A DNA stretch of 64,000 nt from Thiolapillus brandeum (lineage in GTDB: Bacteria > Pseudomonadota > Gammaproteobacteria > Chromatiales > Chromatiaceae): positions 1,550,001 through 1,614,000 of the forward strand of contig NZ_AP012273.1 of the NCBI RefSeq assembly GCF_000828615.1, written 5' to 3'. Shown here piece by piece: positions 1 to 64,000 of this stretch. Position numbers and translations under genes: made by a program. The notes under the pieces are model-generated. The model made no database searches and had not been told where the DNA came from. It saw only the letters and a list, made by a program, of their open reading frames with translations. How positions within the stretch are numbered: position 1 is the first letter of the stretch; the number at the start of each line of letters is the position of its first letter.

Positions 1-459
1 CGGGTGGAGCAGTTGCCAGGGGAACGATCCCTTCATACCTGGGTTCGATTCGAGATACTGGATGTCATCAAGGGCAGCTACAATAAACCTTTCATCGAAC
101 TTTCTTTTCTCGGTGGAACCCGGGGTGACCTGACCGTCAAGGTGTCAGACATGCAGATTCCCCACATGGGTGAACATGGCATATATTTTGTGGAAGATAC
201 CGGACGGCGCCTGGTCAATCCCCTGGTGGGGTGGTCCCAGGGGCACTTTCTGGTGAAGTACGACCGGAAGCTGAAGCGTCAGACCATTACCACCCTGGAT
301 GGGCAGGTTGTCCGTGACATCGATACCACGGCCCGTAAGTCCAACATGGCGGAACTCAGCCACGGTATTGCCTACGGTGTCATCACCCGGGGAGGTGCGG
401 AAAAATCTTCCATCGGCCCGGAAGATTTCAAATCACTGATCAGGGGGATGGCCCAATGA
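1..459 (+). CDS. Hypothetical protein, 5' end outside window
   Basis: The reading frame is open from the first base, so the true start probably lies upstream. About 152 codons are visible. I do not recognise a family. The visible part is rich in beta-type segments and has no membrane span or cysteine cluster. Its stop overlaps the start of the following matrixin-like protease by four bases (ATGA at 456), which indicates co-transcription and probably translational coupling. A role linked to that secreted protease is inference only. Confidence 0.6.
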   Translation, partial: RVEQLPGERSLHTWVRFEILDVIKGSYNKPFIELSFLGGTRGDLTVKVSDMQIPHMGEHGIYFVEDTGRRLVNPLVGWSQGHFLVKYDRKLKRQTITTLDGQVVRDIDTTARKSNMAELSHGIAYGVITRGGAEKSSIGPEDFKSLIRGMAQ

Positions 460-1619
460 CAGCAAGAGCAATGATTGCCACCCTTATCCTTGGTCTGAGT
501 GCAAACCACCAGGCCAGCGCCTATGTGCTGGACGGCTCCAGCTGGCCGGACGGCAAAACCACATTTCATATTGGCATCACCAACCATGGTTCGGCTAACA
601 GCCCCAGCGGGATTTCCTGGAATACCGCATTCCGCGAAGCCGCAGGCAAATGGAATGCCCAATCCAACTTTGTATTTACCGTAGATGAAAACGACCCTTC
701 AAACCCTTGCGCCGGCGTGGGCAGTTATCCCCAGGATGGTTTCCGCAACGGGGCGGATTTTCGTCCCAAGGTATGCAACCAGGTGGACGGCACCGAAGAC
801 GACTACGGCAACAAGACCCTTGCAGTGACCGTCAGCTATGTATTCACGAGTAAGCCGGAGGAGAAAGTCGAAACCGACATTTTTTTCAATGATGCTGAAT
901 CCTGGGATATCTACGACGGGGCCGCGCGCGCCAGTTTTGACTTCAGGCGGGTGGCTTTGCACGAACTGGGCCATGTCATGGGACTGGGCCACGAAGAGAG
1001 CAACCCCGCGATCATGCAGCCTACAATAGGGGACAACTACAGCCTGTTGGCGGATGATATTGCCGGTGCACAGGCATTGTATGGAACCGGTAGTGGCCCC
1101 GGGGATCCGCCCATACGCATGTCTATTGAAGAGCCGTTCAATGGCGATGTAAAAAGCGGCATCAGCAACTTTCGCGGCTGGGTGGTTTCCAAGAATCCTC
1201 TGGTATCCCTGACCCTTTACCGGGATGGCGTGCTGTTCGATACCCTGGATCACAATGGCAAGCGGGTGGACGTGGGCAACCAGTTCCCGGATTATCCGGG
1301 ATCGGCCAATTCCGGCTTCTCATTCACCACCAATTTCGGCCTCCTGTCCGCCGCTCAGCATCAATACCGGCTGGTGGCCAGGGATAATCAGGGAAACACC
1401 CTGGAAAAGACCGTTTCCTTTGATGTGGAGCGTTTCGACAACGCCTGGGTAGGTGATGACAACCTGATTTCCCTGGATAACGCCAGCACTCAGATCAGTG
1501 GAAGCCGGGAAATCAGGATTAACGGGATGATTCATGATGGCAAGGAATATCAAGTTATATTAAACTGGAAGAAAGCGCGGCAAGGATTTGATATAAAAGA
1601 AATAAACAGGACACAGTAA
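456..1619 (+). CDS. Secreted matrixin-family zinc metalloprotease
   Basis: A 387-residue protein with a short hydrophobic signal peptide (about residues 4-22, ending ASA). The zinc site HELGHVMGLGH lies at residues 169-179 (HExxHxxGxxH; zinc ligands H169, H173, H179; catalytic E170). It is followed by a Met-turn-like AIMQP and the LADDIAGAQALYG segment usual at the end of bacterial matrixin domains. The remaining C-terminal 180 residues look like an Ig/beta-sandwich appendage that may bind a substrate. It is likely exported and cleaves extracellular or periplasmic proteins. The substrate is unknown. It overlaps the preceding gene by 4 bp. Confidence 0.85.
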   Translation: MTARAMIATLILGLSANHQASAYVLDGSSWPDGKTTFHIGITNHGSANSPSGISWNTAFREAAGKWNAQSNFVFTVDENDPSNPCAGVGSYPQDGFRNGADFRPKVCNQVDGTEDDYGNKTLAVTVSYVFTSKPEEKVETDIFFNDAESWDIYDGAARASFDFRRVALHELGHVMGLGHEESNPAIMQPTIGDNYSLLADDIAGAQALYGTGSGPGDPPIRMSIEEPFNGDVKSGISNFRGWVVSKNPLVSLTLYRDGVLFDTLDHNGKRVDVGNQFPDYPGSANSGFSFTTNFGLLSAAQHQYRLVARDNQGNTLEKTVSFDVERFDNAWVGDDNLISLDNASTQISGSREIRINGMIHDGKEYQVILNWKKARQGFDIKEINRTQ

Positions 1620-1646
1620 GTCTGGATCAGGTGTGTCCGGCCATAA

Positions 1647-2390
<744 letters not shown>

Positions 2391-2414
2391 GCATTCATTA
2401 CTGACATTTACTGG

Positions 2415-2438
2415 AACCGGGGCTTGTCCCCGGTTTTT
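2415..2438 (+). terminator. Rho-independent terminator after adk
   Basis: An eight-base stem (AACCGGGG / CCCCGGTT) around the five-base loop CTTGT, running into five T residues, 24 bp after the adk stop. Confidence 0.85.
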
Positions 2439-2506
2439 GTTATACTGCGGTGCTGAACCTGAAGAATCAGGCCCGCTAAACATCGAACAAAGAACGGAGG
2501 CCTTGC

Positions 2507-2887
2507 GTGGCTGTAGTCGAACTGAACAAAGAAAATTTTGAAGATACCATCAACAACAATGCTTTTGTAATTATTGACTTCTGGGCACCCTGGTGCGGTC
2601 CATGCAAGAGTTTTGCGCCTACCTATGAGAAAGTTTCAGAGGATTTTGAGGACGTGGTCTTTGCCAAGATCAATACCGAGGATGAGCAGGAGATCGCTGC
2701 GCATTTCCAGATCCGTTCCATCCCCACGCTGATGATCTTCCGTGATCAGATTATCATCTACAGTGAAGCGGGTGCGCTGCCGGAAGCTTCCTTCCGCCAA
2801 CTGGTGGAGCAGGCGGCTACCCTGGATATGGATGATGTCCGAAAGCAGATTGCCGAAGCCCAGCAGGGAGACAACGCTGACGCCTGA
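2507..2887 (+). CDS. Thioredoxin-family disulfide reductase
   Basis: A 126-residue cytoplasmic thioredoxin fold. The active site WCGPC (W29-C33) and the cis-Pro segment SIPTLMIF are intact. It starts at GTG 2507, supported by a GGAGG at 2496-2500. It differs from typical TrxA in a C-terminal extension of about 20 acidic/polar residues and a slightly atypical N-terminus, so it is best called thioredoxin-like rather than the main trxA. It reduces protein disulfides using thioredoxin reductase (family knowledge). It stands alone between two terminators. Confidence 0.9.
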   Translation: MAVVELNKENFEDTINNNAFVIIDFWAPWCGPCKSFAPTYEKVSEDFEDVVFAKINTEDEQEIAAHFQIRSIPTLMIFRDQIIIYSEAGALPEASFRQLVEQAATLDMDDVRKQIAEAQQGDNADA

Positions 2888-2911
2888 TCGTCTGCTTAAC
2901 GATCCAGAGGC

Positions 2912-2942
2912 AAAGCCGGAGGCGCCTGCTTCCGGCTTTTTT
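2912..2942 (+). terminator. Rho-independent terminator after thioredoxin gene
   Basis: A perfect nine-base stem (AAAGCCGGA / TCCGGCTTT) with a ten-base loop, followed by a run of six T residues, 25 bp after the stop codon. Confidence 0.9.
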
Positions 2943-3044
2943 ATGTACAGGATGTACGGTATGCCGCGGGCGCAGGGAAGCGCAGGAGCGGCCATGTACA
3001 GGATGTACGGTATGCCGCGGGCGCAGGGAAGCGCAGGAGCGGCC
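2943..3044 (+). repeat. Two perfect 51-bp tandem direct repeats
   Basis: A 51-bp unit begins ATGTACAGGATGTACGG at 2943 and is repeated identically from 2994. A degenerate third start (ATGTTCAGGAATGT) follows at 3045. The unit is GC-rich in its second half (GCGCAGGGAAGCGCAGG contains a short self-complementary stretch). It lies directly after the terminator and before the DUF1249 gene. Both strands stay open through it because 51 is a multiple of three, but I see no gene there. Confidence 0.9.
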
Positions 3045-3079
3045 ATGTTCAGGAATGTCCCGGTCGAAAATGAGTTCCT

Positions 3080-3553
3080 ATGCAATACCCGTGGATTTCA
3101 CAAGTTGAGAGATTGCTTCACCAATCGCCCACCATGGGCGATCTTCTTGACCTGTGCGAGGAAAACTACGTGATTCTGTTGCAGCTGGCGCCAGGCCTGC
3201 GGGCACTGAAAGGCAAAAGCGCTTCCTGCCGCCCCGGACAAATGGATCTGTATCTGGATGTGCTGGAACAGACCCCCTATACCACCATGGCCCATATTAC
3301 CTACTATTTTTCCCACAAGGCGGGGCAGGGAGCGGATCCGGATGCTGTATTGCGGATCTACCATGATGCCCGGCAGATAGAAGTGGTGAGCCTCAAGCAG
3401 CAGATATTGCCTGTTCAGTCCGGCTATCAACATCCCAGCCTGTTCAACAAATGGAAAATCAACGTTTTTTTGTCCAAGTGGTTGGCTTTTTGCCTGTCCC
3501 AGGGCCATCGTTTTGACTCCCCTGAACAATTCTTGACTAAAATGCATGGTTAA
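3080..3553 (+). CDS. DUF1249 (YqiB-like) protein
   Basis: A 157-residue soluble protein with the hallmarks of the DUF1249/YqiB family: N-terminal MGDLLDLCEENYVILLQLAP, a central YTTMAHITYYF strand, the LRIYHDARQIEVVS segment and the C-terminal NKWKINVFLSKWLAFCLSQGH. The function is unknown; in many gammaproteobacteria the family member lies near nudF and cpdA, which are absent here. The last bases of the gene overlap the predicted iscR promoter. Confidence 0.85.
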   Translation: MQYPWISQVERLLHQSPTMGDLLDLCEENYVILLQLAPGLRALKGKSASCRPGQMDLYLDVLEQTPYTTMAHITYYFSHKAGQGADPDAVLRIYHDARQIEVVSLKQQILPVQSGYQHPSLFNKWKINVFLSKWLAFCLSQGHRFDSPEQFLTKMHG

Positions 3554-3583
3554 TGCTATTCTCAATTCCCTAGTAATTTACTA
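3533..3583 (+). promoter_or_regulatory. iscR promoter with possible IscR half-site and palindrome
   Basis: TTGACT (3533-3538), an 18-bp spacer and TATTCT (3557-3562) form a good sigma-70 promoter. The stretch TTGACTAAAAT matches the first half of the E. coli type-1 IscR site, but the second half is not conserved. Eight bases after the -10 box, TAGTAA-T-TTACTA (3571-3583) is a perfect 13-bp inverted repeat, well placed for a dimeric repressor. IscR autoregulation through either site is inference. Confidence 0.6.
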
Positions 3584-3684
3584 AGTTATAATCACTTACA
3601 AAAAAAGGTGCTGATTGGGTCTGTAACAGGTTCATCAGGAAGCCTTGAAAATACAGATGAAACAGATGAAGAGGATCTGAGAAC

Positions 3685-4158
3685 ATGAGACTGTCAACAA
3701 AAGGCCGCTATGCGGTTACCGCCATGCTGGATCTGGCCCTCAATGGTCAGGACGGCCCCGTCACCCTTGCAGATATTTCCGAAAACCAGGGTATATCCCT
3801 TTCCTACCTGGAACAGCTGTTTGCTGCGTTGCGTGCCAAAAAGCTGGTTCGGGGTGTCCGTGGTCCGGGTGGCGGCTATTTCCTGGGCCGTGATGCGGAT
3901 GAAATTTCCATCGCCAATATCATTTGCGCCGTGGATGAATGGGTGGAATTCACCCGCTGCCAGGGTAAGCAGGACTGCCGCGGTGGCCAGCGTTGCCTGA
4001 CCCATAGCCTGTGGGATGATCTGAGCCGCCAAATCTATGATTTCCTGGAAGAAATCACTCTTGCCGACCTGGTGGAGCGGGGCCGTAACTCCGATGTTGG
4101 CTGTGATAAGCACAAAGGCGATCATCTGGTAGATGAAATGACAGGCAAGGCTGCCTGA
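3685..4158 (+). CDS. iscR: Rrf2-family [2Fe-2S] regulator IscR
   Basis: A 157-residue transcription factor. It has an N-terminal winged helix ([19 protein letters not shown]; recognition region about residues 28-60), then the cluster ligands C92, C98 and C104 with H107, spaced and numbered as in E. coli IscR. In the known family, the cluster-loaded form represses Fe-S biogenesis genes. Unusually, the next gene is not iscS: the yceD-rpmF-fab operon follows. It is therefore a stand-alone iscR here, and any isc or suf operon must lie elsewhere. Confidence 0.93.
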
Positions 4159-4255
4159 CAGCTTGCTCGGGCCACGATCCGGCCCGATGTGAGCATGTCC
4201 GCGGGGCGCGCGTGTCAGGGATGTCGAAATACCCGTTGGTTCAAGGGAAAAGACT

Positions 4256-4284
4256 TTGACCTGAAAGGTGTTTTTCAATATCAT
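4256..4284 (+). promoter_or_regulatory. Strong sigma-70 promoter for the yceD-rpmF-fab operon
   Basis: TTGACC (4256-4261), a 17-bp spacer and TATCAT (4279-4284). The expected transcription start (about 4290-4292) is only a few bases before the ATG at 4294, so the mRNA would be leaderless or nearly so. No Shine-Dalgarno sequence is visible before that ATG. Confidence 0.75.
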
Positions 4285-4293
4285 ACGCCGCTT

Positions 4294-4821
4294 ATGTCGC
4301 AGCACATTCCTGAACCTGTGGATCCCAGGCGGCTTGCCGAAGAAGGGAAAACCCTTTCCGGAAGTCTGTCCCTGGCTTCATTGCCGCGTCTTGCGGCTTT
4401 ATTGCGGGATGCGACGCCTCAGGTACTTTTTGACCTGCATTTTGGCAGGGATGAGTATCGGCGTTTTACGGTGGATCTCGGTGTGAAGGCGCCATTGACG
4501 CTGGAGTGCCAACGCTGCCTGGGCGATATGCAGCTGGATGTGGATGCCCGCACATCCCTGGCGCTGGTTGCCGGCCCCATGGAAACAGAGCAGTTGCCAA
4601 AGGAATTGGACCCATTGCTGCTGGGTGAGGAAGAGTACCTGGATATTGCGGCATTGATAGAAGATGAGTTGCTTCTGGCAATTCCCTCTTCACCAAGACA
4701 TGCTGATGCCGACTGTTCTTCTCATTATTTTGAAGAGAAGCAGGATCTGCCAGCCGAGCAGGAACAAGACAACCCTTTTGCTGTCCTAGCCGAACTCAGG
4801 GACAGCGAAAACCACAATTGA
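4294..4821 (+). CDS. yceD: DUF177 / YceD (23S rRNA accumulation protein)
   Basis: The start at 4294 (MSQHIPEPVDPRRLAEEG) gives 175 residues, the family length. The longer in-frame start at 4189 lies before the promoter and is rejected. The DUF177 core is visible: LTLECQRCLGDMQLDVD (cysteine pair CQRC) and an acidic EEEYLDIAALIEDELLLAIPSSP segment. YceD is linked to 23S rRNA accumulation and is almost always encoded directly before rpmF, as here. Confidence 0.9.
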   Translation: MSQHIPEPVDPRRLAEEGKTLSGSLSLASLPRLAALLRDATPQVLFDLHFGRDEYRRFTVDLGVKAPLTLECQRCLGDMQLDVDARTSLALVAGPMETEQLPKELDPLLLGEEEYLDIAALIEDELLLAIPSSPRHADADCSSHYFEEKQDLPAEQEQDNPFAVLAELRDSENHN

Positions 4822-4842
4822 GAAATTGCAGGAGATAGCCCC

Positions 4843-5013
4843 ATGGCCGTACAGAAAAGCCGTAAAACCCCATCCAGGCGTGGCATGCGTCGTTCACACG
4901 ACGCCCTCAAGCCGGAAACCCTTTCCATCGATCCCACTTCCGGTGAAACCCATTTGCGTCATCACGTGAGTCCGGATGGTTTCTATCGCGGTCGCAAGGT
5001 AGTCAACGACTGA
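4843..5013 (+). CDS. rpmF: 50S ribosomal protein L32
   Basis: A 56-codon gene encoding a basic protein beginning [20 protein letters not shown] and ending [17 protein letters not shown], typical of non-zinc bacterial L32. A GGAG lies at 4831-4834. It sits between yceD and plsX as in E. coli and is part of the large-subunit ribosome. Confidence 0.95.
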
Positions 5014-5077
5014 AGATGCACCCAGTCAGTTGGAAACAGACTCCGGTCGTTTGCTGAAAACTTCCGGAGTTTCTTTT

Positions 5078-6109
5078 GTGAAACAGGAAATAACCATAGC
5101 TCTGGATGCCATGGGCGGTGATCACGGCGTATCCGTCGTGGTTCCGGCTGCCCTGAGTTATCTGAGAACGCATCCCGGCCAATCCATTATCCTGGTGGGT
5201 CGGGAAGACACCATACGCGAACATCTCCCCGGCAAGGGGAGCCTGCCTGATGGTCTCAGCATTCATGCCGCTTCCCAGGAAGTGGGCATGGATGAACTCC
5301 CGTCCCAGGCCCTGCGCAGGAAAAAGGATTCGTCCATGCGTGTGGCTCTGAATCTTGTCAAGTCCGGAGAAGCTGATGCCTGTGTGAGCGCAGGTAACAC
5401 CGGTGCCTTGATGGCCACAGCACGTTTCGTTTTGAAAATGCTGCCGAATGTGGATCGGCCTGCCATCATCACAGCCTTGCCCGCAGTGAATGGCCGCACC
5501 TGGATGCTGGATCTTGGGGCCAACGTCGATTGTTCTGCCGAGCATCTGTTCCAGTTTGCGGTAATGGGTTCAGAACTGGTCAGTGTCGTGGACGACGTGG
5601 CCAAACCCCGGGTCGGACTGCTGAATATCGGTCAGGAGGAAATCAAGGGCAACGAGCAGGTAAAGGGTGCCCATGAGCTGTTGCGGGATGCTGCCCTGAA
5701 TTACATGGGGTATGTGGAAGGTGACGATATCTATCTCAACGAAGAGGTGGATATCGTGGTTACGGATGGCTTTATTGGCAATGTGGCCCTGAAGACCAGC
5801 GAAGGCGTGGCAAAAATGATTCGCGGCAATCTCAAGGAGGGCTTCAGTCAAAACCTGCTCACCAGACTGTCTGCGTTGTTTGCTCTGCCTGTACTCAAGG
5901 GCTTGAGTCGGCGTATCGACCCGCGCCGCTACAACGGCGCCAGCCTGTTGGGGCTGCGTGGCGTGGTGGTCAAGAGCCATGGTGGAACCGATGCCCTGGG
6001 ATATGCTCACGCCATAGACATTGCCGCCAAGACCGTTCGTGCGGATATTGCTGCGCGGATAGAAGAGGGCGTCACCCGTCATCTGGAAACTCTGAGGAAA
6101 CCGGCATGA
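5078..6109 (+). CDS. plsX: Phosphate acyltransferase PlsX
   Basis: Transfers acyl groups from acyl-ACP to phosphate, feeding phospholipid synthesis. I choose GTG 5078, preceded by GGAG at 5066-5069, giving [17 protein letters not shown] and 343 residues. A TTG at 5030 would add 16 residues without a ribosome site. Diagnostic stretches are [27 protein letters not shown] and [17 protein letters not shown]. The stop overlaps the fabH start (ATGA at 6106). Confidence 0.95.
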
Positions 6110-7086
6110 ATGTGTATTCAAGAATTACAGGCACAGGAAGTTACCTGCCGGAGAAAGTACTCAGCAACCAGGATCTGGAAAAGATGGTGGAAACCTCCGA
6201 CCAATGGATCCAGGAACGCACTGGCATCAGGAAACGCCATATTGCAGAAGCGGAGCAAACCACCTGTGATCTCGCAGAACAGGCGGCCCGCCGGGCACTG
6301 GAAGCGGCAGGAAAAACGCCGGAAGATCTGGATCTCATCATCGTTGCCACAACCACCCCGGACAAGATCTTTCCCAGCACTGCCTGTCTGTTACAGCAAC
6401 GGCTGGGCAATCATGGCTGCCCGGCCTTCGACATCCAGGCAGTATGCACAGGTTTCGTGTATGCCATGGACGTGGCGAACAAGTTTATCAGGACAGGTGC
6501 GGCGCGCACTGCCCTGGTGGTCGGGGCGGAAACCTTGTCACGCATTGTGGACTGGACGGATCGGGGAACCTGCATCCTGTTTGGTGATGGTTCCGGTGCA
6601 GTAGTACTGGAAGCCTCGGAAGAACCCGGTATTCTTTCCACCCATCTTCATGCGGACGGCGCTTATGAAGAACTGCTGCATGTGCCTGGAGGCGTGTCCA
6701 GGGGCTTCGAGGTAGCAGTGGAAACCGGCGCTGATCCCCGTTTCATGCAGATGAAGGGCAACGAAGTATTCAAAATGGCGGTCAACACCCTGGGACGCAT
6801 TGTGGATGAAACCCTGGCCGCCAACCAAATGAAGAAATCGGATATCGACTGGCTGGTGCCTCACCAGGCCAATATCCGTATCATCAAGGCAACGGCGCGC
6901 AAACTGTCCATGGATATGGATAACGTGGTGGTCACCGTACATGAGCATGGCAATACCTCAGCCGCCTCTGTACCCCTGGCCCTGGACACCGCCGTACGTG
7001 ACGGGCGCATCAAACGCGGTGAAACCCTGCTGCTGGAGGCGTTTGGCGGCGGCTTCACCTGGGGTTCCATCCTTCTCAAGTACTGA
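6106..7086 (+). CDS. fabH: Beta-ketoacyl-ACP synthase III
   Basis: Starts fatty-acid synthesis by condensing acetyl-CoA with malonyl-ACP. The 326 residues contain the catalytic triad C114 (AVCTGF), H253 (VPHQANIRI) and N283 (HGNTSAAS) and the glycine-rich C-terminal [12 protein letters not shown] overlap with plsX; 12 bp before fabD. Confidence 0.97.
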
Positions 7087-7098
7087 TCCAATCCAATC

Positions 7099-8040
7099 AT
7101 GAGTAATAACACAGCGATTATCTTTCCTGGCCAGGGCTCCCAGTGCGTGGGAATGCTGGCGACATTGGCCGACCAGTATTCGGCTATTCAGGAAACCTTC
7201 GAAGAAGCCTCCGATGCCCTGGGAAAAGACCTGTGGTCTTTGACTGTGGATGGCCCGGTGGAAGTGCTGAATCAAACTGAGAACACTCAGCCGGCCATGC
7301 TTGCGGCGGGTATCGCAGCATATCGCCTGTGGCTGAAGCAGGGAGGCCCTGGCGGAGCAATCATGGCTGGCCACAGCCTTGGGGAATACAGCGCATTGAC
7401 TGCGGCAGGCGCCCTGGAGTTTGCCGACGCGGTGAGGCTGGTTGCCGCCCGCGGGCGCTTCATGCAGGAGGCCGTGCCTGCCGGTGAGGGTGCCATGGCG
7501 GCCATACTCGGGTTGGATGATGCCGACGTTATCTCCCTGTGTGAGCATGCCGCCCAATCCGAGGTGGCTGAAGCCGTCAATTTCAATTCTCCGGGACAAG
7601 TGGTTATTGCGGGCACCAAAACAGCGATTGAGCGAGCCATTGTCCTTGCCAGGGAAGCCGGCGCCAAACGGGCGCTGATGCTGCCGGTGAGCGTACCTTC
7701 CCATTGTGCCCTGATGAAGCCCGCCGCCGGGAAACTTGCAGCCATGCTGGCGGATACCCGGGTACAGATGCCCGGAATTCCCGTGTTGCATAATGCGGAT
7801 GTTGCCGTGGCTGACACGGTTGAGGCCATCCGTGACAAACTGGTGAAACAGCTGTATCAGCCCGTGCGCTGGGTGGAGACTATCCAGGCCATGAAAGCGC
7901 AGGGCATGGAGCTGCTGATTGAACCCGGCCCCGGCAAGGTACTCACAGGCCTGGGCAAACGTATCGACAAGACCCTGACTTTCCTGCCGGTACTGGATCC
8001 GGCATCTCTGGACAAAGCACTGGAGGCCTGCAATGCCTGA
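7099..8040 (+). CDS. fabD: Malonyl-CoA:ACP transacylase
   Basis: Loads malonyl units onto ACP. 313 residues. The N-terminal FPGQGSQ and the nucleophile elbow GHSLGEYSAL (S93) are present, with the catalytic histidine in SVPSHCALM near residue 200. It overlaps fabG by 8 bp. Confidence 0.97.
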   Translation: MSNNTAIIFPGQGSQCVGMLATLADQYSAIQETFEEASDALGKDLWSLTVDGPVEVLNQTENTQPAMLAAGIAAYRLWLKQGGPGGAIMAGHSLGEYSALTAAGALEFADAVRLVAARGRFMQEAVPAGEGAMAAILGLDDADVISLCEHAAQSEVAEAVNFNSPGQVVIAGTKTAIERAIVLAREAGAKRALMLPVSVPSHCALMKPAAGKLAAMLADTRVQMPGIPVLHNADVAVADTVEAIRDKLVKQLYQPVRWVETIQAMKAQGMELLIEPGPGKVLTGLGKRIDKTLTFLPVLDPASLDKALEACNA

Positions 8041-8773
8041 CAAGACTATCGCTCTGGTAACCGGCGCCAGCCGGGGAATCGGCCGCGCCATCGCCACCCG
8101 CCTCGGAGCCGACGGCATGACCGTCATCGGCACCGCCACTTCCAATGCTGGTGCCCAGGCCATCAGCGACTATTTCAGGGAAGCCGGTATCGACGGTGAG
8201 GGCATGACACTGGATGTCTCCAATACGGATTCCGTGAATGAAGTCGTCAGCAGCATTGCCGACAAGTATGGAGCAGTAACGGTGCTGGTCAACAATGCCG
8301 GGATTACCCGGGATAACCTGCTGATGCGCATGAAACCCGAAGAATGGGACGCAGTGATCAACACCAATCTCAGTTCCCTGTACCGGGTATGCAAGGCCTG
8401 CATCCGTGGCATGATGAAAGCCAGGGGTGGGCGCATCGTGAATATCGCTTCAGTGGTAGGGAGCAGTGGAAATGCCGGGCAGACCAATTATTCCGCCGCC
8501 AAGGCAGGCATGCTGGGCTTTACCCGATCCCTGGCCCAGGAAATCGGTTCCCGGGGCATCACCGTGAATGCCGTGGCGCCGGGTTTCATCGATACTGACA
8601 TGACCCGCGAACTGCCGGAATCCCAGCGGGAAGCCTTGTTGTCCGCCATCCCCCTGGGACGCCTTGGCGCCGCTGAGGAAATTGCTTCCGCCGTAGCCTT
8701 TCTGGCCTCTGATGATGCCGCTTATGTGACCGGCACCACCCTGCATGTCAATGGTGGCATGTACATGGCTTGA
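8033..8773 (+). CDS. fabG: 3-oxoacyl-ACP reductase
   Basis: NADPH-dependent short-chain dehydrogenase that reduces beta-ketoacyl-ACP. 246 residues. It has the cofactor motif TGASRGIG (residues 10-17), NNAG followed by ITRDNLLMRMK, an active-site Ser in IASVVGSSG, YSAAK near residue 152, and the C-terminal VTGTTLHVNGGMYM. It overlaps fabD, so it is translationally coupled. Confidence 0.97.
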   Translation: MPDKTIALVTGASRGIGRAIATRLGADGMTVIGTATSNAGAQAISDYFREAGIDGEGMTLDVSNTDSVNEVVSSIADKYGAVTVLVNNAGITRDNLLMRMKPEEWDAVINTNLSSLYRVCKACIRGMMKARGGRIVNIASVVGSSGNAGQTNYSAAKAGMLGFTRSLAQEIGSRGITVNAVAPGFIDTDMTRELPESQREALLSAIPLGRLGAAEEIASAVAFLASDDAAYVTGTTLHVNGGMYMA

Positions 8774-8832
8774 TTATGGGGCTATCGGGATAAAAAGCAA
8801 GTTATTGATTATCTTGTGGAATATTTTATTGA

Positions 8833-8838
8833 TATACT
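8833..8838 (+). promoter_or_regulatory. Possible -10 box upstream of acpP
   Basis: TATACT inside an AT-rich island of the 173-bp fabG-acpP gap. No convincing -35 box at the right distance is visible. acpP is usually expressed more strongly than its neighbours, so an internal promoter is plausible. Confidence 0.4.
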
Positions 8839-8946
8839 TTCCGGAATGTACTGCACAAGCCATTTGGCTGGCGGCTGAATTCCGCATACAATACGACGTT
8901 AATGCGCGGCGCCTGGATCGCGCTCTACTGGAGGAATAATACGAAA

Positions 8947-9180
8947 ATGAGCAGCATTGAAGAACGTGTCAAAAAGATTGTCGCTGAACAGCTTGGTGTA
9001 GGAGAGGATGAAGTCACTCCCAACGCTTCCTTCATTGACGACCTGGGCGCTGACTCCCTTGACGCAGTTGAACTGGTAATGGCTCTGGAAGAAGAGTTCG
9101 AGTGTGAGATTCCCGATGAGGAAGCCGAAAACATCACTACTCTGCAGCAGGCGGTGGATTACATCAACGCCAACGGCTGA
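8947..9180 (+). CDS. acpP: Acyl carrier protein
   Basis: 77-residue acidic carrier protein. The phosphopantetheine attachment site is S37 in GADSLD. The start at 8947 ([10 protein letters not shown]) follows GGAGGA at 8930-8935. It carries acyl chains between FabD, FabH, FabG, FabF and PlsX. Confidence 0.97.
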
Positions 9181-9198
9181 TCCCCTACCGGCCAGTCA

Positions 9199-9262
9199 AG
9201 CCGCGAATTCCCGCTTGAAGCGGATGCTTGCCAGAGTAAGCACCGTTCAGGGAATCGCGGCT
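9199..9262 (+). promoter_or_regulatory. Long imperfect hairpin between acpP and fabF
   Basis: Left arm 9199-9212 (AGCCGCGAATTCCC) pairs with right arm 9250-9262 (GGGAATCGCGGCT) with one bulged base. The enclosed 37 bases hold a smaller stem (CCGCT-TGA-AGCGG, 9211-9223) and a possible GCTT/AAGC pair. There is no T-run, so it is not an intrinsic terminator. It may stabilise the acpP 3' end or attenuate read-through into fabF (inference). Confidence 0.6.
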
Positions 9263-9293
9263 TCTGATTAATGTACACACAGAGGTTTCCTTG

Positions 9294-10538
9294 ATGTCCA
9301 AAAGAAGGGTAGTAGTCACTGGGTTGGGAATGGTCTCGCCCGTCGGTCTTGATGTTGCCAGTAGCTGGGAAAATATTCTAGCGGGCAACAGCGGTATCAA
9401 GCCCATTACGCATCTGGATATAGAACCATTCAGCGTTCGTTTTGGTGGCCCCATCTATGGCTTCGACATCGAGCAGTATATTTCCAAGAAAGAAGCACGC
9501 AAGATGGACAAGTTCATCCACTACGGCATTGCCGCAGCGGATCAGGCTGTCAAGGATGCAGGTATTGAGGCCACAGAAGAAAATGCCAACCGTATCGGCG
9601 TAGTCGTGGGTTCCGGCATTGGCGGCATCACCGGTATCGAGCAGGGCTATGCCGCCTATCTCAAAGGCGGGCCGCGTAAGATCTCTCCCTTTTTTGTACC
9701 GGCCAATATCGTCAACATGGTGGCCGGGCATATCTCCATCATCAATGGCTTCAAGGGTCCGAATATCTCTATCGTCTCTGCCTGCAGTACTGGCGCTCAC
9801 TGTATTGCTGATGGCATGCGCATGATTCAGTATGGCACCAGTGACGTGATCGTGGCGGGAGGTGCGGAGATGGCCACCTCTCCCACGGGACTGGGTGGTT
9901 TTGCCGCCGCCCGCGCCCTGTCCACCCGCAATGATGATCCCCAGGCCGCCAGTCGTCCCTGGGACAAGGATCGTGATGGTTTCGTGTTGTCCGATGGTGC
10001 GGGTGTCGTCGTTATCGAGGAACTCGAGCATGCCCGGGCCCGGGGCGCCAAAATCTATTGCGAACTGGTGGGAGCGGGCATGAACTCCGATGCCTACCAC
10101 ATGACCTCACCTTCTCCCGGTGGTGAAGGTGCTGCCGAGTGCATGCGCCTGGCCATGGAAGATGGTGGTATCAATCCTGAGGAAGTGGCGTACATCAATG
10201 CCCACGGCACTTCCACCCCAGCCGGTGACGTGGCTGAAACCATGGCAATGAAACGCGCCTTCGGCGATCAGGCCTACAAGCTTTGCGTCAGCTCCACCAA
10301 GTCCATGACCGGGCATATGCTGGGCGCGGCGGGTGGCGCGGAGGCCGTATTCACCATTCTCGCCCTGCGGGATCAGGTGGCACCACCGACCATCAATCTG
10401 GACAACCCCGATCCCGAGTGTGATCTGGATTATGTGCCTCATACTGCCCGGGAAATGCCCATGGAAGTGGCTTTATCCAATTCCTTCGGCTTCGGCGGCA
10501 CCAACGGCACCCTGGCATTCCGTCTGTTCAAGGATTGA
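9294..10538 (+). CDS. fabF: Beta-ketoacyl-ACP synthase II
   Basis: Elongating condensing enzyme of fatty-acid synthesis. 414 residues from ATG 9294, after a GAGG; a TTG at 9291 is also in frame. Active-site Cys in [10 protein letters not shown] (near residue 165), His motifs [11 protein letters not shown] and [14 protein letters not shown], and the C-terminal [10 protein letters not shown]. The stop overlaps the pabC start. Confidence 0.97.
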
Positions 10539-11341
10539 TCGCATCTCTCGTCAACGGCGCCCCCGGGAACCGGGTATCCATCCTGGACCGGGGGTTGCAG
10601 TTTGGCGATGGCCTTTTTGAAACCCTTGCCGTAAACCGGAATCAGCCTTGTCTGTGGCAGGCGCACATGAGGCGTCTGGAAACCGGTTGTGCCCGTCTTG
10701 GCATCGCCATGCCCGCCGCAGAGATACTGAAACAGGAAAGTCGGCAGTTGCTCGGTGATCTTGAACAGGCCGTGCTCAAGATCACCATTACCCGTGGCAG
10801 CAGCATGCGTGGCTATGCCCCTGCCGATGGACCCGTGACCCGTATTCTCAGCCTGTTTTCCTGGGATGGCCCGGCCACGGGTTCCGTACCGGTGAGCATT
10901 TCCTCCTGGCGCCTGGGGCTGAACCCCTCCCTGGCAGGTTTGAAGCACCTGAACCGCCTGGAACAGGTAATGGCAAGACGGGCACTGCCCCCAAATGCCC
11001 GGGAAGCCATCCTTATGGACATCGATGACCGGGTAGTGGAAGGCATTGCCGCCAACCTTTTTCTTCAGCAGGACGAACGACTACTGACTCCCCGGATCAA
11101 TGACTGTGGTGTGGCAGGAGTGGTGCGGCAGTTGATTCTGGATACTGCCGCAGACATGGGCGTAAAAGTCGAAGAAGCTCATGTGGATCTGGATGCGCTA
11201 CTGGCCGCTGACGGTCTGTATCTCAGCAGCTCCCTGCTGGGCATCAGGCCGGTGAAAACCATTCTTGGTGAAGACTGGCGCCCTTCCGTGCCCATGCATC
11301 CCCTCCTGCAAGAGGTGCAATCGCGGATATTTCAGGCATGA
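10535..11341 (+). CDS. pabC: Aminodeoxychorismate lyase (PLP fold-type IV)
   Basis: Converts 4-amino-4-deoxychorismate to p-aminobenzoate for folate. 268 residues; the start is TTG 10535, overlapping the fabF stop. Visible are the N-terminal [14 protein letters not shown], the PLP lysine in [11 protein letters not shown], and EGIAANLF with a C-terminal [10 protein letters not shown]. The position between fabF and mltG matches E. coli. Confidence 0.92.
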
Positions 11342-12357
11342 TGAAAACAGCTCTGAAAATATTGCTCAAATCCATCCTGGCCGTGGTGCTTCTGGGAGGA
11401 ATACTGGTAGCCCTGGTCTGGTACCAGTACCAGGAGTTCCTGATCCAGCCCCTGAACCTGCCGGACAAGGGCATGACCCTTGCCATTCCACCAGGCATGA
11501 CCCTGAGTGAGCTTGCAACACAACTGGAACAGGACCAACTACTGGATGATGCGCGTTTTCTGCGCCTCTATGGCAGGCTGAACCACAGGGCCACCCAGAT
11601 CAAGGCAGGTGAGTATCACCTGCCCGGGGGACTCACCCCCGTTGCCTTGTTGGACCTGCTCGTAGGGGGCAAGACCATCAGCCATTCCCTTACCCTCGTG
11701 GAAGGCTGGACTTTTCAGCAGGTGCTGCAGGCCATTACCGCCAATGGACAGTTGAAACATGTGTTGCAAGGACTCTCTGAACAGGAAATCATGGCCCGCC
11801 TGGGACATGCCGGTGAGCACCCTGAAGGGCGTTTCTACCCTGATACCTATTTGTTTCCCCGGGGTTTTAGCGACCTGGATCTGTTACGCCGCGCCTACGC
11901 CAGCATGGAAACCCGTCTGGCCCGGGCCTGGAAGGAACGGGATCCGGACCTGCCCCTGAAAAATCCCTATGAAATGCTCATACTGGCCTCCATCGTGGAA
12001 AAGGAAACGGGACGGGCAGGAGAGCGCAAGCGTATTGCGGGTGTGTTCATCCGGCGCCTGCGCAAAGGCATGAAACTGCAGACGGACCCCACGGTCATCT
12101 ATGGCATGGGAGCCAGCTACAAGGGCAACATCCGGCGCAAGGATCTGCGCAAGGCAACGCCCTACAATACGTATGTCATCTCCGGTTTGCCACCCACGCC
12201 CATCTGCATGCCCGGGGGCGAGGCCCTGCTGGCCGTGGCTCATCCGGCCCGGGAAAAAGCCCTGTACTTCGTGGCCAGGGGTGATGGTAGCCATCAGTTT
12301 TCTGCTACTCTCAGGCAACACAACAACGCGGTGCGCAAGTACCAGCTCAAGAAGTAA
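11338..12357 (+). CDS. mltG: Endolytic murein transglycosylase MltG
   Basis: Inner-membrane lytic transglycosylase that cuts nascent glycan strands. 339 residues with one N-terminal membrane span (about 12-28), a LysM-like region, and the YceG catalytic segment ILASIVEKETG (catalytic Glu), LQTDPTVIYG and YNTYVISGLPPTPI. ATGA overlap with pabC. Confidence 0.95.
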   Translation: MMKTALKILLKSILAVVLLGGILVALVWYQYQEFLIQPLNLPDKGMTLAIPPGMTLSELATQLEQDQLLDDARFLRLYGRLNHRATQIKAGEYHLPGGLTPVALLDLLVGGKTISHSLTLVEGWTFQQVLQAITANGQLKHVLQGLSEQEIMARLGHAGEHPEGRFYPDTYLFPRGFSDLDLLRRAYASMETRLARAWKERDPDLPLKNPYEMLILASIVEKETGRAGERKRIAGVFIRRLRKGMKLQTDPTVIYGMGASYKGNIRRKDLRKATPYNTYVISGLPPTPICMPGGEALLAVAHPAREKALYFVARGDGSHQFSATLRQHNNAVRKYQLKK

Positions 12358-12366
12358 CGCCAGATC

Positions 12367-12996
12367 ATGAAAGGATCGTTCATTACACTGGAAGGCATAG
12401 AAGGCGCAGGCAAGAGTACCTGTATGGCTGAAGTGCTCACAGTGCTCAAAGCCGCGGGCAGGGACGTGCTGGAGACCCGCGAGCCCGGCGGCACCCGCCT
12501 GGGCGAAGAACTGCGTCAACTGCTCCTTGGTCACAAGCACACAGGCATGCATGAGGATACGGAGCTGCTGCTCATGTTTGCCTCCCGTGCCGAGCATTTG
12601 CAACAGCGCATTCTGCCCGCCCTGAACCAGGGACAATGGGTACTCTGCGACCGTTTTACCGATGCCAGTTACGCTTACCAGGGCGGTGGTCGGGGCATGG
12701 ATGTGGAACGCATCCGGCAGCTCGAGAACTGGGTACAGGGAGACATGCGGCCGGATCTCACCCTGCTCATGGATCTGCCGGTGGAACTGGGCCTGGCGCG
12801 GGCCGGAAAACGCTCATCACCGGATCGCTTCGAAAGCGAAGCACTGGAGTTCTTTGAACGGGTGCGCAATGCTTACCTGGAGATTGCAGGGAATGAGCCG
12901 CAACGTGTCGCTGTTATAGACGCTTCCCGAACCCTGGAGGAAGTGCAGGCCCAGGTGCGTGAAGTAACCCGGGCTTTTCTGGAGGGGCGGGCATGA
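12367..12996 (+). CDS. tmk: Thymidylate kinase
   Basis: Phosphorylates dTMP to dTDP. 209 residues with P-loop GIEGAGKST (residues 10-18), the ETREPGGT segment, [16 protein letters not shown] and the LID SSPDRFE. The stop overlaps the holB start by 4 bp. Confidence 0.96.
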
Positions 12997-13970
12997 CGGA
13001 AACGCTACCCTGGCATGACACCCTCTGGCAGCAACTGCAACGCAGCCGCAGCCAGGGCCGTCTGGCTCATGCCCTGTTGCTGGCAGGCAGTCAGGGACTG
13101 GGAAAACAAGCCTTTGCCCGGCGCCTGGCTCGAAGTGTTCTTTGCGAACAACCGGACGACCAGGGCAATGCCTGTGGCCATTGCCGGCAATGCCTGCTCC
13201 TGCAATCAGGCAATCATCCCGATCTGCGCCTGGTCACGCCGGAAGAGGGCAGCAGCACCATTCGTATCGACAGCATACGCGACCTGGTGGGGAACAATAC
13301 CCTGAGCGTGGGAGAGGGCGCGCATCGCGTTTTCATCATCGAACCCGCCCACGCCATGGGAGCGGCAGCCGCCAATGCCCTGCTCAAAACCCTGGAAGAG
13401 CCCATTCCAGGCACCTTGATGCTCCTGGTCAGTACCGCGCCGGAGAAACTGCCCATAACCATACGCAGCCGCTGTCAGCTTCTGCGCTTTTCACCACCGG
13501 ATCAGGAAGTTGCCCTGGACTGGCTGCACCGTGCGGGAATCTCTCCGAACGATGCCCGGCTGGCCCTGCGGTTCTCCGGAGGTGCGCCCCTGCGTGCCCG
13601 GGAGCTGACCACCAGTGGGGCGATCAAAGAGCAGCAGGCCCTGCTGGAGGATTTCCTGTCTTTGGCCTGGGGCAGGGTAAATGTACCCGCAGTGGCTGAA
13701 TCCTGGCTCAAGCAGCAGGCACTGGAACAACTGCTGCTGCTCATTGCGGGCTGGCTCCTGGAACTGGTTCGCAACAAGCTGGCAGGCAGTGAACCACAGC
13801 TCGACTCGCCTTTGCAAAACCTGCGCGATTGGGTAGACTTGAAAGAGCTGTATGTTCTGCTCGACCGTCTGAACGAAATCAGGCGTATGAGTGCGAATAA
13901 CTTGAATGCACAATTGGCCCTGGAAAGCGTTCTGCTGCAATGGGGCCGCATCACCAAGGGGGTGAATTGA
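12993..13970 (+). CDS. holB: DNA polymerase III delta-prime subunit
   Basis: Part of the clamp loader. 325 residues: AAA+-like fold with [18 protein letters not shown], a zinc module ([17 protein letters not shown]), [12 protein letters not shown] and the SRC-type motif [11 protein letters not shown]. The Walker A-like loop lacks the usual GK[ST], as expected for this non-ATPase subunit. ATGA overlap with tmk. Confidence 0.94.
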
Positions 13971-13972
13971 CC

Positions 13973-14323
13973 ATGGCCATGCCTGGATTTCAGCAGGGGA
14001 TCATAAACCTGTCCATCAAGGACAAGGACACCCTGTACCGCGCTTACATGCCTTTCGTGGAAAACGGTGGCCTGTTCATTCCCACCATCAAGAAGTACGA
14101 ACTGGGTGATGACGTGTTCATTCTGCTGAATCTCATGGATGATGCAGAACGGGTGCCGGTTGCCGGTAAGATCATCTGGATCACTCCCGTAGGCGCCATG
14201 GGTAACCGCACCGCTGGCGTAGGCGTGCAATTCGGCCCTCATGATGAAGGCGTCACCCGCAACAAGATCGAGCTGCACCTGGCGGGCATGCTGGAGCTGG
14301 ATACCCCCACGGACACCATGTAA
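13973..14323 (+). CDS. pilZ: Type IV pilus assembly protein PilZ
   Basis: 116 residues from ATG 13973 (AGGGGGTG upstream). It matches P. aeruginosa PilZ itself rather than a c-di-GMP receptor: INLSIKDKDTLYRAYMPF, GGLFIPT, LGDDVFILLNLMD, VAGKIIWITP and a GVGVQF end. It lacks the RxxxR and DxSxxG c-di-GMP motifs. It is required for pilus biogenesis (family knowledge). Location after holB is the usual gammaproteobacterial order. Confidence 0.93.
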   Translation: MAMPGFQQGIINLSIKDKDTLYRAYMPFVENGGLFIPTIKKYELGDDVFILLNLMDDAERVPVAGKIIWITPVGAMGNRTAGVGVQFGPHDEGVTRNKIELHLAGMLELDTPTDTM

Positions 14324-14325
14324 GC

Positions 14326-15114
14326 GTGCTCATCGATTCCCACTGCCACCTGGACAGAGTGGATCTGTCCCCTTATGAAGGGGATTTTTCCCGTTTTATG
14401 GACGAGACCCGGGCCGCCGGTGTCGACCATATGCTGTGTGTGAGCATTGATCTGGAAAGTTACCCTGACATGCGCAGTCTGGTTGATCCTTACCCGGATG
14501 TTTCAGTATCCGTCGGGGTTCATCCCAACGATCAGAATCGCCATGAGCCCGGCGTCGAAGAACTGGTGCAGCTGGCAGCCGACCCCAAGGTGGTGGCCAT
14601 CGGCGAGACCGGCCTGGATTTTTTTCGCAGTGAAGGCGATCTGGAGTGGCAACGGACGCGCTTTCGCACCCACATTCGGGCGTCCAGGGAAACCGGCAAG
14701 CCCCTGATCATACATACCCGGGAAGCCCGGGAGGAAACCCTGCGTATCATGGAAGAGGAGAATGCCCAGGCTGCTGGTGGCGTACTGCACTGTTTCACGG
14801 AAAACTGGGCCATGGCCGAGGCAGCCCTGGAAATGGGGTTCTATATTTCCTTTTCCGGCATTGTCACCTTCAGGAATGCCCGGGAACTGCGCGATGTAGC
14901 CGCCCGGGTTCCCCTGGAGCGCATGCTCATTGAAACCGATTCACCCTATCTGGCACCTGTGCCGCACCGGGGTAAATCCAACCAGCCGAAATGGGTCCGG
15001 GCGGTTGCCGGACAGATTGCCGAGTTACGCGGCCTGGATGTGGAAGAACTCTCATCCATCACCGCCAACAACTTTCAGCAACTGTTCAAGACGGCTCTGG
15101 TGCAGGCCGGTTAA
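14326..15114 (+). CDS. TatD-family metal-dependent hydrolase
   Basis: 262 residues, GTG start. Metal-binding motifs: DSHCHLD at the N-terminus, GVHPND, GETGLDFF, IHTREA, LHCFTE and the C-terminal IETDSPYLAP. TatD proteins are 3'-5' deoxyribonucleases; this position is that of ycfH in E. coli. The stop overlaps tail-to-tail with the stop of the small gene on the other strand. Confidence 0.93.
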   Translation: MLIDSHCHLDRVDLSPYEGDFSRFMDETRAAGVDHMLCVSIDLESYPDMRSLVDPYPDVSVSVGVHPNDQNRHEPGVEELVQLAADPKVVAIGETGLDFFRSEGDLEWQRTRFRTHIRASRETGKPLIIHTREAREETLRIMEEENAQAAGGVLHCFTENWAMAEAALEMGFYISFSGIVTFRNARELRDVAARVPLERMLIETDSPYLAPVPHRGKSNQPKWVRAVAGQIAELRGLDVEELSSITANNFQQLFKTALVQAG

Positions 15115-15314
15115 TCGGATTTATCCCGCCATTCCTTCTCGATGGCATCCAGGCTTTCCCGAATGGCAATCAGGATATAGTCGATGGCTTTCTTTTCGTC
15201 GACTTCCGGGATATCCCAGTCTGAAATACTGAGGTAGTGATCCACCAGTTTACGCACGTCCTGGTCGATTTCCTTGCGGTAGCGGGCGATTTCAAATTTC
15301 TGCACATCGGTCAT
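15111..15314 (-). CDS. Small acidic protein of unknown function
   Basis: 67 residues, highly charged and predicted helical, with no membrane span: starts MTDVQKFEIARYRKEID and ends EKEWRDKSD. A good ribosome site (GGAGAG) precedes the ATG. Its stop codon overlaps the tatD stop. No family recognised. Confidence 0.7.
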   Translation of the reverse strand: MTDVQKFEIARYRKEIDQDVRKLVDHYLSISDWDIPEVDEKKAIDYILIAIRESLDAIEKEWRDKSD

Positions 15315-15356
15315 GGGATTGCTCTCCGGTAGATTATTGGTTCTGTACTAACAGCT

Positions 15357-15506
15357 GTTGAAAAACACCGTTTTTCGGCAGTCTGATCGCCGCACAGGGA
15401 AGTGCGGCCATTTTCAATGGCCATAAGTCATTGAAAATGGAGGAAAGACAAAATCGCATTTTTGTCTTTCCGAGATGAAAAAGACCACGGAAGGGCTTTT
15501 TCAACA
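15357..15506 (+). repeat. Five-hairpin repeat element, copy 1
   Basis: About 150 bp with ends TGTTGAAAAA / TTTTTCAACA. It is highly similar to copy 2 at 18682 and in the same orientation. It folds into the same chain of five hairpins; the last stem has two mismatches here. It lies between two - strand genes. A small - strand reading frame across it is a by-product of the repeat. No clear target duplication is seen. Confidence 0.85.
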
Positions 15507-15542
15507 TACTGGTAAATGGGGGCGAGGGTAGCCAAATCAAGT

Positions 15543-16631
15543 TCAGATCCTACATTCGAACAGACTATGGCAGATTCCCAGATTGTCATGCAGTTCATGC
15601 AGTTTCAGCCCGGCGGCCTGTATGTGTTCGAGAAGCGCTTTGGCACTGTACATCTTTGAGTTGCCACTGGCCATGCAGGTGAAGTAAGGGGAAGTATTGA
15701 TCAGGGAATAGGCGGCTGCTTCATGCTCCTGGCGATCCCAGCAGGTTTCGAGAATAAAAAGCCTTGAATCTGCGCGCATGGCAGTTTTGATGCGTTCCAG
15801 AATGCTGATGATTTCCTCGCTTCCAAAGCAGGACAGGAACTGGCTGAGCCAATACACATCAGCTCCGGAGGGGATTTCTGCCTGTGGGTGGAGAAGATCC
15901 AGGGCCAGCCCCCTGATCCGGTCTGACAAACCCGCGGCTGCCACATTGTTCAAAGCATTCTGCAACTGATCAGGAAGATCCAGCATGGTGATAGTCAGAT
16001 CAGGATCGGCATTCGCCGCCAGGATTGAGAACTTGCCGACATTGGCGCCGATATCCAGAAGGTGTCCCACGGGACGATCCAAAACCAAAGGCAGCACCAG
16101 AGGGTAAGTGCCATCGGAATAGTAATGATCAAAGGCATACCAGGCGTTTTTTACTTCATCCGGTAAATGGGGCAGGGCCTGGTACAGGGTTTCCCATTGC
16201 GCGCCAAAAACCTTCAAACCCTCGGGCTTCTCGCTCTCCAGGGATTTGTCCAGATCATAAAGGCCCTTGTAGCAAACGTAATGGTTGTAATCCATGTTGA
16301 TGCGGGTCATGGTGTCGTTCAACAGAAACCAGCCAATCTTGCTCAGGGCGAAGTTCTGTTTATCGATCTGTTCCACCACTCCACATGAAAGGCCACTTTC
16401 CAGCAGCGTATCCACAGCATAGGTACTGAGATTCGTTCGGGAGGCAATGGAATCGGCATCCATGCCGCCACGTCCGGCCTTTTCCAGGGCTTCCAGAACT
16501 CCCAGGTCGCGCATGCTGCGTACGGCCTGGAAGATGATGGGGGCGTAGGCGATCTTGTGTGCCTCGTACTGAGCTTCCAGGGCAGACAGTTTTCGGTTCT
16601 TGAACAGGGGTTTCATGGAAAAGATGGGCAT
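15543..16631 (-). CDS. SAM-dependent methyltransferase (O-methyltransferase type)
   Basis: 362 residues from the ATG at 16631 (MPIFSMKPLF); 16616 is an alternative. The frame stays open upstream to 17222, but that part is antisense to the glycosyltransferase and is rejected. An N-terminal winged-helix-like dimerisation region (about 20-110) precedes a Rossmann domain with motif I LLDIGANVGKFSI, LDLPDQL and YWLSQFLSCF. This is the layout of small-molecule O-methyltransferases. The substrate is unknown. It is divergent from the glycosyltransferase gene. Confidence 0.8.
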   Translation of the reverse strand: MPIFSMKPLFKNRKLSALEAQYEAHKIAYAPIIFQAVRSMRDLGVLEALEKAGRGGMDADSIASRTNLSTYAVDTLLESGLSCGVVEQIDKQNFALSKIGWFLLNDTMTRINMDYNHYVCYKGLYDLDKSLESEKPEGLKVFGAQWETLYQALPHLPDEVKNAWYAFDHYYSDGTYPLVLPLVLDRPVGHLLDIGANVGKFSILAANADPDLTITMLDLPDQLQNALNNVAAAGLSDRIRGLALDLLHPQAEIPSGADVYWLSQFLSCFGSEEIISILERIKTAMRADSRLFILETCWDRQEHEAAAYSLINTSPYFTCMASGNSKMYSAKALLEHIQAAGLKLHELHDNLGICHSLFECRI

Positions 16632-16778
16632 TTGTCCGAAATCATGATGGCGATATTGTCCCACATATTCTTTCGGCGGGGGGGCGCCCGGGTTAGAATA
16701 CAGGGCCTCCCGTGGGACGCCGCCTGAAAGGAAGTGCCAGGGAAATCCTACATAATCCGGTTCTATATGGAGAATTTC

Positions 16779-17510
16779 ATGGAATCCTTTGCGGTGGTCA
16801 TCCCGGCGTATAACGAGGCTGCCACCATCAGGCCGCTGGTTGAACGGACACTGGAACAGCAGCTTCCCGTCATTGTGGTGGATGACGGCTCTGAAGATCA
16901 AACCTCGGATCAGTTGCAGGACCTGCCCATCACTCTGCTGAAAAACACCTCCAATGCCGGCAAGGCGGCGGCACTGTGGAAAGGCTTCGAGGAGGCCCTG
17001 AAACAGGGCGTTGACGGCATTATCACCCTGGATGGTGATGGACAGCATCGTCCGGAGGATATTCCACGCTTCATCACGGCCAGCCGTGAACATTCGGGGA
17101 AAATCATTATTGGCTCCCGCCTGCATGACCGGGCACAAATCCCGCCCCGACGCTACTATGCCAATAGATTTGCCAATTTCTGGATTGCCTGGGCATCCGG
17201 GATGCCCCTGCTGGATTCCCAATCAGGTTTCCGCCTGTATCCCGCCGGGTTGCTGTCCAGCATCGAGTTGGACACCGGTCCTGAACGGGGCTTCGTGTTT
17301 GAAAGTGAAGTCATCATCGAAGCCGGCTGGCGCGGGGTAGGGGTACACAATATTCCCATCCCCGCACTCTATGATGAAGCCATGCGGGCCAGCCATTTCC
17401 GCTCGGTACTGGATATCACCAGAATCACCCGTATGGTGGCCAAACGCCTGGTGTCCCGCGGTATGTATCTACCGGGTTTGTACAATGCGTTATTCCGACA
17501 ACCTTCATGA
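16779..17510 (+). CDS. Family 2 glycosyltransferase
   Basis: 243 residues from ATG 16779, with GGAG at 16769-16772. It has the GT-A nucleotide-binding start VVIPAYNEAATI, VVDDGSEDQT, and the metal-binding DGDGQH (DXD) motif, and no transmembrane segment. It resembles the dolichol/polyprenol-phosphate sugar transferase group (inference). It overlaps the YdcF-like gene by 26 bp, suggesting a shared envelope-polysaccharide role. Confidence 0.85.
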   Translation: MESFAVVIPAYNEAATIRPLVERTLEQQLPVIVVDDGSEDQTSDQLQDLPITLLKNTSNAGKAAALWKGFEEALKQGVDGIITLDGDGQHRPEDIPRFITASREHSGKIIIGSRLHDRAQIPPRRYYANRFANFWIAWASGMPLLDSQSGFRLYPAGLLSSIELDTGPERGFVFESEVIIEAGWRGVGVHNIPIPALYDEAMRASHFRSVLDITRITRMVAKRLVSRGMYLPGLYNALFRQPS

Positions 17511-18195
17511 CAAAAAATGGGGGCGGGGTTGGGATGCCGATGCCGTCTTCACCCTGTTTTTATCCTTGACGATAGGAGTGGCCACTCTTGGCCTTACCCA
17601 CCTGTGGACCTTTGCCCGCATTCTTTTTGTTGCCCGCTCCGCGCCTGCTACACCGGCATCATTCCCGGCATTGGCAATACTGGGCAACCGGCTCAATTCC
17701 AATGGCAGCCCGTCCCGGGATTTCCGGCAACGCCTGGAGCACGGCCTGCTGTTATGGCGAACTTCCGGTCCTTTTGACATTCTGGTGATCGGCGGTGCGG
17801 TTTCCAGTGAACTATCCGAAGCGGGAGCAGGGCAGACCTATCTCCAGGAACATGGCGTGGAAAGCGCCTACATTCACCAGGAAGCAACCTCACTCAATAC
17901 TCTGGAAAACTTTCGGCATGCCCGGGCCTGGTTTGCCGGTTTCCCTTCGGCAGGGGTGGTCAGCAACCGCTATCACCTGGCCAGGGTGCTGGATCTGGCG
18001 AGGGGCTTGGGTCTGCAAGTTCAGCCCTGTGCCGCAGAGAATAAACTTCACTTTTGGCGGCACTGGCATCGCTGGCTCCTGGAAACAATGTTCCTGCACT
18101 GGTACTGGAGCGGACGCTGGTATGCGCAACTGACCGGAAACCGCCGTATGCTGGAAAAAATCTCTGTGGTCAGCGACAATCAACACTCAGCCTGA
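17485..18195 (+). CDS. YdcF/ElyC-family (DUF218) membrane protein
   Basis: 236 residues from ATG 17485. One N-terminal membrane span (about 17-38) is followed by a DUF218 domain: ALAILGNRLNSNG, DILVIGGAVSSEL, LQEHGV, SLNTLENFRHA and VVSNRYHLARV. Family members such as ElyC and SanA act in envelope/lipid carrier metabolism. It overlaps the preceding glycosyltransferase. Confidence 0.85.
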   Translation: MRYSDNLHDKKWGRGWDADAVFTLFLSLTIGVATLGLTHLWTFARILFVARSAPATPASFPALAILGNRLNSNGSPSRDFRQRLEHGLLLWRTSGPFDILVIGGAVSSELSEAGAGQTYLQEHGVESAYIHQEATSLNTLENFRHARAWFAGFPSAGVVSNRYHLARVLDLARGLGLQVQPCAAENKLHFWRHWHRWLLETMFLHWYWSGRWYAQLTGNRRMLEKISVVSDNQHSA

Positions 18196-18228
18196 AACTT
18201 GATCAACCCCAAAGGGAGAAATGGAATA

Positions 18229-18651
18229 ATGAGGAAGTCTCTGATTATTGGCGCCATGGCATTGGTGGCGAATATGACTCTGCTGCAATCACCTGCGCAG
18301 GCCAGATCCACGGAACTGCGTGATCCGGATCGTACCGACTTTGAGTGCACCCTGTCCATGGACAAGGCGACCAGGGCCATCAAAGCAGGAATGCGTTCTC
18401 GACACTGGAGCTATAAAAAAGGCAGTAAACCCGGCGAAGCCATCGGGCGCATCCTGGTGCGTGGAAAACATACCTTGTGGGTCACCATCAAATACGACCG
18501 CAAGTCCTTTGATATCGATTACAAGGACAGCGACAATCTCAACTACCGGGTTTCTGATGACGGTACCAGGTACCTTCATCCCAATGCAATTTCCTGGATG
18601 GAGAACCTGAGAAACGATATTCGCAATGCAGCCTACGATATGTGTCCCTGA
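18229..18651 (+). CDS. Hypothetical periplasmic protein
   Basis: 140 residues with a clear signal peptide (MRKSLIIGAMALVANMTLL, cleavage near SPAQA). The mature part is basic, with two cysteines (in FECTLSM and the C-terminal DMCP) that could form a disulfide. Family not recognised. Start chosen at 18229 rather than the upstream in-frame start because the signal peptide begins there. Confidence 0.7.
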   Translation: MRKSLIIGAMALVANMTLLQSPAQARSTELRDPDRTDFECTLSMDKATRAIKAGMRSRHWSYKKGSKPGEAIGRILVRGKHTLWVTIKYDRKSFDIDYKDSDNLNYRVSDDGTRYLHPNAISWMENLRNDIRNAAYDMCP

Positions 18652-18681
18652 ACAGGAAGTCCGGCAACGGGAATAGTAGGC

Positions 18682-18832
18682 TGTTGAAAAACACCGTTTT
18701 TCGGCAGCCTGATTGCCGCACAAGGATGTGCGGCCATTTTCAATGGCGATAAGTCATTGAAAATGGAGGAAAGACAAAATCGCATTTTTGTCTTTCCGAG
18801 TTGAAAAAGCCCAGGGAAGGGCTTTTTCAACA
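18682..18832 (+). repeat. Five-hairpin repeat element, copy 2
   Basis: 151 bp, ends TGTTGAAAAA and TTTTTCAACA. Five consecutive stems: 18686-18692/18696-18702 (7 bp), 18715-18721/18728-18734 (7 bp), 18734-18745/18755-18766 (12 bp), 18768-18779/18786-18797 (12 bp) and 18800-18812/18819-18831 (13 bp); all are perfect. It sits between convergent genes. No coding content. Confidence 0.9.
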
Positions 18833-18955
18833 TCCTGATAGGGGCTGATGCCAGAAAAATCAGCGGCATCACCCAGGTATTCTTCGATACGCAGAAGCTG
18901 GTGGTATCTATGCCCCATTCACCACACGCTGGTACGCCGCTCTTGAGAAGTCTGA

Positions 18956-19384
18956 TTACCTCACCATGATAGTAATTTTCTTTGACATCAGCGGAGGATC
19001 CGTCGGCTCATGAGTTTCATCACCCAGTAGTAGTTGCAGGGTGTGTTTCCCGGGGGGAAGATTCAGCTCAGTCTCGGTTTCCCCATTGTCGAAGTGCATG
19101 CAATATTTGCTATGTGGCAGGGGCTCATCGAGATCAGGACTGCCAGGGTGATCCACCAGCAAATGATGATGACCGGCAGTGTGACGGCGTTTGTCCGTAG
19201 TGCCGGCGGGAACGATACCGTATCCTTCAATACCGAATTCCACTTTATAGGGTATGCTGATGGTGTCTCCATCTTTCAGATTCTTGAAATAGACCTTGGC
19301 ATGTTCTCCAGGTGAATGGGCCAGTACGACGCCAGATGCCATCATTGTTGTGGTTAAAAGTAAAGAAATTCCCAGTCGTTTCAT
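18956..19384 (-). CDS. DUF4399 periplasmic protein
   Basis: 142 residues with signal peptide (cleavage near VVLA-HSPG). The DUF4399 pattern is visible: VYFKNLKDGDTISIPYKVEFGI, AGHHHLLVD, and LPPGKHTLQLLLGDETHEP. The histidine cluster HTAGHHHLL suggests metal contact (inference). Function unknown. A perfect -24 element (TGGCAC, + strand 19419-19424) lies upstream but lacks a good -12 partner. Confidence 0.85.
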   Translation of the reverse strand: MKRLGISLLLTTTMMASGVVLAHSPGEHAKVYFKNLKDGDTISIPYKVEFGIEGYGIVPAGTTDKRRHTAGHHHLLVDHPGSPDLDEPLPHSKYCMHFDNGETETELNLPPGKHTLQLLLGDETHEPTDPPLMSKKITIMVR

Positions 19385-19471
19385 TGTTTCACTCCGGTAA
19401 TTATTGATTTGTATATATGTGCCACTCCTGCGCTTCCTTTCGCCTGTGGCATACCATCCATCCCTGGATAC

Positions 19472-19499
19472 AAAAAAAGGGCTTCTTTAACGGAAGCCC
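19472..19499 (-). terminator. Rho-independent terminator of the 19550-20234 operon
   Basis: Read on the - strand: GGGCTTC, seven-base loop, GAAGCCC, then seven T residues. It lies about 50 bp after the stop of the Met-rich protein gene. Confidence 0.9.
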
Positions 19500-19549
19500 C
19501 AACAGGGGTATCAGAAGGGTTTATCTGAATTCCACATGCTTAGCCAAAC

Positions 19550-19864
19550 CTATTTCTTTTTTTGTAATGCCACGAGTTCCTTGAGCAGTGCTTCGATATT
19601 GCTCAAGCGTTGTTCCATCGTAGCCATGTGCTTTTGCATCATCTCCTGTTTTTGTTTCATCATTTCCGGATTCATCATGCCCATACCGCCACCGTGCATC
19701 ATGCCGCCTTTCATTTGACCCTGTTGCATGGGCATTTTGCCACCCTGCATCATCTGGCCCTGGTTCATGGGCATGGTTCCAGCTGGTGCCGGATCGGTGG
19801 CAAATGCGGGAAAAGCAAGTGCTGTTACCATGCCAGCAGCTAAAATCTTTTGGGTAATTTTCAT
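19550..19864 (-). CDS. Met-rich periplasmic protein, probable metal binder
   Basis: 104 residues from ATG 19864 (MKITQKILAAGMVTAL); the longer frame start is rejected since the signal peptide begins here (cleavage near AFA-TDPA). The mature part is dominated by methionine, with MxxxM, GGMMHGGGMGMM and MMNPEMM runs, then a C-terminal coiled coil of about 30 residues ending LQKKK. Met-rich motifs of this kind bind Cu(I) in PcoE/CopC-like proteins (family knowledge); the role here is inferred. Confidence 0.8.
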   Translation of the reverse strand: MKITQKILAAGMVTALAFPAFATDPAPAGTMPMNQGQMMQGGKMPMQQGQMKGGMMHGGGMGMMNPEMMKQKQEMMQKHMATMEQRLSNIEALLKELVALQKKK

Positions 19865-19902
19865 GTATAACTCCAAATGTAAGAAAATGTTTTCAAGGAA
19901 TT

Positions 19903-19937
19903 CAGGTTGCTGCCTGGAAAATAATGGGAGCAACCTG
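19903..19937 (-). other. Inverted repeat between two co-directional genes
   Basis: Perfect nine-base arms CAGGTTGCT / AGCAACCTG with a 17-base loop and no T-run. It lies in the 82-bp gap of the two-gene operon and may set the relative mRNA stability of the two genes (inference). Confidence 0.6.
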
Positions 19938-19946
19938 ATAAGTCGT

Positions 19947-20234
19947 TTACTGGTTTAAACCGTAACCTTCGGGATCTTGATCGTCCAGATCACTGGGTTT
20001 GAGCTGCTTGCGCTTCACGTTGGGATTTGTAGCTACATCTTCCGGGTTGGCCATATGGCTGCCATAGAGGTCACCTTCACCTTTCTGGGATTGACCAGTG
20101 GGTGCACCCTTGCCGTGGTCGAGCAGTGCAGACTGGTACATGTCTTCATTACCCCCAAAATGTTGGTCGTGGGCCCAGGCCGCTGTAGTAGAACCGAGGA
20201 TGGCGATGGAAGTAATGGCAATAAGCTTTTTCAT
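19947..20234 (-). CDS. Small secreted protein of unknown function
   Basis: 95 residues. Signal peptide MKKLIAITSIAILGSTTAAWA with cleavage before HDQHF. The mature part is hydrophilic, with His/Asp near the N-terminus and no cysteine. First gene behind the sigma-54-like promoter at 20315-20330; followed by the Met-rich protein gene. Family not recognised. Confidence 0.75.
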   Translation of the reverse strand: MKKLIAITSIAILGSTTAAWAHDQHFGGNEDMYQSALLDHGKGAPTGQSQKGEGDLYGSHMANPEDVATNPNVKRKQLKPSDLDDQDPEGYGLNQ

Positions 20235-20314
20235 GTTGAATTCTCCGCGTTAAATTGAGTATCTGTTTGGTTAGTCTTTTGTCCGGGCCTTCATGCCCGG
20301 CTTGAAATACCTGT

Positions 20315-20330
20315 TGCAGATACCGTGCCA
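20315..20330 (-). promoter_or_regulatory. Sigma-54 (-24/-12) promoter
   Basis: Read on the - strand: TGGCACG-GTAT-CTGCA, one mismatch from the TGGCACG-N4-TTGCW consensus and with the required 12-bp GG-to-GC distance. The start codon at 20234 lies about 70 bp beyond the expected transcription start. A 6-bp hairpin (CCGGGC-ATGAAG-GCCCGG) falls in the leader. The adjacent sigma-54 activator gene makes it the likely regulator. Confidence 0.75.
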
Positions 20331-20430
20331 ACTTGGAGAAAAAAACAAAAGATCAATTAATACAGTCGCTTACAGGAGTGTCGCAGAAAACGAAAGATCT
20401 TTGCTTTGTCACTATGAATTGTCGGAGTGT

Positions 20431-21798
20431 TCAATTTTTCAATGAATGATCGAATCCGTATTTTTTGATTCGGCGTTCCAGGGCAGGGCGGGAGATACCG
20501 AGGATTTCACATGCATTGCCTTTGTGCCAGCGGGTGTATTCCAGAATTTTTCCTACATGGCGCTTCTCGATTTCATCCAGTGAAACCAACTCCGGCTCAT
20601 TGCCATCTTTATTCCCAGGCGGGGCAGGCGCGTGTTGTTCTTCTACCAGCCCCAGAAGGCCAGGGGTAATGGTGTCATCACGGCATAGTACCGCGGCACG
20701 TGTTAGTACATTTTCCAGTTCCCGGACATTCCCGGGCCAGTCATAGTTGTTCATGCGCGTCCAGGCGGCTTCCGAGATTTTCTCGGCATGAGTATGCAAT
20801 CGCTGATTGATCTTGCGCAGCAAATGCTCGATGAGCAAAGGTAGATCTTCCATACGTTCGCGTAGCGGGGGAAGAGCGATGTTGACCACATTCAGGCGAT
20901 AGAATAAGTCTTCCCGAAACCGGCCATCATCCACCATGGCTTGCAGCTTACGGTTGGTGGCAGCGATGATTCGTGTGCTGGTATGCAGAGTCTCAGTGCC
21001 CCCCACACGTTCAAAAGTACCTTCCTGGAGCACTCGCAGGAGTTTGGCCTGGAGGCCCAGGGGAAGCTCGCCCAGTTCATCCAGAAACAAGGTGCCTTCA
21101 GCAGCCAGTTCGAACTTGCCCAGCTTGCGCCGGTCTGCGCCGGTGAAACTTCCCTTCTCATGGCCGAAGAGTTCACTCTCGAGGAGATTCTCCACAATGG
21201 CGGAACAATTCACCGGAAGAAACAGGCCGGTTCTCTCCGAATGGTGATGGATGGCACGAGCCACGACTTCTTTGCCGGTGCCACTTTCTCCTGTTATAAG
21301 GACGCTGGCATCACTGGCCGCAACGCTGCCGATGGTTTTGAGCAGGTGGGTGATCTGAGGGCTCTTGCCCACGATCTGGTTGAGTGTGACCACTTCGCCA
21401 GTGGTCTTGCTGATGGCATGTACCTTACGCGACAGTCGGTGGCTTTGTAGTGCATTGGCAAGGGTGGTATCCAGTTCCAGCTCGTCCATGGGTTTGCGCA
21501 CGAAGTCATAAGCCCCCACTTTCATGGCCTCGATGACCAGGGTATTGTCGGAAACCCCGGTCACCATGATCACTGGTGGCGCATCTTTTTCGGCTTTGAT
21601 CTCCTTTAGCAGGTCCATGCCAAAACCATCCGGTAGCTGCTGATCCAGGAGGATGAGATCAGGCGTGATTTCCATCAACAGCTTTCGTGCCTGCGCCAGG
21701 CTGTTGGCCACTGATGGTGTATGTTCCAGGTCTTCCAGATGCATGGAGAGCAGCTGCGAAAAAACCTCGTCATCTTCAACAACAAGTATATTGGCCAT
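20431..21798 (-). CDS. Sigma-54-dependent response regulator (NtrC/ZraR type)
   Basis: 455 residues from ATG 21798 (MANILVVEDDE). Receiver domain (about 1-115; acidic pair EDDE, phospho-Asp in LILLDQQLP, Lys in FVRKPMD). AAA+ domain: Walker A GESGTGKE, sigma-54 contact loop GSFTGA (usual GAFTGA with Ser), Walker B GTLFLDELGELP and the R-finger region. A Fis-type HTH at the C-terminus (ACEILGISRPALERRIKKYG). Divergent from its sensor kinase gene. Likely activates the small periplasmic-protein operon. Confidence 0.93.
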   Translation of the reverse strand: MANILVVEDDEVFSQLLSMHLEDLEHTPSVANSLAQARKLLMEITPDLILLDQQLPDGFGMDLLKEIKAEKDAPPVIMVTGVSDNTLVIEAMKVGAYDFVRKPMDELELDTTLANALQSHRLSRKVHAISKTTGEVVTLNQIVGKSPQITHLLKTIGSVAASDASVLITGESGTGKEVVARAIHHHSERTGLFLPVNCSAIVENLLESELFGHEKGSFTGADRRKLGKFELAAEGTLFLDELGELPLGLQAKLLRVLQEGTFERVGGTETLHTSTRIIAATNRKLQAMVDDGRFREDLFYRLNVVNIALPPLRERMEDLPLLIEHLLRKINQRLHTHAEKISEAAWTRMNNYDWPGNVRELENVLTRAAVLCRDDTITPGLLGLVEEQHAPAPPGNKDGNEPELVSLDEIEKRHVGKILEYTRWHKGNACEILGISRPALERRIKKYGFDHSLKN

Positions 21799-21873
21799 GG
21801 GTATCAGGTCCTGGTGTTCAGTCAATAGTTGGATGCTATAGTAGATCGATATTCCGAATCATATTGGATATTC

Positions 21874-23253
21874 ATGGGCATAAAGAAGTTCATTCGTGAC
21901 CAGAAACCGCTCACTATTTCCCTGATCAGCTTCCTGCTGATGCTCGCCATCGTTATCACTGTCGGGTTGACGGGTGGTAACCATATTATCCGGTATTTGC
22001 AGGTACAGTTGATGGAGCATGGCATCATGCACAATGAGGATGTCATCAAGGGTCTGCGTCCATTGCTCGAACGTGCTTTGCAGGATGGTAAACCGATAAA
22101 CAGGGTAATTTCCGATTTTCAGTCCTTTATCGATCATGCTGAACCTTTTGGGGTAAGGCTGTTTCTTATTGATCGCAAGCGCAACCTTGTCATAGCAGAC
22201 AGTGCTACCGCAAAAAAGTTGCCTTTTCCTGTGAACAGGCTGTTGGGAGCACCGGCCAGACAACTGGATGGTACCCCCATATCGGATCTCGGCCACTGGC
22301 GAGGCGCTGCCTGGCGGGTAAACAAGGCAGGGAATATCGAGCTGCTTTCCTTGCGCAATATCGATACTGATGGGCCAGCGTGGACCCTGGGTGTGAGCAG
22401 CGATCTCAGCGAACTTCTAAGTTTCATGGATGAACTGCATTTCCATCTGGACACGGTTCTGCTCATTACCTACGGGATTATTGGTCTTCTTGGTTTCATG
22501 ATGCTGCGTTGGGTCGGCAGGCGCTATGAATCCGGTCTGGAGGAGCAGGTTGTTCAGCGCACCAATGAATTGGAATCTGTACACCAGAAACTGCTGGAGC
22601 ATGCACGCCTGGCGACCATTGGCCAGACAGCTTCGGTAATGGCTCATGAAATGCGAAATCCACTCGCATCCATGAAGCTGGCGCTTTCCAGTGTAAGTCG
22701 CAGCCGCACCCTGTCTGACCGGGAAAGACAACGTGTGGATTTGGTGGTGGGTGAAGTGGACAGGCTGGAGGCGATGCTCTCAGACACGTTGGAGTATGTT
22801 CAGCCTATCGAGAAAGATGAAACACCGGTGCTGCTCGATGATTTGCTCGATCAGGTACTTGAACTGGAACAGCCTTTGATGAATGAATGTGGTATACGGC
22901 TGGAGCGGCAGCGTTGCCATCGATGCTCACCCCTTCATCTGGACAGTAACAAGATGCGTCAAGTGTTACTCAACCTGGTAAAGAACGCCCGTGAGGCCAC
23001 GCCGGACAACGGTATGATCAGCATCGGTCTGCAGCAGGTGTCGCAAGGATTATTACTGAAGATCCACAATCAGGGGGAACCTGCCAGCAGGGAAGTGCTG
23101 GAGCAGGCCTTTGATTTTTTCTTCACCACCAAGGCCCGTGGAACCGGGCTTGGACTGGGTTTGGTGAAACGGGTAGTGGAAGCGCATGGCGGAAGTGTGG
23201 CGCTGCACAGTGACGATACCGGGGTGACTGCAGAGGTCCGGTTGCCTCTATAA
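21874..23253 (+). CDS. Membrane sensor histidine kinase
   Basis: 459 residues from ATG 21874. Two transmembrane segments (about 13-33 and 192-212) bracket a periplasmic sensor domain of about 160 residues. HisKA with H-box MAHEMRNPLAS, N-box NLVKNAREATPDN, and G-box GTGLGLGLVKRVVEAHGG follow. Partner of the divergent sigma-54 regulator; the two start codons are 75 bp apart, a ZraS/ZraR-like or HydH/HydG-like pair. The signal is unknown, but the gene neighbourhood suggests a metal. Confidence 0.9.
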   Translation: MGIKKFIRDQKPLTISLISFLLMLAIVITVGLTGGNHIIRYLQVQLMEHGIMHNEDVIKGLRPLLERALQDGKPINRVISDFQSFIDHAEPFGVRLFLIDRKRNLVIADSATAKKLPFPVNRLLGAPARQLDGTPISDLGHWRGAAWRVNKAGNIELLSLRNIDTDGPAWTLGVSSDLSELLSFMDELHFHLDTVLLITYGIIGLLGFMMLRWVGRRYESGLEEQVVQRTNELESVHQKLLEHARLATIGQTASVMAHEMRNPLASMKLALSSVSRSRTLSDRERQRVDLVVGEVDRLEAMLSDTLEYVQPIEKDETPVLLDDLLDQVLELEQPLMNECGIRLERQRCHRCSPLHLDSNKMRQVLLNLVKNAREATPDNGMISIGLQQVSQGLLLKIHNQGEPASREVLEQAFDFFFTTKARGTGLGLGLVKRVVEAHGGSVALHSDDTGVTAEVRLPL

Positions 23254-23396
23254 AAGAGAGATCTCTTTCCTTCCTTAAAAAACCAGATTTTTATCAACAG
23301 CTTGCCTTGCCCATGCTATTCAGCCAAGGGCCACAAAGGAGCACCTGAAATATAGTGTTACGCGGAGCCTGTTGCTCATTCCTGCAAATTTTCTGG

Positions 23397-23429
23397 TTGC
23401 GTAAGAAAACGCGAATTATTATCATTAGC
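23397..23429 (+). promoter_or_regulatory. Promoter with overlapping Fur-box-like site
   Basis: TTGCGT (23397-23402), 17-bp spacer and TATCAT (23420-23425). The 19 bases 23411-23429 match the Fur consensus GATAATGATAATCATTATC at 14 of 19 positions and cover the -10 box, the usual position for repression by Fe-loaded Fur. It precedes an iron permease gene. Confidence 0.65.
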
Positions 23430-23455
23430 GTAGCTTTGGTTTTGTGGTGGGCGTA

Positions 23456-25375
23456 ATGAGAGCACTTTTATTGAGTTTGTTGATTGGATTCGTGACTCCC
23501 GTGGCGGTGCAGGCGAATGAGCCGCTGCAAAAAGTGCAGCAGCTCGTGGACTATGTTGGTGTGGATTATCATGATGCCGTCTCTGGCGGGCGTATCCTCA
23601 ATGCAACTGAATACGACGAGATGCTGGATTTTTCCGGCACCCTGGTGGATTTGTCCAGAGAACTTCCCAACGCCCCACAAGTGCTGGCGATTCAAAACAA
23701 GCTGACAGCACTGGACAAATTGATACAGGCTCGCGGGGAAGCCCAGGAAGTATCCAGCCTGGCAGGAGAGATCAGGCAACTGCTGATTCAGGCCTATGGA
23801 CTGACCGTGGTGCCCCACAAGCTGCCGGATCTGGCGCGAGGTAAGGCACTCTATTCAGAACAATGCACCTCTTGTCATGGTCTCGAAGGCCAGGGAAACG
23901 GTGTGCTCGCCGGTACGCTGAATCCATCGCCTACTGATTTTACGGATTATGATCGGTACAGCGAGCGCACGGTTTATGGTCTGTACAACACTATCACCCA
24001 TGGTGTGGAAGGGACGGCCATGCAAAGTTATGCGGCGCTGCCCGATGCCGACCGTTGGGCGCTGGCTTTCTATGTCGGGCAATTGGCAGCTTCCGCAAAG
24101 TACGGGGAAGCAGCACCGGATATCGAGGCCCTCGATCCCCAAAAGATCGGGGCGCACGGATTGACCACCATGACCCCGGCCGAAGTGACATCCAAGTTTG
24201 GTGACAAGGGTGCACAATTGATGGCGTGGCTGCGCAGCCATCCGGAAACCGTAATTGGCGTCGAGGACTCATCTGGCCTGGCGTTTGCCCGCGATACATT
24301 GCAGCAGAGTCTTGCTGCCTACAAAACGGGGGATCACAAAGCCGCACATGACTTGGCGGTGACGGCCTATCTTGAAGGTTTCGAGCTCATGGAAGGAAGC
24401 CTGGATGCGGTGGATGGCGATCTGCGTCGCCGGATAGAAGGTGGCATGACCGCTTACCGCGGGCTGATAAAGAAAAACGCGCCTTATACAGAGCTCTCCA
24501 ATCAAGTGGAACACTTGAATACATTGCTGACATCTGCTGAAAACAAGCTGGCAAGCCACAGCCTTTCACCTGCCACTGCTTATACCAGTGCCCTGGTGAT
24601 TTTACTGCGGGAAGGCCTGGAGGCAATCCTGGTCATCGCAGCTCTTGCAGCCTTTCTCATCAAGACAGGGCGCCGCGATGGCCTGCGTTACCTTTACCTG
24701 GGTACGGGTGCCGCTTTCTTTTTAGGGCTGTTGACCTGGTATGTGTCTTCCAACGTCATCACCATTGGTGGTGCCGGGCGGGAACTCACTGAGGGCTTTG
24801 CCGCGCTGTTTGCGGCTGTCATGCTCTTCTATGTGGGTTTCTGGCTACACAGCAAGACCGGTGCAGCCCAGTGGAAGGCGTTTATTCATGGCAGCATTGA
24901 AAAAGCTCTGAGCAAGGGAACCCTCTGGGGATTGTCCGGGTTGGCTTTTATCGCGGTCTATCGGGAAATCTTTGAAACCGTGCTCTTCTATCAGGCGCTG
25001 TGGATTCAGACGGGCAAAGCCGGGCAGGGCATGATATTCACGGGCTTTCTCACGGCTGCCGGGGCATTGCTGCTGATTGGCTGGCTGATTCTGCGTTACA
25101 GCACCCGCCTGCCTTTACGTCAATTTTTCTCGGTGTCCGGTGTCTTCATGTTCGTACTGGCCATCATTTTTGCCGGCAAGGGTATTGCCGCCTTGCAGGA
25201 GGCAGGCAAACTACCGGTCTCCATCGTTAATTTTCCCTCCGTCGAGGTTTTGGGTATCTATCCCAATCTGCAAGGGCTGGGCGTACAACTGACGCTTGTT
25301 CTTGTTGCGGTACTGCTGTTGTGGAAAGGTTCAAAAACCTCGTCAGGTAAACAAACCCGGAGTTCTCAGGCATGA
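23456..25375 (+). CDS. Cytochrome c-FTR1 iron permease fusion
   Basis: 639 residues. Signal peptide (cleavage near VQA-NEP), an N-terminal helical region, a class I cytochrome c domain (haem site CTSCH near residue 140; axial Met candidates in GTAMQSYAAL), a helical linker, then a 7-helix FTR1/EfeU permease with REGLE (LLREGLEAILVIAA) and the second motif YREIFETVLFY. FTR1 proteins import oxidised Fe(III); the fused haem domain may couple oxidation to uptake (inference). The stop overlaps the next cytochrome c gene. Confidence 0.92.
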   Translation: MRALLLSLLIGFVTPVAVQANEPLQKVQQLVDYVGVDYHDAVSGGRILNATEYDEMLDFSGTLVDLSRELPNAPQVLAIQNKLTALDKLIQARGEAQEVSSLAGEIRQLLIQAYGLTVVPHKLPDLARGKALYSEQCTSCHGLEGQGNGVLAGTLNPSPTDFTDYDRYSERTVYGLYNTITHGVEGTAMQSYAALPDADRWALAFYVGQLAASAKYGEAAPDIEALDPQKIGAHGLTTMTPAEVTSKFGDKGAQLMAWLRSHPETVIGVEDSSGLAFARDTLQQSLAAYKTGDHKAAHDLAVTAYLEGFELMEGSLDAVDGDLRRRIEGGMTAYRGLIKKNAPYTELSNQVEHLNTLLTSAENKLASHSLSPATAYTSALVILLREGLEAILVIAALAAFLIKTGRRDGLRYLYLGTGAAFFLGLLTWYVSSNVITIGGAGRELTEGFAALFAAVMLFYVGFWLHSKTGAAQWKAFIHGSIEKALSKGTLWGLSGLAFIAVYREIFETVLFYQALWIQTGKAGQGMIFTGFLTAAGALLLIGWLILRYSTRLPLRQFFSVSGVFMFVLAIIFAGKGIAALQEAGKLPVSIVNFPSVEVLGIYPNLQGLGVQLTLVLVAVLLLWKGSKTSSGKQTRSSQA

Positions 25376-25851
25376 AGAAAAAAATGATGATGACCACTGT
25401 ACTTGCGGGGGCCTTGGTGCTCTCTATTGTTGCGCTTGGTGAAATGGGGATGATGCGAGGCCCCGGAATGATGCGGGGCGGGATGATGAATATGTCCATG
25501 GTTCGCCATCATTATGTAATGCGAAATGGTATCGATCAGCGTTACACCAGCCAGCGTAATCCTTTGTCTTTTACGGAATCCAATCTCCAGGAAGGTGAGA
25601 ATCTCTACACAAGCAACTGCGCAGCCTGTCATGGAAGCAGAGGGCAGGGGGATGGCGAAGCAGGGAAGAATCTGAATCCCAGGCCCGCCAATATCGCCCG
25701 TTTTGCCAAGATGCCCATGGCCAGTGATGGCTACCTGCTCTGGACCATCTCGGAAGGGGGTGTTCCAGTGGGTAGCGCCATGCCCCCTTTTAAAGACAGT
25801 TTGAAGCAGGATGATATCTGGAAGATCATGCTTTACCTGCGCCAGCTGTGA
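25372..25851 (+). CDS. Small c-type cytochrome
   Basis: 159 residues. N-terminal signal/anchor then a Met/Gly-rich stretch (MGMMRGPGMMRGGMMNMS), followed by one cytochrome c domain with CAACH and the distal methionine in GSAMPPF. ATGA overlap with the FTR1 fusion gene. It is likely an electron partner of the FTR1 haem domain (inference). Confidence 0.9.
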   Translation: MKKKMMMTTVLAGALVLSIVALGEMGMMRGPGMMRGGMMNMSMVRHHYVMRNGIDQRYTSQRNPLSFTESNLQEGENLYTSNCAACHGSRGQGDGEAGKNLNPRPANIARFAKMPMASDGYLLWTISEGGVPVGSAMPPFKDSLKQDDIWKIMLYLRQL

Positions 25852-25887
25852 ACCTCTCCAGTTCCAGGTAACCGATAAAATAAAAGC

Positions 25888-25918
25888 TTGACCTGGAGTC
25901 GGCTCCCACTTTTAGACT
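25888..25918 (+). promoter_or_regulatory. MerR-type promoter (19-bp spacer) with dyad
   Basis: TTGACC (25888-25893) and TAGACT (25913-25918) are separated by 19 bp, the hallmark of promoters remodelled by MerR-family activators. The spacer holds a dyad centred on GGAG-TCGG-CTCC. It drives the HMA/MerT-like/outer-membrane operon. No MerR-family gene is present in the window. Confidence 0.75.
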
Positions 25919-25987
25919 GTGTGAGGTTGAATGATATAAACCTCGCGACCGGTCTATCTTTGGTAGACACAATCTGGAGACAAGTCG

Positions 25988-26275
25988 ATGAAACAATACA
26001 CCTTACTCTTATTGCTGCTCGGGAGTTTCAGCACCTGGGCCGCCGGTACTCACTATGACATGCAGGTGGATGGCCTGGCCTGTCCCTTCTGCGCTTACAG
26101 CATCGAGAAGAAGTTCAAGAACATTGATGGTGTAGAAAATGTGAACGTGGATCTGGAAAAAGGAAAAGTGAGCGTTGATGTGGGTAATGGTGTGCAACTC
26201 ACCGAACCGCAAATGATCAAACTGTTCAAGGATGCCGGATTCACTTACCGCAGCATGCAGGCAAAGCCGTTGTGA
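25988..26275 (+). CDS. Periplasmic HMA-domain metal-binding protein (MerP-like)
   Basis: 95 residues. Signal peptide (cleavage near TWA-AGTHY) followed by one HMA fold, with metal site GLACPFCAYS (CxxC) and VENVNVDLEKGKVSVDV. A periplasmic soft-metal carrier. GTGA overlap with the MerT-like gene; the pair mirrors merP-merT, but no mercuric reductase is present. Confidence 0.9.
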   Translation: MKQYTLLLLLLGSFSTWAAGTHYDMQVDGLACPFCAYSIEKKFKNIDGVENVNVDLEKGKVSVDVGNGVQLTEPQMIKLFKDAGFTYRSMQAKPL

Positions 26276-26670
26276 GTGCCCAGCAGCATTCAGTCAAGGG
26301 TTCAGGGATTACCTGGCTGGCGCTGTTCACAACCATGGGGACGCTGATTTGCTGTGCGCTTCCCATCCTGCTCGTAACCCTTGGTCTGGGTGCAGCAGTC
26401 GCATCCCTGACTAGTAACTTTCCCATTCTGATCGCACTCAGTCAGCACAAAATATGGGTGTTTACATTCTCAGGGTTGATGCTGTTGCTTGCGGGTTGGC
26501 TGCTCTATCGGCCGGGCCGCAGTTGTCCTGTTGACCCGCAGTTGGGTGAACTGTGTGACAGGAGCCATCGTTGGAATCGCCGTGTTTACTGGGTTTCCGT
26601 AATTATATGGAGTATTGGTTTTACCTCAGCCTATCTGGCGTTACCTGTACGCATGTGGCTTGATTCGTGA
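26272..26670 (+). CDS. MerT-like inner-membrane metal transporter
   Basis: 132 residues, GTG start. Three membrane spans; the first carries the vicinal pair LICCALPILL, as in MerT where the cysteine pair accepts the metal from MerP. A second Cys pair follows on the loop (RSCPVDPQLGELC). Likely moves a thiophilic metal across the inner membrane. It overlaps both neighbours, giving a tight three-gene operon. Confidence 0.82.
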   Translation: MSAQQHSVKGSGITWLALFTTMGTLICCALPILLVTLGLGAAVASLTSNFPILIALSQHKIWVFTFSGLMLLLAGWLLYRPGRSCPVDPQLGELCDRSHRWNRRVYWVSVIIWSIGFTSAYLALPVRMWLDS

Positions 26671-27584
26671 ATATCTTGAGTGCCGGATATCGATGGAGAG
26701 GGATGCTGTTTCCTCTGCTGGTATTGTTGGCGATAACAAATATCTTGAGGGCTGCCCCCATCACCTTCAACACGGCGTTGGCCGTGGGAAAGGGTGAATA
26801 TGTGCTGCGAGAACAATTGGTAGTCAACCAATCGGGACAAGATCCCAGTGCATTGGATCGTGACCGGTCGGAAACGGCACTAGTGACTGCTCTAGGTTAT
26901 GGCTTGAGCAGCAAATGGGCGGTATTCGCTGCCTTACCCTACAGATATATTGATCTTGACCTTGAGATCAATGAACAGCCCGTAGGGCAGCATTCCAGTG
27001 GTATTGGTGATTTGTCGCTCTTTGCCCGTTATACCGCCTATCAGTGGGATGCTGCTGCACAAACAATGCGTATTGCGCCTTTTGTCGGCATCAAAGCGCC
27101 AACCGGTGAATACAAAGCCCATGACAATCTTGGCAGGTTGCCGCCACCGGCACAGCTTGGAACGGGTTCCTGGGATCCCTTTACTGGCGTTGTATTGACC
27201 TACCAGACCTTGCAGTACCAGTTCGACAGCCAGCTCAGCTATCGAATCAATAATAAGGCTGAGGGGTTCGAGGCCGGTGATATTGCCCGGCTCGATGGCT
27301 CCCTGCAATATCGGCTTTATCCCCGTATACTATCGGGTGGAACCCCAGGTTTTTTATATGGCGTTCTTGAAATGAACCTGATCCACCAGGATAAAAATGA
27401 AGTGGGCGGGGTTGAAGATGACAATAGCGGTGGCACCCGGTTATTCGTGACGCCGGGCATTCAGTATGTGACCCGACGTTGGATACTGGAGACCGCCATA
27501 CAGCTACCCGTGAAGCAAAATCTCAATGGTCAGGCATTGGAGAATGATTACATTCTTCGTGCCGGTTTCCGTATCAATTTTTGA
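26667..27584 (+). CDS. Outer-membrane beta-barrel protein (transporter-like)
   Basis: 305 residues, GTG start overlapping the previous stop. N-terminal hydrophobic signal (about 13-29, RAAPITF). The rest alternates amphipathic strands (SSKWAVFAALPYRYIDL, LFARYTAYQW, LSYRINNKAEG), ending in the aromatic FRINF typical of outer-membrane barrels. Resembles the Phenol_MetA_deg-type transporter group (inference). It completes an envelope-spanning set with the MerP-like and MerT-like proteins. Confidence 0.8.
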   Translation: MNILSAGYRWRGMLFPLLVLLAITNILRAAPITFNTALAVGKGEYVLREQLVVNQSGQDPSALDRDRSETALVTALGYGLSSKWAVFAALPYRYIDLDLEINEQPVGQHSSGIGDLSLFARYTAYQWDAAAQTMRIAPFVGIKAPTGEYKAHDNLGRLPPPAQLGTGSWDPFTGVVLTYQTLQYQFDSQLSYRINNKAEGFEAGDIARLDGSLQYRLYPRILSGGTPGFLYGVLEMNLIHQDKNEVGGVEDDNSGGTRLFVTPGIQYVTRRWILETAIQLPVKQNLNGQALENDYILRAGFRINF

Positions 27585-28039
27585 TTCTTGCGCTTGCTTC
27601 AATCTAGGGGTCTGTCGGATTTAACGCTGTTTGGCTGCAAATCTCTGGATGGCGATTCACTCAGCTTATCAAACTCGTTAATTCTACTTTGTCATATTTC
27701 CAGCTCCCGTCGCAGGCAGGATTCGAGGGGCTTTTACCTTCGTCGGTGTCGCTCCTGAATGATACGGGCAATACGCTCGGATGTGGATTCCGGTCATGGT
27801 GAAGTGTGCGTTGGCGGTGGTGCAGGGCAAGGCACCACGACGCAGAATAGTTGTTCTATTCCTAGGAGTTGCAACCCAGCCATGCGCCGCTGCAAGCGTG
27901 CAATTCGCCTTGTAGCCTGGCTCATCCAGCAAGTGAATGAGTAAATCAAAGCAACTGCTTGGAAAAACAGTAGCTTAGTATCTGAAAGGAGTGGTCAACT
28001 GAGGATTCTAGGTTCAACGGTTGCCGGACTGGCGCAGAC
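27585..28039. other. Gene-free stretch with one imperfect hairpin
   Basis: I see no credible gene. At 27822-27890 the order GGCAAGGC, then the stem GAATAG-TTGTT-CTATTC, then AACCCAGCC resembles the first hairpin of the structured elements at 32900 and 34252, but the long outer stem is not clear. This may be a decayed copy. Confidence 0.4.
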
Positions 28040-28200
28040 AGGGCAGCCTTCCTTTTTATTTTCAATTTGTTAGGTGCTTCAAACAGAGCACGTATCGGTG
28101 TTGCGGCTTTTGACAAGGGCTTGCCATTGCCTGCAAGCCGCGCCTTGATACGCGCCCTGTTTGAAGCACTGAGGGCGACATATTTGGTCGCCGGGTTTAA
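28040..28200 (+). repeat. Structured element A, partial (right half only)
   Basis: Right half of the element family found complete at 32900 and 34252. Stem 28074-28089 pairs with 28154-28169 (15 of 16 bases). The loop contains the family core (TTGACAAGGG ... CCATTGCC ... CGCCTTGAT), and the end reads GACATATTTGGT then CCGGGTTTAA. The matching left end and first hairpin are missing or unrecognisable. Confidence 0.7.
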
Positions 28201-28429
28201 TAACATTATTATTCTTTCCCAGAGGCAGATAAAGAGCATGATGTGATGCCATTTGGCGGCGCATCAATTCCTCTGGATGGCAGAAGGAGGCAATGGCAAT
28301 CACAGCGACACAGGTTGTGTCTGCGGTATTGTACTGATGCTGAATGGCGATACATCCGGAAAACCATGAACATTCCCAGCCAGATCAACAGTCGGTACAA
28401 TGGTGATACTAGGAATAACGAACCAAATA

Positions 28430-28990
28430 TCAGTGCATGTGCTGACTACTCTCTTCGGTAGTGTGTTTCTCTTGGCCATGACTCCGTTCTCCTTTTCCTG
28501 TCAATGTCGTGTATTCCGTTTTGCTCATATCTTTCAGCCTGGAAACGAAAGCCACCAGCTCCCAGATCTGTTGATCAGTATGAAAGCTTCCCCATGCAGG
28601 CATACCCGTCAGTTTCAGTCCGTTCTTGATTGTCCAGAACATGGCGGCAGGATCATGCGGCGCATGTGCTGACTGGGAAAATGCCGGTGGATTGGGGTAT
28701 AGCCCCTGGTTCAGCTCTGTGGGAGCCATACCCGGAGCAAGATGGCACTGTGCGCACATGGCGGCATAGTTGTTTGCGCCACGGGCGATCATTTCCGGAT
28801 TTTTCAGTTCCGGAACCTTGATGGTCTCGGATCTGACATGGATCGATCTTTCCCTTACTACTTCGAGCAGCTTGGTAGTTAAAGGCCAATGCTTTTCGGT
28901 GGCGGCAATATTGAATAGGCCTAGCCATATAAACAAGCCTCCACCCGCCAGCAGAATGATAATCATGGCCAGGATTGTCTTGATTTTCAT
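28430..28990 (-). CDS. Membrane-anchored c-type cytochrome
   Basis: 186 residues from ATG 28990. One N-terminal membrane anchor (MKIKTILAMIIILLAGGGLF) and a cytochrome c domain with CAQCH and the distal Met in LTGMPAWG. His-rich C-terminal tail. Nine bp after the upstream cytochrome gene, so co-transcribed. Confidence 0.9.
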   Translation of the reverse strand: MKIKTILAMIIILLAGGGLFIWLGLFNIAATEKHWPLTTKLLEVVRERSIHVRSETIKVPELKNPEMIARGANNYAAMCAQCHLAPGMAPTELNQGLYPNPPAFSQSAHAPHDPAAMFWTIKNGLKLTGMPAWGSFHTDQQIWELVAFVSRLKDMSKTEYTTLTGKGERSHGQEKHTTEESSQHMH

Positions 28991-28998
28991 GACGCCTC

Positions 28999-29823
28999 CT
29001 ATTTTCCGCACTGCATGTGCTTGGGTCCCTGGCAATCCAGTGCGCGTTGTCCCCAAAGGCTCTTGATGTAAGCCACCAGGTCGCGCGCATCCTCCTCAGT
29101 CACACCTTCCTTCTTCCAGGCTCTCATTTTTTCTGTGCGCGGTGAGCCATCCAGTATGGTCTTCACCAGGGCATCGTCAGTGTGGTGCCAGGCATGGGCT
29201 GAATCATCCAGGGCAGGGGCTGATATATAGTTCTTGTCTGTCAGTGCCTGCGTTGTGAATGTCTCACCCACGCCGTCCACGCCATGGCAACTTTGGCAGC
29301 GTTGGGTAAAAATCTTTTTTCCACGTTTTCCAGCTTCTGTCAGCGGCTTGTAGTCACTCGGCAGACGCTGCCAGTTTGCTCCGCCATCATTGGAAACAAT
29401 GATTCTTCCAAACTGGTTGAGTCCGGCAAGCTGCCCGGGGTTCGTGGCAGATCCTGACAAGTGTGTGAGCACCTGGGCTCCCAGCTTGTTGCTTATGGGT
29501 GTCCACATACGCTCTTCACCCTGGATGCGAAGCAATCCCTTTCCAGCCATGAAGGCGTAGATTGCACCATCTGGCGTGGAAGCCACGGTGGTGGCGGGCA
29601 GTCGGTAGGGGTAGGAAATCGTCCAGGTTTTTCCTTGGTCGCGGCTCACGTAGAGCCCTTTTTCCGTGGCAGCATGAATCGCCGCAGGCGCTCTGCCCTG
29701 TATGGCTACCCCCATTTTCTTGGGCAGTTCCTGAAGTGATAAGCCCTGAGCCAGAGCAACGGGCGCCAGCAAGATGAGGGAACATGCTGCCAGTGATGCG
29801 TGTACAGGTTTTCTTAACTTCAT
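28999..29823 (-). CDS. Fusion of BNR-repeat-like domain and cytochrome c
   Basis: 274 residues with signal peptide (cleavage near ALA-QGL). Residues about 40-160 hold two BNR/Asp-box-like motifs (LYVSRDQGKTWTISYP and IIVSNDGGANWQRLP), suggesting part of a beta-propeller. The C-terminal 110 residues are a cytochrome c domain with CQSCH and a distal Met candidate in RTEKMRAW. Ends in a Cys-containing tail. The partner or substrate is unknown. Confidence 0.85.
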   Translation of the reverse strand: MKLRKPVHASLAACSLILLAPVALAQGLSLQELPKKMGVAIQGRAPAAIHAATEKGLYVSRDQGKTWTISYPYRLPATTVASTPDGAIYAFMAGKGLLRIQGEERMWTPISNKLGAQVLTHLSGSATNPGQLAGLNQFGRIIVSNDGGANWQRLPSDYKPLTEAGKRGKKIFTQRCQSCHGVDGVGETFTTQALTDKNYISAPALDDSAHAWHHTDDALVKTILDGSPRTEKMRAWKKEGVTEEDARDLVAYIKSLWGQRALDCQGPKHMQCGK

Positions 29824-29917
29824 TGTGGACTCCGTGGGAATTTGTAATGGGAATAAATTTCTGTGACAGCAATTTCATCAGGTAGCCTCATGGCCTTGAG
29901 CTGCAGCAAGAAATTCA

Positions 29918-29933
29918 GGCAAGAAACGAACCA
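29918..29933 (-). promoter_or_regulatory. Candidate sigma-54 promoter before the cytochrome pair
   Basis: Read on the - strand: TGGTTCG-TTTC-TTGCC, with exact GG/GC spacing and an intact TTGC but two mismatches in the -24 element. The expected start would be about 84 bp before the ATG at 29823. Confidence 0.35.
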
Positions 29934-30117
29934 ACATATAAAAACCAGGTGAAAAATACTCGAATCTGAAGGATAGGGGCCTAGCAAGGTCTTGTTTTTT
30001 ACGAGTACACAGGAGGAGAACCCAGTGCTCATGAAATTAGCTGCCACTCACAATCTGAACGGAACATAGAAAAGTTCATCGATTCGTTACACCAATAGTG
30101 ATGAATTGAATTCCTTA

Positions 30118-30152
30118 TGACTGCAGAATGTCTCCGTAAGTTAATGCAGTCA
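30118..30152 (+). other. Inverted repeat upstream of the copper ATPase gene
   Basis: Perfect eight-base arms TGACTGCA / TGCAGTCA separated by 19 bases, 65 bp before the ATPase start. It could be an activator site or a transcript hairpin; the remaining 393-bp divergent gap (29824-30216) shows no gene. Confidence 0.45.
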
Positions 30153-30179
30153 ATGAATAAAGAGATGTTCTCCTGTTGT

Positions 30180-30195
30180 TGGCATGAACCATGCT
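30180..30195 (+). promoter_or_regulatory. Candidate sigma-54-like promoter of the copper ATPase gene
   Basis: TGGCATG-AACC-ATGCT keeps the GG/GC distance with two mismatches. The implied start (about 30206) would cut off the Shine-Dalgarno AAGGAAG (30199-30205), which argues against it. Confidence 0.25.
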
Positions 30196-30216
30196 TGAAA
30201 GGAAGCATAAACAGAT

Positions 30217-32646
30217 ATGTCAGAAATAGACGAGTACAGGAGGCAGCTCATGGGTGAGCCAGCAAGTAAAACCGAGCTTTTCGATCTTAGTGATCCTGTC
30301 TGCGGCATGCAGGTGTCGTCGGAAAGCAAGCATCACACCATTTATGGGGGGGTGGACTACTATTTCTGCAGCGAAGATTGTGAGCAGAAGTTTCTGGCTC
30401 ATCCCGGCAGTTATCTCCACGAAGAAACTGAGCATGCCTCTGAAGAGCACAGCCATCAGCATTCCGAGGGTAGTTGCCATCATGAACATCTGTCTGCGTC
30501 AGCACTGGAACAATCAACCCCTGTGGCTGAAGGCGTGATATACACCTGCCCCATGCACCCCGAGGTTATGCAGGATCATCCGGGCAGCTGCCCCAAGTGT
30601 GGGATGGCCCTGGAGCCACGTGGTGCCGTGGTGGAAGAAGACAACGCGGAACTGGATGATATGACCCGGCGTTTCAAGGTAAGCGCAGTGCTTTCCCTGC
30701 CGGTGTTCATATTGGCCATGATCGCGGACCTGGCTCCCCAGTGGCTGCCGGAGGCGCTTTCCATGCAATCGATTCAATGGATGGAATTCTTCATGGCAAC
30801 ACCGGTGGTGTTATGGGGTGGTTGGCCTTTCTTCGTCCGCGGCTGGCAGTCTGTCAGAACCTGGAATCTGAACATGTTCACCCTGATTGGTCTGGGTGTT
30901 GGTGTGGCCTGGGGTTACAGCGTGGTGGCATTGCTGTTTCCTTCAATCTTTCCTGCCAGCATGCGCCATCCCGATGGCACGGTGCCGGTTTATTTCGAGG
31001 CGGCTGCGGTGATCACAGCCTTGGTGCTGCTCGGCCAGGTGCTGGAGCTTCGGGCGCGCAGTAATACCAATGCAGCCATCAAGTTGCTGCTGGGCTTGGC
31101 ACCCAAGACGGCCAGGGTGATCCGCAACGATGGTAGCGAGGAAGATATTTCCCTGGAATCGGTCATGCCCGGCGATATGCTTCGGGTGCGTCCGGGGGAA
31201 AAGATACCTGTGGATGGAACAGTGACGGAAGGCAGCAGTTCCGTGGACGAATCCATGGTCACGGGTGAACCCATACCCATAGAGAAAGGGCCGGGTGATC
31301 TCGTGATCGGTGCCACCGTGAACGGGGTTGGCAGCTTGGTTATCAAGGCTGAGCGTGTGGGTGCCGACAGCCTGTTGTTCCAGATCGTGCAGATGGTAAG
31401 CGAGGCCCAGCGGTCGCGGGCGCCCATCCAGAAGCTTGCCGATATCGTGGCCGGCTACTTCGTGCCGGCAGTGGTGCTCGTGTCCGTATTGACGCTCATC
31501 ATCTGGGGATTCTGGGGGCCGGAACCGCGCCTTGCCCATGCGGTTATCAATGCCGTAGCGGTGCTGATCATTGCCTGTCCCTGCGCCCTGGGTCTGGCGA
31601 CACCCATGTCCATCATGGTAGGTACAGGCAAGGGAGCCACCCTGGGGGTTCTGATCAAGAACGCCGAAGCCCTGGAAGTGATGGAGAAGGTGGATACCCT
31701 GGTGGTGGACAAGACTGGCACCCTTACCGAGGGCAAGCCCAAGCTGGTGATGATAGAACTGTCGGGTGACCTTTCCGAACGCGAGGTGCTGCGCCTGGTG
31801 GCCAGCCTGGAGCGGGCCAGTGAACATCCCCTGGCGGAAGCCATCGTGGAAGGTGCCAGGGAAAAGGAAATCCGCCTGATTCCTGTGGATAGCTTCAAAT
31901 CACTTATTGGCCGGGGCGTGAAAGGCCAGGTGGAAGGCAAGTCGGTGGCGCTGGGGAACCACAAACTCCTCGATCATCTTTCCATCGATGCAGGAGAGTT
32001 TGCCGAACTGGCGGAAAACGGCCGCAAAGATGGGCAGACCGTGATGTATATGGTCATCGATGACAAGCTGGCCGGTATCCTTGGCGTGGCTGATCCCATC
32101 AAGTCATCAACGGCGGAAGCAGTATCACAGCTGCACAAGGAAGGTATCAGCGTCGTGATGCTCACTGGCGACAACCGGACCACGGCCCAGGCCGTCGCGG
32201 ATAAACTCGGTATCGACCGTGTGGAAGCCGAGGTATTGCCGGATCAGAAGGCTGAAACGGTTCGCAAGCTGCAATCGGAAGGACGCACCGTAGCCATGGC
32301 GGGAGATGGTATCAATGATGCACCGGCGTTGGCCCAGGCCCATGTGGGCATTGCCATGGGTACCGGTACCGACGTGGCCATGGAGAGCGCTGGCGTAACC
32401 CTGGTGAAAGGTGATCTGAGGGGTATTGTGCGGGCCCGCAAGTTGAGTCGTGCAACCATGCGCAATATCCGGCAGAACCTGTTTTTTGCCTTTATTTACA
32501 ATTCCCTGGGTGTGCCTATTGCAGCGGGCGTGCTCTATCCCTTTTTCGGATTGCTGCTGTCACCCATCATTGCCGCGGCGGCCATGAGCTTCAGCTCGGT
32601 ATCGGTGATAGCCAATGCACTGCGACTCAAACGTGTAAAAATTTAA
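30217..32646 (+). CDS. P1B-type copper-transporting ATPase with YHS domain
   Basis: 809 residues. Order: YHS domain (DPVCGMQV ... [10 protein letters not shown], about 27-65), a His-rich linker, a heavy-metal-binding CPMHPEV ... [10 protein letters not shown] module (about 109-132), then the P1B ATPase with CPC in [24 protein letters not shown] (phospho-Asp) and [11 protein letters not shown]. There is no CxxC HMA domain. CPC with the YHS/CPMHP modules is typical of Cu(I)-exporting CopA-like pumps; direct proof of metal is lacking. Confidence 0.93.
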
Positions 32647-32655
32647 GTGAGGTGA

Positions 32656-32886
32656 ATGATGATGTATGAAGGACACTGGTTTGGTTTTGGAGGGGGATTC
32701 ATGTGGATCATCTGGATACTGTTCATCGTGGCCGTGATCTGGGTCATCAGGGCGGCTACTTCCGATAACAACAGCCAGCCACCCGCGAGCCGGGACTCGG
32801 CTCTGGAGATACTCAAGACGCGTTATGCGCGTGGTGAGATCAACACGGAAGAATATGAACGTATGCGCCGTGAAATCGAAACCTGA
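32656..32886 (+). CDS. SHOCT-domain small membrane protein
   Basis: 76 residues. One membrane span (about 12-33, FMWIIWILFIVAVIWVI) and a C-terminal SHOCT motif ALEILKTRYARGEINTEEYERM. Nine bp after the copper ATPase gene with GAGGTG before the start, so co-transcribed. Commonly found next to copper ATPases; molecular role unknown. Confidence 0.85.
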   Translation: MMMYEGHWFGFGGGFMWIIWILFIVAVIWVIRAATSDNNSQPPASRDSALEILKTRYARGEINTEEYERMRREIET

Positions 32887-32899
32887 GAAAGAGATAATA

Positions 32900-33180
32900 T
32901 TAACCCGGCACTCTAATAAGCCATGTTCAGCCGCGCTGTGCGCGTTCACGGCAAGGCGCCGGAACGCCGCTGTAGCACTTCTACAGCCAGTTCCGGCAAC
33001 GCAGTCCGTGGGCGCGCACAGCACGGCCTGTCAATTTCTAATCAATCAGTTAGGAGCCTCAGGCATCTCCCCTCTCGGCGTTGCGCGCCTTGCCAAGGGA
33101 ATAGCCATTGCCTGCGGCGCGCGCCTTGACAGGGAAGATGCCTGAGGCTCTGAACATGACCTATTAGGGTGCCGGGTTAA
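32900..33180 (+). repeat. Structured element B (281 bp, complete)
   Basis: Flanked by 31-bp imperfect inverted ends (TTAACCCGGCAC ... GTGCCGGGTTAA) that pair with few mismatches. Hairpin 1: arms 32931-32951 / 33006-33026, enclosing nested stems GCCGGAAC/GTTCCGGC and GCTGTAG/CTACAGC. Hairpin 2: perfect 15-bp arms 33054-33068 / 33136-33150. No coding content. It lies 14 bp after the SHOCT gene and 4 bp before the next start codon. Confidence 0.85.
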
Positions 33181-33184
33181 TAAG

Positions 33185-33538
33185 ATGAATGCCAAGCTGA
33201 AATATGCTGTTCAGCATCCCTGGGAAATGGCGAGACATCTCCATTTGCCGACGTTGGTTTCTGCAACAGATGCCCAACAGGTTCGAAAAGCCCTGGATGA
33301 AATTCAGGGAATCGAGGATTCGGTTATTGATCTGACCAGGCGGCGCCTTTTGGTGCGATATGATGTCAGGCAACTGGACTACATGACGCTGCTGGGTGCG
33401 CTTGAAAATGCCGGCTATCCAGCATCGTCAAATCTCCTCGACCGCATTTGCGCCAAGCTCTACCAGTATGTTGACACCAATGCCCGGGAAAATGCCAAGG
33501 CGCCACCGCCCGCCTGTTGCAACAAACCACCCAGGTAG
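33185..33538 (+). CDS. HMA-like small protein without the metal cysteines
   Basis: 117 residues. The core SATDAQQVRKALDEIQGIEDSV ... RRLLVRYDVRQLDYMTLLGALENAGYP has an HMA-like beta-alpha-beta pattern with no CxxC. A short C-terminal tail has PPPACCNKPP. No signal peptide. The ATG lies 4 bp after structured element B, without a visible ribosome site, so its original expression signals may have been displaced. Confidence 0.65.
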   Translation: MNAKLKYAVQHPWEMARHLHLPTLVSATDAQQVRKALDEIQGIEDSVIDLTRRRLLVRYDVRQLDYMTLLGALENAGYPASSNLLDRICAKLYQYVDTNARENAKAPPPACCNKPPR

Positions 33539-33620
33539 CAGGGAAGGGCGGTCAGTGGCACGGGTCGTACGCGAACTGTCCCGTGATGCTACGGCTTGAA
33601 GACCCAGTCTATTGCAGCCA

Positions 33621-33637
33621 CCGGGGGTCGTCCCCGG
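33621..33637. terminator. GC-rich hairpin between convergent genes
   Basis: CCGGGG-GTCGT-CCCCGG between the ends of the HMA-like gene and the CDF gene. No T-run on either side, so a bidirectional terminator is only tentative. Confidence 0.35.
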
Positions 33638-33651
33638 GATTGATGTTGTCA

Positions 33652-34814
33652 TCACTCATCCCGGCAGGCATCCAGACTTTGCTCGAGCTCGATTGTGGTA
33701 TGGGAAAAATTGTATGCATCGAGCAGGGTTTTGACGGCTTGCTTGATTTCCGCCTGTACGCTGGCGTCAATCGATGTATCGAGCAACAGGTGTGCCGTCA
33801 ACATGTGGTGCTCTCCATCCAGGGACCAGATGTGCAAATGGTGTATATCAGCGATGTGATTCAACGCCAGCAATTTGTCCCTGATTTCCCCGGCGATATC
33901 CTTGTCCGGTGCCGCCTGCATGAACAGCTGGATGGTTTGAGAAAAGCGTTTGAGAACATTGATCAGAATAAACAGGGTAAACCCGATAGAGAGGATGGGG
34001 TCCAGGATTGGCCATTGGGCAAACAGCAACACAATACTGACGATCAGCACGGCCACCCAACCCAGTACATCTTCCAGCAGATGCCAGTTGAGCACCTTTT
34101 CATTCAGCGTCTTTCCGCCGCTGAGTTTGTAGGCGGCAATGCCATTGACGGTTACCCCGAGTATGGCCAGACTTGTCATGCCAACAGCGTCTGGCATTTG
34201 AGGTTCCACCAGCCTGGGTATGGCTTCGGTCAGCACCCATAGGCTACTATATTAACCCGACCACCAAATATGTTGGGTTCAGCTGTCGCGTGCTTGCCTA
34301 CGGCAAGGCATCAAAGCGCCGCTGTAGCATTTCTACAACAAGCTTTGATAACGCAGTCCGTAGGTAAGCACACGACAGCCTGTCTTTAAAAATAAATTTG
34401 GTAGGGGCATCAAGCCTGTCCCGTCTCTGCGTTGTGGCTCTTGCTAAGGGAATCACCCTTGGCGGCGAGCCACGCCTTGATACGCAACAGGCTTGATGCC
34501 CTGAACCCGACATATTTGGTGGCCGGGTTAATAATGACAAGGATGGCGCCATTGAGCAACGCACCCAGCAATGACAACCTTCGGTAGCCGTAAGTGAATC
34601 TGTGATCAGCGCTTTTCCTGCCTGATTTATCCAGAAGCCAGCCGAGGCCGATGGCAAGGGTGTCGCCCAGGTCGTGTACGGCATCTGCCATGATGGAGGT
34701 GCTGTTGGTCAGTACACCACCAACAAATTCGATGATGGTAAAAATGAAGTTCAGGAAAAATGCGAAGCCAATTCTTTCCCCGCTGTGATGGTGGTCATGA
34801 TGATGAGCTGACAT
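33652..34814 (-). pseudogene. CDF cation efflux gene (czcD-like) split by element C
   Basis: The N-terminal part (34814 down to about 34532) reads MSAHHHDHHHSGERIGFAFF ... TSIMADAVHDLGDTLAIG ... GALLNGAILVI, a His-rich CDF start with the HxxxD-type metal site. The C-terminal part (from about 34250 to 33652) resumes VLTEAIPRLVEPQ ... NWHLLEDVLGWVAV and a cytoplasmic domain (HHLHIWSLDGEHHMLTAH). The 280-bp structured element lies exactly at the break. Simple removal of it does not restore frame by my count, so a second lesion is possible. Presumably non-functional. Confidence 0.88.
34252..34531 (+). repeat. Structured element C (280 bp, complete)
   Basis: 31-bp ends pair with two mismatches (TTAACCCGACCACC ... 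GGTGGCCGGGTTAA). Hairpin 1: 34282-34303 / 34358-34379 (20 of 22 paired), with an inner AGC-rich stem around GTAGCATTTCTAC. Hairpin 2: perfect 15-bp arms 34405-34419 / 34487-34501. Inserted in a czcD-like gene. The long stems share little sequence with those of element B. Confidence 0.9.
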
Positions 34815-35448
34815 CGGAATCTTCCCCCGTGCTACTGCAACGACCCGGATCAGCAGCCAATTCCTGTTGGGCATCCAGGATGATGTGCCTGGCTCCGCGC
34901 AGGATTATAACCACGATGAGACTGCCGATGATCAGATCCGGCCAACGGCTGTCGAGCAGCCAGACGAGCAGCCCGCTAAGGATTATTCCCGTGTTGGCTA
35001 TCACGTCGTTCTTGGAAAAGACCCAGCTGGCGCGCATGTGGACTTCACCTTCACGGTGTTTCTGGATGAGCACCAGGCACCAGACATTGGCCGCCAGTGC
35101 GACGACGCCCATGCCCATCATCAGTGTCGATACGGGTTCACTGCCATAGATTGCGCGCCGGATTATGTCCACCAGGATCAACAGCGCGAGCAATCCCTGG
35201 GCCCAGCCGCTGAACAGGGCGGCGCGAGCCTTGTGCGCAAGGCTCTGACCCACGGCATAAAGCCCGATGCCATACACCGTGGCATCGGCCAGCATGTCCA
35301 GGGAATCGGCGATGAGTCCGGTGGATTGGGCATACCAGCCAATGCTCAGTTCGATGACGAACATCACGCCGTTGATGGCCAGTAGAGTCCACAGAACCCG
35401 GCTTTGTTCCTGGTCTTTTATTTCGATGTCACAACCACAATCACTCAT
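34795..35448 (-). CDS. CDF-family cation transporter, short form
   Basis: 217 residues with six membrane spans and CDF metal-site motifs ADSLDMLADA and SKNDVIANTGI. N-terminal MSDCGCDIE adds a Cys pair. It lacks the usual cytoplasmic C-terminal domain. It overlaps the start of the split CDF gene by 20 bp and follows czcA by 67 bp. Likely exports Zn/Co/Cd-type divalent cations with proton exchange. Confidence 0.85.
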   Translation of the reverse strand: MSDCGCDIEIKDQEQSRVLWTLLAINGVMFVIELSIGWYAQSTGLIADSLDMLADATVYGIGLYAVGQSLAHKARAALFSGWAQGLLALLILVDIIRRAIYGSEPVSTLMMGMGVVALAANVWCLVLIQKHREGEVHMRASWVFSKNDVIANTGIILSGLLVWLLDSRWPDLIIGSLIVVIILRGARHIILDAQQELAADPGRCSSTGEDSDVSSSS

Positions 35449-35514
35449 TTATGTATTCTCTCATGTAGGGCGGGTCGGGCCGGTTCCCAACAGCAGTTCA
35501 GGCCCGACCCGCGT

Positions 35515-38500
35515 TCAGCCTTGCTGGCTTCTGCGTGAGAAGAAGCCATAAAGACTGGGCAGCACATACAGCGTCAACAAGGTGCTCGATGCCAACCCGC
35601 CCACCACCACGGTGGCCAGTGGACGCTGCACTTCGGAACCCACTCCTGTTGCCAGCAGCATGGGAATCAGGCCCAGGGCCGCAATGGCCGCCGTCATGAG
35701 CACCGGTCGCAGGCGTGACAGGGCACCCCGGAATACCGCCTCCTGCACCCCTTCACCTGCCTCGATGTTCTGATTGATGGCATTGACCATCACCACACCG
35801 TTGAGTACCGCCACGCCGAACAGAGCGATAAAGCCGATGGAGCCGGGCACCGACAAATACTGCCCTGTCACATAGAGCGCCACGATACCGCCAATCAGCG
35901 CCAGGGGGACATTGATCATGATCAGCAATGCCTGGCCCACGGAATGAAAAGCGAAATACAGCAGCAGGAAGATCAGCCCCAAGGACAAGGGTACCACGAT
36001 CATCAGGCGTTTCTGGGCACGTTCCTGATTCTCGAACTGGCCGCCGAAAACGACGGAATAGCCTGCTGGCAGGTCCACCTCGCCGGCAATACGGTCACGC
36101 AGCTCTTTTACCAGGCTGCCCATGTCACGTCCCTCGACGTTGGACTGGATCACCACCCTTCGCTGCACATCATCCCGGCGGATCTGTGGCGGACCGGATT
36201 CGATGACCACGTCGGCCACATCGCCCAGGCGCACCCAGGCGCCCCCCGGCGCCTGCAGGACCAGTTTTCGTACCGTCTCCACGTCCTTGCGGTATTCATG
36301 TGCCATGCGAACGTAGATATCGTAGCGTTCGTTGCCACGGATGACCTGTCCCGCCTCGGTTCCGCCAATGCCATCAGAAACCAGATCCATCACCTGTGAG
36401 ACAGGGATGCCGTAGCGTGCCAGGATGTCCCGTTTGGGACGAACAGTCAGCTGCGCTTCGCCGGCAATCTGTTCCATTTCCACGTCACGGGTGCCCTGGA
36501 CCTTGCGCGCCAGTTGTTCGATGGCCTTGCCTTTTTGAGCCAATACATCGAGTTCCGGGCCGAACAGCTTGATGGCCAGCTGGGCTTTCACGCCGGAGAG
36601 CAGTTCATCCACCCGCGTGGCGATGGGCTGGGAAAAAGTAAACAGCAGGCCCGGATGTACCGAAAGTGCCTCCTGAAATTTTTTCTGTAACTCAAAACGA
36701 TTCTTTGCAGTGGTCCATTCCTCCACGGGCTTCAATCCGACATAGATCTCCACGTTGGAAACCGGTTCAGGATCGCCACCCAGTTCGGCACGGCCGACAC
36801 GGCTGGAGGCATAGGTCACTTCCGGGAACTTCATCAACCGTTTTTCCAGTTCTGCCGCCACTTTCAAAGAGGTATCCAGGCTGGCAGAGGGCGCCAGGGT
36901 AATGCGAATGTTGATAGTGCCTTCTTCCAGCTCGGGAACGAACTCTGTTCCCAGCCGGGGCAGCAGTGCCAGAGCACCGACGAGCAGTGACAAGGCCACT
37001 ACTACCACCAGCCAGCGCGCCCGGAGTGCAAAGCCCAAAGTGTTTTGGTACAGCCATTCCAGGGGGCGGAACAGCGGACTCTCACGGTGTTTCACGGCAC
37101 GACGGAAGCTGTAGGTGGCCAGGGCGGGTATCACCACCAGGGCTACTACCAGGGAGGTGATCATGGCCAGCACGATGGAGATGGCCATGGGCTGGAACAG
37201 CTTTCCTTCAACACCTTCCAGGGTGAACAGGGGGGCAAATACCACGATAATGATGATCACCGCGTAGAAGATCGGGCGGCCCACTTCGCGTGCCGCTTCC
37301 TGTATGCGCAGTGGAATGCCGAAGTGGTCATGGGATGCGTCGTAGGGATCGGGGTCATCGGGTGCAATATCGGACTGCACCTTGTCGTCGTGTTCCGGAT
37401 CGGGGTGGGAAAGGTGTTTGAAGATGTTCTCCATCATCACCACCGAGCCGTCCACCATCATGCCGATGGCGATGGCCAGACCACCCAGGGACATAAGGTT
37501 GGCAGACAACCCCCAATAGCTCATGGCCGTCAAAGCCAAGCCTACCGACAGGGGTACCGAAATCAGAACCAGCAGGGTGGCACGGATATTGAGCAGGAAC
37601 AGCAAGAGTACGATAACAATGAGTACGAAGGCCTCTATGAGCGCTTTGCTTACTGTTTCCACGGCCCGTTCAACCAAATCGGCCTGATCATAAAAGGACT
37701 CGATGGTGACCCCCTTGGGCAATGCCTGCTGGATGGCAGGCAAGCGCGCCTTGACCGCATCGATAGTGGATTTGGTGTTGGCTCCAAGACGCTTTAGCAC
37801 GATACCGGCTACCACTTCTCCCAGGGATTCCGGATTGCCGTTTGCATCACGGCGGGTCATGGTGACGGCACCCTGGCGAATTTCTCCACCGAAGGCCACC
37901 CTGGCCACATCGCGCACGCGTACGACCACACCGCCCTCGTCTTTGAGCGGGACATTACGGATATCCTGCAGGCCATCCACACCAGCCCGTACCCAGCCCA
38001 CGCCACGGATCACAAGCTGCTCTGAGCCCCGGTCCAGGTACCAGCCGCCGGCATTGCGGTTGTTGGTTTCGATAGCCTCGGCGATTTGATCGATGCTAAG
38101 ACCATAAGAAAGAAGTTTTTGTGGATCCACCTGCACCTGATACTGACGAACCTCGCCACCATAAGAGAGTACGTCGGTGATGCCATCCACAGGCAGAAGC
38201 AACAGTTTTACTACCCAGTCGTTGAGACTGCGCAGAGCAGTGGCATCGTATTTGGGATCTTCAGAACGCAGGATATACTGGTACACCTGACCCAGTCCGG
38301 AGGTATTGGGACCCATCTCGGGTGTGCCCACGCCTTCCGGGATTTCCTCGCGCGCCGCCTGCAGTCTTTCGAAGACCAACTGGCGGGCAAAATAGATATC
38401 TGTGCTTTCCTTGAAAACCACCGTGATCACGGAAAGCCCTGTTTTGGAGATGGAACGTACCTCTTCCACGTCGGGCAGGGCATACATGACTGCCTCGATG

Positions 38501-38703
38501 GGGTAGGTGATGAGTTGTTCCACTTCCTCGGCAGCCAGGCCCTCGGCCTCGGTATTGATCTGCACCTGGACATTGGTTACATCAGGAAAGGCATCCAGAT
38601 TGAGGCGTGGAATCAGCAGGGCTGCGGCAGCCAATACCGCCAGCAGTCCGAGGGTGACCAACAGCCGGTTGGACACGGACCAGTCAATGAGTTTGTTCAG
38701 CAT
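35515..38703 (-). CDS. czcA: Heavy-metal RND efflux pump, CzcA type
   Basis: 1062 residues, 12 membrane spans with two large periplasmic loops. TM4 carries AIGMMVDGSVVMMEN, the divalent-cation pattern rather than the CusA one, and the periplasmic FSQPIATRVDELLSGVKAQLAIKLFG is CzcA-like. The Cu-specific methionine triad is not apparent. It drives trans-envelope export with the MFP (czcB, disrupted) and OMP (czcC). Sixteen bp after czcB. Confidence 0.88.
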   Translation of the reverse strand: MLNKLIDWSVSNRLLVTLGLLAVLAAAALLIPRLNLDAFPDVTNVQVQINTEAEGLAAEEVEQLITYPIEAVMYALPDVEEVRSISKTGLSVITVVFKESTDIYFARQLVFERLQAAREEIPEGVGTPEMGPNTSGLGQVYQYILRSEDPKYDATALRSLNDWVVKLLLLPVDGITDVLSYGGEVRQYQVQVDPQKLLSYGLSIDQIAEAIETNNRNAGGWYLDRGSEQLVIRGVGWVRAGVDGLQDIRNVPLKDEGGVVVRVRDVARVAFGGEIRQGAVTMTRRDANGNPESLGEVVAGIVLKRLGANTKSTIDAVKARLPAIQQALPKGVTIESFYDQADLVERAVETVSKALIEAFVLIVIVLLLFLLNIRATLLVLISVPLSVGLALTAMSYWGLSANLMSLGGLAIAIGMMVDGSVVMMENIFKHLSHPDPEHDDKVQSDIAPDDPDPYDASHDHFGIPLRIQEAAREVGRPIFYAVIIIIVVFAPLFTLEGVEGKLFQPMAISIVLAMITSLVVALVVIPALATYSFRRAVKHRESPLFRPLEWLYQNTLGFALRARWLVVVVALSLLVGALALLPRLGTEFVPELEEGTINIRITLAPSASLDTSLKVAAELEKRLMKFPEVTYASSRVGRAELGGDPEPVSNVEIYVGLKPVEEWTTAKNRFELQKKFQEALSVHPGLLFTFSQPIATRVDELLSGVKAQLAIKLFGPELDVLAQKGKAIEQLARKVQGTRDVEMEQIAGEAQLTVRPKRDILARYGIPVSQVMDLVSDGIGGTEAGQVIRGNERYDIYVRMAHEYRKDVETVRKLVLQAPGGAWVRLGDVADVVIESGPPQIRRDDVQRRVVIQSNVEGRDMGSLVKELRDRIAGEVDLPAGYSVVFGGQFENQERAQKRLMIVVPLSLGLIFLLLYFAFHSVGQALLIMINVPLALIGGIVALYVTGQYLSVPGSIGFIALFGVAVLNGVVMVNAINQNIEAGEGVQEAVFRGALSRLRPVLMTAAIAALGLIPMLLATGVGSEVQRPLATVVVGGLASSTLLTLYVLPSLYGFFSRRSQQG

Positions 38704-39431
38704 GATTTCTTCCTCTCATCAATGGTTGTGTACGGCAAAGCCGGACTTGGCCATTTCGGACTGTACGAAGAAAGTGCCACGAGTAACCACCCGGGTTCCG
38801 GGTTTCAGGCCCTCGATAACAGCGATTCCAGGCAACTGGCGCACCAGCTCGACCTCCAGGGGCTCAAACTCGCCGGGTTTCTTCTCGACGAACACCTGCC
38901 AGTCCCCGTCGGGGCTGCGCAACACAGCCTCCAGAGGCAGTGTGAGCGCTTTTTCCCCGGATTGACCTACCTGGATGCGAGTGGAAACGAATTGACCGGG
39001 ATGCAGGTGGTCTCCGGGATTGGGGATTTCCAGACGCACGCCCATGGTGCGGGTGGTTTCGTCCAGGGCGTGATGAATCTGCACCACCTTGCCTTCTATC
39101 CAGCGGTTGCCAGCAAGAATACGTGCCGGGGCACCGACGCTCACCTTGCGCATCAGCTCAGGATCTACGTGGGCTTCCACCCAGATGCTGGATTCATCGG
39201 TAATCTCGAACAGCAGGTCACCGGGTTGCACCATCTGCCCAATGACGAATGGGTCTCGGATGACGGTGCCATCCTGGGGGGAGAGCAGGGTGAAGCTGCC
39301 ATTGGCGCGAGTCACATCGCCTTTCTTTTCCAGGGTAGCGATCTGGTCAGGTGTCATTCCGTTCGCCAGGAGCTTGGACCAGGCTTGCTGATAGGCCACC
39401 CGGCTTTCCAGGTAACGCTGCTCGGAGACAA

Positions 39432-40829
39432 GAGCTATAGTCAAATCTGGTGTACAGCCTGATCAGGCGACGTTCCTGCTGTCGTCGGTTTCGTTGTTCA
39501 CTTCCTCTTCCACTCCATCTCTGAATTTTACACCCTCGATGATTTTGGCCAGGTAATTGAATCCCCGGATCCTGCGCCAGCGCTTCTCGGCACTCATCCC
39601 CAGCTTGTAGAGCATCGCCAGCATGGTGTTCCGGCTCACGCAGCCTTTCGTCTGGTCCGTTCGGTGACGGATCGTGGCAAAAGTCGATTCGATCGGATTC
39701 GTCGTCCGAATATGCACCCAGTGCTCGGCCGGGAAATCGTAGAAGGCCAGCAGGGCCTCCCGGTCCTTCTCCAGGCAGGCCACCGCCTTCGGGTACTTGG
39801 CTTGGTAGGTCTTCACAAAGTGAGCGAGGGCCTTGTGGGCCGAGGCCCGGTTCTCGGCCATCCAGATCTCCTGCAACGCCTTCTTCGCCTTGGGCTGTAC
39901 ACCCTTGGGAAGATAGTTCAGCACGTTCGCCGTCTTATGCACCCAGCAGCGCTGATGACGGGTCTCGGGATACACCTCATCCAGCGCTGCCCAGAAGCCC
40001 AGAGCACCATCTCCCGCGGCCAGTTTCGGCGCTTCCTCAAGACCATGCTTCTTCAGGTCCAGCAGTACCTCCCGCCAACTCTGAGTGGATTCCCGCACCC
40101 CGTCCTCAATGGCCAGAAAATGCTTTTCGCCCCGCTCATTGACCCCGATGATCACCAGGGCGCACAGCTTCTGGCGCTCGGCCCTCAGGCCGCTGTAGAT
40201 GCCGTCTGCCCACCAATAAACCCAGCGATCCCGGCTCACATCCCGGCAGCACCATTCGGTATATTCCGCTTCCCAGTCCCGTTTCAGGCGGCCAATCACC
40301 GAGGCCGACAACCCTTTCGCCTCGGAACCGACCAGCACCTCCAGGGCCTCCTGCATCTGACCGGTCGAGATGCCTTTCAAATACAGCCAGGGCAGGGCTG
40401 CCTCTACCCGACGGGCCTTCCTCACGTAGGGTGGCACCAGCGAGGATCTAAATACCACCGCCTCCTCACCGCGGCTGCGAACCTTCGGCACCTTGACCGA
40501 CACCGGACCCACGCCGGTCAGGATCTCCCGCTCCGGCAGGTAGCCATTGCGAACCACCGTTCGCCGGCCCTGTTCGTCCACTTCCCCCGTGTAGCGGGCC
40601 AGCAAATCGGCCAGTTCTGCCTCGATCGCCTGCTGAATCAGTCGCTTGGCGCCGTTGTGTAACAGCTCGGTCAACGGATCCTCAATCTCCTCTGGCGACG
40701 ACAAGGCAACTACGTTATCTTTGCTCATGGTGGCGTACTCCTCTGCTGTTCATCAGTTCCGAAAAACCGATTTCAGCAAGGTACGCCGCCTTTTTCAATT
40801 ACTCCGTACACCAGTTTCGAGCATAGCTC
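39432..40829 (-). mobile_element. IS256-family insertion sequence, copy 1
   Basis: 1398 bp. Inverted ends start GAGCTAT and continue to CTGGTGTAC (24 bp, four mismatches). A perfect 9-bp target duplication CGGAGACAA lies at 39423-39431 and 40830-40838. Nearly identical to copy 2. Inserted in czcB. Confidence 0.95.
39463..40728 (-). CDS. IS256-family transposase
   Basis: 421 residues, intact. Typical Mutator/IS256 order: N-terminal DNA-binding part (DLLARYTGEVDEQGRRTV), LPWLYLKGISTGQMQEAL, the first DDE Asp in YWWADGIYSGL, second Asp in AAGDGALGFW, and the Glu in RTTNPIESTFATIR with HQRCWVHKTANVL. It differs from the copy 2 protein at two residues by eye. Confidence 0.95.
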   Translation of the reverse strand: MSKDNVVALSSPEEIEDPLTELLHNGAKRLIQQAIEAELADLLARYTGEVDEQGRRTVVRNGYLPEREILTGVGPVSVKVPKVRSRGEEAVVFRSSLVPPYVRKARRVEAALPWLYLKGISTGQMQEALEVLVGSEAKGLSASVIGRLKRDWEAEYTEWCCRDVSRDRWVYWWADGIYSGLRAERQKLCALVIIGVNERGEKHFLAIEDGVRESTQSWREVLLDLKKHGLEEAPKLAAGDGALGFWAALDEVYPETRHQRCWVHKTANVLNYLPKGVQPKAKKALQEIWMAENRASAHKALAHFVKTYQAKYPKAVACLEKDREALLAFYDFPAEHWVHIRTTNPIESTFATIRHRTDQTKGCVSRNTMLAMLYKLGMSAEKRWRRIRGFNYLAKIIEGVKFRDGVEEEVNNETDDSRNVA

Positions 40830-41282
40830 CGGAGACAACCTGCAAGCCCAACTTTTTCACCCGCTGCCACTCCTTCGCTGCAATGATCAGCGCGCCCTGG
40901 GCATCAGCCATTTCAGCGCTGGAGAGGGTTACCAGTACCTGGCCTTTCGTAACCTGGTCACCCAGTTTGGCGTGGCGCTGGACTACTTGTGCTGCGATAC
41001 GCGGCGTGACCTGACTGGTGGCGTACAGGTTCAGCAATACTTCACCTGGGGCCTCGACCTCTTCGGGTACGGGCCTTGGCTGCAATGTCTCCACCTGGAT
41101 GCCCGCCGCCTCGAGCTGGTCGGCCTTCAGATGTACCGCATTTTCCTCTTCGTGTCCTTCCTCGCCATGTTCATGGGCCTCTGCGGCCGCTTCATGATCG
41201 TGACCATCTGCAGCCGGGAGCGCGGCTGTGGTAAACATTGCTGTGCCCAGCAGTCCAATAATGAGATGTTTTTTCATGATAT

Positions 41283-42542
41283 TCATTTTTTCTTTTCTCC
41301 CGTCAGCCAGTTTTCAAGGGTTCCCGAGGCGCTGAGCCAGCGAACCCATGCGTCCCAGAGTTCACTCTGGAGTTCGGTGCCGGTAATACGTGTATCGAGT
41401 GTCTGTTGCAGTTGAAGCAGGTAATCCGTCGTACTGAGTTCACCGGATTGCCAGAGGGTGTCCAGCAGCTCGATGCGTTTTTCCAGGCTGACCTGCCCAC
41501 TATCCATCCAGTGCATCCAGGCGGCAGCCATGAGCCTGTATTGATCACGGGTTCCTGCGATCCGGGCACGCAGCTTCCGATAACTCTGCTGAGCCAACTG
41601 GTCAGCCTGCAGGGCTTCCGCACGAGCGGCTTCCACGTCATTTTCAAAATTGTTTCTAACCTGCAGGGGCAGGGAAAAGGAGAGGGCGACCAGGGTTTCT
41701 TCGCCTTCCTGGCCTGCTGCCAGTCCAAAGCTGGGATCGGCTTTGCGACCCCGGTCCACGCTTTGTATCCGTTGCCTCGCGACTTGAGCGGCGATAAGTG
41801 CGCTTTGTACTTCAGGGTGCTGCTGTGCAAGCCTCTCATCACTATCAGGGGTAGCAGGTCCGGCCTGTACATGGGGCATTTGCAGGGGAGTGTCCAGGGG
41901 GTGACCGCTCAATACCTGGAAATCCATCTGGGCCTGCAGCACATCCGATTGACTGCGGGCCTCCTGCATGGCCGCCTCTGCGAGGGCAAGGCGCGCCAAC
42001 TCGAGATCGTTCCGGGAAATGTCCCCGGCGGCATGGCGCTTTACCGCCAGTCTCTCGAATCGCTTCAACAGCGTTGTTCTCTTGCGGGCCAATTCTTCAA
42101 TATTCTGCGAGACGATAATGCGGCCGATAGCATCAAGCAGATCAGTGGATCTGGCGAGTTTCAGCGCCTGGTATTGCTGTTGTGCAAGCAGGAGCTCCTG
42201 TCTCGCGACTTGCTCCAGCGCACCGCGCTTGTCATGCCAGTCGATGGTCTGGTTGATACCTATGCGGTAAGTGCTTATATCGGTGTTCTCGGCTTCTGCC
42301 TCGAGTTCAGGGTTGTTGAGGGGCAGTCCGGCACCGGTAAGGCGTGCCTCGGCAGCCTGTACCGCAGAGTAGGCGGCGGCGATCTCAGGACTGGCTTGCA
42401 GTGCACGGGTAACCACCTGTGCGATCTGTTGTCGGCTTTCATTGTCAATGCCGGTGCTGCTGACTGCCGCAAATGAACCCAGGGGGGACAGTGTCAACAA
42501 GCACAAGATTCCAAAAGAAAACCTGGAAAAATAATATTTCAT
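41283..42542 (-). CDS. czcC: Outer-membrane efflux factor, CzcC/TolC family
   Basis: 419 residues with a signal peptide (cleavage near SFA-AVSS) and long coiled-coil halves (AAYSAVQAAEARLTGAG, DLELARLALAEAAMQEAR, VEAARAEALQADQLAQQ), the TolC-family repeat. It overlaps the czcB start by 4 bp and lies just after the czcI-like gene, giving the order czcI-C-B-A. Confidence 0.9.
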   Translation of the reverse strand: MKYYFSRFSFGILCLLTLSPLGSFAAVSSTGIDNESRQQIAQVVTRALQASPEIAAAYSAVQAAEARLTGAGLPLNNPELEAEAENTDISTYRIGINQTIDWHDKRGALEQVARQELLLAQQQYQALKLARSTDLLDAIGRIIVSQNIEELARKRTTLLKRFERLAVKRHAAGDISRNDLELARLALAEAAMQEARSQSDVLQAQMDFQVLSGHPLDTPLQMPHVQAGPATPDSDERLAQQHPEVQSALIAAQVARQRIQSVDRGRKADPSFGLAAGQEGEETLVALSFSLPLQVRNNFENDVEAARAEALQADQLAQQSYRKLRARIAGTRDQYRLMAAAWMHWMDSGQVSLEKRIELLDTLWQSGELSTTDYLLQLQQTLDTRITGTELQSELWDAWVRWLSASGTLENWLTGEKKK

Positions 42543-42625
42543 AAACTGATTTCCAAAAAAGTTTCATGCACAGCCATCTCTGCGACCGGGATCTGGACGC
42601 GAGGAGGCGGTTTGGGATTGGGAAA

Positions 42626-42934
42626 TCAGGCTGAAATAGGGGGTCTGTGTATGACTTGTGGTATGGGTGGAATAAAAGAGATCTGATGGTCATCGCGCAA
42701 TGGACTGTTCAGTTGCGCAAGGTAGAAGACAAAAGCATTTTCCAGCCCTAGGATATGAAGCGTGCCATGACTGCAATGTCCGCAGTCGGTGTCGGCAGCT
42801 TTATCATGGCTGATTTTTTCCACGTAGCCGGGATTGTCCTGCAGAAGCAACTCACCATGAATATCAGCCGCCAAAACCAGGCTATAGCCCAGAATGGAGA
42901 TGATCAGCCAGATATTGATGAGTCGGTACGGCAT
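42626..42934 (-). CDS. CzcI-like small periplasmic protein
   Basis: 102 residues from ATG 42934 (MPYRLINIWLIISILGYSL, signal-like; 42970 is an alternative start). Mature part has DTDCGHCSHGTLHILGL, a Cys/His motif as in CzcI-type proteins that precede czcCBA. The rest is not conserved to my eye. First gene of the czc operon; no clear promoter found in the 255 AT-rich bases upstream. Confidence 0.65.
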   Translation of the reverse strand: MPYRLINIWLIISILGYSLVLAADIHGELLLQDNPGYVEKISHDKAADTDCGHCSHGTLHILGLENAFVFYLAQLNSPLRDDHQISFIPPIPQVIHRPPISA

Positions 42935-43189
42935 GAGTGCGCCAGCAAAATAGTACATCAGGCGAAACATGCTAAACGATGATCGACCTGGGGACAATAG
43001 GCACAAATTGGGTAATGGAATATATCGACGAATAAAATCCCATTAAACTCGCTAACCCACTGAATAATAGCAAGAATCTATTAAGGTTCCGGGCTCGTTT
43101 TACTGAATTTAGAATATTTCGTTTTTCTGGACTAAAATTTTACCTAATTCCATTTGTAACAAGAATACTGAACGAGGATAGGGGGAGGA

Positions 43190-44371
43190 ATGGAAGATAT
43201 CCAAAAAAATCTACAGCACCTGTTGCCCCTACTTTACTGCGCACCAGGAGACGAGCAGCGTTGGAATTTATTCATAGAAGAACTGACAAAGGCAACCGGT
43301 GCAGTTCAAGGTCTGTTTGTTCACCATGATAGCCAGCGCAAAAATACTGAGTTATCTAGCGGATTCAATCTCGATGATGACTGGGCGCGAGCGTATTCGG
43401 AGCATTTCCAATTTCTGAATCCCTATCTCAATCTGCATCCATCGCAGCTTCCTGAACGGGGTACTGTTGGAGTGTTACATGAGGTTATTCCGGATAAATT
43501 GGTTGAGAAAACAAAATTTTACAGTGATTATGTGGCGCCGCAGGGCTTAACTGTGCGAAATTCCATTCGTGTGACACCAAACCAATCTCCCGGCAATTAC
43601 ACTTCAATCGCACTGCATCGTTCAATAAATGGTAACGACAAGGGACCAGAAACAGCGCTAGAGTTGTGCAGAATATTGATGCCACATCTTAAGGTGGCAT
43701 TAGAGTTACATAACCGATTGGTCAATTTTGATAGCCGGATCACCCTGTTGGAGGGGGCTTTAGATCGGTTATCTTTTGCCCTGATCCTTCTAGATCAAAA
43801 TTTGAATATCCGATTTATAAACGACCGGGCTGAAACCATACTTTCAGCTTACGACGGATTAGCGGCCTGTAATGGTCGATTGAAGACCAGAATGCCGGCA
43901 CAAACAATCGCTCTGGATAAAATTATTCAAGGTGCAGCAGGGACAATACGCGATGGTAGTAACAGGAAAGGTGGCCTGCTGAAAATCACTCGGCGCTCCG
44001 GCAAGCTCCCTTACGAAGTCCTTGCAACTCCACTATATAAACAGGACACCCATCTCGTTGGTAGCAGACGTGGAGTCGCATTAATAGTGACAGATCCAGA
44101 GAAGGATTTTGAAACTCCGACTGGTTTACTGCGTCAGCGATATGGCCTTACCCAGGCAGAAGAACGGGTTGCGCTTTTGCTAATACAAGGTGTAGAGGCC
44201 AAAGAAATCAGTGCGCAGTTGCAAGTAACTCGCGAAACAATAAAGAGTCATCTTAAATCAATCTTTCGCAAAACGGGTACACGACGACAAGGAGAATTAA
44301 TCTCTTGCATCCTGAACCGCCATATAGCCTTGGCTGGTTTAGAACTGAAATCCAGTTGGTTCCAGACATAA
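43190..44371 (+). CDS. LuxR-family transcriptional regulator
   Basis: 393 residues. A long N-terminal sensory part (about 1-180), a PAS-like middle (LILLDQNLNIRFINDRAETIL), and a C-terminal LuxR/GerE HTH (YGLTQAEERVALLLIQGVEAKEIS ... TIKSHLKSIFRKTGT). Ligand unknown. More AT-rich than its neighbours, suggesting transfer. It is followed directly by the repeated upstream motif at 44396. Confidence 0.87.
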   Translation: MEDIQKNLQHLLPLLYCAPGDEQRWNLFIEELTKATGAVQGLFVHHDSQRKNTELSSGFNLDDDWARAYSEHFQFLNPYLNLHPSQLPERGTVGVLHEVIPDKLVEKTKFYSDYVAPQGLTVRNSIRVTPNQSPGNYTSIALHRSINGNDKGPETALELCRILMPHLKVALELHNRLVNFDSRITLLEGALDRLSFALILLDQNLNIRFINDRAETILSAYDGLAACNGRLKTRMPAQTIALDKIIQGAAGTIRDGSNRKGGLLKITRRSGKLPYEVLATPLYKQDTHLVGSRRGVALIVTDPEKDFETPTGLLRQRYGLTQAEERVALLLIQGVEAKEISAQLQVTRETIKSHLKSIFRKTGTRRQGELISCILNRHIALAGLELKSSWFQT

Positions 44372-44395
44372 GGTTTTCGAATCAATAACGGGACT

Positions 44396-44487
44396 CTGCA
44401 TGTAAACCGTCAATCTCCCCCGTTTGGGGGATTTCACAGCAATAGCTACTCGCTATACTCAAAGAAAACAATCCAAAGGAGGTCAAT
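44396..44487 (+). promoter_or_regulatory. Promoter region with motif shared with 45556
   Basis: Starts CTGCATGTAAACC, then an inverted repeat (CCCCC-GTTT-GGGGG), then TTTCACAGCAATAGCT, a -10-like TATACT (44454-44459) and a strong AAAGGAGG. The same order of blocks occurs before the triple-repeat protein gene at 45649. Confidence 0.6.
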
Positions 44488-44568
44488 ATGGTCAAACAAG
44501 GCTGCTTGTCGCTGGCTGGGGCACTTCTATGTTCCTCCGGCTTTACTTTCACCGAAACGTCTCCATAG
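44488..44568 (+). CDS. 26-residue leader-like ORF
   Basis: ATG 44488 follows a near-perfect AAAGGAGG. The peptide (MVKQGCLSLAGALLCSSGFT ...) looks like the start of a signal peptide and stops at a TAG 11 bp before an IS relic. Probably the truncated head of a secreted-protein gene. Confidence 0.45.
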   Translation: MVKQGCLSLAGALLCSSGFTFTETSP

Positions 44569-44578
44569 ATATCTTATG

Positions 44579-44670
44579 GAGTTATAACCAAACCTGGTGT
44601 TTGAGACGTTGAAAAAAAACGGTGTATCTGGTTGATTTGTTGTTGCGAGACAATGAACCAACCTGAATAG
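44579..44670 (+). mobile_element. Relic: left end of a second IS256-like family
   Basis: Aligns along its length with the first ~100 bp of the intact IS copies: GAGTTATAACC, CTGGTGT, TTGAAAAAA, GGTGTATCTGG and ATGAAC in the same order, but diverged. Its last 40 bp (44627-44666) recur at 46236-46275 with two differences. Confidence 0.7.
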
Positions 44671-44772
44671 TCCGTCCAGTTGTGTTTAGGACGAAAAGAG
44701 AAATCATCGAATTCATAGAGTATCCCCAGACCCAGGATCATCTCAGTATCAGCGTCATGTAAGGAGATAAAA

Positions 44773-45171
44773 ATGAAATCATTCGTTCAGTTTGTGTTTG
44801 TAGTAGGCGTAGCTTCTTTTTCATCATTAGTATATTCAGGAAGCACCGATTGGAAAGCTAGGCTTATAAACGGTGATGTAGTTGTGGTGAATCTCAAAGA
44901 TTGTTCAGGTAATATTGGTACACTTAAGTGCGGCACTAAATATCGACTTGATTATAGCGGAGATGCTAATAGGCGTTGTGAGCGTGTAACAGGTCATCAC
45001 CCTAAGGGTAGTAATTACACCTTTAGTGGCTACTGCAATTCAAATCCTAAAGGGCAAACTATTAGTCTTTTTGGCGCAAAATTTACTTATACCCCAGAGG
45101 GTGATGTATATTCTATTGGTGGTGGTGCTGGTGACTCTGGTACAAAAGTTGGTAAATTAGAGATTCCATAA
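44773..45171 (+). CDS. Small secreted protein, unknown
   Basis: 132 residues with a signal peptide (MKSFVQFVFVVGVASFSSL, cleavage near VYS-GST). Mature part Gly/Ser-rich with four cysteines (two likely disulfides) and repeated short beta segments. AT-rich. GGAGAT before the ATG. Family not recognised. Confidence 0.65.
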   Translation: MKSFVQFVFVVGVASFSSLVYSGSTDWKARLINGDVVVVNLKDCSGNIGTLKCGTKYRLDYSGDANRRCERVTGHHPKGSNYTFSGYCNSNPKGQTISLFGAKFTYTPEGDVYSIGGGAGDSGTKVGKLEIP

Positions 45172-45201
45172 GAAGCAGCTAACAATAATGGTCAATTTTA
45201 A

Positions 45202-45525
45202 ATGGATGGTGATATATACATAGTCACCCTCAATAATGAGCAAAGGCTATTGACTCAGGCGCAAAATTTCAGTGGTAGGGAGCGTCAGGGTTATTACCGA
45301 ACCTTCGGCTAGGGTAATGTCAAATTTATTCCTGTCGTTGCATTAGCCAACGACGACATTGGAAAGGTGAAAAAAGAAATAGAGCGAAGATTCATTCAAT
45401 GGCAGATAAAATCACGATCAAATAGACTCGCCGAGTGGACTTAGGGTATTAATAGTGAAGACATTAAAAATGTAATTGTGTCTACAGTTCGCGAACTGGG
45501 TATTGCCCATGAAGTTATTTCGTAG
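45202..45525 (+). pseudogene. Open frame with two in-frame TAG codons
   Basis: 108 codons from ATG 45202 to TAG 45523, interrupted by TAG at 45310 and 45442. Between the stops the translation reads like a protein (GNVKFIPVVALANDDIGKV and EWT-stop-GINSEDIKNVIV). All stops, including the terminal one, are TAG. Probably a decayed gene; amber read-through is the alternative. Confidence 0.5.
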
Positions 45526-45555
45526 CAAGCAAAATAAATATAACGACTCAGTAAA

Positions 45556-45648
45556 CTGCATGTAAAACCCGTAACTTCATTCTGGGTTTACCACCAATTG
45601 CTGAAATCGTTAGACTTATACAAAACGAACCACACGAAGGAGATGAAG
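45556..45648 (+). promoter_or_regulatory. Promoter region with motif shared with 44396
   Basis: CTGCATGTAAAACC, an inverted repeat (AACCC ... GGGTT), TTTACCACCAATTGCT, an AT-rich -10-like ACTTATAC and AAGGAG before the start. Confidence 0.6.
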
Positions 45649-46089
45649 ATGAAAATACTACTCGCAATAGCAATGATGTTTGCAATCAGTTCATCATATG
45701 CAGCAGATTTAAATACCTGTTCATGTGTTGGAAAAGGTGGAGTTCGTGATGTACATTTTTGGGGTCCAAAAAATGCAACATGCAATGACCAAAACGGATG
45801 GGGCGCATACTCGGCTAACTGCAAAACAGTAAATAGAATTTGTAGCTGCAAAGGTAGAGGCAGTGTTCAGGGGGTAACCCTCTATGGCCCAGAAGGCGAA
45901 ACATGCGGTGGTTTTCAAGATTGGGGAAAATATGAATTCAATTGTATAGCAGTTTCCGCAAACACATATTGCTCAGGAACTGCACACGGCAATAAACTCG
46001 AAAACCAAGCTCTGTGGGGTCCAAAAGGCTTCTCGATTGGCGGCTTTGATAACTGGGGTAAATATGGTACCCGTTGTGAGAGAAACTAA
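45649..46089 (+). CDS. Secreted cysteine-rich triple-repeat protein
   Basis: 146 residues from ATG 45649 (signal peptide MKILLAIAMMFAISSSYA). The mature part is three repeats of about 38 residues, each with C-(S)-C, a G-x-(V/L) strand, FWGP/LYGP/LWGP, and W-G-x-Y ... C. The third repeat loses some cysteines. The repeated W/G/P/C pattern suggests a small extracellular disulfide-bonded fold; function unknown. Confidence 0.7.
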   Translation: MKILLAIAMMFAISSSYAADLNTCSCVGKGGVRDVHFWGPKNATCNDQNGWGAYSANCKTVNRICSCKGRGSVQGVTLYGPEGETCGGFQDWGKYEFNCIAVSANTYCSGTAHGNKLENQALWGPKGFSIGGFDNWGKYGTRCERN

Positions 46090-46230
46090 AGCCTAACACA
46101 CACCCTGAGGTAGTCCGTCAAGAAAAAATCGACTAACTCGTCTTAAAGCCCAATGCCCGAATGGCAATCTGATGGGTTTAGCCTTTCTCGCGCTGGGCCA
46201 TGTAAAGGCCCGCACCCAGAGAGAGAAGCA

Positions 46231-46342
46231 CACGGTCTGGTTGATTTGTTGTTACGACACAATGAACCAACCTGAGGAGATACGCCACTATGAGTAAGAA
46301 TAACGTGATTGGGCGGGTTAGAAGCAGCAATGGCAATAATAA
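46231..46342 (+). mobile_element. Relic: start of a second IS256-like transposase gene
   Basis: Contains the 40-bp segment shared with 44627-44666, then GGAG, ATACGCCACT and an ATG reading MSKNNVIGRVRSSNGNN, a diverged match to the start of the intact transposase (MSKDNVVAL). It is cut by IS copy 2 at 46343. Confidence 0.65.
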
Positions 46343-47740
46343 GAGCTATGCTCGAAACTGGTGTACGGAGTAATTGAAAAAGGCGGCGTACCTTGCTGAA
46401 ATCGGTTTTTCGGAACTGATGAACAGCAGAGGAGTACGCCACCATGAGCAAAGATAACGTAGTTGCCTTGTCGTCGCCAGAGGAGATTGAGGATCCGTTG
46501 ACCGAGCTGTTACACAACGGCGCCAAGCGACTGATTCAGCAGGCGATCGAGGCAGAACTGGCCGATTTGCTGGCCCGCTACACGGGGGAAGTGGACGAAC
46601 AGGGCCGGCGAACGGTGGTTCGCAATGGCTACCTGCCGGAGCGGGAGATCCTGACCGGCGTGGGTCCGGTGTCGGTCAAGGTGCCGAAGGTTCGCAGCCG
46701 CGGTGAGGAGGCGGTGGTATTTAGATCCTCGCTGGTGCCACCCTACGTGAGGAAGGCCCGTCGGGTAGAGGCAGCCCTGCCCTGGCTGTATTTGAAAGGC
46801 ATCTCGACCGGTCAGATGCAGGAGGCCCTGGAAGTGCTGGTCGGTTCCGAGGCGAAAGGGTTGTCGGCCTCGGTGATTGGTCGCCTGAAACGGGACTGGG
46901 AAGCGGAATATACCGAATGGTGCTGCCGGGATGTGAGCCGGGATCGCTGGGTTTATTGGTGGGCAGACGGCATCTACAGCGGCCTGAGGGCCGAGCGCCA
47001 GAAGCTGTGCGCCCTGGTGATCATCGGGGTCAATGAGCGGGGCGAAAAGCATTTTCTGGCCATTGAGGACGGGATGCGGGAATCCACTCAGAGTTGGCGG
47101 GAGGTACTGCTGGACCTGAAGAAGCGTGGTCTTGAGGAAGCGCCGAAACTGGCCGCGGGAGATGGTGCTCTGGGCTTCTGGGCAGCGCTGGATGAGGTGT
47201 ATCCCGAGACCCGTCATCAGCGCTGCTGGGTGCATAAGACGGCGAACGTGCTGAACTATCTTCCCAAGGGTGTACAGCCCAAGGCGAAGAAGGCGTTGCA
47301 GGAGATCTGGATGGCCGAGAACCGGGCCTCGGCCCACAAGGCCCTCGCTCACTTTGTGAAGACCTACCAAGCCAAGTACCCGAAGGCGGTGGCCTGCCTG
47401 GAGAAGGACCGGGAGGCCCTGCTGGCCTTCTACGATTTCCCGGCCGAGCACTGGGTGCATATTCGGACGACGAATCCGATCGAATCGACTTTTGCCACGA
47501 TCCGTCACCGAACGGACCAGACGAAAGGCTGCGTGAGCCGGAACACCATGCTGGCGATGCTCTACAAGCTGGGGATGAGTGCCGAGAAGCGCTGGCGCAG
47601 GATCCGGGGATTCAATTACCTGGCCAAAATCATCGAGGGTGTAAAATTCAGAGATGGAGTGGAAGAGGAAGTGAACAACGAAACCGACGACAGCAGGAAC
47701 GTCGCCTGATCAGGCTGTACACCAGATTTGACTATAGCTC
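46343..47740 (+). mobile_element. IS256-family insertion sequence, copy 2
   Basis: 1398 bp, same length and ends as copy 1 but in opposite orientation. The flanks (CAATAATAA on the left, CGGAGGTAG on the right) are different, so there is no target duplication. The right end truncates a phage gene II fragment. Confidence 0.95.
46444..47709 (+). CDS. IS256-family transposase
   Basis: 421 residues, intact; same domain order as copy 1. It differs by eye at two residues (DGMREST for DGVREST, LKKRGL for LKKHGL). The start follows GAGGAG. The copies likely moved within this genome recently. Confidence 0.95.
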   Translation: MSKDNVVALSSPEEIEDPLTELLHNGAKRLIQQAIEAELADLLARYTGEVDEQGRRTVVRNGYLPEREILTGVGPVSVKVPKVRSRGEEAVVFRSSLVPPYVRKARRVEAALPWLYLKGISTGQMQEALEVLVGSEAKGLSASVIGRLKRDWEAEYTEWCCRDVSRDRWVYWWADGIYSGLRAERQKLCALVIIGVNERGEKHFLAIEDGMRESTQSWREVLLDLKKRGLEEAPKLAAGDGALGFWAALDEVYPETRHQRCWVHKTANVLNYLPKGVQPKAKKALQEIWMAENRASAHKALAHFVKTYQAKYPKAVACLEKDREALLAFYDFPAEHWVHIRTTNPIESTFATIRHRTDQTKGCVSRNTMLAMLYKLGMSAEKRWRRIRGFNYLAKIIEGVKFRDGVEEEVNNETDDSRNVA

Positions 47741-48046
47741 CGGAGGTAGCCCAAGGTCTTTTAGTACCAGGTTGTAAACTTGAATGCAGTCATCGAAAGT
47801 CTGCAAGCCAAACAGGTTATCAGGTCGTTGCCAGCGGGATGGGTTCCCCTCAACAGATACCTTTGAACCATCACAACGAACGAGCAAATAAGTTGAATAG
47901 GAACCTTCCAATGGCTTGCTATTCGGTGAATCCCGAAGAATCTGACCGGTTTGCAGGTCATATTTTGTAATCATTTCCTTGCCAACGACCGGCAGACCAC
48001 CTTCAGGGTGTTCCTGGGTGACAGAAAGCCAGTCGATAAAGCGCAT
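47741..48046 (-). pseudogene. Filamentous-phage replication protein (gene II/X type), truncated
   Basis: N-terminal 102 codons (MRFIDWLSVTQEHPEGGLP ... GSYSTYLLVRCDGSKVSVEGNPSRW ... NLFGLQTFDDCIQVYNL). This matches the start of inovirus/plasmid replication initiators of the II/X family. IS copy 2 cuts off the rest, including the catalytic part. Divergent from the repressor gene. Confidence 0.75.
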
Positions 48047-48086
48047 TATTAGCCCCTTTTTCCTGTGTGGATATTGGGGGCAAAAT

Positions 48087-48130
48087 TCCGGACGTCCGGA
48101 CTAAGTTCGGGTGTAACAGGAACCCGAACT
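48087..48130. promoter_or_regulatory. Palindromes in the gene II / repressor gap
   Basis: TCCGGACGTCCGGA (48087-48100) is a perfect 14-bp palindrome. AGTTCGGGT ... ACCCGAACT (48104-48112 / 48122-48130) is a perfect nine-base inverted repeat. In filamentous phages this gap holds repressor operators and sometimes the rolling-circle origin hairpin; which one applies is not known. A TATAAT (48245-48250) likely serves the repressor gene. Confidence 0.55.
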
Positions 48131-48281
48131 GGATGCGCTTGTTTTACCTCTACAGTGTTCATCAAAAACCCGTCAATAATCCGATAGGATGAATTTACAA
48201 CACCCGCAAGGGTTAATTCAAGAGAAATGATGAAAAAAGGGGCTTATAATCACCCTACAGAGATAATCAAGGGCCAATATA

Positions 48282-48683
48282 ATGTCTTTAGGGGAAAATA
48301 TAAAGCGTCTGAGAAGGGATAAGGGGTGGACCCAGGGTCAGCTGGCGAGAAGGTCAAATCTCGGCTTAAATCTGATTTCCAAGCTTGAGAGAAATGCTAC
48401 AGATCCGAAAATATCCACTATTTACAAGCTTATAAACGCTTTGGAATGTTCACCGGATGCACTACTCATGGATACATCGAAAGTGGGAACCAATGCTATC
48501 TTGAAGGCCGTTTTGGAAAGAACAATGACGCTCCCAGAGAAGGACAAAGTAACGATCATTGATGTAGTAGACAACTACATTATGGCCAAAGGTATTCAGC
48601 AACAGTTTGCAGAAGGAAATGGCCCCAAAGTACGTGTATGGACAGAAGCACCTGAAGAAATACTCAATAAAGGGGCTGGCTAG
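48282..48683 (+). CDS. Cro/CI-type HTH repressor (phage RstR-like)
   Basis: 133 residues. HTH_3 domain at about 3-58 (GENIKRLRRDKGWTQGQLARRSNL ... ISKLERNATDPKISTIYKL). The rest is a helical C-terminal part. Divergent from gene II as rstR is from rstA in CTX-type phages. Confidence 0.8.
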   Translation: MSLGENIKRLRRDKGWTQGQLARRSNLGLNLISKLERNATDPKISTIYKLINALECSPDALLMDTSKVGTNAILKAVLERTMTLPEKDKVTIIDVVDNYIMAKGIQQQFAEGNGPKVRVWTEAPEEILNKGAG

Positions 48684-48925
48684 CTTTGCTACGCCAGGTT
48701 ACGGCGGAAAAAGATCCTCACATTAGCCAAGGCTTTCCCGCCGCCTTTCGCGCGATCAGGCCACAGTACAATTGCCACCATGGACAGCGCGAATACAGCT
48801 TGAACCATAAATTTGTTTCTGGAAAGGTCTGCAATAGGGATGCTGTTCAGTGCTCAAGCTTCATAGCTTCCACAAGCGCTGGCTCACGCTTGCGCTTGCT
48901 CGATGAACCAGTGGAGTAGTAGCCA

Positions 48926-49354
48926 TTATTTAATCAAGAAAAGTTGAGGGCGCGCAGAAGCGGCGCTAGCGCTTTCCCGCTTTTCTGCGCGCAGCTGCCG
49001 CAGTTCATCTTTCAGCAGTGACAACAGCTGCCGCTCATAGTGAATGGCGAGTAGATGCCCGGGTAAAATGCCGTTCCGGGAAAATCCCGGCGGAAACAAG
49101 TAGCCATTGTGCATTTCCCAGCCATCCCAACCAGACCAAGGAACATGACCAGCCAGGATAGCCATCAGTCGCAATGCAGCCGGTTGCGCTGAATTATCTT
49201 TTTTCCATCGCCGCCAGGTACGAACCGTGACACCACACAGCAAGGCTGCTTGTTCATTAGTCAGTTTTGCGCGGTGTTGCAGTTCATGCAGGGAGGACAA
49301 ATTGTCCACCCAAGTATCTTTCCGAAAGGGGCCAAACGGCTCGCTAGTGCCCAT
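48926..49354 (-). CDS. DUF3653-like phage protein
   Basis: 142 residues. N-terminal HTH-like NEQAALLCGVTVRTWRRWKKDN followed by RLMAILAGHVPWSGWDGWEMHNGYLFPPG, the DUF3653 pattern common near filamentous prophages. C-terminal basic coiled coil. Stops 38 bp before the dif-like site on the outer side. Confidence 0.7.
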   Translation of the reverse strand: MGTSEPFGPFRKDTWVDNLSSLHELQHRAKLTNEQAALLCGVTVRTWRRWKKDNSAQPAALRLMAILAGHVPWSGWDGWEMHNGYLFPPGFSRNGILPGHLLAIHYERQLLSLLKDELRQLRAEKRESASAASARPQLFLIK

Positions 49355-49391
49355 GGTTGCTGGATTCCTGGCCTGGATACTCGAATCGCCA

Positions 49392-49419
49392 ACTACGCAT
49401 AATATATATTATGTTAAAT
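49392..49419 (+). promoter_or_regulatory. dif-like XerCD recombination site
   Basis: 28 bp, matching the gammaproteobacterial dif consensus at 24 of 28 positions: ACTACGCATAAT, then ATATAT (the central hexamer region) and TTATGTTAAAT. It lies beside filamentous phage genes, whose relatives integrate at dif using host XerCD. Confidence 0.8.
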
Positions 49420-49646
49420 AGAATGTTGCGCTCATCTCCCCATGTGTATCAGCATAGTTGTCCCCTCCGACCTACACAGCGTGACGTAATTCCGACTGTT
49501 CTTTCTCCGGATTCAGCCAGACCTGCTCCCCGGGAGTTCTCTGTTTCTGATGTTCACCAATTCAATGGTTAAGGCCGCAATCGAATCTCTTTGGCCATCA
49601 GAAGGTACTTGGCATACAGGTGGTGTCCATGTAAGTACGAGACGCC

Positions 49647-50702
49647 TTATGAGATATATCCTATCTCTATGCGATTACGTCCGGCTGCTTTTGCTTTATA
49701 CAACGCCTGATCTGACGCTTGAATAAGCTGTTCTGCTGTGGCCCCACTGCCACCATGAACAGTACATATACCCATACTTACTGTTACAAAGTCACTAATG
49801 TCTGACTTGGCATGTGGTATCTTAAGATGCGCTATGGCAACACGAATTTTTTCCGCCACCCTCCTTATCTGGGGTTCGTCATTCATTGGAAAAATCATCG
49901 CAAACTCTTCTCCGCCGTATCGCGCAGCCACTTCACCTGTTCTAACAGAATATTCTTCGAGTACTTTGGCAATCATCTTCAGGCACTTATCACCTTGCTG
50001 ATGACCATAGTGATCGTTGTATTGCTTGAAATAATCCACATCCATGAGAAGCAAATTCAGACAATCCGATTGCCGCTTGTTGGCATTCAAGGCATGCTCC
50101 AATTTAGCATCAAAATAGCGGCGATTGGCTATGCCGGTAAGCCCGTCGGTAACCGATAACTGTTGTAGCTGTGAATTGACAGCCAGCAGCTTACGATTTG
50201 CTCTATCCAGATCAGCCTGGATTTGTTGGTTTTCTGCCATGACACGGTCAAGTTCCAACAAAGCCAAATAATTGCGTGTATGCGCGCGAACCCGTGCTAC
50301 CAATTCCTTTGGGTCAGGGTTCTTTACCAAGTAATCATTGGCATATTGAGCAAATGCCCTGGCCTTCATCTCTGCACAATCCTGGCTGGAGAGCATAATG
50401 ACTGGAATGCGTGCAATTTCCTTTACCTTGCGCAATGATCTCAATATTTCGTAACCACTGATATTTGGCATGAGTATGTCCAACAAAATAGTGGTCACTT
50501 TATGTTCAACTGCCAATTGGCAGATCTTCTTCGGGGAGGGGGCGGAACAATAATGGTATTGGATGTTCTTTTCTTCATGAAGAATGCGGCGGATATACTC
50601 AGAAAATATGGGTTGATCATCCACCAGTAATACTACAGATTCTACTGCATTGAGTGCAGCCTCATAATCTTGTTCTTCATTTATATCAAATGGATTATTC
50701 AA
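49647..50702 (-). CDS. wspR: Response regulator diguanylate cyclase (WspR type)
   Basis: 351 residues. Receiver domain with intact acidic pair (LLVDDQ) and phospho-Asp (TILLDILMP), a coiled-coil linker and a GGDEF domain with active GGEEF (ARYGGEEFAMIF). The inhibitory RxxD site is RTGE here. Last gene of the wsp operon. Makes c-di-GMP, driving surface attachment. Confidence 0.93.
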   Translation of the reverse strand: MNNPFDINEEQDYEAALNAVESVVLLVDDQPIFSEYIRRILHEEKNIQYHYCSAPSPKKICQLAVEHKVTTILLDILMPNISGYEILRSLRKVKEIARIPVIMLSSQDCAEMKARAFAQYANDYLVKNPDPKELVARVRAHTRNYLALLELDRVMAENQQIQADLDRANRKLLAVNSQLQQLSVTDGLTGIANRRYFDAKLEHALNANKRQSDCLNLLLMDVDYFKQYNDHYGHQQGDKCLKMIAKVLEEYSVRTGEVAARYGGEEFAMIFPMNDEPQIRRVAEKIRVAIAHLKIPHAKSDISDFVTVSMGICTVHGGSGATAEQLIQASDQALYKAKAAGRNRIEIGYIS

Positions 50703-50706
50703 TTCA

Positions 50707-51642
50707 CTACTCCGTTATCCACTGATTCACCCATTGCACCATCCCTGGAAGATCAAATTGCTGAACGTTGGGACGACGCTGCAATACTGCCCTTGGCATA
50801 GCATCAATCTTACAACTTTCAGGAGTTTGAACTGCAATATTGAAACCTTCTCTTTGCAACGCCAATAAACCTGTCACTCCATCTTCCCCCATACCAGTAA
50901 GGATAGATGCATATCCGCCACCTTGCCAATGAGCTGCGAAAGACATAAACAAATGATCGATGGAAGGATGATAGAAGTTATTGATTTCCGCACTCTGATA
51001 TTGGAAACATCCATTTTCAGTGATACATAATTGCTTATCACCCACTGGTAGGAAAACCCGCCCACCAATGGGTAATGCACCCTCTTCAGCAGCACAAACT
51101 GTCCAGCTCAGCTTTTTGTCCAGCCAGTTAATCAGGTTATATCTAAATTGGGAATCTATGTGCTGCACTACGATAATACTCAGTAAGGGATTGGGAGGCA
51201 GCTGACCCAGCAAGGTACACAACGTTTCTGGACCACCACTAGAGCTACCAATCAGCCAGATTCTGGGTTTTGTTACTTCCTCTGCCTTCTTGTGGGCATA
51301 TTTTGCTACCAAGTTGCACAAATAAGCTTGCTGGTCACTGGCAGGGTTTGGTAAAGAAAACTCGATTACATCCCGAGCTCCAATTCCCATTGCATTGAAA
51401 ACCAGTTCAGTATGTTCACCTATGGCTTCAGTAATCACATACATGGGAGCATCGCTGATATGCCTGATTCTTCGTGCAGCCATGGCTGGATCTTCATTGT
51501 GATAGGCAGCAAGAAGAATAAGATCCGCCTCACCCGCCTGATCAATATCAATTAAGCTCACCGAAGAGCGACAATAATTTGTAACTGTCTCCCCAACCAA
51601 ATCAACGATTCCGGCATGGTTCGCAACAACAAGTAGTTTCAT
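50707..51642 (-). CDS. wspF: CheB-type methylesterase with degenerate receiver (WspF)
   Basis: 311 residues. The C-terminal methylesterase domain keeps GSSSGGPE, VVQHI and GMGEDG. The N-terminal receiver lacks the phospho-Asp: where CheB has LMDLLMP this has LLAAYHN, and the N-terminal acidic pocket reads VVANHAG instead of VNDMP. It overlaps wspE by 4 bp. Confidence 0.9.
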   Translation of the reverse strand: MKLLVVANHAGIVDLVGETVTNYCRSSVSLIDIDQAGEADLILLAAYHNEDPAMAARRIRHISDAPMYVITEAIGEHTELVFNAMGIGARDVIEFSLPNPASDQQAYLCNLVAKYAHKKAEEVTKPRIWLIGSSSGGPETLCTLLGQLPPNPLLSIIVVQHIDSQFRYNLINWLDKKLSWTVCAAEEGALPIGGRVFLPVGDKQLCITENGCFQYQSAEINNFYHPSIDHLFMSFAAHWQGGGYASILTGMGEDGVTGLLALQREGFNIAVQTPESCKIDAMPRAVLQRRPNVQQFDLPGMVQWVNQWITE

Positions 51643-53879
51643 CGCTGGTTAGCCAATTGCGGTTCACCAAGAAATTCTATCACCGCCGATTGTAGTTGCC
51701 CCATCGACAATGCACCCTTGCTAATAAATCGGTCGGCTCCTACTTCCTTTCCCTGCTCACGGCTGTGCTCATCGGACAATGTGGTCAATATGATAATGGG
51801 AACAGATTGAAAGCGCTTTTCGCCGCGTAATTTGCTGATAAGCTGAAAACCATCCATCACTGGCATCTGAATATCACTGATCAGCAAGGCGTAATTTTTT
51901 CTCAACATCTTTTGGTAGCCCTGATGCCCATCCACCGCCACATCAACCTTGAAGCCTAGGGATTGCAGCTGACGCTTCACCAATTCCCGCATTGATAAGG
52001 AATCATCAACATATAATATCTTATTGTTATCAAACACCGGCGCGCTAGCTTTCTGCCTGCTTGTTGCTGATTGTCCTTCTACGATATCCCGGGCCAAACG
52101 CACGCAATCATTTACATCCAACAATAATACCGGCTCCCCTTCGCGAGTAACCATGCCTGCTGCAATACCCGGGATTTTACCCAATCGCTCATCGAGAGGC
52201 TGAACAACCAAACGGGTGTCTTCCCGAAAACTGTCTATTGCTACGGCATAGCGACCAGTAACACCACCGAGCACCAGCAAGGGAAGACGACCACTAATGG
52301 GAATTTCCCTGACACCTGCCAGAAGATCACTGGCAGCCACTACCGGAATGTATTCTTCACCAACCGGCACATGGGGGCGTCCCTCCATATGAAAAAGTTC
52401 TACAGCTTCGCAGAACAACACCTGCTGAATATGGGCAATTTGTGCCGCGTAAAGATATCCACCTATATCCAGCAGCAACACATGCGCCACCGAATGGCTC
52501 AAAGGCAGTTGCAAAATAAAACGGGTACCTGTGGTTTTACCTGGCTCAATACGAACAATGCCTCCCACTTCCTGAATTACGCTACGCACGACATCCAACC
52601 CCACTCCTCGTCCGGAGATGTCACTTACCTCATCACGGGAAGAAAAACCGGGTGAAAACAAATAGTCTCGCACTGCGGCATCAGAAAGTTTGGCCGCTGC
52701 TTCCTTATCCAATAGTTCTTTATCAACAATTTTCTGACGAATAATTTCTGTGTCAATACCAGCACCATCATCTTCAACCACAATCGACAATTGGCCAGCG
52801 CGATGATGCGCACGTAAAATAATAGTACCCTGCTCTTTCTTGCCCCCCGTAATTCGCACTTTTGGTAACTCGATACCATGATCACAGGCGTTTCTTATGA
52901 GATGGTTCAACGGGCTTTCCAGCAACTGTAAAATATCCCGATCAACTGCCGTTTGCTCTCCCTCGATTTGCAAGCGTATGGATTTTCCCAGAGATTGCCC
53001 CAAATCTCTCACCAACCGAGGCAACCCCATAATCCCCTCCTTAAAGGGGCGCATGCGACTTTGCATTACCTGGCGGTTCAAATCGCCAGATAATTTGCTC
53101 ACCCGTCGCCCAAATGCATCAATATCGCTGATGCGTTCATTGGTAAGCTGCAAGGTATGTTGCCCATAAGCCTGAACATCATTCAGAAGACTTTCCAGAT
53201 AGCGATCAAGACCCTGTTGTTCCAGTCCGTCACTTAGCCGACGAATCATACGAAACAGCTTGAACTGTTCGCGTTTAAGTAATTGCATGGACTCGGTAAG
53301 ACGGTTCATCCACTCAACACTAACGACAATTTCGCCAGACAACGACGACACTCGCGCCATACGCTCTGCACTTACACGAACAATGCCGTCCTGTTGAGGC
53401 ATCAACTCCTCTTGCCGCTCATAGGATGGTGAGGGCTGAGAAGCGGGATTCGACGGCTTATACTCACTTTGTGGTATGACTTCCTGCATGGCATGCAGTC
53501 GCTCGATCATGGCGTCTATACGCACATCCGGCTGTTGAATTTCCTGTACCAACTTTTCGTCGCTGGCAAGAGACAGGGATGTGAAATAGTCACTAATTTG
53601 CAGAAGGAAAGTGGTCTGCTCTGCATCAGGCACGATACCTTGTTGCAAGAGCCGAAATACATCCTCCATGGCATGAGCCAGTTCACTGACGCGCATCAGA
53701 TCCACCACTCGGGACGCGCCCTTGATCGAGTGGGCAGCACGCATCATCTGCGCGTACAGTTCGCTATCGGACTCCCCCTGTTCCAGTAGAAGCAAGATCG
53801 ATGCTATTTTCTCATTGTGTAATTGAAGTTCCATGCGAAACAAATCCCACATGGAGAACTGCGTATAGTCTTCACTCAT
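51639..53879 (-). CDS. wspE: Hybrid CheA kinase (WspE)
   Basis: 746 residues. Hpt domain (phospho-His in AAHSIKGASR), dimerisation helices, CheA ATPase (HLIRNACDHGIELP, DDGAGID, SGRGVGLDVV), CheW-like domain and a C-terminal receiver (ILYVDDSLSMREL, LLISDIQMPVMDG). It phosphorylates WspR and WspF. Confidence 0.95.
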   Translation of the reverse strand: MSEDYTQFSMWDLFRMELQLHNEKIASILLLLEQGESDSELYAQMMRAAHSIKGASRVVDLMRVSELAHAMEDVFRLLQQGIVPDAEQTTFLLQISDYFTSLSLASDEKLVQEIQQPDVRIDAMIERLHAMQEVIPQSEYKPSNPASQPSPSYERQEELMPQQDGIVRVSAERMARVSSLSGEIVVSVEWMNRLTESMQLLKREQFKLFRMIRRLSDGLEQQGLDRYLESLLNDVQAYGQHTLQLTNERISDIDAFGRRVSKLSGDLNRQVMQSRMRPFKEGIMGLPRLVRDLGQSLGKSIRLQIEGEQTAVDRDILQLLESPLNHLIRNACDHGIELPKVRITGGKKEQGTIILRAHHRAGQLSIVVEDDGAGIDTEIIRQKIVDKELLDKEAAAKLSDAAVRDYLFSPGFSSRDEVSDISGRGVGLDVVRSVIQEVGGIVRIEPGKTTGTRFILQLPLSHSVAHVLLLDIGGYLYAAQIAHIQQVLFCEAVELFHMEGRPHVPVGEEYIPVVAASDLLAGVREIPISGRLPLLVLGGVTGRYAVAIDSFREDTRLVVQPLDERLGKIPGIAAGMVTREGEPVLLLDVNDCVRLARDIVEGQSATSRQKASAPVFDNNKILYVDDSLSMRELVKRQLQSLGFKVDVAVDGHQGYQKMLRKNYALLISDIQMPVMDGFQLISKLRGEKRFQSVPIIILTTLSDEHSREQGKEVGADRFISKGALSMGQLQSAVIEFLGEPQLANQR

Positions 53880-54564
53880 CGCCGGATATCTGTTGTTGAA
53901 TACGCTCGTTCAGAGAAGAGAAAGACAACAGCAACACCTTATCCTGATGCCAGTCCACTACTGAATCCACATGCTCCATGGTACTGATTGAAGACTGTTC
54001 TGCGTTTTTCTCAATGAGCTTCTTATCGAAGACATATCTTCCAACCACTTCAGATACAGGAAATACCCAGTCATCCCTGTATTTCTGAATCAATACCAGA
54101 CGCTCATAACGAGTCTGTCTATCGGTATCCCAGTTCTTGCGCCCCTGGCGAATATGCAGCAAGGTGCCGAGTGATACCACAATTTTCAAACGCCCATCCA
54201 GGTTTACCATCCCCCTTAAACAGGAAGCCTGACGGTTTGGAAAAGGAAAAATCGTACTCATGACAGTGATTTTTTGTACCAGATTTGAAGGCAAAGCCAC
54301 TAGATCATCTCCCAGACGGAAAATAAACAAAGGCAGCCCATCCGCCACCACATTGGCTTGTTGTTCAGCGGTTGATGCCACTTGCAACCCTGACAACTCA
54401 CTGTTTTGAGGTGGCTGTTGCAACACCTTTCTAGCCATGCCTGAAAAGGCCGGACAATTTCGGCAATGTGCATATTCAGCCAGTCGGGGACAAGGTGCTT
54501 GATCTCTTCGCCAAACACCAATACTGTTCCAGCAGCCAGGCTGTCCTGGCTCAACCGGCATCAT
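53872..54564 (-). CDS. wspD: CheW-like adaptor (WspD)
   Basis: 230 residues from ATG 54564 (MMPVEPGQPGCWNSIGVW). An N-terminal cysteine cluster (CPRLAEYAHCRNCPAF) precedes the CheW fold (LFIFRLGDDLVALPSN, LRGMVNLDGRLKIVVSL). Overlaps both neighbours. Confidence 0.9.
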   Translation of the reverse strand: MMPVEPGQPGCWNSIGVWRRDQAPCPRLAEYAHCRNCPAFSGMARKVLQQPPQNSELSGLQVASTAEQQANVVADGLPLFIFRLGDDLVALPSNLVQKITVMSTIFPFPNRQASCLRGMVNLDGRLKIVVSLGTLLHIRQGRKNWDTDRQTRYERLVLIQKYRDDWVFPVSEVVGRYVFDKKLIEKNAEQSSISTMEHVDSVVDWHQDKVLLLSFSSLNERIQQQISGDE

Positions 54565-55735
54565 TGAATCTTCCAGCTTGCTGATATTGATCCACCCGTT
54601 CTCTGCGCATGGCACAATGCGCCGCATCTTGCAGCCGTCCCTGTGTCAGAAACAATTGTTCCATCAACTGCAAACTCTCTATGGAACCTGGATTCACATA
54701 CAAGTGACGACGAAAACACTGTTCGGCAAGTAGCATCTCTCCATTGGCCATTGCCTCAGCGCCCTGAGCCAAATCGTCTTCCTCTTGCCGATAAGCAGGT
54801 AACTCTGCTACTTCTTTTTTGGAAGATGAAGGCGGCTTGCCGGATGACGTGCTATGTCGCTGCGACGAGAGTATCTTTTTGGGCTTGGCAGATGCTGCTG
54901 TGGGAATAAGTTCGTTATCATCAAGTTGCGCTGATTGCAGATAACAAAAAACAGGAATTCCTGGTGCTACAGTGGATAGTTGAAGAAAACGGCTGACCAA
55001 CCACGCTTCGCTGGGACTTACCACCAGTAACCCACCGGGGTTGAGGTGTAACGCCACTTGCCGCAACACTTGTTCCTGATACTTGGGTGAAAAATAGATC
55101 AGCAGGTTTCTACAAAAAATAATGTCATAATTGCCAATATCTGACATATCCTTATCTGATAAAACATCTCTTTGAAAGAACCTAACCCGGGACATCACGT
55201 CAGCTGCCACCTGATAATGCGTACCGCTTTGTAATATAGCTGTCCCTAAATATTGACGATGTACATCTGAACGTAATGAAGAAGCATTGTATAGTCCATT
55301 TCGTGCAATGCGGATAGCTCGTTCACTGACATCCAGCGCATGGGTTTGATAATCTGTTTTGGCTATTCCTATATGCGAAAGATAAATGGCAAGAGAATAG
55401 GCTTCTTCACCCGTCGAACACCCGAGACTAAGCAGGCGAATAGAACGTCCTTCCCGGGAATATTTTTGATAAAGGCTCAACAAGGGTGTTCGCAATGCCT
55501 GAAAAGAACTGTAATGGCGAAAAAACCAGGTTTCAGGCGTCACCAGACGTTCTACCAAGATTGCCATTTCATGACTGTCGTCAGCCACTTGGCGACAATA
55601 TGCTGCCAGATTCCTACTTTTATGCTCACGCATTCGTTCATCCACAATACTACGTAAACTGACCAAGCTGATGCGTTGTGGATCAAAACCCAGTCGGTCC
55701 TGTAGCAGTTGTTGGAACTCCATCAATGAATTCAT
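54551..55735 (-). CDS. wspC: CheR-type methyltransferase with TPR-like tail (WspC)
   Basis: 394 residues. CheR N-terminal helices (FQQLLQDRLGFDPQRISLVSL), SAM motif LLSLGCSTGEEAYSLAIYL, DIIFCRNLLIYFS, and a C-terminal helical TPR-like tail (about 310-390). Methylates the WspA receptor. Confidence 0.92.
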   Translation of the reverse strand: MNSLMEFQQLLQDRLGFDPQRISLVSLRSIVDERMREHKSRNLAAYCRQVADDSHEMAILVERLVTPETWFFRHYSSFQALRTPLLSLYQKYSREGRSIRLLSLGCSTGEEAYSLAIYLSHIGIAKTDYQTHALDVSERAIRIARNGLYNASSLRSDVHRQYLGTAILQSGTHYQVAADVMSRVRFFQRDVLSDKDMSDIGNYDIIFCRNLLIYFSPKYQEQVLRQVALHLNPGGLLVVSPSEAWLVSRFLQLSTVAPGIPVFCYLQSAQLDDNELIPTAASAKPKKILSSQRHSTSSGKPPSSSKKEVAELPAYRQEEDDLAQGAEAMANGEMLLAEQCFRRHLYVNPGSIESLQLMEQLFLTQGRLQDAAHCAMRRERVDQYQQAGRFNDAG

Positions 55736-56193
55736 GTCAGCGTCTCGGGAGAAATCAGCTTATGAGCTTCTTCAGATAACAATTGTTCGGGCTTTACGTG
55801 ATGAATCAAATCACCATCTGCTATGGCAATATCACCAAAGAAAGATTCCTCCACCAAATTCAAACCGGAACGCTTAAAGTCATCTTCATGAATACTACGT
55901 GTTTCATCCACTGTTTCAGCAATCACACCAAGCATGCGCGTGGGGTGTTCCGCCACCTCGATACGCACGATGACCAGACGGGTATTCATGGCTTCAGCAC
56001 AGGGTTGGCCAAGCACCAGTTTGCACAAATCAATGACGGGCACCCATTTATTCTTATATTGAAACAGGCCTTGTACATAGGCAGGCGCTCCATGGGCAGG
56101 CTGCAATGTCGGCAATTCGAGTACCCGCTCTACATCACGTGCCGTAATGCTCAATCGCCGTTCACCTACTGAAAACAGCAGACAAAGCATCAA
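55732..56193 (-). CDS. wspB: CheW-like adaptor (WspB)
   Basis: 153 residues, single CheW domain (LLFSVGERRLSI, VQGLFQYKNKWVPVIDLCKL). It links WspA to WspE. Overlaps wspC and wspA by 4 bp each. Confidence 0.92.
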   Translation of the reverse strand: MMLCLLFSVGERRLSITARDVERVLELPTLQPAHGAPAYVQGLFQYKNKWVPVIDLCKLVLGQPCAEAMNTRLVIVRIEVAEHPTRMLGVIAETVDETRSIHEDDFKRSGLNLVEESFFGDIAIADGDLIHHVKPEQLLSEEAHKLISPETLT

Positions 56194-58244
56194 CCCTGAC
56201 CAGTATTGAAAAACGAGATTCCCTTGTGCAAGCGTTGCGCGGCTTCATTGAGTTCGGCAATTGCCTGCGTCGATTGACGTATAGACTGTACCGATTCCTG
56301 TGCTGCATCATTCAACTGCTGAATCGCCTCGTCAATTTGCGCAGAACTGGCGATATGGGATTGCATACCTGATTCCACTTGCTGAAAACTTGGAATCAAA
56401 CCCTGAATCTTTTCCATCACCAATGCCAGCTCTGCACTGATATCACGTACCTGTCCTACGCCCTGGCGCACATCTTGTGAAAACTGATCGACCCCTTGTA
56501 CACTGGCACTAACTGCTTCCTGCATATCCCTGACCATTTGCTCAATATCCCAGGTCGCCACCGCAGTTTGATCAGCCAATCGTCTGATTTCTGATGCCAC
56601 TACCGAGAATCCCACACCATATTCTCCAGCTTTTTCTGCTTCTATCGCTGCATTCAACGACAGCAAATTGGTTTGGTCAGCAATTTTGGTAATGGTAGTG
56701 ACCACACTGCTGATATTGTCTGCCTTTTCATCCAAAACACGCAATCGAGAAGCAACACTACCCGTTGCTTCTGCCATTTGCTTCATCCCTTGTTCCATAT
56801 TCACCAATTGTTCCTGCCCGTTCTGAGCAGAGTTTGCTGTGTCTCTGGCAGACCGATTGACTTCCCGCATGGTTTGACTGAGTTCATTTGAACTGGCATT
56901 TATCTGTTTAGCTACGGCCATGATTTCATTGGTCGAGGCTGCCTGCTGGGAGAGGGTATCCTCCTGTTGCTCAGCAGTTGCCGCAATTCTGCTCGATGAG
57001 GATGTTACCTGTATCCCCGAATGTTGTACGTCTTTCACCAATCTTGCCAACTGCTCTACCATGCCTCTCATGGATTTAAGCAGAGTGCCAAACTCGTCAT
57101 GAGTCAACACCTGTACATCTGTAGTGAGGTCTCCTGAAGAGACTTGCTTTGAAATATCCACCGCATAATCTAATGGTCGTTGGATACTTCTGGACATCAT
57201 GCTATACCCAAACAAGGAAATGAGTAATACGGCCAACACACCGGCCGCACCAATATAAAAAGCCTTGTTGATCTGCTTCAAAAGGTTTTGGGAACCCGTT
57301 GCTATATCAGTTCTTTGCTGTTCTACCAGCTTATTCAACTTGGACTCAATGCGTGTGAGTATGGGATCCAGTTCTTTCTTGGCAAGATAGGCATCCTGAC
57401 GCCATTGTTCAGAACTATGGATTTTAGTCATCTGCTGCAATTCTGTCTTATAGATAGTCAACAAACTACTGAGCTTATCTACCGCATCTTCTTCCTCAAA
57501 AACCAAGTCATCAGCATACTGAGTTTTTAATCGATTTAATCCCTCAGAGAAGCTTTGCAAATATTGATCCACCGATTGCAGCGATTCAGGCGCACGGAAC
57601 GACAAATACCCTCTCACTTCGTTGAGCATGGTCGCCCAGTGATAACGCATTTTCTGCAATTCGTTCAGAATAGGTAAACGTCCAATATCACTCGCGGTTT
57701 CCTCTTCCTCTGCCCGTATGGCACTACTCAATGCCTGCAATATACCCAGGGCAGGTGGGTTCAAATGTTCAGTTGCATATTTCAGACCAGGCAGATTCTT
57801 TAGTGGTTGCTCCGCCAACTCGATCATTTTGTCGCGAAAAGCAGCAAAATCGCGTATATCCGACTTGATGGAATCTAGGTTCTGTAACTGATTTTTACTC
57901 ACACCAGTAGACTGCTTGAGCTGCTTTTCCAACACCGATACATCTTTCTGAGCCTTATCCAAAGCCTCGAGAAAGGCTGTCTTTCGATAGGGGCTACTAC
58001 TTAGGAGATAAAACCCCAAATGAGCCTCAGCACTGCGCATATCGTTCATCAGGCGTGCAGATGCGTCCATCAATGGCTGCCGCTGATCGACAATATTCGC
58101 CAAACCTGCTCGAGTTTTATTCAAGGTAAATGCCGAAAATGCCAGAATAGTCAGCATAATGACCAACATGATGACAAACCCCCAAATAAGCTTTTGCCGA
58201 ATAGATAAATTACTACCGATAGCATCGATGAAACTTTGTCTCAC
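56190..58244 (-). CDS. wspA: Methyl-accepting chemotaxis protein (WspA)
   Basis: 684 residues. Two membrane spans (about 19-40 and 328-350) bracket a long helical periplasmic domain. A HAMP region follows, then the MCP signalling hairpin with tip EIRRLADQTAVATWDIE. First gene of the operon. Longer than typical WspA owing to its periplasmic domain. Confidence 0.93.
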   Translation of the reverse strand: MRQSFIDAIGSNLSIRQKLIWGFVIMLVIMLTILAFSAFTLNKTRAGLANIVDQRQPLMDASARLMNDMRSAEAHLGFYLLSSSPYRKTAFLEALDKAQKDVSVLEKQLKQSTGVSKNQLQNLDSIKSDIRDFAAFRDKMIELAEQPLKNLPGLKYATEHLNPPALGILQALSSAIRAEEEETASDIGRLPILNELQKMRYHWATMLNEVRGYLSFRAPESLQSVDQYLQSFSEGLNRLKTQYADDLVFEEEDAVDKLSSLLTIYKTELQQMTKIHSSEQWRQDAYLAKKELDPILTRIESKLNKLVEQQRTDIATGSQNLLKQINKAFYIGAAGVLAVLLISLFGYSMMSRSIQRPLDYAVDISKQVSSGDLTTDVQVLTHDEFGTLLKSMRGMVEQLARLVKDVQHSGIQVTSSSSRIAATAEQQEDTLSQQAASTNEIMAVAKQINASSNELSQTMREVNRSARDTANSAQNGQEQLVNMEQGMKQMAEATGSVASRLRVLDEKADNISSVVTTITKIADQTNLLSLNAAIEAEKAGEYGVGFSVVASEIRRLADQTAVATWDIEQMVRDMQEAVSASVQGVDQFSQDVRQGVGQVRDISAELALVMEKIQGLIPSFQQVESGMQSHIASSAQIDEAIQQLNDAAQESVQSIRQSTQAIAELNEAAQRLHKGISFFNTGQG

Positions 58245-58536
58245 TTAGTTCTCCTCATGGTGGTGAACAGGTGTAGTTCAGTAATTGCAATTAGCCTGCT
58301 TAAGTTACTGGTTCAGATTAATTATGGGTATCTCTAAGAATACCCGTTCCGGTAAAATTTTCCCATACTGATTCAGTTGTCCGGAAAACTTGGCCTGCTG
58401 GTATCGGGTCTAGCTGGGTTTAGAAATAACGGCGAGGCGATCGGCTTCGTCGTTCACCCTGAGCGGCGCAGCGACTTGTACTCTGCTTTTGGGTGGATAG
58501 ATACTACTACTGATGGCTTCACACGCCCCCTACCTA

Positions 58537-58740
58537 CATACCTTTCGCTTCGATATAGTGGGGGTTGGCCAGGTTGTTGCCCTGCCAGATCTCGGCGGTG
58601 GGGGGCGTTGTGCAGGGTCATGTTCGTGCGCGCGAGGGCTGCTATGGCGTTGTCCATCTCCTAGCCAAAGATGGACAGGCCCCGGGGCGCCTCGTGGGCT
58701 AACTTGAACAGCAGGGAACCCGATCCGCAGGCGGGCCCGG
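58537..58740 (-). pseudogene. hsdM fragment (type I DNA methyltransferase)
   Basis: Read on the - strand: GPACGSGSLLFKLAHEA ... GLSIFG-stop-EMDNAIAALARTNMTLHNAP, then a frameshift to AEIWQGNNLANPHYIEAKG. This matches HsdM around motif I (DPACGSGS) and IYGQEMDN; the Gln codon has become TAG. Upstream and downstream parts are gone. The 292 bases between this and wspA show no gene. Confidence 0.82.
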
Positions 58741-58750
58741 TTAAGCCTTG

Positions 58751-59725
58751 TCAGGCGGTGGCCAAAACCACGGCCCGAACCGGCGCAGGATATCCTTCAA
58801 CCGTAACAGTACGATCATCAGGATCCAGGAAATCCTCAAGGGATTCGAAGGCCATCCAGTCGGTTCTGCGTTGTTCCCCGGTGCTGGTGGGTGTGACATC
58901 CACCACCTGCACGGCCTTGTAGCCACAACGGTACAACCAGATTTCCAAAGCGGCTGTCGAAGGAATGAACCAGACATTACGCATCTTGGCATACCGTCCT
59001 TTTGGCAGCAGCACCGTATTTTCATCGCCTTCCACCACCAGGGTTTCCAGTACCAGTTCGCCACCGGGACGCAGGCAGGATTTCAGATCCGCCAGGTGAT
59101 CCAGGGGGGAACGGCGATGATAGAGGATGCCCATGGAAAATACGCTATCAAAGGCTGACAGGTTTTCTGGTACCGTTTCTATCCCCAGGGGCAGAAAATG
59201 CACATTGGGTGGCTGGGCCATGAAATGCCGGATGGCATTGAACTGGGCAAGAAAAAGCAGACTGGGATCGATGCCGATGACCAATTGTGCCCCCTCCCCG
59301 GCCATGCGCCAGGCATGGTAGCCGCTGCCACAACCTACATCCAACACCCTGCGCCCATGCAACGGCTGAATATGATTGATCAACCGCTGCCATTTCCAAT
59401 CGGAGCGCCATTCAGTGTCAATATGTATCCCGAACACTTCGTAAGGGCCCTTGCGCCAGGGCTGCAGCGCGCGCAAAGACTGGTGGATGTGTTTTCGGGT
59501 TTCTGCGTCGAGTTCTTCCTTGCGGCCTATGCGCAACCGATCAGCAGCCAAGTCCAGATCCCGGCTCTGGATCAGCGGAAGTTGCTCCAGCAGATGGCGC
59601 CAACGGCCCAGATCTCCATGTCGATCCCCTGCCAGGGCCTGTTGGATCTGCTGCGCCAGCACGTCTGCCCAGGCATCCATACCGGCGTCGCGCAGTTCTG
59701 CTTCAATAGCGCTGCTGTGGATCAC
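58751..59725 (-). CDS. cmoB: tRNA U34 carboxymethyltransferase
   Basis: 324 residues from GTG 59725, overlapping the cmoA stop. Family stretches: LQPWRKGPYEVFGIHIDTEWRSDWKW, VLDVGCGSGYHAWRM, FSMGILYHRRSPLDHL and ETLVVEGDENTVLLP. Makes cmo5U34 in tRNA using carboxy-SAM from CmoA. A longer in-frame start is rejected. Confidence 0.95.
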   Translation of the reverse strand: MIHSSAIEAELRDAGMDAWADVLAQQIQQALAGDRHGDLGRWRHLLEQLPLIQSRDLDLAADRLRIGRKEELDAETRKHIHQSLRALQPWRKGPYEVFGIHIDTEWRSDWKWQRLINHIQPLHGRRVLDVGCGSGYHAWRMAGEGAQLVIGIDPSLLFLAQFNAIRHFMAQPPNVHFLPLGIETVPENLSAFDSVFSMGILYHRRSPLDHLADLKSCLRPGGELVLETLVVEGDENTVLLPKGRYAKMRNVWFIPSTAALEIWLYRCGYKAVQVVDVTPTSTGEQRRTDWMAFESLEDFLDPDDRTVTVEGYPAPVRAVVLATA

Positions 59726-60471
59726 GGCCGGGCAATGAAGGAAACGAAGTTGAAGCACTGGAACCACAAATTCACGCGGCTGAATCCGGCTTCCTGCAAC
59801 CGCCTTGTGTGAGTGGCAATGAGTTCCGGTACCAGTACCTCTTCCAGGGCTGAGCGCTTCTGACTGATTTCCAGGTCAGAGTAACCATTGGCGCGCTTGA
59901 AGGCATGATGCAGCTCCACCAACAGGCGGTCTTCCCGGGCATCGGCGCCGGCAATTTTTTCCGAGAGGATGAGGACGGCATCCTCCTGCATGCCGGCGCG
60001 GATTTTTTTCAGCAGGATCAGACGTTCTTCCACGGGCAGGAACTGCAATGTGAAATTGAGCACTACCACCGAAGCATCGTGAATATCGATTTCACGGATG
60101 TCGGCACAGTGGGTTTCCACCCTGGTCTGAAGGTGCGCGGCAAACTGGCGGGCCGCCTTGTCCAGCATGGGTCGGGCATTGTCCACGGCCACCAGGCGGC
60201 ATTCCCGTTCACCAATGGCCTTGCCCATGGATACGGTGGCCGCACCCAGGGAACAGCCCAGGTCGTACAGGCGGCTTCCGGGCGTGGCATGTTGCTCCGC
60301 CAGCAGCCCGATCATGCCGATGATGGTGGCATAACCCGGCACCGAGCGGGAAATCATGTCCGCAAAAACCTCAGCCACGCGCTCGTCAAACACAAAGCGG
60401 CCCACATGCGCCTGGGGATCGGCATACAGGCTGTCTCTGAATCCGCTCGGGTTCGGTTCAAACCTCTTCAT
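59722..60471 (-). CDS. cmoA: Carboxy-SAM synthase
   Basis: 249 residues from ATG 60471 (MKRFEPNPSGFRDSLYA). Motif I YDLGCSLGAATVSM, VVLNFTLQFLP and an Arg-rich C-terminal part. Makes carboxy-S-adenosylmethionine from SAM and prephenate. Start codon overlaps the end of the SET-domain gene by 14 bp. Confidence 0.94.
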   Translation of the reverse strand: MKRFEPNPSGFRDSLYADPQAHVGRFVFDERVAEVFADMISRSVPGYATIIGMIGLLAEQHATPGSRLYDLGCSLGAATVSMGKAIGERECRLVAVDNARPMLDKAARQFAAHLQTRVETHCADIREIDIHDASVVVLNFTLQFLPVEERLILLKKIRAGMQEDAVLILSEKIAGADAREDRLLVELHHAFKRANGYSDLEISQKRSALEEVLVPELIATHTRRLQEAGFSRVNLWFQCFNFVSFIARP

Positions 60472-60820
60472 GAAATTCATCACCATAATAGAAGGTGATC
60501 TCTTCATCCCTGGTGATATCCTTGATGGCGTACAAATCCAGGCCATCGAACTCGGCATTACATTCCGCGGAATGATTCAGGTAGCGCAGCAGGTTGCGAC
60601 CACTGCAGCCGACCCACTCTCCATCACCATCTTCCGATTCACACACCCAAAGCACGTACATGCCATTGCGGGTGGCCCTGGGGCCATGATAGGTTCCGAT
60701 GTAGGTGCCCGCGGGAATATCCCTGGCCGCAAACAGGCCTGTGCCATGAATGGATGATTCTGAGGAATATACCCACTCACCCAGGTCCCGATTGCTGATT
60801 CTGGTTACCGGGGGTTTCAT
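60458..60820 (-). CDS. SET-domain protein
   Basis: 120 residues, essentially a bare SET domain: SIHGTGLFAARDIPAGTYIG, LLRYLNHSAECNAEF (the NHS cofactor/knot motif) and DEEITFYYG (catalytic Tyr region). Bacterial SET proteins may methylate lysines of ribosomal or histone-like proteins; the target is unknown. ATGA overlap with the deacetylase gene. Unusual to find it in an operon with cmoAB. Confidence 0.88.
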   Translation of the reverse strand: MKPPVTRISNRDLGEWVYSSESSIHGTGLFAARDIPAGTYIGTYHGPRATRNGMYVLWVCESEDGDGEWVGCSGRNLLRYLNHSAECNAEFDGLDLYAIKDITRDEEITFYYGDEFHEEV

Positions 60821-61656
60821 GTTTCCACTTTCAGGCTTTGACTGGCCAGGTGCTCACGCCTTCCCGGCACCTCAGCCCAACCCACCTGGTGAACGGGCAG
60901 TTTTTCCAGATCCAACTCCCGCCGGATCTCTCCCAGGGTGCGCAAGCTGCCTTCCTGCCCTTTCCACATGATGAGCATCTTTTCCATGAATTCCAGGTGG
61001 GCAATGCCTTCCTGATCCGCACTGGCAGAATAAACATGGCCGGAAGGCAATACCCGGCGGCTTTCGGCATAGAGAAATTCGTGGGCCTGCTCCAGGCCAA
61101 TCTCCGGCTGCAGCATCAACTCGGACAAGGTGGGCAAAGTGGTAGGAATCTGCGGGCAATTGGATACCACATTGTGCAAAGAAGGGAAAAAGGGATATTT
61201 GCCGCGTACATCACTGGCGTAACGAAACTCCAGGCGCTCCTCCATACTGAACAGATGGGCATTGACCTGCCAGCAGGGCGCCGCGAAACGGTTGGGAGCA
61301 TGGCCCAGCAGTTCCTCGAAGTTCTCCATGCCCAGGGCCAGCTGGTGACTGGTCCAATCGGCATCGGCAAAGGCCGCCTGTTTGCACCAGGCGCTTGCGT
61401 CATTGCTCTGCAGGCCAATTTCATGCCCGGCATCGGCCACTGCCAGCAGGGACTCCCGCAGGCTCATTTCAGCCTTGCCCGATTTGGCCAACAGGGACGC
61501 TGCCTTGCCGAGCAAGCCTTTGCCTTTCCCGCTGAAATCAACGGCGAAGAAAAAACTGGCGGTAACCTGATATTCCTCAAACAGCTTAAGCAGCCGCGGC
61601 ACCCCCACGGTTGCTGCATTAAGCGTGGATACATCGATTTTGAGCGCGATTCTCAT
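60817..61656 (-). CDS. ArnD-like polysaccharide deacetylase-family protein
   Basis: 279 residues from ATG 61656. NodB-type order as in ArnD: ALKIDVSTLNAATVGVPRLL, HEIGLQSNDASAW, FRYASDVRGKYPF and IPTTLPTLSELM. The first Asp motif (KIDVST) is intact. The rest of the arn operon is absent; the substrate is unknown. ATGA overlap with the small upstream gene. Confidence 0.82.
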   Translation of the reverse strand: MRIALKIDVSTLNAATVGVPRLLKLFEEYQVTASFFFAVDFSGKGKGLLGKAASLLAKSGKAEMSLRESLLAVADAGHEIGLQSNDASAWCKQAAFADADWTSHQLALGMENFEELLGHAPNRFAAPCWQVNAHLFSMEERLEFRYASDVRGKYPFFPSLHNVVSNCPQIPTTLPTLSELMLQPEIGLEQAHEFLYAESRRVLPSGHVYSASADQEGIAHLEFMEKMLIMWKGQEGSLRTLGEIRRELDLEKLPVHQVGWAEVPGRREHLASQSLKVET

Positions 61657-61850
61657 TGGCTGCAACTACCCTTATAGACGGCCATGATGGTCTTGATTTC
61701 CACCAGCACCTGCTTTCGCTGATTCTTATCCAGTCCTTCGAGTTCCTGCAGGATTTTACCGTCTTCCATCAGAGAAATATCCGTCCACAAGGCCTTGCAG
61801 CCTTTTTGGCAAAGGGTTTCGACAGCGTGATCCACGGAATTCTGTTTCAT
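61653..61850 (-). CDS. Small protein with CQKGC motif
   Basis: 65 residues (MKQNSVDHAVETLCQKGCKA ... SCSQ). CxxxC near residue 14-18 and a further Cys at the C-terminus. No signal peptide or span. Four-bp overlap with the deacetylase gene. Conserved-looking but family not recognised. Confidence 0.65.
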   Translation of the reverse strand: MKQNSVDHAVETLCQKGCKALWTDISLMEDGKILQELEGLDKNQRKQVLVEIKTIMAVYKGSCSQ

Positions 61851-61950
61851 GGGCCTGGTCAGTAATGCTTGCAAGGCGCGGATTATGCCACAGGATCAGC
61901 AGCCATTTCCCTGATTTACCCTGCATGGGAATAAAAAGCAGCCATTGTTC

Positions 61951-61981
61951 TTGATTTGTTCTCTATCTTTGCTAAGATAGA
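61951..61981 (+). promoter_or_regulatory. Promoter with overlapping operator-like palindrome
   Basis: TTGATT (61951-61956), 16-bp spacer and TAAGAT (61973-61978). TCTATCTT-TGCT-AAGATAGA (61962-61981) is a perfect 8-bp inverted repeat covering the -10, a likely repressor operator. Precedes the small membrane-protein gene. Confidence 0.6.
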
Positions 61982-62009
61982 ACCACAATAGAACAAACAG
62001 GAGTTGGTC

Positions 62010-62189
62010 ATGAATTACAGCAGCTATCTTATGCGGGAACAGGCCCACGATGTGGTATCCAGCCTGGATCGGGCAACCCGCCATCAAAAACAACAGTTGA
62101 GAGTGCGCCGACTGCGCTCCCTGATTGAAATCAGTGCGTTCATTGCAGCCGTAGCCAGCTACATGGTGGCCCTTTCTCTGGTGGCTTGA
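62010..62189 (+). CDS. Small single-span membrane protein
   Basis: 59 residues (MNYSSYLMREQAHDVVSSLD ... ASYMVALSLVA). Basic N-terminal half, one C-terminal membrane span (about 42-58), so a tail-anchored peptide. GGAG before the start. Function unknown. Confidence 0.6.
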   Translation: MNYSSYLMREQAHDVVSSLDRATRHQKQQLRVRRLRSLIEISAFIAAVASYMVALSLVA

Positions 62190-62247
62190 TGCCCGACTAC
62201 GGCATGGATTGCCGTTTCAGGCCCCCTCCCCCTCCATTCGGATTCGC

Positions 62248-64000
62248 TCAGGCCACCAGCCCCATTTCCTTGAGATGCCGGATCTCATCCCGCATCCTGG
62301 CCGCTTCCTCGAACTCCAGGTTGCGGGCATGTTCGTACATGGCTTCTTCCAGGGCTTTGAGTTTCTTCGCCAGTTCCCCGGGTGACAAGCGGCCATATGC
62401 CGCCTCCTGTTCTGCTACCCGCGCATATTCCCTGGCGGATTTTTGCCCTCCCGGATAAGCGGATTCCATAATATCGGCGATTTTCTTCTGTACCGTTCTG
62501 GGTGTAATGCCATGAGCTTCGTTGAAAGCCATTTGTTTGGACCGGCGTCTTTCAGTCTCTTCCATGGCCTGTTTCATGGAGCCGGTAATCCGGTCGGCAT
62601 ATAGAATGGCCTTGCCCCGGGCATTCCGCGCCGCCCGGCCAATGGTCTGAATGAGAGAACCCACAGACCGCAGAAACCCTTCCTTGTCCGCATCCAGGAT
62701 GGCGACCAGAGAGACTTCCGGCATATCCAGACCCTCACGCAACAGGTTGATGCCCACCAGCACATCGAACTCCCCCAGACGCAGGTCGCGGATGATCTCC
62801 ACCCGCTCCACGGTATCGATATCCGAGTGCAGGTAGCGCACCCGAACATCATGCTCCATGAGGTAATCGGTGAGATCCTCCGCCATCTTCTTGGTCAGAG
62901 TGGTGACCAGCACCCGGTCTCCCTGAGCGACACGCAGATGTATCTCCGACAGCAGGTCATCCACCTGGGTGGTGGCGGGGCGCACTTCCACTTCCGGATC
63001 CACCAGGCCCGTGGGACGCACCACCTGCTCCACCACTTCACCTGAGTGCTGAATCTCGTAATCCCGGGGCGTGGCGGACACATAGATGGCCTGGGGACAG
63101 CGGCTTTCAAATTCATCGAAACGCAGAGGCCGGTTGTCCAGAGCCGAGGGCAGACGAAATCCGTATTCCACCAGGGTTTCCTTGCGTGAACGGTCGCCTT
63201 TGTACATGGCTCCCAATTGCGGGATGGTGACATGGGATTCGTCCACCACCAACAGGGAATCCGCGGGCAGATAATCGAACAGGGTCGGCGGTGGTTCCCC
63301 TGGCGCCCGGCCACTGAGATAGCGGGAATAGTTCTCGATACCCGAGCAGTAGCCCAGTTCCAGCATCATCTCCAGATCGAAACGGGTGCGCTGCTCCAGC
63401 CTCTGGGCCTCGAGCAACTTGTTGCTGTCCCGCATCTGATCCAGGCGCTCCTTGAGTTCCCCCTTGATCTGCTCCACGGCGTTCAGGATGGTCTCCCGGG
63501 GGGTGACGTAATGAGTCTTGGGATACACGGTATAGCGCGGCACCCGGCGCTGGACCTCTCCCGTGAGGGGATCAAACAACGCAATAGACTCGATCTCATC
63601 ATCGAACAGTTCGATACGCACCGCCTCATCTTCGGTTTCTGCCGGGTGGATATCGATGACATCCCCCCGCACCCGGTAGGTGCCGCGATGCAGCTCCACC
63701 TCGTTGCGGGTGTACTGCAAGTCGCTGAGGCGACGCAGGATGGCGCGGTGATCCACGGTTTCACCCCGCACCAGATGCAGGAGCATGGACATATACTGAC
63801 GGGGATCCCCCAAACCATAGATGGCGGAGACGGTGGCGACGATAATGGTGTCGCGGCGTTCCAGCACTGCCTTGGTGGCGGACAGGCGCATCTGTTCCAC
63901 ATGTTCGTTGATGGAAGCATCCTTCTCGATGAAGGTGTCCGAAGCCGGCACATAGGCTTCCGGTTGGTAGTAATCGTAGTAGGAAACAAAATATTCCACA
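62248..64000 (-). CDS. uvrB: Excinuclease UvrB, C-terminal part
   Basis: 583 residues visible from the right edge; about 90 N-terminal residues lie beyond it. Helicase motifs ([45 protein letters not shown]), the beta-hairpin [12 protein letters not shown], and a C-terminal UVR motif ([19 protein letters not shown]). Damage-recognition subunit of nucleotide excision repair. Confidence 0.97.

Follow-up and report, generated by a model that had tools for sequence, protein, structure and literature searches.

Putative IS630-type MITEs of Thiolapillus brandeum carry two inverted hairpin arms that keep their fold through almost complete sequence change

Among described bacterial repeats, RUP (IS630-Spn1) of Streptococcus pneumoniae is an IS630-derived MITE of 107 bp (PMC2229807). 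The elements analyzed here resemble it in being short and multi-copy, in having IS630-type end repeats with TA at the insertion point, and in their presumed movement in trans; they differ in length, and the passages of that source on RUP make no mention of two homologous, mutually inverted arms that share a conserved internal loop (PMC2229807). Correia/NEMIS elements of Neisseria share TA ends, terminal inverted repeats, a folding transcript and, in the long form, an IHF site, but occur as forms of 107 and 155 bp with other ends, and CAAGGC/AACGC arms are not among the features given in the relevant passages (PMC2229807, PMC10969869). The elements here have 280 bp, two arms and ends that are not of the Neisseria type. 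CIR repeats of Caulobacter and Brucella likewise possess two long inverted-repeat arms and a linker, conserved across species, but, as outlined in the same source, contain GANTC at the terminal loop and form no end-to-end stem (PMC2229807), whereas in our elements the two arms are inverted homologues of each other and lie within an outer stem, which places them outside the CIR family. R0/R2 repeats of Pseudomonas fluorescens are folding, intergenic sequences with inverted ends equal to those of resident insertion sequences and a tail-repeat-tail bias; the account of them in PMC2718517, with sizes of 89 and 110 bp and inverted repeats around a variable core, sets them apart. Searches of Rfam 15 at the curated threshold returned no match in the window, and across 20 relative loci the only match was a SAM riboswitch elsewhere in one of them (L242). 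At E up to 10, copy A matched only microRNA, snoRNA and lncRNA models, all with scores well under the respective thresholds, and these matches were discarded as chance.

Integron attC sites function as folded single strands with variable complementary stems, and are characterized by a core-site pair and an integrase-mediated cassette context, whereas the copies studied here are dispersed. REP/REPIN sequences are inverted hairpin pairs in intergenic DNA whose hallmarks are a GTAG-like head and the tyrosine transposase RAYT; their palindromes measure 20-40 bp, compared with about 100 bp for each arm of our elements. Neither a REP head nor an attC core pair was recognized by eye in the elements.

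The window, a stretch of 64,000 nucleotides of T. brandeum (contig NZ_AP012273.1, positions 1,550,001 to 1,614,000), contains two full copies and one truncated copy (Table 1). The three copies pointed out in the original prediction, made from the letters alone, were verified against the sequence, stem letters included; the one near 28040 is truncated, having no left end and only a minor part of the first hairpin, and is close to the L004/L006 subfamily. The long stems had been described as each complementary to its own partner, which holds perfectly for 33054-33068/33136-33150 and 34405-34419/34487-34501, but 28074-28089/28154-28169 contains one A.C mismatch. The spacer of most subfamilies carries the IHF-like motif WATCAANNNNTTR. 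Copies were dispersed: 19 full-length copies were found in the home genome including copy A, to which the other 18 are 68–72% identical. The 63 copies aligned fell into 15 subfamilies, and 61 of them were 278-283 bp long, the remaining two measuring 269 and 276 bp.

Table 1. Element copies and interrupted gene in the window
Feature	Coordinates	Strand	Details
Truncated copy	about 28034..28204	+	End of arm 1, spacer, entire arm 2, right end (one extra T)
Full copy B	32900..33180	+	Different subfamily, architecture as copy A; CAAGGC 32952-32957; TA on both sides
Cation-efflux gene, C-terminal part	33652..34236	-	Cation_efflux profile positions 85-196; interrupted by copy A
Full copy A	34252..34531	+	TTAACCCG...CGGGTTAA; TA at 34250-34251 and 34532-34533; splits the cation-efflux gene
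Copy A, outer stem, left half (terminal inverted repeat)	34252..34281	+	Pairs with 34503-34531; limits from alignment
Copy A, hairpin arm 1 (H1)	34282..34379	+	Core CAAGGC 34304-34309, AACGC 34350-34354
Copy A, AT-rich spacer between arms	34380..34403	+	IHF-like motif degraded here (2 mismatches)
Copy A, hairpin arm 2 (H2)	34404..34502	-	GCGTT (34429-34433)...GCCTTG (34474-34479) on + strand, i.e. CAAGGC...AACGC on - strand
Copy A, outer stem, right half (terminal inverted repeat)	34503..34531	+	
Cation-efflux gene, N-terminal part	34532..34874	-	Cation_efflux profile positions 4-80; ORF continues into copy A

With a length of about 280 bp, the elements leave no room for a transposase gene inside. 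Thiorhodospira has an IS630-type insertion sequence with the same ends as these elements, TTAACCCGG...CCGGGTTAA bordered by TA on either side. Both ends were found together with a 345-aa gene with DDE_3 at one locus (L074), and in three other genomes (loci L141, L142 and L143) IS630-like genes are followed within about 30 bp by one element end, ...CCGGGTTAATA or a close variant. The home genome gave no match to the L074-type IS630 transposase, which was matched in two of the 11 other genomes of the same genus that were searched, one of the matches having stops; MITEs of this type usually have a related transposase in their own genome, although this is not strictly part of their definition. Because the ends match IS630-type genes elsewhere and the transposase is unmatched at home, the elements are, judged from their sequence, IS630-type MITEs that were probably moved in trans; movement in trans had been put forward as a possibility in the original prediction. 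A piggyBac-like reading (TTAA plus CCC) was dropped since the ends matched IS630-type genes. Of 71 element calls, 59 had TA on either side. The loci compared included no empty insertion site, and the flanks of copy A, when fused after deletion of one TA, did not form a single open frame.

The common fold consists of an outer stem enclosing two long hairpins with internal helices. The core of the second hairpin is the reverse complement of that of the first, so that the internal loop CAAGGC/AACGC is present in both arms in inverted orientation. RNA folding gave z-scores of -15.6 (34245-34540) and -14.3 (32893-33190), and DNA folding of the former segment one of -13.9. Across 15 subfamily representatives, 95.3% of cells were paired against 77.3% after shuffling, 275 cells showed changes on both sides against 76.2, and the covariation score was 0.520 compared with 0.171 for shuffled alignments and 0.069–0.098 for slid partners. 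Both-side changes affected 70 of 105 pairs, including 15 of the 28 pairs of the outer stem. The divergent, covarying stems of the original prediction were thus borne out, and the outcome it had named as contrary, stem sequences conserved without covariation, was absent, as stem sequences were not conserved. These results indicate that the two hairpin arms keep their fold despite an almost completely changed sequence. Covariation had also been taken as a sign of selection on a folded single strand; alone it is insufficient for this, because a palindrome whose arms are repaired from each other can look the same.

A criterion that helps separate the two processes in any inverted-repeat family is the polarity of mismatches, since palindrome repair predicts equal numbers of G.T and A.C and no difference between strands. 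By contrast, both arms leaned alike on the CAAGGC strand, with a G.T:A.C ratio of 66:27 (33:14 in H1 and 33:13 in H2) in events counted by parsimony on a tree built from the same alignment. The outer stem showed no G.T lean (19:29). A conserved wobble site lies 6-8 bp from the loop, with 57 GT and 1 AC in 93 arms, and such a kept mismatch is also at odds with repair. Events outside this site still gave 50:24, made up of 37:22 for C>T:G>A and 13:2 for A>G:T>C. Mutation may account for some of the C>T excess, because unpaired H1 sites also lean to C>T over G>A (15:3; 9:8 in H2). In a wider set of divergent arms, 305 reduced to 93 once near-duplicates were removed, exclusion of the wobble site left a weak excess of 50:36 (p 0.16), and the 60 arms whose loci are numbered L188 or higher gave 39:19 (p 0.012); much of the 70:15 obtained with a 71-arm set is due to that one site. 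Pooled mismatch counts (GT 138, AC 159) had suggested no wobble preference and hence repair alone, an idea rejected when splitting by arm revealed two opposite leanings that cancel. The per-arm cell counts leave out four columns, and inclusion of one of these, an H2 column that in 61 copies reads T.G along the + strand and hence A.C along the CAAGGC strand, brings the H2 cells to 75:75. On balance, the G.T lean on the CAAGGC strand is moderate evidence that both arms are under selection as folded single strands rather than shaped by palindrome repair; for the outer stem such selection is unsupported.

The arms were also found beyond this family. A model of arm 1 matched 65 of 369 gammaproteobacterial genomes and 35 of 398 genomes of the phylum, the own genome being counted in both; a core-shuffled decoy matched none of the 398, this decoy having no positive genome as control of its sensitivity. 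About seven other end types, as judged by eye, bear such arms, and in L222, L225, L235 and L241 the model also matched a second arm on the opposite strand. Of 28 neighbouring arm pairs on opposite strands, 27 were in the '+-' arrangement (21 distinct elements and 6 repeats of the same places), and the sole '-+' pair lies between two adjacent elements. It is the interior, not the ends, that is common to different element families. Distant blastn of plasmids and phages with copy A gave no match; on plasmids, L229 matched 7 records, of Vibrio and Photobacterium, and L226 and L222 none. Viral contigs contained the arm-1 core at 3 loci, one of which (L219) was not an arm by eye.

In the reading that we consider probable, the elements belong to the non-autonomous IS630-type (Tc1/mariner-like) class, consist of two inverted halves and move in trans at TA, and selection keeps the CAAGGC strand of each arm able to fold single-stranded. 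Each half comprises an end repeat and then, inwards, a hairpin arm, and a transposase supplied in trans would move the elements at TA targets. Since the first arm encountered on reading inwards from either end has CAAGGC polarity, the arm would most likely act in RNA, as a directional hairpin for transcripts entering from outside; it might halt or process them and so shield the sequence beyond it. Given a folded strand, RNA has slightly better than an even chance of being the functional form, and single-stranded DNA slightly less than one.

A DNA hairpin serving replication or transposition, as in attC sites and REP elements, is rather unlikely overall, its share being contained in that of the folded-strand reading. 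Each DNA strand would carry exactly one correct arm, and DNA tolerates G.T too. Single arms adjoin ordinary genes such as pstB, groEL, sod and thrC. In the 10 that lie no more than 20 nt from a stop codon, the CAAGGC strand always runs antisense to the neighbouring gene, which counts for this alternative as well as for the folded-strand reading in general; the limit was set after viewing the list, the nearest sense case lies at 21 nt, and the 10 include related cases (three pstB, two alike behind thrC-type genes). Of the 33 single arms examined, 14 had a gene end at a distance of up to 60 nt, giving 17 such ends in total (12 antisense, 5 sense), with two frames on the same side counted for one arm. 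Similarly, the 11 arms behind pstB showed 10 paired columns with G.T and 2 with A.C on the strand opposite the pstB mRNA. Against a DNA hairpin, IS630-type transposases act on double-stranded DNA.

Somewhat less probable still is that the elements are ordinary IS630-type MITEs with long inverted repeats and a fold that is not under selection; mutations would be copied from one arm to the other by template switching or conversion, and the stems would drift yet stay complementary. Both-side changes were above chance in every branch class (51 against 8.2 on terminal and 133 against 17.1 on internal branches), even on short terminal branches (4 against 0.48), and a near-identical subfamily contains a single-copy double change from A-T to C-G (L049). 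Cores were flipped in both arms of L115 and one arm of L069, as from recombination between inverted repeats, and the weak G.T excess of the divergent arms outside the wobble site is in line with repair as well. Besides the mismatch polarity, however, repair leaves unexplained the kept loop sequence and the arm orientation behind other end types. That the copies are decayed fragments of one coding transposon, the other contrary outcome named beforehand, is highly improbable: L074, with the same ends, does bear a gene, but near-constant length and a conserved common fold speak against decay, and no transposase-like frame was recognized by eye in the aligned copies.

The usual view of small bacterial mobile repeats is that they are leftover ends, which fold merely by virtue of their inverted repeats. 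Similar arms on different element ends in many bacteria hint at an unrecognized functional fold. Tentatively, the arm may be a free-standing module that functions as a folded single strand and is marked by a constant CAAGGC/AACGC internal loop with a retained wobble site next to it. In Gammaproteobacteria it would have been built as inverted pairs into several mobile-element end types, and single arms would have been retained next to ordinary genes; the inverted pair would ensure that a correctly oriented arm is met first from either side. If this is true, some factor would read the hairpin in many bacteria.

The element is real, mobile and folded, an IS630-type MITE by its ends with a new interior. 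Two full copies and a truncated one lie in the window. Both full copies fold far more strongly than shuffled sequence, with z scores of -15.6 and -14.3 for RNA and, in the one full copy tested, -13.9 for DNA. An outer stem encloses two long hairpin arms, H1 and H2, which an AT-rich spacer separates. The stem sequences of the original prediction were found in place by sequence check, as was their pairing, save that the stem of the truncated copy pairs with one A.C mismatch. Copy A splits a cation-efflux gene, the flanking pieces matching Cation_efflux profile positions 4-80 and 85-196. Joining its flanks minus one TA gave no single open frame, and no empty site was found among the loci examined. 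The stretch 28430-38703, in or near which the three copies lie, is a metal-handling neighbourhood with a copper-type P-ATPase (30217-32646), cation-efflux genes and, by eye, cytochrome-like genes and an RND pump.

Copies in the window, arms behind other ends, and single arms beside genes (G, genomes; L, loci)
Feature	Place	Length	Basis
Full copy	32900-33180	280-281 bp	
Full copy (copy A)	34252-34531	280-281 bp	
Truncated copy	about 28034-28204		
Arm behind TACTAAGCCGAACC	G079		by eye
Arm behind TAGGGAAGCTCTGATT	G250		by eye
Arm behind TAGGGCGTGTTGA	G161, G498	267-269 bp end to end	by eye
Arm behind TATACCCATC/AAGT	G429, L229		by eye
Arm behind CTAGTGTCCCGTC	L222		by eye
Arm behind TAGTGTCCTGTCCC, similar to CTAGTGTCCCGTC	L235, L241		by eye
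Arm behind GCACCATATAGTTTA	L225, L251		by eye
One arm only, behind TTAACCTCAGTTCGGGATAAG	G709		by eye
Single arm behind groEL	L227		
Single arm behind superoxide dismutase gene	L223		
Single arm behind thrC	L242		

A DNA search with copy A revealed 19 full-length copies in the 3.15-Mb home genome (copy A counted, the others 68-72% identical to it), together with partial copies. Matches were observed in 11 of 38 genomes searched; besides the home genome, these were 9 of its 14 congeners and a single member of another genus in the family. The end sequence occurred in 101 stretches in GTDB genomes, and the titles of 80 of these included Thiolapillus brandeum, Sedimenticola, Ca. Thiodiazotropha and Chromatiales records, as well as Microbulbifer, Thiorhodospira, Pseudothauera and others. 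Filtering by score (>190) and length (268-284) and removing repeats reduced 82 candidate end pairs to 63 copies, which form 15 groups at 15% divergence; 61 measured 278-283 bp and the remaining two 269 and 276. Other sizes were also seen. Related genomes repeatedly contain palindromes of 33-37 bp that are hardly more than a pair of fused end repeats (L040, L047, L052, L079, L080, L085, L098, L109, L113, L121, L130); these may be an independent mobile form or deletion products. Some home-genome elements possess both ends and are 133-142 bp long (C1:403251-403383, 1249795-1249936, 1969254-1969386), perhaps one-arm versions like L090:7654-7815. In a 728-bp version (L077:4899-5626) the spacer has acquired foreign sequence that bears an additional inverted repeat (CATTCCGGCGGATGCCGGAATC). 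Three home-genome copies (L002, L003, L008) share about 25 bp beyond one end, including a second end-like sequence, perhaps reflecting a doubled end.

Elements begin with TTAACCCGG and finish with CCGGGTTAA, bordered by TA, a putative target duplication, which 59 of 71 element calls show at both sides. A gene of 345 aa lies between these same ends in Thiorhodospira sibirica (L074); it has DDE_3 and helix-turn-helix domains, and its product is an IS630-type transposase. In two genomes of the home genus (L141, L142) and a more distant one (L143), an identical or nearly identical end comes no more than about 30 bp after an IS630-like gene; the L142 match contains stops and that of L143 is in two pieces, its middle missing. 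The L074-type transposase had no match in the home genome, so the elements represent non-autonomous kin of insertion sequences of this type. Among the TTAACCCGG elements, 11 of 15 groups have a spacer that fits the IHF consensus WATCAANNNNTTR with no more than one mismatch (0.36 expected from shuffles), a count to which shared descent contributes. IHF sites have been described in Correia elements (PMC2229807, PMC10969869).

Each arm consists of a stem of about 22 bp, CAAGGC, a helix of about 7 bp, a small internal loop, a further helix and the loop, returning via AACGC; H2 has this arrangement on the opposite strand. CAAGGC is met first going inwards from each end, except that by eye the core is flipped in both arms of L115 and in one of L069. 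A covariance model, R1, was built on 29 hand-chosen H1 arms, whose alignment showed both-side changes in 27 of 35 pairs, and on the strand opposite to the first arm it also matched the second arm of L222, L225, L235 and L241. Searching loci L188-L321 (home-genome loci included) exclusively for opposite-strand partners gave 28 neighbouring pairs and 70 arms with no detected partner. Twenty-seven pairs were '+-', representing 21 distinct elements and six repeats of the same places; the single '-+' pair spans two adjacent elements. Some two-arm elements (L222, L229, L235, L239, L252, L255, L256) lack the AT-rich spacer; at their centre a mini-hairpin links the two arms. Its sequence is often CCCTNCGGG, which would give a UNCG-type tetraloop as RNA of one strand and a GNA-type loop as DNA of the other.

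To assess covariation, a single copy was taken to represent each of the 15 groups, the shuffle control leaving relatedness of copies in place. Of 1575 cells, 95.3% pair (77.3% after shuffling). Both-side changes occur in 70 of the 105 pairs and in 275 cells (shuffled, 38.5 and 76.2), and the covariation score of 0.520 compares with 0.171 after shuffling and no more than 0.098 for slid partners. Repair between palindrome arms can also generate both-side changes. On a tree of the 63 copies such changes were more numerous than under random placement: 51 vs 8.2 on terminal branches, 4 vs 0.48 on short terminal ones and 133 vs 17.1 on internal ones, an excess that by itself does not decide between selection and repair. 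A more discriminating test counted mismatches on the premise that a folded single strand tolerates G.T (G.U) and rejects A.C, the complementary strand doing the reverse. With four columns of common G.T or A.C left out, + strand G.T:A.C counts were 69:23 in H1, 14:73 in H2 and 49:43 in the outer stem. The left-out columns gave 47:0 in H1 and 1:20 in the outer stem; that of H2 (61:2) speaks against selection, bringing H2 to 75:75.

Tree changes read on each arm's own CAAGGC strand were 33:14 in H1 and 33:13 in H2, together 66:27 (p 6e-5; p values are guides only, the arms being related), and 19:29 in the outer stem. Dropping positions 6-8 from the loop left 50:24 (p 0.003; H1 23:13, H2 27:11), composed of C>T to G>A 37:22 and A>G to T>C 13:2. 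Unpaired H1 sites are also rich in C>T (C>T to G>A 15:3, and 9:8 in H2), so the C>T excess may be partly mutational; the A>G part has no such explanation (unpaired A>G to T>C, H1 5:12, H2 7:5). Divergent arms first gave 70:15 over 71 arms (near-duplicates removed) and 45:9 over 39 arms from loci L188 on, home-genome loci left out. A positional count with more loci (93 divergent arms) gave 107:37, of which 57:1 fell at positions 6-8 and 50:36 (p 0.16) elsewhere, including 11 A.C cells at position 23, the foot of the arm; outside positions 6-8, 60 arms from loci L188 on, home-genome loci left out, gave 39:19 (p 0.012). Both kinds of arm thus keep a strand-polar wobble site beside the loop, with a weaker polar lean elsewhere. 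Our conclusion, held with moderate confidence, is that selection favours folding of the CAAGGC strand in each arm. The outer stem shows no polar mismatch sign, as expected if its halves are merely kept to match one transposase.

The arm is found behind TTAACCCGG and behind other ends, read by eye (table). Its core pattern (at most three mismatches) occurred in 14 of 369 gammaproteobacterial genomes, a reversed control giving two matches in total. Scoring the best few candidates per genome, with rough E-values, R1 matched 35 of 398 Pseudomonadota genomes at E<=0.001 and, at E<=0.0001, 65 of the 369 gammaproteobacterial ones; both counts include the own genome. A decoy of the same structure with shuffled cores, built from 25 of the 29 sequences, matched 0 of 398, no genome being known in which it should match. 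Vibrio and Photobacterium plasmids carry DNA similar to the TATACCCATC/AAGT element. Besides its arms with other ends, the genome G079 has 18 sites like TAGGGAACCTCTGATTAATT, which make up another repeat family. A search of the open PMC literature yielded no description of this arm or family; single families, such as the Vibrio one, may have been described earlier.

R1 matches also include arms that stand alone next to genes. For one genus, 12 of 41 genomes each contain a single match, and the sequence that follows is common to 11 of the 12 (L280 being the exception) and to L233 of another genus; in L230 it corresponds to the end of pstB (TIGR00972). A SAM riboswitch (Rfam RF00162; L242:2956-3095) lies some 1.4 kb from the arm behind thrC. 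Arms at most 20 nt from a stop codon, a limit set post hoc, had antisense orientation relative to that gene in all 10 cases, related ones counted, and within 60 nt the cases divided into 12 antisense and 5 sense. This suggests that the favoured fold forms in what comes toward the gene from downstream, not in the gene's own mRNA. From this antisense placement, our guess is that a single arm might serve as a directional guard against incoming transcripts.
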